Source: Thiotrichaceae bacterium (GTDB lineage Bacteria; Pseudomonadota; Gammaproteobacteria; Thiotrichales; Thiotrichaceae). Taken from it: a stretch of DNA of 39,611 nt. The stretch covers positions 1 through 39,611 of the forward strand of contig JALXAX010000177.1 of assembly GCA_026991755.1 (NCBI GenBank), in the 5' to 3' direction. This document shows positions 1 to 39,611 of the stretch, in pieces. The translations under genes were made by a program, and so were the position numbers. Each line of letters begins with the position of its first letter. Positions within the stretch are counted from its first letter, which is position 1. Under the pieces are notes generated by a model, which worked only from the letters and a program-made list of their open reading frames with translations, did no database searches and was not told the origin of the DNA.

Positions 1-25
1 CCTTAGAACATCTCCCCCTCCCCAG

Positions 26-154
26 CCCTCCCCCCAAAGGGGAGAGGGAGCTTATTCTTCGGGCGGACCAGGAAGCGGTCATCCGCGTTGTTGCGCCTTT
101 TGTGAAGGGAACAACCATTCCCTTCAAGACGCGCCTAGCGGCTAACCGCTTCCT
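26..154. repeat. Two intergenic palindromes downstream of yajR
   Basis: A short hairpin has arms at 26-35 and 39-48 (C-rich against G-rich, one mismatch, AAA loop). Next to it, 70-154 is a long imperfect palindrome: AGGAAGCGGT at 70-79 is the exact reverse complement of 145-154, and an inner 8-bp stem GAAGGGAA/TTCCCTTC closes on a 6-nt loop. Both lie just past the yajR stop codon, so they may end its transcript, but there is no clear T-run. The 85-bp structure resembles the other palindromic intergenic elements of this window, although no second copy is visible. Confidence 0.55.
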
Positions 155-191
155 GACTCGCTGTATCCATCAAACCTAACTTGTTGGAGTA

Positions 192-1541
192 CTAGCTTAC
201 AAAAGTATCAAGCATTAACTCATCAAACCCTTTTTCTACTTTCAAGTAAGCCGCGCCTTCTTCTGGCGCTATAGCTACTTCCTTTATACCTTGTATTTGC
301 ATCAGAGTAGATGCAGTTTGTGAAGGGTTAACTAGGTATTCATCACGTAAATGTACGACTTTGGCTTTGTAAAAAACGGGTTTAGGTAGTGATATAGCGA
401 TAAATATCCAAACAAAGGCTACGGCTGCACCCATATAGAGCACTTCGCTTCTTCCCCAGTGTGTAGCGATATAGCCGCCTATTATCCCGCCGACAAATAT
501 TCCAGAAAATTGAGCCGTGCTAAAGACACCCATTGCGGTTCCCTTAGTGTTGACGTTGGAATATTTAGCCACTAGCGAGGGCAGTACTGCTTCCATGAAG
601 TTAAAGCCGATAAAAAATAGCGTGAATGCGATAAGCATAGGGTAGAAATCAGAGTAGCTAAAGCCGAGAATTATTTGCGCTATAGCTAATACTACGATGG
701 AAATAACCAGCATGGTTTTTATTTTTTGATACTTCTCCGCAATGATGATTTGCGGAACGGATAAGACAAACGAAATAAGAAAAACAGGTAGATATACTTT
801 CCATTGATCAACACTGGCGAAGCCTAGCTCATCCTTTAATATAAGGGGTATGACGGTAAAGTTAGCAGTCATAATAAGGTGTAATAAAAACACGCTAATA
901 TTAATGCGCAATAAAGATAAATTCATCAAAGCAGGTTTTAGATAACCGCCAATAATGCCTGCATCACGATGCGAAACGGTTTTAATAGGAGTGGGGACGG
1001 CAAATATAATCAGTAAAATCCCTAAGACGGCAAGACCTGCTGTAATCAAGAAAATACCAGAGATGCCAAAATACTGATTAAGTACGGGGCCGATGACCAT
1101 AGCTACTGCAAAAGCAACTCCAATCGTCATGCCGATGCTTGCCATTATTTTGGCACGATGTTCTTCTCGGGTTAAGTCAGCTGCTAATGCCATGGTGGCA
1201 GCTGCGATGGCTCCCATGCCTTGTAAGGCTCGTCCAGCAATGATCTGGTAAAAGTTATCGTTAGCAAAGGCGGCTACAAGGCTGCCTAATGCAAAGACCA
1301 ATAAACCACCAATAATAACGGGCTTACGACCAATTCTGTCAGACAACAAACCCAACGGTATTTGAAAAGTAGCTTGCGTCAATCCATAGATGCCAATAGC
1401 AATGCCTACCAGAAAGGGGGTGATATTTTCAAGTGTTTGGGTGTAAAGCGGCAGTACGGGAAGAATCATGAACAAACCCAGCATTCTTACGGAATAGACA
1501 GCAGCTAAAGTGATAGCAGTTCGTTGTTCCAGTTTGTTCAT
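192..1541 (-). CDS. yajR: MFS efflux transporter, YajR type
   Basis: This is a 12-helix major facilitator superfamily transporter of the inner membrane, probably a proton-driven drug or metabolite exporter. Its substrate is not known from sequence. The MFS motif A (GLLSDRIGRKP, residues 64-74) lies between helices 2 and 3. Sequence similarity to E. coli YajR, as I recall it, runs through the whole length, including GIAIGIYGLTQA near residue 47. After the last helix (about residue 390) a soluble tail carries QGIKEVAIAPEEGAAYLKV, matching the small ferredoxin-like C-terminal YAM domain that distinguishes YajR from ordinary MFS exporters. Length (449 aa) agrees with YajR (about 454). The gene stands alone: its 3' side is occupied by palindromes and its 5' side by a 610-bp gap. 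Confidence 0.88.
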   Translation of the reverse strand: MNKLEQRTAITLAAVYSVRMLGLFMILPVLPLYTQTLENITPFLVGIAIGIYGLTQATFQIPLGLLSDRIGRKPVIIGGLLVFALGSLVAAFANDNFYQIIAGRALQGMGAIAAATMALAADLTREEHRAKIMASIGMTIGVAFAVAMVIGPVLNQYFGISGIFLITAGLAVLGILLIIFAVPTPIKTVSHRDAGIIGGYLKPALMNLSLLRINISVFLLHLIMTANFTVIPLILKDELGFASVDQWKVYLPVFLISFVLSVPQIIIAEKYQKIKTMLVISIVVLAIAQIILGFSYSDFYPMLIAFTLFFIGFNFMEAVLPSLVAKYSNVNTKGTAMGVFSTAQFSGIFVGGIIGGYIATHWGRSEVLYMGAAVAFVWIFIAISLPKPVFYKAKVVHLRDEYLVNPSQTASTLMQIQGIKEVAIAPEEGAAYLKVEKGFDELMLDTFVS

Positions 1542-1686
1542 TTAATTAGCGTACGGTTATGAAAGGAGAAGGTTTTGGCGATATTAGCAGGTAATCATCG
1601 TGCCTTCTAGGGATGATGAAGATCGTTTGTTTGTAAAACTAGATGGCATAGAAAGAAACTATTGATGATGGAAAAATAGCAATTAA

Positions 1687-1767
1687 CCTGTATTCCGCAA
1701 GGCTCCATACAGGCTACATGCACAGCCAAAGTCAACGTAGCCCGTATGAAGCACAGCGTAATACGGG
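1687..1767. repeat. Palindromic repeat with 31-bp arms
   Basis: In the 610-bp gap between yajR and the large surface-protein gene, the arm at 1687-1717 is an imperfect reverse complement of the arm at 1737-1767. The outer arm contains GTAGCCCGTATGAAGC and ends ATACGGG. The spacer between arms is 19 bp. It resembles widespread intergenic repeat elements of proteobacteria. The rest of the gap (1542-1686 and 1768-2151) has no open reading frame that looks real. It becomes very AT-rich after about 1900, presumably holding the promoter of the downstream gene. Confidence 0.6.
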
Positions 1768-2034
1768 AAACCTCTCATGACTCGTTGATATTCCTTAGAC
1801 GTCTCGATACTTCAGTAGCTATCTATATATCATATTTGAGAGATACAAGAGTGCGAGACTGAGGTTGTAAGTCCTCGATCAAGATCACTTAATTATCAAT
1901 AATGAGCGTATATTAATCATAAGCTAGGCTATTTAATAATCGACAAAAAAATTAAGCTGTAGTTAAGCGTATTTTAAGTAGTATCGATGTAATAACTGCT
2001 TTTATCTTGTTGATTAACTTACTAAAATTGATTA

Positions 2035-2050
2035 ATTAATGATCATTAAT
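2035..2050. promoter_or_regulatory. Perfect 16-bp palindrome, possible operator
   Basis: ATTAATGATCATTAAT is a perfect dyad about 100 bp upstream of the large secreted protein gene, in the AT-rich stretch where its promoter should lie. A regulator binding site is an inference. AT-rich palindromes also occur by chance and no known operator consensus is matched. Confidence 0.3.
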
Positions 2051-2151
2051 GTATAAATATAGGGCAGTTCTATTTGTGCGTTAGGCTTCTCATAACTTCT
2101 CAAAATGTTAATGAAGCTGGGTCAAAATAATAATAAAAAAGAGAATCCAGA

Positions 2152-5100
2152 ATGGGCTTGTTACATAAGGTAAAGCGTGTCAGCTATTTGATGGCTAATT
2201 TTTGTGGTGGTATGTTCACAAAACGATCTACTCGTAGTTCTTTGCACAGTAATCTCGCTACTTCTTTAAACCCCTGTATTGGAAACGATCAACCTAATAG
2301 GATCCAGGGCGCTCTACTATCAAAAACCATAAAGGTTAAAGCTAAGCAAAGCCGAGATAAGCTTTTACTTTTATCTATTATCTTTTTTTCTTTATTCAGT
2401 AGTACCTCCGTTTTCGCTGTCAACATAACGCTGAATAATACTATTTCTGAAATAGCGGGTGATATGGATATTGATACCTGTCTAGCGGGTGACGAATATC
2501 GCTTAGGGACGACAGCATCCTATAATGGTCAAAATATTGATTTATTAGTAAAAATAACAGCTGAAGATAATCAATATGATGAAACTGATTTAGCACCAGG
2601 TAAATGTATAGCGGTAGGTAACGGTATCTTGCAAACCAGAATCCGTAATAGGGGAGCAGGAACAAGTGCTTATATGGATCTAGAGGTAAGGGTGGTTATA
2701 CAGGGAACGAGTACTCCTTTACCTGTCGACCGAATTACCTTCTCCGCTTTTGACCTGGATAAAAATGATGAGGCTGATCCTAATAGTACACTTTTTACGC
2801 TAACTGATGATTTCTATCTCATTTCACCGAGCAGAGGATATATAGAAGGAGCGGGTGCCTCTAATGTAACTTATAGCGAAGGTGTGTTTGGAGCGGGTTA
2901 TGATATTAAGTTACAAGGGCAAACCTCGGGTAACTGTCAGGATGATGCCTTAAGCCCTGATGCGGCGTGTCGTGCGGGAGGCATTGCTGTTTATAGTGAT
3001 ACGGGTGTAGCCAACCAAGTTTCATCGGTTAAGTTAAGAGTGCAAAATGATAATGCCTACGGCAATACAGATACTACTAATGGTTATTATCGTCGCTTGA
3101 TTCAAATATCTTTTAAAGAGTTGGATTTTGAACAGATTCTTAATCAAAGTACGGATCATGGAGATATGCCCATCGATTACTTGGATGCATCACATCAAGT
3201 GAGTGTGTTTACAGTGCTTGGCTATGGTTTCCCTGCTGATGATGAAAGTTCACAGTATTCCGTGAATGCGGATGCAGATGACACTAGCAATGTGGGTAGC
3301 ATCAACTTTGATGATGAAGATGGTGTGAGGATCGATGGTCAAGTTACCGTGGGTTCGCTATTGGATATGACAGTGGGTAGAAGTTATAACCTTGATGTTA
3401 CTAGTATTGGAACAGGTTATTTAAGCGCATGGATAGATTTAAATGGCGACAACGATTTCACAGATCCTGGTGAAAAAATCCTGAATGATGCCTCTATCTC
3501 AAGTACGGTTGCTATTGATACCAGTATTCCTATAAATATTCCAAGCAGTAACTATACGGGAGTTTCATACGCAAGATTCCGTTTCTCAAAGAACCAAAAT
3601 GTAGGGCCTGATGGAGCAGGTGGTGATGGAGAAGTTGAGGATTATAAAGTTATCTTTAATCCAGGCGGTGCTGTAGTAGGCCATATTTATGATGACCTTA
3701 ATGGTAATGGTTCGCAAAATTCGGGTGAGCCTAATTTAGCGAATATCAATGTCACTATTACAGACGGTATAGGTACTGAAACAATCGTTCAAACGGATCC
3801 TCAAGGCAATTATCGTGCTGATGCGATCCGACCAGGAACAGTATCTGTTGATGTTGATATAAGTACTTTACCTGCAGGCACTATTCAAACAGAAGGCACT
3901 AATCCAACCAATGTCAACGTCACTGCAGATGTGGATAATACAGAAGAAAATAATGGCTTTTACAGTCCGGCCACTGTTACAGGAAGTGTTAAAGACGGGG
4001 CTGGAGATGCTCTGACAGGTGTTACTCTTCATATTCAGGACAATGCTGGTACTATCATTAACGATATGACGGGTAATGCATTGACGACTACAAGCAATGC
4101 TTTGGGAATTTATACATTTTCGAATGTACCCGCCGGTAATTACTACATAGTGGAAGTAGACCCCACAGGTTACGCATCACAAAGTGATAGTGACAGCAGT
4201 GCGGATGGTGACACGGTTGCAAACAGCAATACAAACGATAATAAAATACCAGTAACAGCTACATCAGCAAAATTAGATAGTGATAATAATTTTGTCGATG
4301 AACTTGAGTCTGCCTCTTATCAAATGGTCAAAAGTTCGGATTCTGCCGACATTAGTGCACCTGGAACTATTACCTATACCTTCGCTTTCACAAATACAGG
4401 TAATGTGGCTGTTACTAATTTAAACATTTCAGATGCAAATATTGATGCTGGTACGTTAACGGGGTGTCCTATCGTAACGTTAGCGGTGGGAGCGACTCAA
4501 AGCTGTACGGCAACGCGTGCAATTTCTCAAGCACAGATTGATGCAGGTGTGGATTTAACCAATACAGCCGTGCCGAGTGCGACATGGCCAGATGGTACTA
4601 CTCCTGCTATTGAAGATGATACGGCTAATGACAATAGTACGAGTACCAGTGTTGTACAGTCACCCAGCTACACGATGGCAAAGAGTTCGGATACGCCCAG
4701 TATCAGTGCGCCTGGAACGATTACTTACACCTTCGATTTTGTGAATACGGGCAACGTAGAGCTGACTAATCTAACTGTAGCCGATGCAAATATTGATGCA
4801 GGAACCTTAACGGGGTGTCCTATCGCTACCTTGGCAGTTGGAGCAACGGCATCGTGTACAGCAACGCGTGCAATCTCACAGGCACAGATTAACGCAGGGG
4901 CTGCATTAATTAACACAGCAGTTCCGAGTGTAACGGGTCCCGATGGAACCACAGTTGTACCCGAAGATGATACGGCTAATGACAATAGTACCAGTACCAG
5001 CGTTGTACAGTCACCCAACTACACGATGGCAAAGAGTTCAGATACGTCTAGTATCAGTGCGCCCGGAACGATTACTTACACCTTTGATTTTGTGAATACA

Positions 5101-7863
5101 GGTAATGTAGCGTTGACCAACCTAACAATAGCCGATGCGAATATTGATACGGGCACATTAACGGGATGTCCTATGGCAACGTTAGCGGTAGGAGCGAGTC
5201 AAAGCTGTACCGCTACGCGTGCAATTTCTCAAACACAAATCAATGTGGGAGCAGCATTAACGAATACCGCTATACCCAGTGCAATGGAGCCTGATGGAAC
5301 GACTCCTGTGGTTGAAGATGATACGGCTAATGACAATAGTACGAGTACCAGCGTTGTACAGTCACCCAGCTACACGATGGCAAAGAGTTCGGATACGCCC
5401 AGTATCAGTGCGCCTGGAACGATTACTTACACCTTCGATTTTGTGAATACGGGCAACGTAGAGCTGACTAATCTAACTGTAGCCGATGCAAATATTGATG
5501 CAGGAACCTTAACGGGGTGTCCTATCGCTACCTTGGCAGTTGGAGCAACGGCATCGTGTACAGCAACGCGTGCAATCTCACAGGCACAGATTAACGCAGG
5601 GGCTGCATTAATTAACACAGCAGTTCCGAGTGTAACGGGTCCCGATGGAACCACAGTTGTACCCGAAGATGATACGGCTAATGACAATAGTACCAGTACC
5701 AGCGTTGTACAGTCACCCAGCTACACAATGGCAAAGGGTTCGGATACGCCTAGTATCAGTGCGCCCGGAACGATTACTTACACCTTCGATTTTGTGAATA
5801 CGGGCAACGTAGAGCTGACTAATCTAACTGTAGCCGATGCAAATATTGATGCAGGAACCTTAACAGGTTGTCCTATCGCTACCTTGGCAGTGGGAACGAG
5901 TCAAAGCTGTACAGCAACACGCATAATTTCACAGACACAGATTAACGCAGGGACTGCATTAACCAATACAGCAGTACCGAGTGCAACCGGTCCCGATGGA
6001 ACGACTCCTGTGGTTGAAGATAATACCGCCAATGATAATAGTACGAGTACATCAGTCAATCAGTCTGCTAGCTACACTATGAAGAAAACATCTGATAGTC
6101 CTAATATTAGTGCACCAGGAACTATCACGTATAACTTTGAGTTTGTAAACACAGGAAATGTAGCGTTGACCAATCTAACCATTGCGGATACGAATATTGA
6201 TGCGGGTACGTTAACGGGGTGTCCCATCGCTACCTTAGCTGTGGGAGCGAGTCAAAGCTGTACGGCAATGCGTGCAATTTCACAGGCGCAGATTAACGCA
6301 GGGGCTGCATTAACCAATACAGCAGTACCGAGTGCAACGGGTCCCGATGGAACCACAGCAGTACCCGAAGATGATACGCCTAACGACAATAGTACCAGCA
6401 CAACAGTCACTCAAAATCCCAGCTACACAATGGCAAAGAGTTCAGATACGCCTAGTATCAGTGCGCCTGGAACGATTACTTACATCTTCGATTTTGTAAA
6501 CACGGGTAACGTAGTGCTGACGAACTTAACCGTTGCTGATGTTAATATTGATGCGGGAACCTTAACAGGCTGCCCCATCGCCACTTTAGCGGTAGGAGCC
6601 AGCCAAAATTGTACGGCGACACGAGTCATCACTCAGGCGCAAATCAATGCAGGTGGGTTAATTACTAATACGGCAACTCCTAGCGCGACCGCTCCAGATG
6701 GAAGTACTCCTGTAGCAGAAGATGACACGGCTAACGACAATAGTACCAGCACTACTATTAACCAAGCAGGTTATGCCATATCAGGTAGAGTCTTTAAAGA
6801 TGCCGATATGGATGGTGTGAATGACAACACCGAAGCAGGTATTAGTGGCTTGCCCATTGTATTGCGTGATAGTTTAAATGGCACATGTGTGAGTACTCGA
6901 ACGGATGGGCAAGGTAATTATCGTTTTCTATCGGTGCCTAATGGGAATTATCGCCTGTATGAAGCATCGCGTGAAGCTACACCCGTACCGCAAGTTTGCT
7001 CAATAGCGGCTGCAAAAGACCCCGCAGGTTATCGTTCAACAACAGCGAATGTCTTGGATGAATTTACAGTAGCTAACCTTGACGTTGTTGATAAAGATTT
7101 TGGAGATATATATAACCCTACTTTTGCTGCTGATCAAAGCGGTACACTATTACCAGGCAATGTTGAGTTTTATCCCCATACCTTTACGGCAGCAGGAAAG
7201 GGGTTAGTTAGCTTTTCATCGGCTAATAGTGCGCTTGTTAGTGATGGATGGACGAGTGTGATCCATGTGGATAGTGATTGTAATGGGAAAATCAGTGCTG
7301 CTGAAGCAAACTTATCGCTAACCGCTATCTCCGTTAATGCAGGTGTGCCTATATGTATTGTTAACAAAGTTTTCGTGGCTAACAACGTAGCAGGAGGTGA
7401 GCGTGTTAGTAACATCATAAGTGCCGATTTCAATTTTAATAATAATGTATTTGCAGGTGTTACAACGCTGAAAGTAACAGATATCAGTACAGTGGCGGCT
7501 AATGATCAATCTTTATCAAACTCAAAGTTAACGCTTCGAAAAACTGTGCAAAATTTAGATGCCATACCTGTACAGCCAGAAACTGAAACTCAGAATCAGG
7601 CACAGCCAGGGCAAACACTGCGTTACAGGGTTTATTACCGTAATGCAGGAACAGGGCCAATTACTGATCTTGTTATAAAAGATGTGGTTCCCGAATTTAC
7701 CACGCTATCCACTATTGCTGATTGTAATCTTTCTAAACCAGCGAGCTTATCTGTGTGTAATAGCACTCAAAGTGGTAACGATATTGAATGGACTTTTGGT
7801 GCGGGAGATACCCTAAAAGGCGGCGAAGAGGGTGTTGTTAGCTTTGACGTGATTGTTGATTAA
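2152..7863 (+). CDS. Large secreted repeat protein: GEVED, SdrD B-like and seven DUF11-like domains
   Basis: This predicted exported or surface protein has 1903 residues. A basic N-terminal extension (residues 1-67) precedes a hydrophobic signal segment (about 68-89, ending SSTSVFA). A domain at about 336-502 ends with DGEVEDYKV, the hallmark of GEVED domains. Two SdrD B/Cna-B-like segments follow (about 505-720, with DDLNGNG and YTFSNVPAGNYYIVE). Seven 117-residue DUF11-like repeats (about 723-1540) each have an LTGCP Cys and a second Cys about 15 residues on, a likely disulfide. Then come another B-like domain (YAISGRVFKDADMDG), a calcium-loop-like DSDCNGKISAAEA near 1705, and a last DUF11-like domain. 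No sorting signal, C-terminal membrane helix or autotransporter barrel is visible, so how it is held on the cell is unclear. An adhesin or matrix role is inference. The first ATG has only a weak upstream purine tract and no in-frame start lies close to the signal segment. Confidence 0.85.
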   Translation: MGLLHKVKRVSYLMANFCGGMFTKRSTRSSLHSNLATSLNPCIGNDQPNRIQGALLSKTIKVKAKQSRDKLLLLSIIFFSLFSSTSVFAVNITLNNTISEIAGDMDIDTCLAGDEYRLGTTASYNGQNIDLLVKITAEDNQYDETDLAPGKCIAVGNGILQTRIRNRGAGTSAYMDLEVRVVIQGTSTPLPVDRITFSAFDLDKNDEADPNSTLFTLTDDFYLISPSRGYIEGAGASNVTYSEGVFGAGYDIKLQGQTSGNCQDDALSPDAACRAGGIAVYSDTGVANQVSSVKLRVQNDNAYGNTDTTNGYYRRLIQISFKELDFEQILNQSTDHGDMPIDYLDASHQVSVFTVLGYGFPADDESSQYSVNADADDTSNVGSINFDDEDGVRIDGQVTVGSLLDMTVGRSYNLDVTSIGTGYLSAWIDLNGDNDFTDPGEKILNDASISSTVAIDTSIPINIPSSNYTGVSYARFRFSKNQNVGPDGAGGDGEVEDYKVIFNPGGAVVGHIYDDLNGNGSQNSGEPNLANINVTITDGIGTETIVQTDPQGNYRADAIRPGTVSVDVDISTLPAGTIQTEGTNPTNVNVTADVDNTEENNGFYSPATVTGSVKDGAGDALTGVTLHIQDNAGTIINDMTGNALTTTSNALGIYTFSNVPAGNYYIVEVDPTGYASQSDSDSSADGDTVANSNTNDNKIPVTATSAKLDSDNNFVDELESASYQMVKSSDSADISAPGTITYTFAFTNTGNVAVTNLNISDANIDAGTLTGCPIVTLAVGATQSCTATRAISQAQIDAGVDLTNTAVPSATWPDGTTPAIEDDTANDNSTSTSVVQSPSYTMAKSSDTPSISAPGTITYTFDFVNTGNVELTNLTVADANIDAGTLTGCPIATLAVGATASCTATRAISQAQINAGAALINTAVPSVTGPDGTTVVPEDDTANDNSTSTSVVQSPNYTMAKSSDTSSISAPGTITYTFDFVNTGNVALTNLTIADANIDTGTLTGCPMATLAVGASQSCTATRAISQTQINVGAALTNTAIPSAMEPDGTTPVVEDDTANDNSTSTSVVQSPSYTMAKSSDTPSISAPGTITYTFDFVNTGNVELTNLTVADANIDAGTLTGCPIATLAVGATASCTATRAISQAQINAGAALINTAVPSVTGPDGTTVVPEDDTANDNSTSTSVVQSPSYTMAKGSDTPSISAPGTITYTFDFVNTGNVELTNLTVADANIDAGTLTGCPIATLAVGTSQSCTATRIISQTQINAGTALTNTAVPSATGPDGTTPVVEDNTANDNSTSTSVNQSASYTMKKTSDSPNISAPGTITYNFEFVNTGNVALTNLTIADTNIDAGTLTGCPIATLAVGASQSCTAMRAISQAQINAGAALTNTAVPSATGPDGTTAVPEDDTPNDNSTSTTVTQNPSYTMAKSSDTPSISAPGTITYIFDFVNTGNVVLTNLTVADVNIDAGTLTGCPIATLAVGASQNCTATRVITQAQINAGGLITNTATPSATAPDGSTPVAEDDTANDNSTSTTINQAGYAISGRVFKDADMDGVNDNTEAGISGLPIVLRDSLNGTCVSTRTDGQGNYRFLSVPNGNYRLYEASREATPVPQVCSIAAAKDPAGYRSTTANVLDEFTVANLDVVDKDFGDIYNPTFAADQSGTLLPGNVEFYPHTFTAAGKGLVSFSSANSALVSDGWTSVIHVDSDCNGKISAAEANLSLTAISVNAGVPICIVNKVFVANNVAGGERVSNIISADFNFNNNVFAGVTTLKVTDISTVAANDQSLSNSKLTLRKTVQNLDAIPVQPETETQNQAQPGQTLRYRVYYRNAGTGPITDLVIKDVVPEFTTLSTIADCNLSKPASLSVCNSTQSGNDIEWTFGAGDTLKGGEEGVVSFDVIVD
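4318..6771 (+). repeat. Seven tandem 351-bp coding repeats
   Basis: Repeat starts fall at 4318, 4669, 5020, 5371, 5722, 6073 and 6424, an exact 351-nt (117-codon) period; the last unit is about 348 nt. Units 2 (4669-5019) and 4 (5371-5721) differ at only one visible base (CCCAACTAC versus CCCAGCTAC), while unit 1 and units 6-7 are much more diverged. Unit 5 shares its first half with units 2 and 4. This pattern indicates recent duplication or gene conversion within the array. Confidence 0.95.
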
Positions 7864-7956
7864 TCATCCTATAGGTATTGGAAATATCCACTAACATGTA
7901 GAGTGCGATAGCATACGCATCCTATAGATGTTCAAAAATTATTATCTACTGTGGTA

Positions 7957-7978
7957 GAGACGTTGCATGCAACGTCTC
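7957..7978. repeat. Perfect 22-bp palindrome between convergent genes
   Basis: GAGACGTTGCA is followed directly by its reverse complement. It lies between the end of the large secreted-protein gene and the end of btuM, so it could form a terminator-like hairpin in both directions, but no T-run follows on either side. A motif like this recurs in intergenic DNA of many proteobacteria. Confidence 0.6.
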
Positions 7979-8014
7979 AGTGGGAAATTATTTAAGTGAG
8001 TGTCTATTAAGTGC

Positions 8015-8587
8015 TTAAGAAGGGTGGTGAGTATGTCCAGCAAGCTTATTCGCTTGAACTACTGCAAGATGAATAACCGCAGCAATCGAGAGATAAAGCA
8101 GGGCTGTTTTCATAAACATAGGCATGTAAGTAGTAATTTGACCTGTGAACTCAGTGACGTTTACATTATCAAAACGTCCAGAGAACCAGTAAAAGCCACC
8201 ACTTGAAATAACATCACAAACCGCAATACCAACGATTGCAGAAGCAACGAAATACACTAAACCTTGTAAGTTTTCACTGTAGTGTTTAGAGAACCAACGT
8301 CCTGAAAACCAGAGTGAAGCATAAGCAGGAGCTAAAAAGCTGTATGCGGTGGTAAAGCAATAACTTTCACCACCTTTAGATTCGATTACCAGTAAGTCAA
8401 CGATAAACGCAGCTAACATAAAAAGAGGTAAAGCTAATTTATCGCGTATATAAAAGCCCACTAGAAAGAAAATTGCCCAAGAGGCATCTTGAATATGACT
8501 CAAAAAGAGATGACTGCGGGTTGTTAGCATAATAGTTAGCAATAAGCCGCCAATTAGCCATGTTTGATGTCGAGTAAGTGTGTTCAT
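8015..8587 (-). CDS. btuM: Probable BtuM-family cobalamin transporter
   Basis: This 190-residue protein has about six hydrophobic segments, the size and layout of an ECF-type S component. The block DASWAIFFLVGFYIR followed by ESYCFTTAYSFLAPAYASLWFSGRW matches what I recall of BtuM, the solitary cobalamin transporter of Gram-negative bacteria. Cys77 falls where BtuM of Thiobacillus denitrificans has the cobalt-binding cysteine (Cys80) needed to remove the cyanide group from cyanocobalamin. The gene is downstream of btuB on the same strand, behind the same B12 riboswitch, and has a good ribosome site (GGAG, about 9 nt upstream). No btuC, btuD or ECF module is nearby. The assignment rests on size, Cys position and context, since no alignment could be run. 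Confidence 0.75.
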   Translation of the reverse strand: MNTLTRHQTWLIGGLLLTIMLTTRSHLFLSHIQDASWAIFFLVGFYIRDKLALPLFMLAAFIVDLLVIESKGGESYCFTTAYSFLAPAYASLWFSGRWFSKHYSENLQGLVYFVASAIVGIAVCDVISSGGFYWFSGRFDNVNVTEFTGQITTYMPMFMKTALLYLSIAAVIHLAVVQANKLAGHTHHPS

Positions 8588-8603
8588 TTATAATTCTCCA
8601 AAG

Positions 8604-8628
8604 ACTGCCCCTAAAGGGTAGGGGCAGT
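8604..8628 (-). other. Intercistronic hairpin between btuB and btuM
   Basis: The arms ACTGCCCCT (8604-8612) and AGGGGCAGT (8620-8628) pair perfectly over 9 bp with a 7-nt loop. In the direction of transcription the hairpin follows btuB by about 20 nt and precedes the btuM ribosome site. No T-run follows (CTTTGG), so it is more likely to protect the btuB mRNA end or set the btuB:btuM ratio than to stop all transcription. Confidence 0.6.
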
Positions 8629-8646
8629 TAGTATAACGCTACTGAT

Positions 8647-10536
8647 CTATTTTGGGGTATAGCTAAGCGTTAGCATATAGTTTCGCCCATCCTGTGGGAA
8701 GAAAGCGGTTGTTTCGTATTCTTTATCGAAAAGGTTACCTACTTTGGCTTGCAAACTAAGACCTTTAGTTAATTGATAACCAAGCCGAAAGTCAGCAGTA
8801 GTATAGCCGCTAACGTTTAAATTATTACCCGCATCATCAAATCGACTTCCTTCTGCTATTAGATCAGAGCCGATACTTAATCTTCCAAAGCTTTTATCCG
8901 TGCTTAATCGGAAGCTTTTATCAGGGCGACGAGCTAATTTCTTACCATTGTTACTACTACTTTTGTTTTTAGTATCTAGCAATGTCAAATCAGCAGCGAC
9001 ATCCCATCCTGCTATTTGAGTGTTTACAATAGCCTCAAAGCCTTTGATAGTTGCTTTATCAATATTGTTAGCAAGAAAGATACTACTATCATAAACAATC
9101 AGATCATCTGCTTCTGTACGGTAAAGGTTGCTAGACCAGCTCCCCCATGTGTGTTTTCCGCGTAGCCCTAGTTCTGCTGTTTTAGATGTTTCAGGGTTAA
9201 GATCTGGGCTACCAAAGAAAGGAAAATACAATTGATTAAAAGTAGGGGCTTTAAAAGCCGTGCCGTAAGATGCAGTTAATGCAAGGTGTTCATTGATAGG
9301 ATGCTTAACAGCAACATTTCCCGTTGTATGACGTCCAAACTGCTCATTATCATCGTTTCTTAATCCAACGATGATGTCATGGTTAGCAATATGTCCTTGA
9401 TACTCCACAAATAAGCCTTTGTTGTTTCGAGAAGGTACAATATATTCTGTTGTATCTACTGTATCCTTTAAATAATCAAAGCCTACGGTGAATAGATTTT
9501 CATCATTTACATCTATATTTGATTGTAGGGAATAGGTATTCCGTTTGGTATCGAACCGGCTAAAAAAGACACCACTTTGAAAGTTGTTGTTCTTGTGGTC
9601 ATTGTGACCTGCTGAAAAGATAACATCCACACTATCACTCAGTTCAGAAGTAATATTTAAGCCGTAAGTTTGAGACAACGTATCAGCTTCATTGGGTGCA
9701 AAGGGTGGTGCTCCATCAAATTCAGTTTTGTTATCAGTTCGTAAGAATTGTGCTGATATTTTTGTATGATCAGTTAATTGATAACCCGCACTGAAAGAAG
9801 CCGATCTATTATCGTATGAGTCATCATCAGGTTCTTCGGTAAAGCATCCTGCACCAGGGAATCCACCCGGTGTTACAACAAAGGTTGAACTGCCTGTACA
9901 AGCATTATAACCATCTGTTTTCTCGCGCTTAAGGTTTACGCTGTACCAGCCCTTATCAAATCCACCACTAATTCCTGCTGATATTCCCTTGGTATTATGA
10001 CTTCCAGTCTTGATGGATACCGTAGGTTTGGCAGCTTCACCTGCTTTACTTTTCTTGGTGAATATTTGAATGACACCGCCGATTGCATCAGAGCCATACA
10101 AACTTGTTCTAGGGCCACGTACAATTTCAATTCGTTCAACTAGTTCAAGTGGGATGATAGATAGCGGGGCAGCGCCATCGGTAGCCGTATTAATTTTAAT
10201 ACCATCAATAATAACTAGAACATGGTCAGAATTCGTTCCGCGTAAAAATAAAGAAGTTTTCTTGCCAGCTCCGCCGTTATTGACTAAATGAAAGCCAGCT
10301 CTTGCACGTAATAATTCTTGTAAGCTCGTTGCTTGTTGTTTTTTGATGTCATCTTGAGTCAACACCGTCACAGATGCTAGTGCATCATCAACGGTTTGCG
10401 CAGTACGCGTTGCTGTAACAATAACTTCTTCTAGTTCTGTGGTTGTGTCCTCAGCAAAGACAAAAGATGAGGTAAGTAATAAGGGTAAAATAGAAAAGGA
10501 TGCACCAGAGATTCTGGTACGTTTGAAAGTACTCAT
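8647..10536 (-). CDS. btuB: TonB-dependent cobalamin receptor BtuB
   Basis: This outer-membrane receptor takes up vitamin B12 using TonB-ExbBD energy. From the chosen start at 10536, residues 1-28 form a signal peptide ending FVFA, followed by the TonB box EEVIVTATR (36-44). The plug domain includes SLFLRGTNSDHVLVIIDG and RIEIVRGPRTSLYGSDAIGG, and the rest is a 22-strand-type barrel. An upstream in-frame ATG at 10587 would add 17 non-signal residues; the 10536 start has AGGAG 9 nt upstream and gives a normal signal peptide. The protein ends SYTPK rather than in the aromatic residue common for barrel termini. B12 specificity is supported by the riboswitch immediately upstream and by btuM downstream. 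Confidence 0.92.
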   Translation of the reverse strand: MSTFKRTRISGASFSILPLLLTSSFVFAEDTTTELEEVIVTATRTAQTVDDALASVTVLTQDDIKKQQATSLQELLRARAGFHLVNNGGAGKKTSLFLRGTNSDHVLVIIDGIKINTATDGAAPLSIIPLELVERIEIVRGPRTSLYGSDAIGGVIQIFTKKSKAGEAAKPTVSIKTGSHNTKGISAGISGGFDKGWYSVNLKREKTDGYNACTGSSTFVVTPGGFPGAGCFTEEPDDDSYDNRSASFSAGYQLTDHTKISAQFLRTDNKTEFDGAPPFAPNEADTLSQTYGLNITSELSDSVDVIFSAGHNDHKNNNFQSGVFFSRFDTKRNTYSLQSNIDVNDENLFTVGFDYLKDTVDTTEYIVPSRNNKGLFVEYQGHIANHDIIVGLRNDDNEQFGRHTTGNVAVKHPINEHLALTASYGTAFKAPTFNQLYFPFFGSPDLNPETSKTAELGLRGKHTWGSWSSNLYRTEADDLIVYDSSIFLANNIDKATIKGFEAIVNTQIAGWDVAADLTLLDTKNKSSSNNGKKLARRPDKSFRLSTDKSFGRLSIGSDLIAEGSRFDDAGNNLNVSGYTTADFRLGYQLTKGLSLQAKVGNLFDKEYETTAFFPQDGRNYMLTLSYTPK

Positions 10537-10639
10537 TGATATAACTCCTGAAACCACGCCCGCCGCGCAGTGTAATAAAGTATGCAAAAATTAATTGCAG
10601 TAAGAAATGTTGTTAGATGATTGACACTCAAGTAACAAC

Positions 10640-10850
10640 GTGAGCTTCAGGCCGGTATCCGGACTTGTGAGGTATCTTTACATCAACTGCACCTTCCCAT
10701 GTTCGTAAACACAGTGGTTTTTTGCAGTTTTAACTCACTTACCGTTGCGGGGGCAGTGCTGGAATTGCAATTCAGTGATGATTGATTGCGCACCAGCTTC
10801 CCGTTTAACGTGCACCACATTAGTAGTGGCTTATGCACCTGAAGCGCAGA
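10640..10850 (-). promoter_or_regulatory. Cobalamin riboswitch controlling btuB-btuM
   Basis: Read on the minus strand, the leader contains the conserved cobalamin-aptamer blocks in the right order: AACGGGAAGCTGGTG, then GCCCCCGCAACGGTAA, then CCACTG, then GGGAAGG, and finally the B12-box region AAGTCCGGATACCGGCC (about 10650-10667). It lies about 100 nt upstream of the btuB start codon. By the known logic of the family, adenosylcobalamin binding should repress btuB expression when B12 is plentiful. The exact outer limits are estimated. An open reading frame on the opposite strand here is not coding. Confidence 0.95.
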
Positions 10851-10852
10851 GG

Positions 10853-10881
10853 AAAGTACGTGATTCCCGACGTAGAGTCAA
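10853..10881 (-). promoter_or_regulatory. Candidate sigma-70 promoter of btuB
   Basis: On the minus strand TTGACT (10876-10881) is followed after 17 bp by TACTTT (10853-10858). The -35 box is strong and the -10 box weak. Transcription would begin near 10846, right at the 5' edge of the riboswitch, which supports the call. Confidence 0.45.
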
Positions 10882-10927
10882 TAGAGAATTTTTGTTGTGT
10901 ATTGCTGTAGAAGGCGGTGCGATTATT

Positions 10928-10991
10928 AAATAGCCAAATAGCCAAATAGCCAAATAGCCAAATAGCCAAATAGCCAAATAGCCAAATAGCC
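10928..10991. repeat. Eight exact copies of an 8-bp tandem repeat
   Basis: AAATAGCC is repeated eight times without error. The array stops one base short of the uup stop codon and lies about 45 bp upstream of the candidate btuB promoter. Perfect short repeats of this kind are prone to copy-number change by slippage. Confidence 0.97.
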
Positions 10992-10992
10992 A

Positions 10993-12909
10993 TCAGCTAT
11001 CATCTAACTCTTCCCATCGAGTATAGTGCTGAGCAAGCTCTGCTTCATATTTTGCTAACTTATCTTGAGTCGCGGTAATGGTGTTTTGCGTTTGCTTATA
11101 AAAATCAGCCAGTCCCATTTCTGCATGGAGTGCTTCGATAGTGGTTTCCAAATCTTCGATAGCTTGTGGTAGCTTCTCAAGTTCGAGTCGTTCCTTATAG
11201 GTTAGCTTCTTCTCTTGGGTTTGTTTTGCAGGTTGTTTATCTTTGGCCTTAGTCTTAGTAACTTCTTGGTTTGAGGAAGCTTTAGATGGATTAGATAAGG
11301 TAGGGGTTTTGCTATCTCTAGTGCTTCTTTGTTTCATCCAGTCGTCATAGCCACCGACGTATTCTTCCAGATGTCCGTTGCCTTCAAATGCGATGGTGCT
11401 GGTTACGATATGATTAACAAAGCTTCTATCGTGAGAAACTAGTAATAATGTCCCTGTGTAATCAAGCAATAGCTCTTCGAGTAATTCCAATGTTTCGATG
11501 TCGAGATCATTAGTCGGCTCGTCCATGACCAAAACATTAGTAGGGCGGGTGAATAGTTTGGCGAGTAGCAGCCTGTTTCTTTCGCCACCTGATAGTGTTT
11601 TGACGGGGGAGTGAATTCTATCGGGTGTAAACAAGAAGTCTTGCAAATAGCTAATGACGTGTTTAGTTTGACCGTTAATCTCAATATTATCACTGCCTTC
11701 AGCAAGGTTGTCACGTACGGTCTTCTCTAAATCGAGTTGGTCACGTAACTGATCAAAGTAGGCTAATTCGATGTTAGTACCTAGCTTGACCGATCCTGTT
11801 GAAGGTTCTAACTTACCTAATAATATTTTCAGTAGTGTGGTTTTTCCCACACCGTTAGGGCCAAGTAGCGCGACTTTATCACCCCGTTGAATGGTGGTTG
11901 AGAAGCTTTTAAGGATTTCGTTATCATCGTAGCTAAAGCTGATGTCTTTTGCTTCTACTACTAGCTTTCCAGACTTCTTATTAGTGTCCATGCTGATATT
12001 GACATTGCCTTGCTGATTGCGACGCTGCGCTCTTTCTCGACGCATTTTTTCTAAAGCGCGCACTCTGCCTTCATTACGGGTACGTCGTGCCTTAATGCCT
12101 TTGCGAATCCAGACTTCTTCTTGAGCTAGCTTTTTATCAAAGCGGGCGTTTTCAGCATCTTCCGCTTCTAGCATTTCTTCTTTGCGTGCCAAGAAGCTAT
12201 CGTAGTTGCCAGGAAAGCTAATCAACCTGCCACGATCAAGTTCTATAATGCGTGTCGCCATATTTCTAAGGAAGGTTCTATCATGGGTAATAAAAACGAT
12301 ACTGCCTTTAAAGCCTTTTAGAAAATCTTCAAGCCATTGGATAGAGGCAATATCCAAGTGGTTAGTTGGCTCATCGAGTAATAAAATATCGGGTTGTAGT
12401 AACAAGGCTTTTGCTAAAAGCACACGACGTTTAAGACCCCCTGACAGGGATGAAAATAATTCATCAGCAGGTAAGGAGAGTTTGGAGATAATAGTTTCAA
12501 CTTGCTGATTTAACTCCCAGCCGTTATTCACTTCAAGCTGTTGTTGGACTTTAGCGAGTTTGTCCATCCAGACTTCATCATGCGTTTCACTATGGCTGAG
12601 ATCGTGATATTCACTTAATAATTTACCCACTTCAGGCAAACCGCTGGCGACCACATTAAACACGCTATCGTCAATCCCTTCAGGCACCTCTTGTTCTAGC
12701 TTAGTGACGGTGATGCCGCCTTTTACAACACGCTCGCCCAAGTCGGTGGGTAGTTGTCCTTGAATGACTTTGAGTAGGGTAGATTTACCTGCTCCATTGC
12801 GACCGATTAAACACACCCGTTCGCGGGGTTCAATAATGAGATCAAGTTTGTCGAGTAAGGGTAAACCCCCGAAGCTGAGTTGAATATCTTGTAGTCGTAA
12901 AAGTGCCAT
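10993..12909 (-). CDS. uup: ABC-F ATPase Uup
   Basis: This is a soluble tandem ATP-binding protein of the ABC-F class, with no membrane domain, thought to act on ribosomes or branched DNA intermediates. The first nucleotide-binding domain has Walker A GRNGAGKST (36-44), signature LSGGLKRR (about 155) and LLLDEPTNHLD. Then comes the linker EVWIRKGIKARRTRNEGRVR typical of Uup. The second domain has GPNGVGKTT (350-358), LSGGERNRLL and VMDEPTNDLD. A charged coiled-coil tail (about 545-638) is the Uup DNA-binding C-terminal domain. The start at 12909 (MALLRLQDIQ) aligns with E. coli Uup. A longer reading from 12972 would run into a mobile element and is rejected, although 12909 has only a poor ribosome site. 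Confidence 0.93.
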   Translation of the reverse strand: MALLRLQDIQLSFGGLPLLDKLDLIIEPRERVCLIGRNGAGKSTLLKVIQGQLPTDLGERVVKGGITVTKLEQEVPEGIDDSVFNVVASGLPEVGKLLSEYHDLSHSETHDEVWMDKLAKVQQQLEVNNGWELNQQVETIISKLSLPADELFSSLSGGLKRRVLLAKALLLQPDILLLDEPTNHLDIASIQWLEDFLKGFKGSIVFITHDRTFLRNMATRIIELDRGRLISFPGNYDSFLARKEEMLEAEDAENARFDKKLAQEEVWIRKGIKARRTRNEGRVRALEKMRRERAQRRNQQGNVNISMDTNKKSGKLVVEAKDISFSYDDNEILKSFSTTIQRGDKVALLGPNGVGKTTLLKILLGKLEPSTGSVKLGTNIELAYFDQLRDQLDLEKTVRDNLAEGSDNIEINGQTKHVISYLQDFLFTPDRIHSPVKTLSGGERNRLLLAKLFTRPTNVLVMDEPTNDLDIETLELLEELLLDYTGTLLLVSHDRSFVNHIVTSTIAFEGNGHLEEYVGGYDDWMKQRSTRDSKTPTLSNPSKASSNQEVTKTKAKDKQPAKQTQEKKLTYKERLELEKLPQAIEDLETTIEALHAEMGLADFYKQTQNTITATQDKLAKYEAELAQHYTRWEELDDS

Positions 12910-12968
12910 TAGATTGAACGCTGTTATAAAGTTGGGCGGATTATATAGCGCTAACAGATGGGATGATA

Positions 12969-13079
12969 TCAATAGTTGTAAAAGTATATTTAGTAAAACT
13001 GCGCCCTTTGATTCTGCTCAGGGTGCTACTCTGTAGCCTGAGCGGAGTCGAAGGTGTAGAACTTTTGCAACAATTAATA
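12969..13079 (-). mobile_element. MITE family F1, copy 1 (degenerate, inverted)
   Basis: Read on the minus strand, this begins TATTAATTGTTGCAAAAGT and ends near a partial match to the other terminus. It contains the family core arms CCTTCGACTCCGCTCAGG and CCCTGAGC, separated by CTACAGAGTAGCA. It is about 111 bp, shorter and more mutated than the three copies at 27674, 28025 and 38791. It lies between uup and the sigma-factor gene. The core hairpin could also act as a transcription barrier. Confidence 0.85.
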
Positions 13080-13127
13080 GTTTGTTTTTAGTGATTTATT
13101 CGGGTTTAAGGCTGATCAGGTTTAAGA

Positions 13128-13667
13128 CTAAATAGCTATCGCTTGCGGCTTACCACGTCTAATCCAGGCTTTCACCGTGCCTAGCGGAACGCCTAGTTTT
13201 TTCGATAGTTCTTGATGAGTATGCCCATAATAGCTTGAAAGCATTATGCATTCACGTTGCAGTGGCTTCAGGTCTTTTAAAGAATCTAAACGTTGTTTTA
13301 CTTCATTGCCTAATGCAGCAACGCTTTCAGGCATCATTGAGGAAGAAGCAAGTGTGGATAGGTCATACTCATCTACTATGCTTTGCTGTGGCCTGCTTTT
13401 ACGAGCGCGTAACTTGTCTAACGCAGTATTGCGAGTAATCGTGTACATCCACGTTAATGAGCTGCTCTTACTTGCATCGAAGGAGCTCGCTTTTTGCCAT
13501 ATCTTTAAATAAGTTTCTTGAAGACATTCTTCGGCTAGATGTTTCTTGTCTAACAGTCGGAGTGCTAAGGAATAAAGGATGGGTGATGTCTCATCATAAA
13601 GTTTCTTAAAAGCTTGTTGGTCATTGTTAGCGCTTTGTTTAAGAAGTTCTACGTGATCAGTATTCAT
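13128..13667 (-). CDS. ECF-type RNA polymerase sigma factor
   Basis: The sigma-2 region (about residues 20-90) contains EECLQETYLKIWQKASSFD and WMYTITRNTALDKLRARKSR. The sigma-4 region (about 125-172) contains LKPLQRECIMLSSYYGHTHQELSKKL and then GTVKAWIRRG. There is no region 1 or 3, as expected for extracytoplasmic-function sigma factors. The protein stops eight residues after RRG (179 aa in total), where relatives usually continue with a short LxxLKxCL-type helix, so the end may be trimmed. No anti-sigma gene follows; only 48 bp separates the stop from an F1 element. The gene is divergent from two spondin-domain genes, which it may control. That link is inference. Confidence 0.88.
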   Translation of the reverse strand: MNTDHVELLKQSANNDQQAFKKLYDETSPILYSLALRLLDKKHLAEECLQETYLKIWQKASSFDASKSSSLTWMYTITRNTALDKLRARKSRPQQSIVDEYDLSTLASSSMMPESVAALGNEVKQRLDSLKDLKPLQRECIMLSSYYGHTHQELSKKLGVPLGTVKAWIRRGKPQAIAI

Positions 13668-13851
13668 GATTGTGCTCTCTTTATTATTGATGAGGCTACT
13701 TTATCGACTGATCAAAAATAGTTCATAAACATTTTATAAACTTTTAGATAAATTGTTAAAAAGTTAGTTTATACAATGTTTACATTTGCGTGACATTTTG
13801 GTGATCTTTGTTAGCCATACTTAGCTCTCTATAAACCATTAGGAGCAGAAA

Positions 13852-14556
13852 ATGATTAAAAAAATAATGTTAAGTTGTAGTGCTTTAGTAATAGCAGCAA
13901 CGACTTCCTCAGTACAGGCGCAGCAACTTTCAGTAAGTGTAGAAAATTTAACCAATGGTATGAACTTTACAGGATTATTAATCAGTGCGCATGATGATGC
14001 GACTCATTTATTCCAGACAGGAGAAGCCGCTAGTGCAGAATTACAAGCAATGGCTGAAGGCGGTGCACTCCCAGGTCTGGTTGCGTTATTGGGTAGTGCT
14101 AATAATGCAGTTGACCCTGTTGGTGGATTGCTTGGACCCGGACTCAAATCTCCCGCAGCGGCTATTGATACAGGAACTTCTAATAATAAATATCTCTCAG
14201 TGGTAGCGATGATGTTGCCTACTAATGACGGATTCATCGGTTTAGATGGTTGGGAAATACCGACAACATCAGGTACATATACGATCTACCTAAACGGTTA
14301 TGATGCGGGTACAGAAGCTAATGATGAGATCATCAATGGCGGAGGAATGCCTAATACACCAGGTATCCCAGCGGCACCAAGTGGCCCAACGGGAACAGGG
14401 GCATCGGGTGTTGCGGGAGCTGATGAGAATCAAACCATACACATTCATCGAGGCAATTTAGGTGATACTGATGCAACAGGTGGTAAGAGTGATGTAGACA
14501 GTAGGGTACATCGTTGGCTGAACCCTGTTGCTCGTGTCACAGTAACGGTTCAATAG
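13852..14556 (+). CDS. Secreted spondin-domain protein
   Basis: This is a 234-residue exported protein. Residues 1-23 form a signal peptide ending SSVQA, and the mature part is a single spondin_N-like domain. Family features visible are the opening strand LSVSVENLTNGMNFTGLLIS, the segment VVAMMLPTNDGFIGLDG, the motif NGYDAGTEANDE and the ending NPVARVTVTV. Spondin domains are secreted beta-rich domains that bind partners at surfaces. The bacterial role is unknown. The start has AGGAG 6 nt upstream. It is followed after 9 nt by a second spondin gene with which it is surely co-transcribed. The divergent sigma gene is 184 bp away. Confidence 0.85.
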   Translation: MIKKIMLSCSALVIAATTSSVQAQQLSVSVENLTNGMNFTGLLISAHDDATHLFQTGEAASAELQAMAEGGALPGLVALLGSANNAVDPVGGLLGPGLKSPAAAIDTGTSNNKYLSVVAMMLPTNDGFIGLDGWEIPTTSGTYTIYLNGYDAGTEANDEIINGGGMPNTPGIPAAPSGPTGTGASGVAGADENQTIHIHRGNLGDTDATGGKSDVDSRVHRWLNPVARVTVTVQ

Positions 14557-14565
14557 GAGGCTGTG

Positions 14566-15291
14566 ATGAAAACTCATTATAAAATAATAAGCTATAGTGC
14601 TGTGCTATCTAGCCTACTGATACTATCAGGTTGTCATAGCAATGATAATGTAAGCAGCGGTGGTAATACCAACGATAACAAACGCTCTTATACGGTTTCG
14701 GTAAGTAATTTAACTGGGAACCAACCGCTTTCGCCTGTTGGTTTAGTCTTGGATAAGGAGGGTTTTAAAGCCTGGATGACGGGGCAAACGGCAAATGAAG
14801 CATTAGAGCAATTAGCTGAAGGTGGCGATGCATCGGCATTAGTATCACAAGCTAGTGCATTGGCTTCAAATCTAGCTACTACAACAGGAACGGGAGCCAT
14901 TGCCTCGGGTATGAGTCAGCAGTTTACGTTGTCTGCAACGGATGCTAGTAGTGCAAAGCTAACGGTATTTAGTATGTTAATCAATACCAATGATGCGTTT
15001 ACAGGCGTCAATGCTGTTTCGCTTGATGCATTAATGGTTGATCAAGAATTGGTGCTTGATGTACCTGCTTATGATGCTGGCACAGAGCTGAATTCGGAAG
15101 AAGCAGGGACAATGCCAGGCCCAGCAGATGGCGGAGAAGGTTTTAACGCTGCAAGAGATGATCTGTTAGATAAAGTAACTATTCACCAAGGCGTGATTTC
15201 ACAAGATGATGGTTTGGCGAGTTCAACACTTGATCAGTCGCATCGTTTTGACAATCCTGTGGCTCGTGTCATTATTACTCGTACGGAATAA
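14566..15291 (+). CDS. Spondin-domain lipoprotein
   Basis: This is a paralogue-like partner of the upstream gene, carrying a lipoprotein signal (LLILSGC, lipid-modified Cys at about residue 22) in place of a cleaved signal peptide. The domain shows the same landmarks: YTVSVSNLTGNQPLSPVGLV, FSMLINTNDAFTGVNAV, PAYDAGTELNSE and a final NPVARVIITR. The ATG at 14566 is preferred over the in-frame GTG at 14563, because AGGAGG (14555-14560) then sits 5 nt away. Ser follows the lipid Cys by two positions and no Asp is at +2, so outer-membrane sorting is likely. The pair probably provides one free and one membrane-tethered spondin protein. A strong terminator follows. Confidence 0.87.
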   Translation: MKTHYKIISYSAVLSSLLILSGCHSNDNVSSGGNTNDNKRSYTVSVSNLTGNQPLSPVGLVLDKEGFKAWMTGQTANEALEQLAEGGDASALVSQASALASNLATTTGTGAIASGMSQQFTLSATDASSAKLTVFSMLINTNDAFTGVNAVSLDALMVDQELVLDVPAYDAGTELNSEEAGTMPGPADGGEGFNAARDDLLDKVTIHQGVISQDDGLASSTLDQSHRFDNPVARVIITRTE

Positions 15292-15329
15292 TTTCACCCT
15301 TAATTACTACCTATCACAATTGTAGTTAT

Positions 15330-15372
15330 AACGCTTTTATAGGGCTATCCCTGTAAAAGCGTTTTCTATTTT
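15330..15372 (+). terminator. Rho-independent terminator of the spondin operon
   Basis: The stem AACGCTTTTATAGGG pairs with CCCTGTAAAAGCGTT (15 bp, one wobble) around a CTAT loop, followed by TTCTATTTT. It ends only 11 nt before the response-regulator start codon. A -10-like TATAAC (15327-15332), with a weak -35 17 bp upstream (TTACTA), overlaps the left arm and may drive the two-component genes. Confidence 0.85.
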
Positions 15373-15383
15373 GGAATCTATAT

Positions 15384-16241
15384 ATGCCTCATGTCATTAT
15401 CGTTGAAGACGATCAGTCTATTGCTGAAATGTTACAGTTTCATATGCAAGAGCAGGGCTACCAAGTTACTCATTTTGCGGATGGAGAAAAAGCTCGACAG
15501 TTTTTACTTCAGGATCATAAAGACAGCAATACATCCTTTGATTTGGTGGTTTTAGATATCATGCTACCCGGTTGTAATGGCCTGGATATTTGCAAGCAAT
15601 TGCGGTATGAACAACCGCTTACCCCTATATTAATGCTAACTTCGTTATCAGCCGAAGCTGATAGAGTCATAGGACTTGAGCTTGGAGCGGATGATTATTT
15701 AACCAAGCCGTTTAGTATGCGCGAATGTGTGGCAAGAGTGAAAGCGTTGTTACGTCGTTCGCAAGCGGTTCTATCTATGCAGTCTGAGCAAGCTCAAGAG
15801 AAAGAAGTAGAGCAACTTCACGTCGAAGAGTTGGTTTTGGATGCAGGCAGTCGTACCGTGTTGTTTGATCACAAATCGGTAGATTTGACCGCAAGAGAGT
15901 TCGATTTATTGTTTTATTTGCTGAAAAACAAAGGCAGAGTGTTTTCACGCAATCAGTTACTAGATGCTGTTTGGGGCTACAGTCATGATGGTTATGAACA
16001 TACCGTCAATACGCACATTAATCGGCTTCGAAATAAACTAGTTCGAACGGAAGGTAAAGCTGATTTTATTCAAACCGTATGGGGAGTGGGTTATAAGTTT
16101 TTAGATGAAGAGTCCTCAACGAGTAAAGAGCCATCAGCAGGTAAAGAGTCCTCAACGGGTAAAGAGCAATCAGCAGGTAAAATGCCATCAACAAGTAAAA
16201 AGCCTTCAACGGATAACACTGACTCTGGAAAAAGCTCATGA
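15384..16241 (+). CDS. OmpR/PhoB-family response regulator with repetitive tail
   Basis: This is a DNA-binding response regulator. The receiver domain (about 1-120) has the acid pair Asp9/Asp10, phosphoacceptor Asp58 (LVVLDIMLPG), Thr86 and Lys108 (LTKPF). The winged-helix domain (about 140-240) has LTAREFDLLFYLLKNKGRV and ends with the usual WGVGYKF. After that comes an unusual tail of about 43 residues, rich in Ser, Lys and Gly, encoded by six 18-nt repeats. The stop overlaps the kinase start (ATGA, 4 nt), so the two are translationally coupled. The cognate partner is the downstream histidine kinase. Which genes are controlled cannot be read here; the adjacent spondin operon is a candidate. 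Confidence 0.93.
   Translation: MPHVIIVEDDQSIAEMLQFHMQEQGYQVTHFADGEKARQFLLQDHKDSNTSFDLVVLDIMLPGCNGLDICKQLRYEQPLTPILMLTSLSAEADRVIGLELGADDYLTKPFSMRECVARVKALLRRSQAVLSMQSEQAQEKEVEQLHVEELVLDAGSRTVLFDHKSVDLTAREFDLLFYLLKNKGRVFSRNQLLDAVWGYSHDGYEHTVNTHINRLRNKLVRTEGKADFIQTVWGVGYKFLDEESSTSKEPSAGKESSTGKEQSAGKMPSTSKKPSTDNTDSGKSS
16110..16217 (+). repeat. Six 18-nt coding repeats in the regulator tail
   Basis: Units start at 16110, 16128, 16146, 16164, 16182 and 16200. Each encodes six residues of the pattern [E/M/K]-[S/P/Q]-S-[T/A]-[S/G/D]-[K/N]. Units 1 and 3 (GAGTCCTCAACG...) and units 2 and 4 (...TCAGCAGGTAAA) are closest, so the array may have grown as a 36-nt dimer. Confidence 0.9.
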
Positions 16242-17767
16242 TTCAAAGCCTATACAGACGCTTAGCATTGATACTACTAGTGATGTTTATCATTCTAGGT
16301 GCTTTTCTTTTTTGGTTTTACGAAAACTCTAATCAGTCGCTACAACGCGAGACTTCGCAAAAAATACACCTTCATCTCGCCGAATATTTAGTGCAAGAAA
16401 TCACCTTATTTAGTGATGGTGAATTAGATCATGACAGTGTTAAGGACGCTTTCAGCAACGTGATGCGTTTAGACCCAGGTACAGAACTGTACGTGATCGA
16501 TAAACAAGGTCACGTAATGGCTTATGATGCGCCCCCTGAGAAAATAATCCGTAAAAAGATAGACCTAGCACCTATTTTAACCTTTATTGAGAGTAAAGAA
16601 AGTCTGCCTATTTTAGGAGATGATCCTCGCTCAGATAAGCAAAAGATATTTTCAGCTGCGCCCATTTACGATGCTGATGAAAACCTTCTGTCATACTTAT
16701 ATATCATCATAAAAGGCGAAGTTTACGATGATGTTGCAACGGCATTACAGGCGAATAAAACGTGGTGGATTAGTCTGGGGATGATGGGGGCGGGGATGAT
16801 TTTTTTATTGCTTACCGCGCTTTTGCTCTTTAATAAACTGACTCAACCATTAGTTAAACTAAGTCGTGAAGTCGCCAACTTCGAGCAGTCTAATTTCACC
16901 GAACTCCCCCAAGGTGCTCAGCAGTTTCTTTCAGAAAACCATGAGAAACATGATGAATTCGGTAAATTACAACACTCGTTTTATGGCATGGCGCAACACA
17001 TCATTGATCAACTAGGCTATTTAAAAAAGCATGATGATTTACGTAGTGAATTTTTAGCTCATGTTTCCCATGATCTGCGTACACCCTTAGCGGGTGTGCG
17101 TGCTTATTTAGAAACATTACAACTCAAAGGTAACGACTTGAGTGATGAATCTCGACAAGATTTCATTAATAAAGCATTAGTAACCAACAACCGATTGAGC
17201 ACAATGATTGATGAATTGTTCGAACTAGCGCGCTTGGAATATGGTGAGATAGAAGTCAACCCAGAAACAATCGTATTGTCTGATTTGCTGAGTGATATGT
17301 ATGCGACGTTAAGTAATCTGGCGTCAAAGAAAAATATTAATCTACAAGTAAAAATGCAACATGATGATTTAACCGTTTATGCTGATGTGGCAAGGTTAGA
17401 TCGTATTTTGCAGAACTTGGTGGCTAATGCGATTCAGTACACTCCTGAAAAGGGCGAAGTTGTGGTTGAGGTTAGTGTTATCCGTAGTGCACTAATAACT
17501 GCACAAACAACTGATAATGGAGATGGTGCAAAACAACAGGTAAAGATTTCAGTAAAGGATACAGGGCAGGGTATAGCGGAAGAAGATTTGCCGTATATTT
17601 TTGAGCCTTATTTCCGCTCCGAATCAGGACGACGCGTTAATCAAGAAGGTAAGGGTCTTGGGCTTGCTATTACTGCTCGCCTGCTGGAGTTACATGGTAG
17701 TCAGTTAATCGTTAATAGTCATGAAAATAAAGGTACGGAATTTAGTTTTGTGTTGAATTCAAATTAA
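16238..17767 (+). CDS. Membrane sensor histidine kinase
   Basis: This is the sensor of the two-component pair. Transmembrane helix 1 (about 9-28) and helix 2 (about 177-198) enclose a periplasmic sensor domain of about 150 residues with the dCache/sCache-like run ELYVIDKQGHVMAYDAP. A HAMP-like linker follows (about 200-260), then the phosphoacceptor His278 in HVSHDLRTPLAGVRAYLE. The ATPase domain shows the N box (RILQNLVANAIQYTP), G1 (DTGQGIAEEDLPYIFEPYFR) and G2 (GKGLGLAI). The length of 509 aa is normal. All catalytic motifs are intact, so it should be active. The ligand cannot be told from sequence. Confidence 0.93.
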   Translation: MIQSLYRRLALILLVMFIILGAFLFWFYENSNQSLQRETSQKIHLHLAEYLVQEITLFSDGELDHDSVKDAFSNVMRLDPGTELYVIDKQGHVMAYDAPPEKIIRKKIDLAPILTFIESKESLPILGDDPRSDKQKIFSAAPIYDADENLLSYLYIIIKGEVYDDVATALQANKTWWISLGMMGAGMIFLLLTALLLFNKLTQPLVKLSREVANFEQSNFTELPQGAQQFLSENHEKHDEFGKLQHSFYGMAQHIIDQLGYLKKHDDLRSEFLAHVSHDLRTPLAGVRAYLETLQLKGNDLSDESRQDFINKALVTNNRLSTMIDELFELARLEYGEIEVNPETIVLSDLLSDMYATLSNLASKKNINLQVKMQHDDLTVYADVARLDRILQNLVANAIQYTPEKGEVVVEVSVIRSALITAQTTDNGDGAKQQVKISVKDTGQGIAEEDLPYIFEPYFRSESGRRVNQEGKGLGLAITARLLELHGSQLIVNSHENKGTEFSFVLNSN

Positions 17768-17791
17768 TGCAAAAATAGTCAATATTTATGC

Positions 17792-17820
17792 TTGACATGA
17801 TATGAGGTTTGCACCAAAAT
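17792..17820 (+). promoter_or_regulatory. Promoter of tRNA-Ala
   Basis: A perfect -35 TTGACA (17792-17797) is followed after 17 bp by CAAAAT (17815-17820). The next bases, GCGCC, form the GC-rich discriminator typical of stable-RNA promoters under stringent control. Transcription would start about 10 bp before the mature tRNA. Confidence 0.65.
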
Positions 17821-17836
17821 GCGCCTCTCTTGGCAC

Positions 17837-17912
17837 GGGGCCATAGCTCAGCTGGGAGAGCGCTACAGTGGCACTGTAGAGGTCGTCGGTTCGATCCCGT
17901 CTGGCTCCACCA
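17837..17912 (+). tRNA. tRNA-Ala (anticodon GGC)
   Basis: This 76-nt cloverleaf has acceptor arms GGGGCCA and TGGCTCC, a D arm GCTCAGCTGGGAGAGC, an anticodon stem CTACA/TGTAG around GTGGCAC (anticodon GGC, reading GCC codons), the T loop GGTTCGATCCC and an encoded CCA end. A reading frame crossing it is spurious. Confidence 0.97.
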
Positions 17913-17947
17913 GTCAATTTCTCTTTAGAGAGTTGAAGGAAGAGATT

Positions 17948-18250
17948 ATGGCTTTGTTTGGACGTATCTTACTTATAGTAGGTTTAGTCATATCAAGCGT
18001 TTCGCTAGTATTAGGATTCGGCTTTATGTTTAACGACTATGATGAGTTAGCTAAGTTTTTTTTGATGGCAATTCCTTTTGGATTTGTTATGCTATTTACA
18101 GGTGTTTCGACAGTAGTTATGTTTTCACCTAGAGAAATAGAAAACGTTGGAAAAAACATCGATAGAAATATTGATAAAAGTGTTGAGAATAGTAGCAAGA
18201 GTAATAACAAAAGTAGAAATGATCTTTTTGACGAATTTAAAGAGAAATAA
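17948..18250 (+). CDS. Small two-helix membrane protein, unknown function
   Basis: This 100-residue protein begins MALFGRILLIVGLVI at an ATG preceded by AAGGAAGAG. It has two hydrophobic segments (about residues 5-25 and 37-60) and a polar tail rich in Asn, Ser and Lys (KNIDRNIDKSVENSSKSNNK). A longer reading that starts inside the tRNA upstream is rejected. I recognise no family. It lies in a tRNA cluster 35 bp after tRNA-Ala and could share its transcript. The ribosome site and membrane-protein composition make it more likely real than chance. Confidence 0.6.
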   Translation: MALFGRILLIVGLVISSVSLVLGFGFMFNDYDELAKFFLMAIPFGFVMLFTGVSTVVMFSPREIENVGKNIDRNIDKSVENSSKSNNKSRNDLFDEFKEK

Positions 18251-18337
18251 TCTTTAAAAACAGATAATAGATTAGCAGTAAAAGTACTATAAAATGTGTG
18301 TAGCACATAAATAGTACAATAGTGAAGTAAAGTCAGC

Positions 18338-18412
18338 GTCCCCATCGTCTAGCGGTTAGGACATTGCCCTTTCACGGCAGTAACCGGGGTTCAAGTCCCC
18401 GTGGGGACGCCA
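18338..18412 (+). tRNA. tRNA-Glu (anticodon TTC), copy 1
   Basis: 75 nt. Acceptor GTCCCCA pairs with TGGGGAC, the anticodon loop is CTTTCAC (anticodon TTC), the T loop is GGTTCAAGTCC and a CCA end is encoded. The D loop reads AGCGGTTAGG. Confidence 0.97.
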
Positions 18413-18517
18413 TTTTACATTCATTATATACATTTAAAAGTAGTCAACATGTAGTGCTAGTTCTTAGTACTTCAATTAGCACTCCAATCGAAAAGAAATA
18501 TTAACATCATTATATAA

Positions 18518-18593
18518 GTCCCCATCGTCTAGTGGCCTAGGACATTGCCCTTTCACGGCAGTAACCGGGGTTCGAACCCCCGTGGGGACGCCA
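18518..18593 (+). tRNA. tRNA-Glu (anticodon TTC), copy 2
   Basis: 76 nt, the same acceptor and anticodon arms as the copy 105 bp upstream. It differs in the D loop (AGTGGCCTAGG, one base longer) and the T loop (GGTTCGAACCC). CCA is encoded. The two copies may be co-transcribed. Confidence 0.97.
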
Positions 18594-18765
18594 TTCGTCA
18601 CCTTTCCAAAAATAACTGATACAGCGCATCCTATGCGATTATTCTCACGTATTTTTAAATATGTCGTGATTAACTAAGCTATAGTTAATACTTACCTATA
18701 GTCGCAATGAATAACCTACGCAAACCTATAATAACCACAACCAACTCGCATATCGGGGTGAACCT

Positions 18766-20070
18766 ATGACTAAGCATACCGTCACACTAACTGATAATAA
18801 AACGGGTGAAAGTATCGAGCTTGACGTACTACACCCAACCCAAGGCCCCAATGCCATCGACGTGACACAGCTCTATAAAAAGACAGGCATGTTTACCTAT
18901 GACCCAGGTTTTATGTCAACTGCTAGTTGCTGGAGTGATATTACCTATTTAGATGGTGGAAAGGGATTGTTGGAATACAGAGGCTACTCCATTCAACAAT
19001 TAGCAGAGCAGGGAAGCTTTATGGAAACTTGCTACCTGTTATTAAACGGCGAACTACCAAACCAAACTGAGTTTGATGAGTTTACACATCGTGTGGTGCA
19101 TCACACCATGCTACACGAGCAAATTAAGCGTTTTTACTCAGGTTTTCGACGAGATGCTCATCCCATGGCAACAATGGTCGGGGTAGTGGGAGCATTATCT
19201 GCATTTTATCATGAGTATATGGAAATTCATGATGAGAAGAATCGTTATGAAACCGCTGTATTACTTATTGCCAAAATGCCAACCATTGCGGCGTGGAGCT
19301 ATCGCTATGCTAATGGACTGCCTTTTGTTTATCCTGATAATAAACTCAGCTACCCAGACAACTTTTTGCATATGATGTTTTCTCTTCCCTCTGAGGAGTA
19401 TCTTGCTGACCCCAGAATGTCCCGAGCTCTTGAAGTTATCCTCATTACCCATGCGGATCACGAACAAAATGCATCAACTTCAACGGTACGCCTGGCAGGA
19501 AGCTCTGAAGTTAACCCTTTTGCAGCCATCTCTGCGGGAATCGCCTCATTATGGGGGCCTGCACATGGGGGGGCCAATGAAGCCGTTGTGCGTATGTTGA
19601 TGGAAATAAGAGACTCCGAAAAACCGGTGCAGCACTTTGTGGATAAAGCTAAAGATAAAACTCAGAGCTTCAGGTTAATGGGTTTTGGGCATCGGGTGTA
19701 TAAAAACTATGATCCTCGTGCGACCATTATTAAAGAACTTTGCCATAAAATCTTAAACGAAAGCGAAGTGGCGGAAGAACATAGAGATCTTTTAGATATC
19801 GCCATGAAGTTAGAGTCAGTCGCTTTGGAAGATGAGTACTTTGTAAGTAGAAAGCTGTACCCTAATGTTGATTTCTACTCAGGCATTATCTTTTTGAGCA
19901 TGGGAATACCGCTAAATATGTTTACCGTCATGTTTGCCATGGCAAGAACCATTGGTTGGATATCCCATTGGCATGAAATGATGGGTGACGATAAAACACG
20001 AATTGCCAGACCAAGGCAATTATATACGGGTGAGACTAGCCGTGATTATCCTCCTATGGATAAGCGCTAG
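18766..20070 (+). CDS. gltA: Type II citrate synthase
   Basis: Condenses oxaloacetate with acetyl-CoA to citrate at the entry of the TCA cycle, in the cytoplasm. The catalytic triad is visible: His267 in [11 protein letters not shown], His309 in [15 protein letters not shown] and Asp369 in NVDFYSG. The binding segment [20 protein letters not shown] is intact. The length of 434 aa and the N-terminal domain ([11 protein letters not shown]) match the hexameric, NADH-regulated Gram-negative type. The ribosome site is GGGGTGA. Stop codons of gltA and mnmA face each other across 34 bp. The 172-bp upstream gap after tRNA-Glu holds no gene. Confidence 0.95.
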
Positions 20071-20104
20071 TGGCTAAAATGCTGTGTGTAGTTGATATGT
20101 ACCA

Positions 20105-21708
<1,604 letters not shown>

Positions 21709-21867
21709 GACACTCTCCAGAATCATTTTTTTAATGTTATTATTAGCTTAGTAAAATAAAAGTATCGCCCAATACATTCAATTTTCTTAAAATATTCGCT
21801 ACATAATGACACAAACCAGACTATTTTGCATTGTTGGGTATATAGTCGGTATGATTATTGACCCTGT

Positions 21868-22929
21868 ATGACAATTAGTGAAAAACAAATGGAAAATATG
21901 ATTCGCATGACAGAATACAGCCACGGAGCAGGCTGCGGTTGTAAGATATCCCCCAAGGTTTTAGATACCATTCTAAAAAGCCAACTCCCTGAATTTGTAG
22001 ATGAGGCATTATTGGTTGGAAACGCCTCAAGAGATGATGCGGCTGTCTATGATCTAGGCAATGGCTCAGCGGTTATCAGTACAACCGATTTTTTCATGCC
22101 CATTGTTGATGATCCTTTTACCTTTGGGCGAATAGCGGCCACCAATGCCATCAGCGATATTTACGCCATGGGGGGAAAACCCATTATGGCGATTGCCATC
22201 TTCGGTTGGCCCTTAGACAAACTACCCGCAGAAGTAGGGCAACAAGTCATCGAAGGCGGGCGTAGTGTGTGTCAAGATGCAGGTATTAGTCTAGCGGGAG
22301 GGCATAGTATTGATGCGCCAGAACCTATCTTTGGCTTGGCAGTTACGGGTATCGTCAATACTGATCAAGTAAAACAAAACAACAAAGCTCAAACAGGAGA
22401 CTTAATTTTTCTTACCAAGCCTTTAGGCATTGGCATATTAAGTACTGCACAAAAGAAAAAGAAAATAGAAGACGAACACGCGCATATCGCACCAGAGACT
22501 ATGTGCCAGCTGAATAAAATAGGTACAGAATTAGCACAGCTTGAAGGTGTTACCGCTATGACCGATGTGACGGGCTTTGGATTAGGCGGGCATTTAAGAG
22601 AAATATGCGAAGGTAGCCAACTACAAGCTGTTATCCAGTTTGATGATTTACCACTATTACCCCATGTTGATAAATACTTGAAATTAGGATGCTCACCAGG
22701 TGGGTCACAACGAAATTTTGAAAGCTATGGAGACCACATTAGCACCATGACGTTGAGGCAACAGCAGATTGTGTGTGACCCTCAAACCAGCGGTGGTTTG
22801 TTAGTAACGGTGAAAGCAGATGGGGTGGATGAATTCCATAAAGTAACAAAGTCAGCAGGACTCAAGCTTGAAGTGATTGGAAAGATGCAAGAGCGTGTAG
22901 ATGATGAACAATACGTGATCATTGCCTAA
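21868..22929 (+). CDS. selD: Selenophosphate synthase SelD
   Basis: Makes selenophosphate from selenide and ATP, the selenium donor for selenocysteine and for 2-selenouridine in tRNA. The catalytic region [20 protein letters not shown] has Cys in both reactive positions (Cys23 and Cys25), so this is the cysteine form, not a selenoprotein. [35 protein letters not shown] and [20 protein letters not shown] are all intact. The E. coli protein begins near the second Met here (21889, [13 protein letters not shown]), so the true start may be 21889; neither has a strong ribosome site. The stop codon forms part of the 4-bp target duplication of the mobile element that follows. Confidence 0.93.
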
Positions 22930-23088
22930 GGAATCTCTGATCAAGTCATGAGCGGTTTTCTCGAAGCTGAAATTGCCCATTTTTTGCTTAAAAATCTCCC
23001 TAATAGAGCAACTATTAGCTCTATTTTTAAGCAAAAACTGAACAATTTCATCTGTCGAGAAATTCCACCCGATTTAATCAGAGGTTCC
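22930..23088 (+). mobile_element. MITE family F3, copy 1, at the selD stop codon
   Basis: The termini GGAATCTCTGATCAAGTC and (inverted) GGAACCTCTGATTAAATC match at 15 of 18 positions. The 4-bp CTAA at 22926-22929 and 23089-23092 is a direct duplication of the target. The left copy contains the TAA stop of selD. The inside is a long imperfect hairpin with arms around TTTTTGCTTAAAAAT and ATTTTTAAGCAAAAA. No coding capacity. Termini and a YTAA-type target resemble the IS5 group. Confidence 0.85.
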
Positions 23089-23163
23089 CTAAGTGAGAAT
23101 GCTCCTGAAACTCATAAGCTATCACTTAATGCATTATACCTTTTGTTAGATAAGACACTCATA

Positions 23164-23322
23164 GAGACCTTTGCACGAAAGATATGATGGATTAAAAAGG
23201 CTTGAATTTCCCACATTTTGTCTAAAAACTCAGCCAATAGCTCGGCTATTACCCTCCTTTTTAGACAAAATCTGAAAAATTACACTCTTTTTTCTCTCGC
23301 CATACTTTCATGCAAAGGTCTC
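23164..23322 (+). mobile_element. MITE family F2, copy 1
   Basis: A 159-bp palindromic element with terminal inverted repeats GAGACCTTTGCACGAAAG and (inverted) GAGACCTTTGCATGAAAG. Inner arms TTTTGTCTAAAAA and TTTTTAGACAAAA flank CCAATAGCTCGGCTATTACC. A second copy of identical length lies inverted at 32092. No target duplication is clear. It fills the gap between selD and the response-regulator gene, together with the F3 element next to it. Confidence 0.85.
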
Positions 23323-23339
23323 AATAGAGTAATTATTAA

Positions 23340-23996
23340 CTACCCTGTATACATATAACCCTGTCCGCGCCGTGTCTTAATAAAATCCTTACCCAGTATT
23401 TTGCGAAGGTGGTTTACATACACCTCAATGACGTTACTGTCTTTATCCGCGTCATTCTCATAGACATGTTCGGTTAGCTTGGTTTTAGACAGAATTTCAC
23501 CTTTGTGCATGAGAAAATAACGCAATAAGCGAAACTCAATACCGGTGAGTTCTAACGTTTCGTTATCACTAACGAGACATTGCTTGTCTTCATCTAATAA
23601 GTACTCACCGATAGAAAATTGATGGCTGGTTTTAGCACTATTACGACGCAGTAATGCCTGCACTCTTACCAATAACTCTTCAAAATGGAAAGGTTTACCA
23701 AGGTAGTCATCCGCACCTGCCTTAAAGCCATCCACTCGTTCGTGCCATGCATCTCTGGCGGTAAGGATAATGACAGGAATTTCACGATTATTTTCGCGCC
23801 ACGATGCCAATACATCAATGCCTGATTTTTTAGGTAAACCGAGATCGAGTACGACCATATCATAATCAATTTCGTTGCCCATATACTCAGCATCAATACC
23901 GTTATTCACGATATCAACGGCAAACCCAGCCCGTTTAAAGCTTGTTTTTAAACGTTTGCTGAGGGCCTCCTCATCTTCAACCAGTAATAAACGCAT
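23340..23996 (-). CDS. OmpR-family response regulator, no adjacent kinase
   Basis: This is a 218-residue regulator of the QseB/PmrA type. The receiver has the acid pair Asp8/Glu9, phosphoacceptor Asp51 (VVLDLGLP), Thr79 and Lys101 (LGKPF). The winged helix has LTGIEFRLLRYFLMHKGEIL and VYVNHLRKILG, and ends RRGQGYMY. Its ATG directly follows the TAA stop of the cytochrome b561 gene with no gap, so the two form one operon with coupled translation. Such regulators normally precede a histidine kinase. Here the downstream DNA is a mobile element, so the kinase is elsewhere or lost. Confidence 0.92.
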   Translation of the reverse strand: MRLLLVEDEEALSKRLKTSFKRAGFAVDIVNNGIDAEYMGNEIDYDMVVLDLGLPKKSGIDVLASWRENNREIPVIILTARDAWHERVDGFKAGADDYLGKPFHFEELLVRVQALLRRNSAKTSHQFSIGEYLLDEDKQCLVSDNETLELTGIEFRLLRYFLMHKGEILSKTKLTEHVYENDADKDSNVIEVYVNHLRKILGKDFIKTRRGQGYMYTG

Positions 23997-24662
23997 TTAT
24001 TCACTCTCGTTAGTGTCCAGATTGGCTTTTTTGCGGCCTGTTACCATGGCTTTAGCAAGGTTCTCACCATGCAAGCGACTGGATACGATAACCCCCAGTA
24101 CGTGCAACAGGATAAGCAGAATAGTTAGATTGGCTGAAAGCTCGTGGATTTCTTCCCAAAACTCTTCAGCGGCTTCATTCTCGCCTGACTCATGCTCTTC
24201 ATGTTCGTCGTCATCAGCATTAGCGGTAGAAATTAAAGAAATAGTAACGTTGCTAGCTAATGGACCACCGCCTTCAAGTCCGTAGACTTTTAAACCTGAA
24301 TAAGAAACCACGAAAAGCATCAATAATAATGCCACAATCATATAGCCTCCCGCAGGATTATGGCCGATATAATGTTTAATTTTTTGTCGCGGTTTGTGTT
24401 CGGTCAAGTTCGATTTAATCGTCTTCACATAATCGATAACGACAGAGGTTTTTTTGATAAAGTTAGTAAAAAGTGCATATTTACTACCAATAAAACCCCA
24501 TATGAGTCTGCTCACAATCAAGGCTAAAATGGCATAACCTGCGTAAATATGCAGGTTGCTTTCTTCTTCACCCGTGAGATACGCGATGATAAATAAAATC
24601 ACCAACGACCAATGAAATATTCTTACAAAAATATCCCAAACTTTAATAGTATTTTGTTCCAT
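23997..24662 (-). CDS. Cytochrome b561-type di-haem membrane protein
   Basis: This is a four-helix inner-membrane cytochrome b of the family that includes Ni/Fe-hydrogenase b subunits and COG3658. It begins KVWDIFVRIFHWSLV. Candidate haem ligands are His17 (RIFHW), His38 (NLHIYAGYA), His173 (EIHE) and His187 (LLHVLG); His101 sits in the conserved GHNPAGG. A periplasmic loop (about 148-168) is very acidic and His-rich (DADDDEHEEHESGENEAAEEF), which could bind metal. The ribosome site is GGAGAG. In related bacteria such genes often sit with a di-haem cytochrome c, which is absent here. It probably passes electrons between quinols and a periplasmic partner. That role is inference. Confidence 0.85.
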   Translation of the reverse strand: MEQNTIKVWDIFVRIFHWSLVILFIIAYLTGEEESNLHIYAGYAILALIVSRLIWGFIGSKYALFTNFIKKTSVVIDYVKTIKSNLTEHKPRQKIKHYIGHNPAGGYMIVALLLMLFVVSYSGLKVYGLEGGGPLASNVTISLISTANADDDEHEEHESGENEAAEEFWEEIHELSANLTILLILLHVLGVIVSSRLHGENLAKAMVTGRKKANLDTNESE

Positions 24663-24709
24663 GATAGCTCTCCTTTTGTAGTAATGTACTAAATTGTTGT
24701 GCTCAATGA

Positions 24710-24788
24710 CTATTTTTCACATTGTTCTTGATCACTGTTAATAATTGCTTTTACTTCAGTATCTAATTCAGCTACCTGAGTCACAAAA
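24710..24788 (-). pseudogene. Detached 3' end of the DUF2202 gene
   Basis: On the minus strand, directly beyond the F3 element, is an open stretch TTTT-GTG-ACT-CAG that translates as FVTQVAELDTEVKAIINSDQ followed by EQCEK and a TAG stop (24710-24712). If the 160-bp element and one copy of its 4-bp target are removed, this joins the DUF2202 gene in frame, giving ...NITATG-FVTQVAEL... A terminal Cys would then match the Cys in NLLCGSRNH. I read it as the displaced C-terminus. A caveat is that the two 4-bp flanks are not identical (AAAA and TTAA on the plus strand). Confidence 0.6.
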
Positions 24789-24948
24789 GGGTACCTCTAT
24801 TAATTCATGGTTCGTTTTCCTGAGGTTAGAATCCGCCATGTTTCTGCTATAAAAGTGACCAATAGCTACGGCTATTGCTAACTTTTCTATCAAAAACCTG
24901 ACAAATTCTAACTTATAGGAATTCCGACCAGAATTAATAGAGATACCC
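24789..24948 (-). mobile_element. MITE family F3, copy 2, inserted in the DUF2202 gene
   Basis: A 160-bp element with termini GGGTACCTCTATTAATTC and (inverted) GGGTATCTCTATTAATTC. Its interior, read on the minus strand, is nearly the same as the F3 copy at 25714 (GAATTTGTCAGGTTTTTGAT, then AGAAAAGTTAGCAATAGC). The two copies are inverted with respect to each other and bracket the DUF2202 gene. Flanking tetramers AAAA and TTAA may be a decayed target duplication. The right flank supplies the present stop codon of the DUF2202 gene. Confidence 0.85.
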
Positions 24949-25533
24949 TTAACCCGTAGCCGTAATATTCGTTATTTTTGCCGCAAAAGCGCGCAAATGA
25001 TTACGCGAACCGCATAACAAATTATCGTAAGTTGCGATGATATCTTGGTGCTCATCAAGTACTAAAGATTTTTGCTGATTGATATCCTGTATATCTGTTT
25101 CTTCCACTAATGCACCTACCTTTAACGCAGCTAAATCATCACCCGCGATAGCACCCGTATAAAGTTGGTCGTATAAAGCTTGCAGCTCAGGATCATTATA
25201 AGTATTGCGTAACCCTGTCGATGGGTCGTTTATTGCATAAGCTTCCAACAACACGCGGATAGCCTCAGCATGCTCTGTTTCTGCATTATCAGATATGTTT
25301 TTAAAAACAGTAAGCCGGCTACCCGTATCTTCATAAATATCCAGATATAAATCACGGGCTAGCTCTTCCTCTTCCCGCATAAAAAGTAAACCGTCAATCT
25401 CAGCAACACTGAGTACTTGTGATGTTTGTGATGAAGCGAAAGCGGTGGTTGTATCACCGCCATTGCAAGCTGTAAGTAAAGTAAGTGTAAGCGTGGACGT
25501 GATGACTAGTTTCATCAGTTTCTGCTGTGTCAT
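24949..25533 (-). CDS. DUF2202 ferritin-like lipoprotein, probably truncated
   Basis: This exported lipoprotein has a signal ending LLTLLTAC-type (TLTLLTAC) and a mature four-helix, ferritin-like DUF2202 domain. The carboxylate-rich helices read REEEELARDLYLDIYEDTG, FKNISDNAETEHAEAI, GALVEETDIQDINQ and DEHQDIIATYDNLLCGSRNHLRAF. These Glu and His positions suggest a di-metal site, but the function of the family is not established. The start at 25533 has AGGA 8 nt upstream; an upstream ATG at 25551 is less likely. The protein ends TNITATG at the edge of an F3 element, while relatives as I recall them run about 25 residues further, and a matching segment lies beyond the element. Confidence 0.82.
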   Translation of the reverse strand: MTQQKLMKLVITSTLTLTLLTACNGGDTTTAFASSQTSQVLSVAEIDGLLFMREEEELARDLYLDIYEDTGSRLTVFKNISDNAETEHAEAIRVLLEAYAINDPSTGLRNTYNDPELQALYDQLYTGAIAGDDLAALKVGALVEETDIQDINQQKSLVLDEHQDIIATYDNLLCGSRNHLRAFAAKITNITATG

Positions 25534-25713
25534 TTGAATATTCCTATTCATTGAATGACACCAGAATAAAGAGCCGTTATTAAATAAAGCTTAAAAAGTT
25601 AACCCAATTAGTACCCCATGGTGCCCGAATGTGAGAGTTCTAGTGCAGCGAGTTGTTTATCTGATGAATACTACCTTCGGTTAAGGATTTTTTATTTTTT
25701 AAGATTCGCTTAA

Positions 25714-25885
25714 GGATCCTTTGATTAAGTCTGATCGGAATTTCTGTGAGATAGAATTTGTCAGGTTTTTGATAGAAAAGTTAGCAATAGCAATAGCAAT
25801 AGCAGTAGCTATTGGTCACTTTTATAGCGAAAAACTGGCGGATTCTAGCCTCAGAAAAATGAATCATGACTTGATCAGAGGTTCC
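25714..25885 (+). mobile_element. MITE family F3, copy 3
   Basis: 172 bp, with termini GGATCCTTTGATTAAGTC and (inverted) GGAACCTCTGATCAAGTC. A perfect 4-bp duplication TTAA flanks it (25710-25713 and 25886-25889). The interior matches copy 2, except that the hexamer CAATAG is expanded to three tandem units (AGCAATAGCAATAGCAATAG), about 12 bp of extra length. It lies between the DUF2202 gene and the propeller protein. The remaining gap (25552-25713, 25886-25968) shows nothing else. Confidence 0.87.
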
Positions 25886-25968
25886 TTAATTTTAGGTTAG
25901 TAGTTTTTGCCAAATTGGCTATGCGAGCAAAGTGTAGCTATTTATTTACACATCACAGGGAGTATTTA

Positions 25969-27552
25969 ATGAAAATTCAACAGGGTTATTCTAAAGCGAG
26001 TCCTAATTTAAAAGCAGGTTCTTCGGCCTTATCATCTAATCAGTCGCATCATTTTGGGAGAGGCAGGAAGGGAGCACAGCAACCAAGCTATGATCAAAAT
26101 GTACTGTATCAACTGATTCTTCAACTAATCTTTCTTTTATTGTCACAGTTGTTAGGTAAAAAGAATGAGGGTGATGGAAATGATAATACAAATAATGATG
26201 ATGCAGCGACTACACTAGATGGCAGACCTATCGACTATACCTTTTCTGAAAATGCAGCAGGTAATTTGATTGCTAATAACGCTCAGTCAGGTGAGCAGCG
26301 TTCATTTAGTGATGAAGATAATATTACCTTTAGCGGTGTTACAGACAAGAGTTATACAAGCGATGAGTTATTAGATAACAAATCCTTAACCAACCGACGC
26401 GATATCAGCATTTATGGTGATGTTGAAAACAACCGCTTGCTAGTGATGAAGCTGTCTACTATGGAGTTATTACAAGAGATTCCTGTTGATGGAATGAATG
26501 TATATAGTACGGATTACGTAACTCCTGATAAATCTATCATCACCCCGCGTGGCAGTAGTTTTGTACAAGTACTCAATCGTGATGATGAAGGCGTTTTTTC
26601 AACAGGTAAGAAAATCGACTTACCCTTTAACCCCAGAACACCTAACAGAAACAATGAAAACGGCTTACTTTTATACAGTGGTGCAGACAAACCCATGTTT
26701 GCGTTGATTGACAAAGATACTGATGAAGTTGTTGCCACAGGCGGCAGAAATGAAGTAACCCAAGGGACTTTTAGTAATTACGATAGCAAGTGGGCAACAG
26801 GTCATGCGCAATGGATCAATAGCGAACAGTTCTTGTTTTCTGATCGAGAAAATAAGGAAGTCTCACTCTATCAAGTCAGCAAACAGGGCGATAGCTGGGA
26901 TGTTAATAAAACAGATACAATAACATTACCGGGTTCTGTACATACCTTCTTTGGTAAACAAACGTCTAAAGATGGAAGTGCAACCACTATTTTAGTTCCA
27001 GGCGAGGGTAATAACAGTGTCGAAAATACCGATGCAAACCTCTATCGACTAAAAATTGAAGATGGTAAATTATCACTTGATGATCAGATAAACGTAGCAG
27101 GTGGATTGCATCATCCTGGTGTTCACCCCAGCGCTAATGTTATTTATGCACCGACCTCCAATGGTGAAGTGCAAATTATTGATCGCGAGTCTATGGACCT
27201 TATAAGTACCGTCGAAGCAGGTAAAGGAGCAGGGCATGTGGTGTTTATACCTGAAAGAAACTTAGCGCTTATCGTTAATCATGAAGATACCTTTATGACA
27301 GCCATTGATATGCGAACGCATGAAAAAATCAAAGACTTTGAAGTAGCTATTGATGATCCCAATCATAGCTCTTCACTTCAAGCGCATACAGGGCGTGTGA
27401 GTGCTGATAAAAAATATTTCTATAACTTTGGCAGTGATAGTGGCACCTTCTTTAGGGTTGATCTAGATACCCTGGAAGTCGATAAGACAGTCTATACAGG
27501 CGGTGTGCCTAAGCAGGCTAGCCAACCCGGTGAACTGGGTGCGGATTATTAG
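25969..27552 (+). CDS. Beta-propeller-like protein, unknown function
   Basis: From the start at 25969 (GGGAG 7 nt upstream; a frame opening at 25915 lacks this) the product has about 527 residues. The first 45 are polar and basic. Then comes a hydrophobic run QLILQLIFLLLSQLLGKK (about 48-65), perhaps a membrane anchor, and an acidic Asn/Asp-rich linker. The rest consists of repeated beta segments like YVTN/cytochrome-d1-type propellers (NRLLVMKLSTMELLQEIPVDG, AKGAGHVVFIPERN-like, GEVQIIDRESMDLISTVEAG). His residues recur at similar places in successive blades: TGHAQW, VHTFFG, LHHPGVHP, GHVVF, NHEDT, QAHTGRVS. They may line the central channel and hold a metal or haem. I do not recognise a named family. 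A terminator follows. Confidence 0.75.
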   Translation: MKIQQGYSKASPNLKAGSSALSSNQSHHFGRGRKGAQQPSYDQNVLYQLILQLIFLLLSQLLGKKNEGDGNDNTNNDDAATTLDGRPIDYTFSENAAGNLIANNAQSGEQRSFSDEDNITFSGVTDKSYTSDELLDNKSLTNRRDISIYGDVENNRLLVMKLSTMELLQEIPVDGMNVYSTDYVTPDKSIITPRGSSFVQVLNRDDEGVFSTGKKIDLPFNPRTPNRNNENGLLLYSGADKPMFALIDKDTDEVVATGGRNEVTQGTFSNYDSKWATGHAQWINSEQFLFSDRENKEVSLYQVSKQGDSWDVNKTDTITLPGSVHTFFGKQTSKDGSATTILVPGEGNNSVENTDANLYRLKIEDGKLSLDDQINVAGGLHHPGVHPSANVIYAPTSNGEVQIIDRESMDLISTVEAGKGAGHVVFIPERNLALIVNHEDTFMTAIDMRTHEKIKDFEVAIDDPNHSSSLQAHTGRVSADKKYFYNFGSDSGTFFRVDLDTLEVDKTVYTGGVPKQASQPGELGADY

Positions 27553-27568
27553 TCTTTAAGTTAGGGTG

Positions 27569-27630
27569 CCTGTGTATACATTTCGATTGAGCAGTGCCGC
27601 TTAATCGAAGTATGCACAGGTAGGGTTTTT
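27569..27630 (+). terminator. Terminator after the propeller gene
   Basis: CCTGTG (27569) and CACAGG (27615) form the base of an imperfect stem whose upper part pairs TTCGATT with AATCGAA. GGGTTTTT follows at 27623-27630. It lies 17 bp after the stop codon. Confidence 0.65.
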
Positions 27631-27673
27631 CATACTATTGAATGTCACGGGTTGGGTTAGGGCTCTTCAATGC

Positions 27674-27798
27674 TATTAATCGTTGCATAAGTTTTTACAT
27701 ACAAGCACCGCCTTCGACTCCGCTCAGGCTACAGAGTAGCACCCTGAGCGCAGTCGAAGGGCGCGGTTTTACTGAATATACTTTTGCAACTATTAATA
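27674..27798 (+). mobile_element. MITE family F1, copy 2
   Basis: A 125-bp element. The left end TATTAATCGTTGCATAAGT and the inverted right end TATTAATAGTTGCAAAAGT match at 17 of 19. A central hairpin has arms CCTTCGACTCCGCTCAGG and CCTGAGCGCAGTCGAAGG around CTACAGAGTAGCAC. A terminal TA on both sides would suit a TA target duplication (IS630/mariner-like). That is inference. Confidence 0.9.
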
Positions 27799-27821
27799 TC
27801 TGGAAGTGAGACTTTAGAGCT

Positions 27822-27943
27822 TGTGAAAGTATTCATATGTAGAAGGGTGTGCCGACGGAGGAGGCGCACCGTTTATCATGCACTTATGGTGCGCTTCGTA
27901 CCTCAGCACACCCTACAAACAGCATTTTTTAATGCTTGCACAG
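27822..27943 (+). mobile_element. Palindromic element family F4, copy 1
   Basis: About 122 bp. It shares the left end GTGAAAGTATTCATATGTAG and the hairpin arms (GGTGTGCCGACGGAGGAGGC against its near-complement ending CAGCACACCCTAC) with the copy at 31425. It lies only 23 bp from the F1 element on its left. Confidence 0.8.
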
Positions 27944-27981
27944 CCTCTTTAGTCTCGCCAATGTATCTTCGTAGCCCAGTA

Positions 27982-28006
27982 CTGGCGGGACTGAAGTCCT
28001 ACTTCC
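27982..28006 (-). repeat. Small 25-bp palindromic repeat, copy 1
   Basis: On the minus strand GGAAGTAGGACTTCAGTCCC and then GCCAG. It matches the copy at 38507 at 22 of 25 positions. Two of the three differences fall on paired positions of the GGACT-TC-AGTCC stem and preserve pairing. Confidence 0.6.
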
Positions 28007-28024
28007 AAGTATATTTACCCCTAA

Positions 28025-28150
28025 TATTAATCGTTGCATAAGTCTTTACATACAAGCACCGCCTTCGACTCCGCTCAGGCTCCAGAGTAGCACCCTGAGC
28101 GGAGTCGAAGGGTGCGGTTTTTACTGAACATACTTTTGCAACTATTAATA
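28025..28150 (+). mobile_element. MITE family F1, copy 3
   Basis: 126 bp, the same orientation and termini as copy 2, which lies 226 bp to its left. The central arms CCTTCGACTCCGCTCAGG and CCTGAGCGGAGTCGAAGG are perfectly complementary. Confidence 0.9.
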
Positions 28151-28353
28151 AGTTAACAATCATTAGCATTGAACAGCCCTGCGGGTTGGGTAGGTCGGGT
28201 AAGGAACGCTACCCGATAAAATGTTGAATGATATTTCATTTCAAATCATTCGCTTTGAATCAAGTCTGCGGCTCTTTAACGATCATAAGCCTATTTTTTA
28301 ATTTTCATTTAATACAGTCTCGTTATACTTTCGCCCATCTTAATTAGACATTA

Positions 28354-28471
28354 GGGCACCTCTATTAATTCATGGTTCGTTTTGCTGAGATTAGAATCTG
28401 CTGAAGCTTCTAAGTTTTGCTAAAGCTCAGCCAAGTCACAGCAACTCCGACCAAAATTAATAGAGTTACCC
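28354..28471 (+). mobile_element. MITE family F3, copy 4 (short form)
   Basis: 118 bp, with termini GGGCACCTCTATTAATTC and (inverted) GGGTAACTCTATTAATTT, flanked by a perfect 4-bp duplication ATTA (28350-28353, 28472-28475). The first 48 bp closely match the plus-strand left end of copy 2; the middle is shorter. It ends 24 bp before the cytochrome start codon, so it sits in that gene's promoter or leader region. Between it and copy 3 of F1 (28151-28353) nothing else is recognised. Confidence 0.87.
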
Positions 28472-28495
28472 ATTAATCCAGATATAGGGAAAGTT

Positions 28496-28960
28496 ATGAA
28501 AAATGTAAAAGTACTTTGGGTCATTATTATCTTACTATTGGTTCTCTCAGCTACGTTGATCAATAAGTTTGTGAGTGGGAGTGTTGAACCTTCTGAGGAT
28601 GGCAGAACATCTGTCGTGCTAACAAAAGATGAGCGCAATCTAGTTTTAAATGAGATGCGTGCATTCTTAGTGAGTGTGCAAGGTGTAAGCCAGGCTATTA
28701 CTAATGATGATATGGAAACAGTAGCAGAGTTAGCGCATAAGGCGGGTATGGTTGCCGAAGAGGGCACTCCTGGTTCTTTATTGCAAAAGATACCTCTGGG
28801 GATGAAGCAATTAGGTTTTGGTACGCGTAAGAAATTTGATGAAATTTCAGAAACGGCATCAACGCTTAAAGATGCGGATTTGGCGAGAACACAGTTAGAT
28901 GCATTAATGAATAATTGTATTGCTTGTCATGCTATTTATCGTTTGCCCGAGCCTCAGTAA
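28496..28960 (+). CDS. Cytochrome c'-like (class II) cytochrome c
   Basis: A 154-residue membrane-anchored or secreted cytochrome. An N-terminal hydrophobic helix (about residues 6-24) carries no clear cleavage site. The single c-type haem site is near the C-terminus, Cys141-Ile-Ala-Cys144-His145, as in class II cytochromes c (c' and c-556). The four-helix layout fits, with Met54 (LNEMRAFLVSVQG) a candidate distal ligand in the first helix. The ribosome site AGGGA is close. It probably transfers electrons in the periplasm or binds a small gas ligand. It stands alone, preceded by a mobile element and followed by an inverted repeat. Confidence 0.82.
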   Translation: MKNVKVLWVIIILLLVLSATLINKFVSGSVEPSEDGRTSVVLTKDERNLVLNEMRAFLVSVQGVSQAITNDDMETVAELAHKAGMVAEEGTPGSLLQKIPLGMKQLGFGTRKKFDEISETASTLKDADLARTQLDALMNNCIACHAIYRLPEPQ

Positions 28961-28971
28961 TAAATTCTATT

Positions 28972-29027
28972 TCACATAAATGCAGGTTTTATGACTCCAT
29001 CGGACAAATAAACCCTGATTTATGTGA
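28972..29027 (+). terminator. Inverted repeat after the cytochrome gene
   Basis: TCACATAAATGCAGGTTTTA near 28972 pairs imperfectly with AAACCCTGATTTATGTGA ending at 29027 (stem about 18 bp, loop about 18). No T-run follows, so termination is not certain. Between here and hppA (29028-29344) only a degenerate F3-like remnant is seen. Confidence 0.5.
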
Positions 29028-29268
29028 TTTCAATCAGCCAAGTTAGACCGAGTATAAATAATAGTTACGTCTCTAAAGTAAAACAGGTAAAAATGTACTA
29101 CGGTTTAGTAAGGTGGATGTGTCTAGCTATTTGCAATCTGTAATTGTGAATAGTGGTACTCAAACCATTTCATCTACAACAAAACCAATCATTTCACTTT
29201 TTGAGCCTTGCGTAGAAGGTATAACAAACCTTGTTCTATTTGTTAACCTTGTATGTGAGTCTCCTTGA

Positions 29269-29320
29269 GGAGTCTCTGATTAAGTCCAGCTTAAATAATT
29301 AGACTTGTTTTAGAGTTTCC
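29269..29320 (+). repeat. Degenerate F3-type terminal repeats
   Basis: GGAGTCTCTGATTAAGTC at 29269 matches the F3 left end (GGAATCTCTGATCAAGTC). GAGTTTCC at 29313-29320 is a weak match to the inverted right end. It looks like a 52-bp internally deleted and decayed copy, just upstream of hppA. Confidence 0.4.
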
Positions 29321-29344
29321 TTTTAACCAACTAGAGGATTGTTT

Positions 29345-31396
29345 ATGTATATGGGTCTCGCTATCGCAATTGGCTGTTCTTTGCTAGCACTTGCTTACGG
29401 TTTCTACACTATTAAATGGGTACTTGATAAACCTGATGGTACGGATGAGATGCGAGAAATCGCTAAATCTATCCAAGAGGGTTCTTCCGCTTATTTCAAA
29501 CGACAATATACGGCTATAGGCATAGTAGGCGTTATTCTTTTTGTCGCATTATGGCTGGTATTAGGTGGTCTAACAGCGGTGGGTTTTCTTATCGGAGCAG
29601 TCTTTTCTGGGCTGGCTGGCTTTATCGGCATGTATGTGGCGGTTCGAGCCAATGTGCGTACTACAGAAGCGGCTAAAGGCGGTTTAAATGAAGCTATGCA
29701 GGTTGCTTTTAAAGGCGGTGCAATTACAGGAATGCTGGTCGTTGGGCTAGGTTTACTGGGTGTTACCATCTTTTTAATCTTATTGGCTTGGTTGCGACCA
29801 GAAAATGGTGCGCCAGATTTGGCGCCATTGATTGGACTAGCTTTTGGTGGATCATTAATCTCCATCTTTGCACGATTAGGAGGCGGCATTTTTACCAAAG
29901 GAGCTGACGTAGGCGCAGACTTGGTGGGTAAGGTCGAAGTAGGTATCCCAGAGGATGATCCACGTAATCCAGCGGTTATTGCCGATAACGTAGGTGATAA
30001 TGTCGGTGACTGTGCAGGTATGGCGGCTGATTTATTCGAAACCTATGCGGTTACCATTATCGCTACCCTGATGCTAGCAGCTTTAACATTTGGTGTGGGT
30101 AGTAATGCTGTTATTTATCCTTTAGTGCTTGGTGCCGTTTCAATTGTTGCATCAATTGTAGGGACGTTTTTTGTCTCTGTAGGCGATGATGGCAAAGTCA
30201 TGAAAGGTTTGTATCGTGGGCTTATCGTATCGGGTGTGCTAGCGGCGTTGTTCTTTTACCCCGTGACGGCTTGGTTAATGAACGGCGTGAGTAGCTTGGA
30301 AGGTATTGTCTATTCGACGAGTTCCATCTATTTGTCAGCGGTGGTTGGCTTGGTCGTGACAGCGTTATTGGTTGTGGTTACTGACTATTACACTTCAACG
30401 GAGTTCAAGCCTGTAAAGCATCTGGCAGAATCTTCTACCACAGGCCATGGAACTAATGTGATAGCGGGTCTTGCTATCTCTATGAAGTCAACAGCAGCTC
30501 CCGTTATCGTCATCTGTTTTGGTATTTATTTCGCTCATGAATTAGCAGGTTTGTTCGGTATTGCCATTGCGGCAACAGGAATGCTTTCCATGACAGGGAT
30601 AGTTGTAGCGATGGATGCCTTTGGCCCCGTTACGGATAACGCGGGTGGAATTGCTGAAATGGCAAATTTACCTGAAGAAATCAGAACAAGAACCGATGCG
30701 TTGGATGCGGTAGGTAATACCACTAAAGCGGTTACAAAAGGCTATGCGATTGGCTCAGCCGCGCTTGCCGCACTAGTGTTGTTCGCTGACTTTACCCACG
30801 GTTTGGATGCGTTGCAAAAAGGAGGTGTCTTCACCTTTGATCTGTCTAATCACATGGTCATCATTGGTTTATTTATTGGCGGTATGATTCCCTTCTTATT
30901 TGCTGCAATGGCGATGGAAGCAGTAGGTCGTGCAGCGAGTGCTGTGGTGATAGAAGTGCGTCGTCAGTTTAAAGAGATGCCAGGTATTATGGACTATACA
31001 CAGAGACCTGATTATTCCAAAGCGGTTGATCTACTGACTAAATCTGCGATAAAAGAGATGGTTATTCCTTCTTTATTGCCTGTGTTGATCCCTATCGTTG
31101 TGGGCTTGTTACTAGGTGCTCAAGCACTGGGTGGCTTGTTAATCGGTACGATTGTAACAGGTTTATTCTTGGCTATATCAATGACAACAGGTGGTGGCGC
31201 TTGGGATAATGCGAAGAAGTATATTGAAGATGGTCACTTCGGTGGAAAAGGCTCTGAGGCGCATAAAGCCGCAGTGACAGGTGACACCGTTGGCGACCCC
31301 TACAAAGATACTGCAGGCCCTGCTATTAACCCATTGATTAAGATTATCAATATTGTAGCGCTGTTGATTATTCCGCTTCTACCTTTGGCTGCTTGA
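29345..31396 (+). CDS. hppA: K+-independent proton-pumping pyrophosphatase
   Basis: This integral membrane pyrophosphatase (about 16 helices, 683 aa) couples hydrolysis of pyrophosphate to proton export. The substrate site reads [20 protein letters not shown] and [20 protein letters not shown] (about 188-232); the C-terminal acidic motif is [18 protein letters not shown]. In [20 protein letters not shown], Lys461 and Thr464 take the places held by Ala in K+-dependent enzymes, so this is the K+-independent, H+-pumping class. The ATG at 29345 has AGAGGA 6 nt upstream; a TTG two codons earlier is less likely. It lets the cell save energy from pyrophosphate made in biosynthesis. Confidence 0.95.
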
Positions 31397-31424
31397 TAGC
31401 CGATTACTCCCTCTCTAGGAGGCT

Positions 31425-31543
31425 GTGAAAGTATTCATATGTAGGGTGTGCTGACGGAGGAAGCGCACCGTTTATCATGCACCTATTATGGTGCGCTTCG
31501 TGCCTCAGCACACCCTACAAACAGCATTTTTCAATACTTTCAA
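31425..31543 (+). mobile_element. Palindromic element family F4, copy 2
   Basis: About 119 bp. The left end GTGAAAGTATTCATATGTAG is the same as at 27822, and the inverted right end reads TTGAAAGTATTG. The central arms GTAGGGTGTGCTGACGGAGG and its near-complement enclose a second stem GCGCACC/GGTGCGC. It follows hppA by 28 bp and may end its transcript. Confidence 0.8.
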
Positions 31544-31621
31544 GTCTCTAAGGGGAGGGAACTAATAATCTACCTGATTAGCCATTATGTCAGTGTCTTT
31601 AAATATTTCAGCTTAGAAAAA

Positions 31622-32011
31622 TCAAGGAAGCTGTACTTTCTGTGGAGCTTCCCAACCTTCTTTTCTATGTTCTGCTACAACCGTAGTATAAACACCACCA
31701 CGCACATTAAACTCAGCCGTCAAACGCATAAAGCGAGGCTTAGTAGCCTTCACCAAGTCGGCTAATATCTCATTAGTAACCGCTTCATGAAAACTCCCTT
31801 CATCTCTGAATGACCAGATATATAGCTTGTAGGCTTTTAGCTCTACACATAGCTCATCAGGTACATACTCCAAACGCAACTCGGCAAAATCAGGCTGGCC
31901 TGTTTTTGGGCATAGACAAGTAAATTCGGGCGTTGAAATACGAATGGTATAATCCACGTCCGTTTGTGGATTAGGAAAAGTCTCCAATTCTTTTGAAGGT
32001 AATGTGCTCAT
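31622..32011 (-). CDS. queF: NADPH-dependent preQ1 synthase, QueF type I
   Basis: Reduces the nitrile of preQ0 to the amine preQ1 in queuosine synthesis for tRNA. The short single-domain form (129 aa) is the type I enzyme. Cys34 in [13 protein letters not shown] forms the thioimide with substrate and Asp41 is the proton donor. The NADPH and substrate segment [20 protein letters not shown] is intact. The ribosome site is AGGA 8 nt before the ATG. No other que gene is nearby. Confidence 0.93.
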
Positions 32012-32091
32012 TAAGTGAATCCTTTAGGTTACAATTACGCGCATTGTATCGCATTTTAACTTGCCCCATAATAGCCACTTTTATATTATTA

Positions 32092-32250
32092 GAGACCTTT
32101 GCATGAAAGGATGGCGAGAGAGAAATGAGCGTAATTTCATCTATTTCTGCTAAAAAAGAGGGTAATAGCCGAGCTATTGGCCGAATTTTTAGCAGAAATA
32201 GAGGGAATTCAAGCCATTTATATCCGCCATATCTTTCGTGCAAAGGTCTC
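32092..32250 (-). mobile_element. MITE family F2, copy 2
   Basis: 159 bp, exactly as long as copy 1 at 23164 but inverted. The termini are GAGACCTTTGCATGAAAG on the left and (inverted) GAGACCTTTGCACGAAAG on the right. Its inner arms are TTTCTGCTAAAAA and TTTTTAGCAGAAA, where copy 1 has TTTTGTCTAAAAA and TTTTTAGACAAAA, so both arms changed together. It fills the gap between queF and smc, 35 bp before the smc start. Confidence 0.87.
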
Positions 32251-32284
32251 TATTAGCAACCCTAAATAGGAAACACCCCATCTA

Positions 32285-35200
32285 GTGCGCCTCAGCAAAA
32301 TCAAACTTGCAGGATTCAAATCCTTCGTTGACCCCACCACGATAGACCTACGCAGTAATCTGACAGGCATTGTTGGGCCTAATGGTTGTGGAAAATCTAA
32401 TACGATTGATGCGGTACGTTGGGTGATGGGCGAAAGCAGTGCCAAGCACTTGCGTGGTAGCTCGATGGAAGATGTCATCTTTAATGGCTCGGCTGCACGT
32501 AAACCTGTAGGTCAGGCCTCGGTAGAGCTGATTTTTGATAACAGCGATGCCTCTTTAGGAGGGGAGTATGCCAAATTCACTGAAATTGCGATTAAACGTC
32601 AGGTAACGCGTGAAGGTTCCTCCAAATATTTTCTTAATGGTTCGAAATGTAGAAGACGCGATATAACCGATATCTTTCTAGGCACAGGTTTAGGGCCAAG
32701 AAGCTACGCCATTATCGAACAGGGCATGATCTCACGTTTAATTGATGCCAAGCCTGAAGAATTACGTGTTTATCTGGAAGAGGCTGCGGGTATTTCTAAA
32801 TACCGTCAACGTCGTCGTGAGACTGAAAATCGTATGCGACATACGCGTGAAAACCTGGATAGGTTGAGTGACTTACGTGAAGAAATAGATAAACACCTCA
32901 AACAGTTAAAACGCCAAGCCAATGCAGCGGTGCGTTACAAAGACTATAAAGAATCTGAGCGCTTGTATGAGGCGGAGCTGCTTATCCTGCGGTTACAGGA
33001 CATTCGCAAGAGTGTAGAGCAACAAGAAGCCGAATTAGGTCAACAAAGTATTTTGCAGCAAGAGAAAATTGCTCATTTGCGTGAAGCTGAAACCTCCATT
33101 GAAGAGCAACGCAGTCAACACACAGAAGCGAATGATAAGCAAAACAAGATTCAAGGTGAGTTCTATAAACTAGGAGCTGAGATTTCTCGCATAGAACAAA
33201 CGATTAAGCATCAGCAAGAAGCGCAAGCACGTTTTGATCAGCAGTTTACGCATATCGAACAAGAGCTGGAAACTAGCCAAAAGCATTTGTCTGAAGATCA
33301 GGCAACTGCAAACTTTAGCCGTGGTGAAATCGAAACCAATCAACAGCTATTAGAAGAGCTGTCGGAAACCTTGGAAGAGAAGAAAATGTTATTCGAGGAG
33401 GCAGACTTTGCCTTATCTGAATGGCAAGAAAAGAATACTGCGCTACAGCAAGCGATTGCAGAACCCACTCAGCAAGCTCAAATAGAACGTGCCAAGATGG
33501 AGCAGATTGAACGACAAATTCAGCAGAATAAACAGCGCTTGGAACGTTTGGCTAGTGTTGATCAAGCGACTGATATTGATCATTTGCTAACTTCGATAGA
33601 AACTCATAAGACCGATTTGTTAATGGTCAAAACAGATTACAGTGCTGCAGAAAGCTCACTAGAGAATGCTAATAAAACGGCTGAAACGCTGGAGCTTGAA
33701 ATTAGAGAGCTACAGTCATCGCAAAATACATTGCGCTCTGAACAGCAATCACTAACAGGTCGCTTGTCATCTCTCAAAGCTTTACAGCAAGCCGCACTAG
33801 GCAAAGATAAACAAAAGGCGAATCATTGGTTAAAACAGAAAGGTTTAGATAAGAACACACGATTAGCCGAGTCTATACACATTGAAAGTGGTTGGGAAAA
33901 GGCATTAGAAACCGTGTTGGGTACTGATATTGAGTCTATTGAAATAGCTGATATAGATTCGCTGGGTAGTTTGATAACTGATTTACCTTCGGGTGTTTCG
34001 ATGTCTTTCTTTAGTACAGGTGATAGCCGTCATGCTAACCCTCATGATGATTCAACCTTGCTACTTAGCAAAGTCACTAAGCCCTCTGAAAGTGTCAGTC
34101 AGTTATTAGCAGGTATTTACTATGCGGATGATGTAACACAGGCGTTAAAGGCAAGAAACAGTCTGGCTAATAACGAATCCATTATTTGTAAGGATGGTGT
34201 TTGGCTGGGTAAAAACTGGCTGCGTGCATTATCGTCGGCGCCAAGTAGCTCAGGCAATAAAGAAGAGGGAGTCCTCAGCCGAGGTCGTGATATTAAAAGC
34301 CTAACTAAAGAGCTTGAAAGCATTACAGAGCAGTTGGAGCAACTAACGGAGTCGCTTGAAAACAAACAGTCACAACGTAAAGCGTTAAGCCAGCAACGAG
34401 CTGATTATCAAAACCAATATAACGAGTTACACCGCACGCAATCGCAGTTAGAAAGCACGGTTAATGCCTCGATGCAACGTATCGAACAGGCTCGCTTGCA
34501 GCAACAACAAAGTGTCAGTGAAAAAGAAGAAACTCAAGCGTTAATAGAAACGCTTGAGCAAGAACACATCGCTGCGACGGAAAGCAGAAACAAAGCCGTA
34601 ACGTTGGTAGAGTCGTTATCTGCCGAAAAAGAAAGCTTGCAACAACAGCAACAAGAATACTCTGAGCGCGCTAATACAATGCGCCAGCAGATGCAAGAAA
34701 GCCAAGCACAGCAGCAACAGTTACAGCATCAAACCGAATCACTAAAACAAACACTCAACCAATCAGAGCAGAATATAGCGCGCGCTAATGAGCGGCTCGA
34801 AGCGCTTTCAATGCGCCGCGAGCAATTGCAAGAAGAAGTGCTGCAATCGCAAACACCTTCAGAAGATTTCTCTGATAAGTTGGCAACTTTGCTACAACAA
34901 AGAACCGAAAGTGAAGAACAACTCAAGCTAGCGCGTACGGAGCTACAGACGATTGATCACACCATTCGAACCTTAAACGAGGAACGTATCAATCACGAAC
35001 ATGCGGTTGAAGCAGTGCGTGGCGTGATAGAAAAGATGAAGCTGACTTGGCAAGAGTCATCAGTTCGCATGAAAACTCTGATGGAACAGTTTGATGAGAC
35101 TGACTATGAACTTGAAGAGCTGGAAGCTAATCTAGCTGATGATGCCGATGTTGCGTCACATCAACGCCAGTTAGAAGCTATCAAAGGAAAAATCCAACGA

Positions 35201-35815
35201 TTAGGAGCGATTAACCTTGCCGCTATCGAAGAATTTGAACAAGAGTCAGAACGTAAAGCATACCTTGATCAACAAGATAAAGACCTCACAGAAGCTTTAG
35301 AAATCCTCGAAAGTGCGATTGCTAAAATTGATAAAGATACCCGTCATTTGTTTAAAGATACGTTTGATAAGGTCAACAACCGCATTGGCGAGATGTTTCC
35401 GCGTTTGTTTGGTGGTGGTAAGTGTTTCTTAGAAATGACTGATAATGACTTGCTAACAACGGGTGTAGTCATCATGGCAAGGCCACCAGGTAAACGAATT
35501 AGCAATATTCACTTGATGTCGGGTGGTGAAAAGGCTTTAACCGCAGCGGCATTAGTGTTTGCTATATTCGAGCTAAACCCTGCACCGTTTTGTATGCTGG
35601 ATGAGGTTGATGCACCTCTGGATGAAGCCAATGTGAGACGTTTTGCGGAGCTGGTTAAACATATGTCGGAGCGCATTCAGTTTATCTTTATAACACACAA
35701 TAAAACAACGATGGAAGTTGCTGAAAACCTTATTGGTGTTACCATGCGTGAACTGGGTGTATCAAGAACGGTATCCGTCAATGTCGCGGACGCGGCTGAG
35801 ATGTCGAAGCAGTAA
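32285..35815 (+). CDS. smc: Chromosome partition ATPase SMC
   Basis: This is the condensin ATPase that forms a V-shaped dimer with ScpA and ScpB to organise and segregate the chromosome. Walker A is GPNGCGKSN (31-39). Two long coiled-coil arms (about 165-500 and 660-1010, rich in Gln, Glu and Leu) enclose the hinge (about 500-660, HWLKQKGLDKNTRLAE and LETVLGTDIES). The C-terminal signature SGGEK is at 1079-1083 and Walker B MLDEVDAPLD follows at about 1104. The length of 1176 aa is normal. The start is GTG at 32285, aligning as MRLSKIKLAGFKSFVDPTT. zipA follows, as in other gammaproteobacteria that use SMC rather than MukB. Confidence 0.95.
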   Translation: MRLSKIKLAGFKSFVDPTTIDLRSNLTGIVGPNGCGKSNTIDAVRWVMGESSAKHLRGSSMEDVIFNGSAARKPVGQASVELIFDNSDASLGGEYAKFTEIAIKRQVTREGSSKYFLNGSKCRRRDITDIFLGTGLGPRSYAIIEQGMISRLIDAKPEELRVYLEEAAGISKYRQRRRETENRMRHTRENLDRLSDLREEIDKHLKQLKRQANAAVRYKDYKESERLYEAELLILRLQDIRKSVEQQEAELGQQSILQQEKIAHLREAETSIEEQRSQHTEANDKQNKIQGEFYKLGAEISRIEQTIKHQQEAQARFDQQFTHIEQELETSQKHLSEDQATANFSRGEIETNQQLLEELSETLEEKKMLFEEADFALSEWQEKNTALQQAIAEPTQQAQIERAKMEQIERQIQQNKQRLERLASVDQATDIDHLLTSIETHKTDLLMVKTDYSAAESSLENANKTAETLELEIRELQSSQNTLRSEQQSLTGRLSSLKALQQAALGKDKQKANHWLKQKGLDKNTRLAESIHIESGWEKALETVLGTDIESIEIADIDSLGSLITDLPSGVSMSFFSTGDSRHANPHDDSTLLLSKVTKPSESVSQLLAGIYYADDVTQALKARNSLANNESIICKDGVWLGKNWLRALSSAPSSSGNKEEGVLSRGRDIKSLTKELESITEQLEQLTESLENKQSQRKALSQQRADYQNQYNELHRTQSQLESTVNASMQRIEQARLQQQQSVSEKEETQALIETLEQEHIAATESRNKAVTLVESLSAEKESLQQQQQEYSERANTMRQQMQESQAQQQQLQHQTESLKQTLNQSEQNIARANERLEALSMRREQLQEEVLQSQTPSEDFSDKLATLLQQRTESEEQLKLARTELQTIDHTIRTLNEERINHEHAVEAVRGVIEKMKLTWQESSVRMKTLMEQFDETDYELEELEANLADDADVASHQRQLEAIKGKIQRLGAINLAAIEEFEQESERKAYLDQQDKDLTEALEILESAIAKIDKDTRHLFKDTFDKVNNRIGEMFPRLFGGGKCFLEMTDNDLLTTGVVIMARPPGKRISNIHLMSGGEKALTAAALVFAIFELNPAPFCMLDEVDAPLDEANVRRFAELVKHMSERIQFIFITHNKTTMEVAENLIGVTMRELGVSRTVSVNVADAAEMSKQ

Positions 35816-35863
35816 AAGCCACTATAAAGCCACGATGAAAAATTAAGGGATTTGCGATAAACC

Positions 35864-36517
35864 ATGGATCTAGTTAGCCTACTTATTACTTTTATAGGAG
35901 TTCTCGTACTTCTCGGTTTATATATTATGAGCCGTTTCTATGATGAGTCGCCTAGTAAGCAGTCATCCAAAAATATAAAAATACCCACTTATACGGATGC
36001 CAACGGCAATGAGCTTTCATCCGTAAAAGCAGACTTTCCCGCACAGGTGGCAAACCAGTCCCGCCCATTAAACAGAGTTAGGCAGGTCTCTAAGCAAGAC
36101 TCAGTAAGTGCCAGTAGTGAGAGTGCAATGCCTAGTAAAAACCAGCATGTATTATTTATTGCCTCGGAAGTAGACCAGCCTTTATCAGGCAATAAAATTA
36201 TTGAAGCAATGAAAGCTAACGATTTAAAATTAGGCCTGAATGATATCTACCATTTTTATGTGGATGACAAGAAGAGCCTATTCAGTATTGCCAACGGTGT
36301 AGAACCCTGGACGCTGAAAGACGAAGACCTTAAAGACAAAGCCACACCGGGCTTATCAATGATTATGCAAATGCCTACAGTGATTGATAAAGAAGAAGCA
36401 ATTGATCAATTTGTTGCAGTAGGTAAGAACTTAGCAAAAGCTATTGGTGGTGAGTTACAAAATACGCAGCAGCAAATATTCCTGCAAACCGATAAAGAAG
36501 CAATGCTAGCGGGTTAA
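35864..36517 (+). CDS. zipA: Cell division protein ZipA
   Basis: Tethers FtsZ filaments to the inner membrane during septum formation. One N-terminal membrane helix (about 5-23) is followed by a linker of about 70 residues that lacks the Pro/Gln-rich length of the E. coli protein. The FtsZ-binding domain runs from about 92 to the end (HVLFIASEVDQPLSGNKIIE, FYVDDKKSLFSIANGVEPW, LSMIMQMPTVIDKEEAIDQF). The product stops at 217 aa with QTDKEAMLAG, about 14 residues short of the final helix seen in E. coli ZipA. The gene follows smc by 48 bp. The usual next gene, ligA, is absent: the convergent deaD-type gene begins after 31 bp. Confidence 0.88.
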   Translation: MDLVSLLITFIGVLVLLGLYIMSRFYDESPSKQSSKNIKIPTYTDANGNELSSVKADFPAQVANQSRPLNRVRQVSKQDSVSASSESAMPSKNQHVLFIASEVDQPLSGNKIIEAMKANDLKLGLNDIYHFYVDDKKSLFSIANGVEPWTLKDEDLKDKATPGLSMIMQMPTVIDKEEAIDQFVAVGKNLAKAIGGELQNTQQQIFLQTDKEAMLAG

Positions 36518-36548
36518 GTACGAGCTGAGTAGCCACTATTCCCGCTAC

Positions 36549-38360
36549 TTACTTACCTTTACGTTTAGCAGAAATCTTAGTAATTCGTAACTGCTGCCCA
36601 GACACCCATGATTTTTTCAATATACGGAAAACCTCTTTTGGCATGCCTTCAGGCAAATCGACGGTACTGTGATCTTCGTTGATCACTACGCGACCAATAT
36701 ACTGGCTATCAATCTCGGCTTCATTAGCGATAGCGCCTACAATGTTGCCTGGTTTGACATTGTGTTGTCTGCCGACTTCTAAGCGGAAGCGCTCCATGCC
36801 TTTTGGCAATTCTTCTTGCTCCTGATCAGGTCTTGGTTTTCTATTACCACGATCCCTTTTATTTCCACGAGTATCTCCGCGTGAACGATCATTGCGATCA
36901 CCGCGTCGGTTGTTTCTATCGTTCCTGTCGTTTCGGGCATTGCGCTCACGTTGTTTTCTGACAGGTTGGTCTTTTAAAAATAAGGGTGATGCGCCTTGTG
37001 CAAGCGAGACTAGTGCTGTGGCAATTTCAATAGCGGGGACGTTGTGCTCAATTTGGTACTGTTCGACAATTTCACGGTATTTATTAGTGTGTTCATCTTC
37101 TACCCCTAGCGCTGCGGTAATTTTGTCCTTAAATCGCTCAACACGAAGGGTATTGATATCGTGAGTTGAAGGCAGTTGCATGCGCTCAATGGGTTGCTTG
37201 GTTGCGCGTTCGATATTTTTTAACATACGCATTTCACGGGGCGCTACAAATAAGATAGCTTCACCTAAGCGCCCAGCGCGACCGGTACGTCCAATACGAT
37301 GAATATAGGATTCTGTATCGTGAGGGATGTCATAATTGATAACGTGGCTGATGCGTTCAACATCGAGCCCTCTTGCCGCTACATCTGTAGCAATCAGGAT
37401 ATCTAACCTGCCTTGTTTAAGCTTATTGACGGTTTGCTCACGATGATTCTGGGCTATATCTCCGTTAAGTGCGGCGGATGCATAACCTCGTGCTTGTAGT
37501 TTATCTGCCAGTTCTAAGGTTGCGTTTTTGGTACGTACGAAGATGATGATGCCTTCAAATGGCTCAGACTCTAAAATACGCGTTAAAGCATCTAGCTTAT
37601 GCATCCCGCTGACTTTCCACATACGCTGACGAATAGTCGATGCGGTCGCTGTTTTTAATTTGATGGAGATGACAACAGGGTCGTCCATAAAGCGGGTGGC
37701 AATATGCTGAATCTGCTTGGGCATGGTCGCAGAGAATAGCGCGATTTGATGCTTGTTTGGGATTTGTTCTAGTACCCATTCAACGTCATCAATAAAGCCC
37801 ATGCGTAGCATTTCATCCGCTTCATCAAGTACCAGACATTGCAAGTCTTGTAACTTAAGGCTCTTACGACGCATGTGGTCCATCACCCTGCCTGGAGTAC
37901 CCACTACCACTTGTACACCGCGTTTAAGTTGACGCAGTTGAACATCATAACCTTGTCCACCATAGATAGGCAGGATATGTAAGCCCTTTATGTAATGTGC
38001 ATATTTCTGGAAAGCCTCAGCGACCTGAATAGCTAGTTCTCTAGTAGGGGCTAGCACCATAACTTGTGGGTTTTTATTACTAACGTCAATATTGGATAGC
38101 AAAGGAAGCGCAAATGCTGCCGTCTTACCGGTGCCTGTTTGTGCTTGTCCAAGTAGGTCTTTGCCTTCTAAAATAGGTGGGATAGTCGCAGCCTGAATAG
38201 GCGTGGGTACTTCGTAGCCCACCTCATCCAGCGCTTTTATCAAGGGGGCAGCAAGATTTAGGTCCTGAAAAGTAACTTTGTTTTTGCTTTTGTTCTTGGT
38301 CTGGATCTTTTTATCAGCACGGTCTGCTTGTGTGTTTTCTGTGGATTTTCTAGTAGGCAT
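36549..38360 (-). CDS. deaD: DEAD-box RNA helicase, CsdA/DeaD type
   Basis: ATP-dependent RNA helicase for ribosome assembly and RNA turnover, especially in the cold. Motifs in order: the Q motif (PTPIQAATIP, about 53), Walker A AQTGTGKT (73-80), DEAD (179-182), SAT (210-212), then ATDVAARGLD and HRIGRTGRAGR (about 357) in the second RecA domain. A dimerisation-type segment follows, then an Arg/Asp/Asn-rich low-complexity stretch (RNARNDRNDRNNRRGDRNDR). A DbpA-like RNA-binding domain (about 510-595, GMERFRLEVGRQHNVKPGNI) ends the protein. The length of 603 aa fits CsdA. No clear ribosome site precedes the ATG. The 5' side faces the CRISPR array, 175 bp away. Confidence 0.93.
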   Translation of the reverse strand: MPTRKSTENTQADRADKKIQTKNKSKNKVTFQDLNLAAPLIKALDEVGYEVPTPIQAATIPPILEGKDLLGQAQTGTGKTAAFALPLLSNIDVSNKNPQVMVLAPTRELAIQVAEAFQKYAHYIKGLHILPIYGGQGYDVQLRQLKRGVQVVVGTPGRVMDHMRRKSLKLQDLQCLVLDEADEMLRMGFIDDVEWVLEQIPNKHQIALFSATMPKQIQHIATRFMDDPVVISIKLKTATASTIRQRMWKVSGMHKLDALTRILESEPFEGIIIFVRTKNATLELADKLQARGYASAALNGDIAQNHREQTVNKLKQGRLDILIATDVAARGLDVERISHVINYDIPHDTESYIHRIGRTGRAGRLGEAILFVAPREMRMLKNIERATKQPIERMQLPSTHDINTLRVERFKDKITAALGVEDEHTNKYREIVEQYQIEHNVPAIEIATALVSLAQGASPLFLKDQPVRKQRERNARNDRNDRNNRRGDRNDRSRGDTRGNKRDRGNRKPRPDQEQEELPKGMERFRLEVGRQHNVKPGNIVGAIANEAEIDSQYIGRVVINEDHSTVDLPEGMPKEVFRILKKSWVSGQQLRITKISAKRKGK

Positions 38361-38506
38361 GGCAAGGTGTCATTAAAATAGGGGGGAACATACTCTACCA
38401 GTAATCTTAGTGCTTATCTGCTTATTTGTTTCAATAACTTTAATTTTGCAACGTTTGTGTCCTTGTTGGGATACATAGCTTGATCAGCCCGCCCCCTAAT
38501 AAACCC

Positions 38507-38531
38507 GGAAGTGCGACTTCAGTCGCGCCAG
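38507..38531 (+). repeat. Small 25-bp palindromic repeat, copy 2
   Basis: GGAAGTGCGACTTCAGTCGC and then GCCAG, the partner of the inverted copy at 27982. It ends 4 bp before the first (partial) CRISPR repeat. The remainder of the 175-bp gap before deaD shows nothing else. Confidence 0.6.
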
Positions 38532-38554
38532 AGACGTTTTCATCCGTTCAAAAG

Positions 38555-38665
38555 TCTGGGCTTGTTAAGACCGTTATGCCTAAATGGCATAACGCAGCTT
38601 AGCAAGCGCGAGCACAGGGAAGTGCGAGCAGGAAGAACAAGCCAGGGAAGGCGCTCCATAGCTAC
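38555..38665. repeat. 111-nt hairpin insert X in a CRISPR repeat, copy 1
   Basis: It follows the first 19 bases of a repeat and precedes a repeat that is intact from its third base. It begins TCTGGGCTTGTTAAGACC and contains a strong hairpin: GCTTGTTAAG-AC-CGTTATGCC, loop TAAAT, then GGCATAACG-CAG-CTTAGCAAGC. A second inverted pair is CTTGTT with AACAAG near the right part. No reading frame of note. It differs from copy 2 at one visible base (GAGCAGG versus GAGCTGG). Confidence 0.85.
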
Positions 38666-38790
38666 TTTCATCCCGTTCAAAAGTCCAGTCAGTTCGCACC
38701 AAGGCAACATTCGATATTGGCGATATTAAAAATAAGTTTTCATCCCGTTCAAAATCCGGTCAGTTCGCACCCCGAAAAACTAATCAAATC

Positions 38791-38915
38791 TATTAATCGT
38801 TGCATAAGTCTTTACATACAAGCACCGCCTTCGACTCGGCTCAGGCTACAGAGTAGCACCCTGAGCGGAGTCGAAGGGCGCGGTTTTACTGAATATACTT
38901 TTGCAACTATTAATA
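38791..38915 (+). mobile_element. MITE family F1, copy 4, inside a CRISPR spacer
   Basis: 125 bp, nearly identical to copies 2 and 3 (termini TATTAATCGTTGCATAAGT and ACTTTTGCAACTATTAATA). It splits a spacer into 19 nt (38772-38790) and 16 nt (38916-38931). Without the element the spacer would be 35 nt, or 37 nt if one TA belongs to the target, exactly in the range of the other spacers. Confidence 0.93.
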
Positions 38916-38951
38916 TCCCCGTGCTTGAATTGTTTTCATCCCGTTCAAAAG

Positions 38952-39062
38952 TCTGGGCTTGTTAAGACCGTTATGCCTAAATGGCATAACGCAGCTTAGC
39001 AAGCGCGAGCACAGGGAAGTGCGAGCTGGAAGAACAAGCCAGGGAAGGCGCTCCATAGCTAC
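38952..39062. repeat. 111-nt hairpin insert X in a CRISPR repeat, copy 2
   Basis: The same length and sequence as copy 1 apart from one base. It follows the first 20 bases of a repeat (38932-38951) and precedes a 38-bp variant repeat at 39061. It sits 397 bp to the right of copy 1. Confidence 0.85.
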
Positions 39063-39611
39063 TTTCATCCCGTTCAAAAAGGCCGGTCAGTTCGCACCTA
39101 TCAACGTTGCGGATAATTGGTAAACTGGTAAAGGCGTTTTCATCCCGTTCAAAAGTCCGGTCAGTTCGCACCGCTGAGGATTAAAAAGAGTCGTGCATTT
39201 TTATGCACTGTTTTCATCCCGTTCAAAAGTCCGGTCAGTTCGCACCTAAAAGTAAGACAGTAGGTGTTACTGGGGTTCATATGTTTTCATCCCGTTCAAA
39301 AGTCCGGTCAGTTCGCACCAACAGCTTCTCTGTGCATATATCATCATATACTTTGTTTTCATCCCGTTCAAAAGTCCGGTCAGTTCGCACCTGCGAAACT
39401 TGCAAAAGACTACACAATAAGCGAGTTTTCATCCCGTTCAAAAGTCCGGTCAGTTCGCACCACAATACTACTGAGACAAGAATGCCTGATCTACGTTTGT
39501 TTTCATCCCGTTCAAAAGTCCGGTCAGTTCGCACCGAAGGCGCAGCGAGGATTCGCTTTGGTGGAATCAGTTTTCATCCCGTTCAAAAGTCCGGTCAGTT
39601 CGCACCGTGAC

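Follow-up and report, generated by a model that had tools for sequence, protein, structure and literature searches.

We find a MITE of 125 bp, which we call F1, inside a CRISPR spacer of a Thiotrichaceae bacterium. A TA-targeting transposase acting in trans almost certainly mobilised F1, which inserted recently into an older 37-nt spacer and has most likely stayed there passively. The window, by which we mean the whole stretch of DNA analysed (39,611 nt), is an entire contig (C177) of a 3.66-Mb draft genome in 207 contigs. We propose that F1 is a non-autonomous transposon, mobilised most likely by an IS630/Tc1-type transposase. A recently moving copy would have entered a TA within the older spacer and doubled it, leaving 19 nt of spacer, the element and 16 nt of spacer. 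The spacer would thereby be lost as a guide: read from the minus strand, the guide would pass from old spacer into the F1 terminal repeat after 16 nt. At an old, decaying array end such a loss would be cheap, so the insertion most likely persisted passively.

Between the end of one repeat at 38771 (...TTCGCACC) and the start of the next at 38932 (GTTTTCATCCC), the window reads 160 nt, and these resolve exactly into a 19-nt piece, the complete F1 and a 16-nt piece (Table 1). An earlier sequence-only reading of this DNA had proposed the same decomposition, and direct reading bears it out. That reading had also set the unit between two repeats. On the left this holds, save that the repeat lacks one base; the right-hand flank has just half a repeat, which runs into a further conserved element, E2. 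The eight intact spacers of the array measure 35, 37, 37, 36, 35, 33, 37 and 34 nt.

Table 1. Features of the window around the interrupted spacer, and further F1 copies.
Feature	Position	Strand	Description
Diverged F1 relative	12967..13079	-	81.6% identical
F1 copy	27674..27798	+	97.6% identical to the spacer copy
F1 copy	28025..28150	+	96.0% identical to the spacer copy
E2, first copy	38557..38663		Trailer end of array
Intact spacer	38701..38735	-	35 nt; leader-distal neighbour of the F1 unit
CRISPR repeat	38736..38771	-	Left of the F1 unit; 36 nt, one base lost
Left spacer piece CCGAAAAACTAATCAAATC	38772..38790		19 nt; between repeat end 38771 and F1
F1 element (MITE)	38791..38915	+	125 bp, with internal palindrome; at least 40 places in the genome, same ends
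Right spacer piece TCCCCGTGCTTGAATT	38916..38931		16 nt; between F1 and repeat start 38932
Half repeat	38932..38953	-	Right of the F1 unit; joined to E2
E2, second copy	38954..39061		Inside array
Seven perfect repeats	39136..39606	-	37 nt each, separated by six spacers (33-37 nt); array continues past the contig end

F1 is a repeated element of its own genome. It occupies at least 40 places there (the 40 candidates scored out of 89, so that the count is a minimum) and is no chance sequence. Aligned copies end alike (TATTAAT...ATTAATA), and their flanks are unrelated. The terminal inverted repeats, TATTAATCGTTGCATAAGT and TATTAATAGTTGCAAAAGT, are identical at 17 of 19 positions and are retained in nearly all copies. 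F1 carries no transposase gene, 125 bp being too short to encode one. No whole F1 was found in the related genomes searched, which gave partial matches only, mostly to the internal palindrome or to the ends; this palindrome also occurs apart from F1 in related genomes. Because the matches in relatives are only partial, the F1 family appears to be largely particular to the source lineage.

The target of F1 can be read from two protein-coding genes that it has split. On contig C172 (5431-5555), F1 interrupts thrB (homoserine kinase), with positions 1-41 and 43-135 of model NF003558 on its two sides. On contig C136 (4144-4269), it interrupts a CitMHS-type transporter gene, flanked by positions 194-257 and 259-320 of PF03600. 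In the model alignments of both genes, the sole missing residue is the codon made up of one flanking base and TA. Because just one codon is missing at both genes, the ancestral site held exactly one TA, which F1 duplicated. The copy in thrB also brings a stop into the reading frame of the gene. With these features, F1 reads as a TA-inserting MITE of the IS630/Tc1 type.

The thrB and CitMHS loci, together with the uniform ends of the family, point to a TA duplication at the spacer as well. With this duplication applied, the restored spacer would be 19 + TA + 16 = 37 nt, within the 33- to 37-nt range of the intact spacers. A restored length of 35-37 nt had been suggested earlier; it can now be narrowed to 37 nt as the most likely value, given the TA duplication at the two other loci. 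That F1 moved after the spacer had been acquired, also part of the sequence-only reading, is upheld by the uniform ends, the TA duplication, the restored length and the half-spacers that abut the repeat ends.

A DDE_3 search returned no complete IS630 element in the source genome, and no autonomous element bearing F1 ends was found. Several candidate partners were rejected. A DDE_3/IS630 remnant adjoins one F1 copy on contig C1; it continues on one side only and gave no target duplication. On contig C86 (G000, 10767-11676), F1 ends that bound 910 bp proved to belong to a single F1 copy, split inside its palindrome by ~780 bp that resemble an IS110-family remnant. Sites with TATTAATGGTTTCAAAAGT belong instead to a second MITE-like family of ~117 bp, which has TATTAATGGTTTCAAAAGT as its ends and at least seven copies (L089-L097; for example, L093 1616-1731). 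In one relative (G021), F1-like ends lie mostly near contig ends, and no element was completed from them.

The interrupted unit lies in the worn part of its array. Repeats on the left side are degenerate, and perfect ones run rightward from 39136. Two related genomes share similar DNA on the right-hand side of their last repeat (alignment score 58; best of 200 shuffles, 39), as would be expected of a leader. We provisionally place the leader on the right because of this shared stretch, because the ...GATGAAAAC end of the repeat lies on the minus strand, and because the degenerate repeats lie on the left. With this orientation, and in a window that ends within the array, the F1 unit probably occupies the leader-distal, decaying end, next to the last spacer.

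In E2, the half repeat GTTTTCATCCCGTTCAAAAGTC leads into ~105 nt that contain a conserved hairpin (GTTATGCC...GGCATAAC); with the half repeats counted, its two copies in the window span 38538-38663 and 38932-39061. Three related copies occur in another genome of the genus (G005; L064 on C125, L078 on C132 and L069 on C12), one of which adjoins a lone repeat. At L078 (2520-2720), an array has apparently shrunk to one repeat, flanked by a conserved leader and E2 and devoid of spacers. E2 may be a conserved trailer element that accompanies such arrays; alternatively, it may be an insert that duplicated 20 bp of the repeat. A search of plasmids did not find it, and neither did a search of viral contigs with a single 23-base pattern.

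The source genome encodes Cas1 on three contigs other than C177 and Cas10 on a fourth, where the arrays nearby carry different repeats. Several CRISPR loci with repeats unlike that of C177 (G000 C150, C162, C65 and C72; L074, L075, L076 and L080), read as types I-C, V-A, II (Cas9) and III; the searches there covered Cas1 and Cas10. That number of CRISPR loci is unusual for one genome. Related genomes with a repeat similar to that of C177 are Thiotrichaceae MAGs. Among 95 genomes (the source and its relatives), the array repeat was found with up to three mismatches in one other genome, as a lone repeat with three mismatches, and an exact repeat search in named genomes returned nothing. Elsewhere in the window (10633-10857, minus strand), a cobalamin riboswitch lies just upstream of a TonB-dependent receptor-like gene (8647-10587).

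The age of the insertion can be judged from the closest relative of the spacer copy. Among the 40 copies scored out of 89 candidates, this is a copy on contig C49 (942-1066) that is 100% identical. A C-to-G change at column 48 is confined to these two among 31 aligned copies; in addition, a T is missing from a T run in both of them and in a few other copies. Because the identical C49 copy shares with the spacer copy a base change that is absent from all other aligned copies, the insertion into the spacer is recent, and F1 has moved recently. Recent activity had previously been argued from the copies at 27674 and 28025 (Table 1). The activity itself stands by way of the C49 copy, and the two copies first cited are not the closest. 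The remaining F1 copies include further clusters of identical sequences.

If the array is transcribed from the minus strand, the 16-nt right piece would form the 5' part of the guide. A mature crRNA of ordinary length would then probably comprise 16 nt of spacer and ~20 nt of F1 terminal repeat, rather than the hairpin, as the hairpin core of F1 would lie beyond ordinary guide length. As such a guide would begin with 16 nt that do not come from F1, it should not aim at the many chromosomal F1 copies. In folding predictions, the minus-strand transcript of the unit folds across F1 into a long and highly stable hairpin (-76.2 kcal/mol, against a mean of -56.6 for shuffled sequences; z, -4.5). The earlier suggestion that the crRNA carries the F1 hairpin thus suits the precursor RNA, as a predicted fold, and probably does not suit the trimmed crRNA, which would hold only the terminal repeat of F1 beside its 16 nt of spacer.

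This hairpin bears on whether the insertion was selected, either because it removed a self-targeting spacer or because the hairpin alters pre-crRNA processing or stops transcription toward the array end. Its stability speaks for selection, as does the precedent of Haloquadratum, where the spacer, once restored, proved to match cas genes of a different strain (PMC3119063). We nevertheless regard selection as very unlikely. Neither the empty 37-nt allele nor the restored spacer has a match in the source genome with up to three mismatches. The unit lies at what is probably the leader-distal end, between a repeat with a deletion and a half repeat. Furthermore, the high-copy F1 also strikes protein genes, so chance insertion suffices. 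The chances are just as slim that the cell has come to use the F1 hairpin, either as a structured signal for stopping or processing the transcript at the old array end or through its silencing of a harmful spacer; if it had, a MITE insertion would be editing CRISPR memory adaptively. Passive persistence of a nearly neutral insertion, the reading we prefer, would call for no such role.

Searches for a protospacer of the restored spacer gave none in phage records and none in IMG/VR, the latter queried with two exact 20-mers (with and without the TA). The neighbouring spacers gave one weak match to phage records (E = 0.1), which we judged to be chance. The lack of a match is usual for spacers.

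It is more doubtful still that the whole 160-nt unit was captured by Cas1-Cas2 as an oversized plasmid or phage fragment that already carried F1. Mobile DNA can supply spacers, and F1 is mobile. However, all eight intact spacers are 33-37 nt, which makes 160 nt a single extreme outlier, and its length would have to equal, by coincidence, that of a normal spacer plus a complete element plus TA. F1 was also not found in the plasmid collection. Equally hard to credit is an artefact of assembly or recombination that joined two spacers via F1 copies and lost the intervening repeat: F1 is repeated, and several contigs of this draft end inside F1 copies, but each F1 edge abuts a part-spacer, so that a false join would still need F1 in spacers of this array, the pieces plus TA come to a length within the normal range, and no second array with the C177 repeat was found in the genome. 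We therefore retain insertion into an existing spacer.

Our findings leave the current view of CRISPR and of MITEs as it is. They do provide a clean case in which a mobile element erases one unit of immune memory and leaves the repeats untouched. The identical sister copy puts the events in order, with the spacer acquired first and F1 moving later. The case also shows that a very long "spacer" listed in an array annotation may in fact be a MITE insertion.

The Correia elements of Neisseria are one example of IS630/Tc1-type MITEs that target TA. F1 is like them in its features, being short and non-coding with terminal inverted repeats, a TA duplication and a high copy number. It differs in having its own terminal repeats and internal palindrome.

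Insertions into CRISPR loci have also been described. Of 59 curated arrays interrupted by transposons, one, from Microcystis, has a MITE of 180 bp inserted in a repeat (PMC4852346), and cas genes likewise receive IS and MITE insertions (PMC10359306). As in those array cases, a transposable element splits the array, with target duplication; whereas the cases described in the text of PMC4852346 hit repeats, F1 hits a spacer and interrupts no repeat. The nearest counterpart is the MITE HqIRS37, which lies within a CRISPR spacer of Haloquadratum walsbyi HBSQ001 and whose ancestral spacer was restored in silico (PMC3119063). In both cases the MITE sits inside a spacer, and its removal restores the ancestral spacer. 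The HqIRS37 case, however, concerns an archaeon, a strain without cas genes, a different MITE, and a restored spacer for which a target was seen, among the cas genes of a different strain (PMC3119063). In the Thiotrichaceae case the host is a bacterium in which several Cas1 genes and Cas10 are still present, and no target was found for the spacer. A MITE in a spacer is thus already known from another microbe, and F1 is a well-supported further example of what is an ordinary accident.
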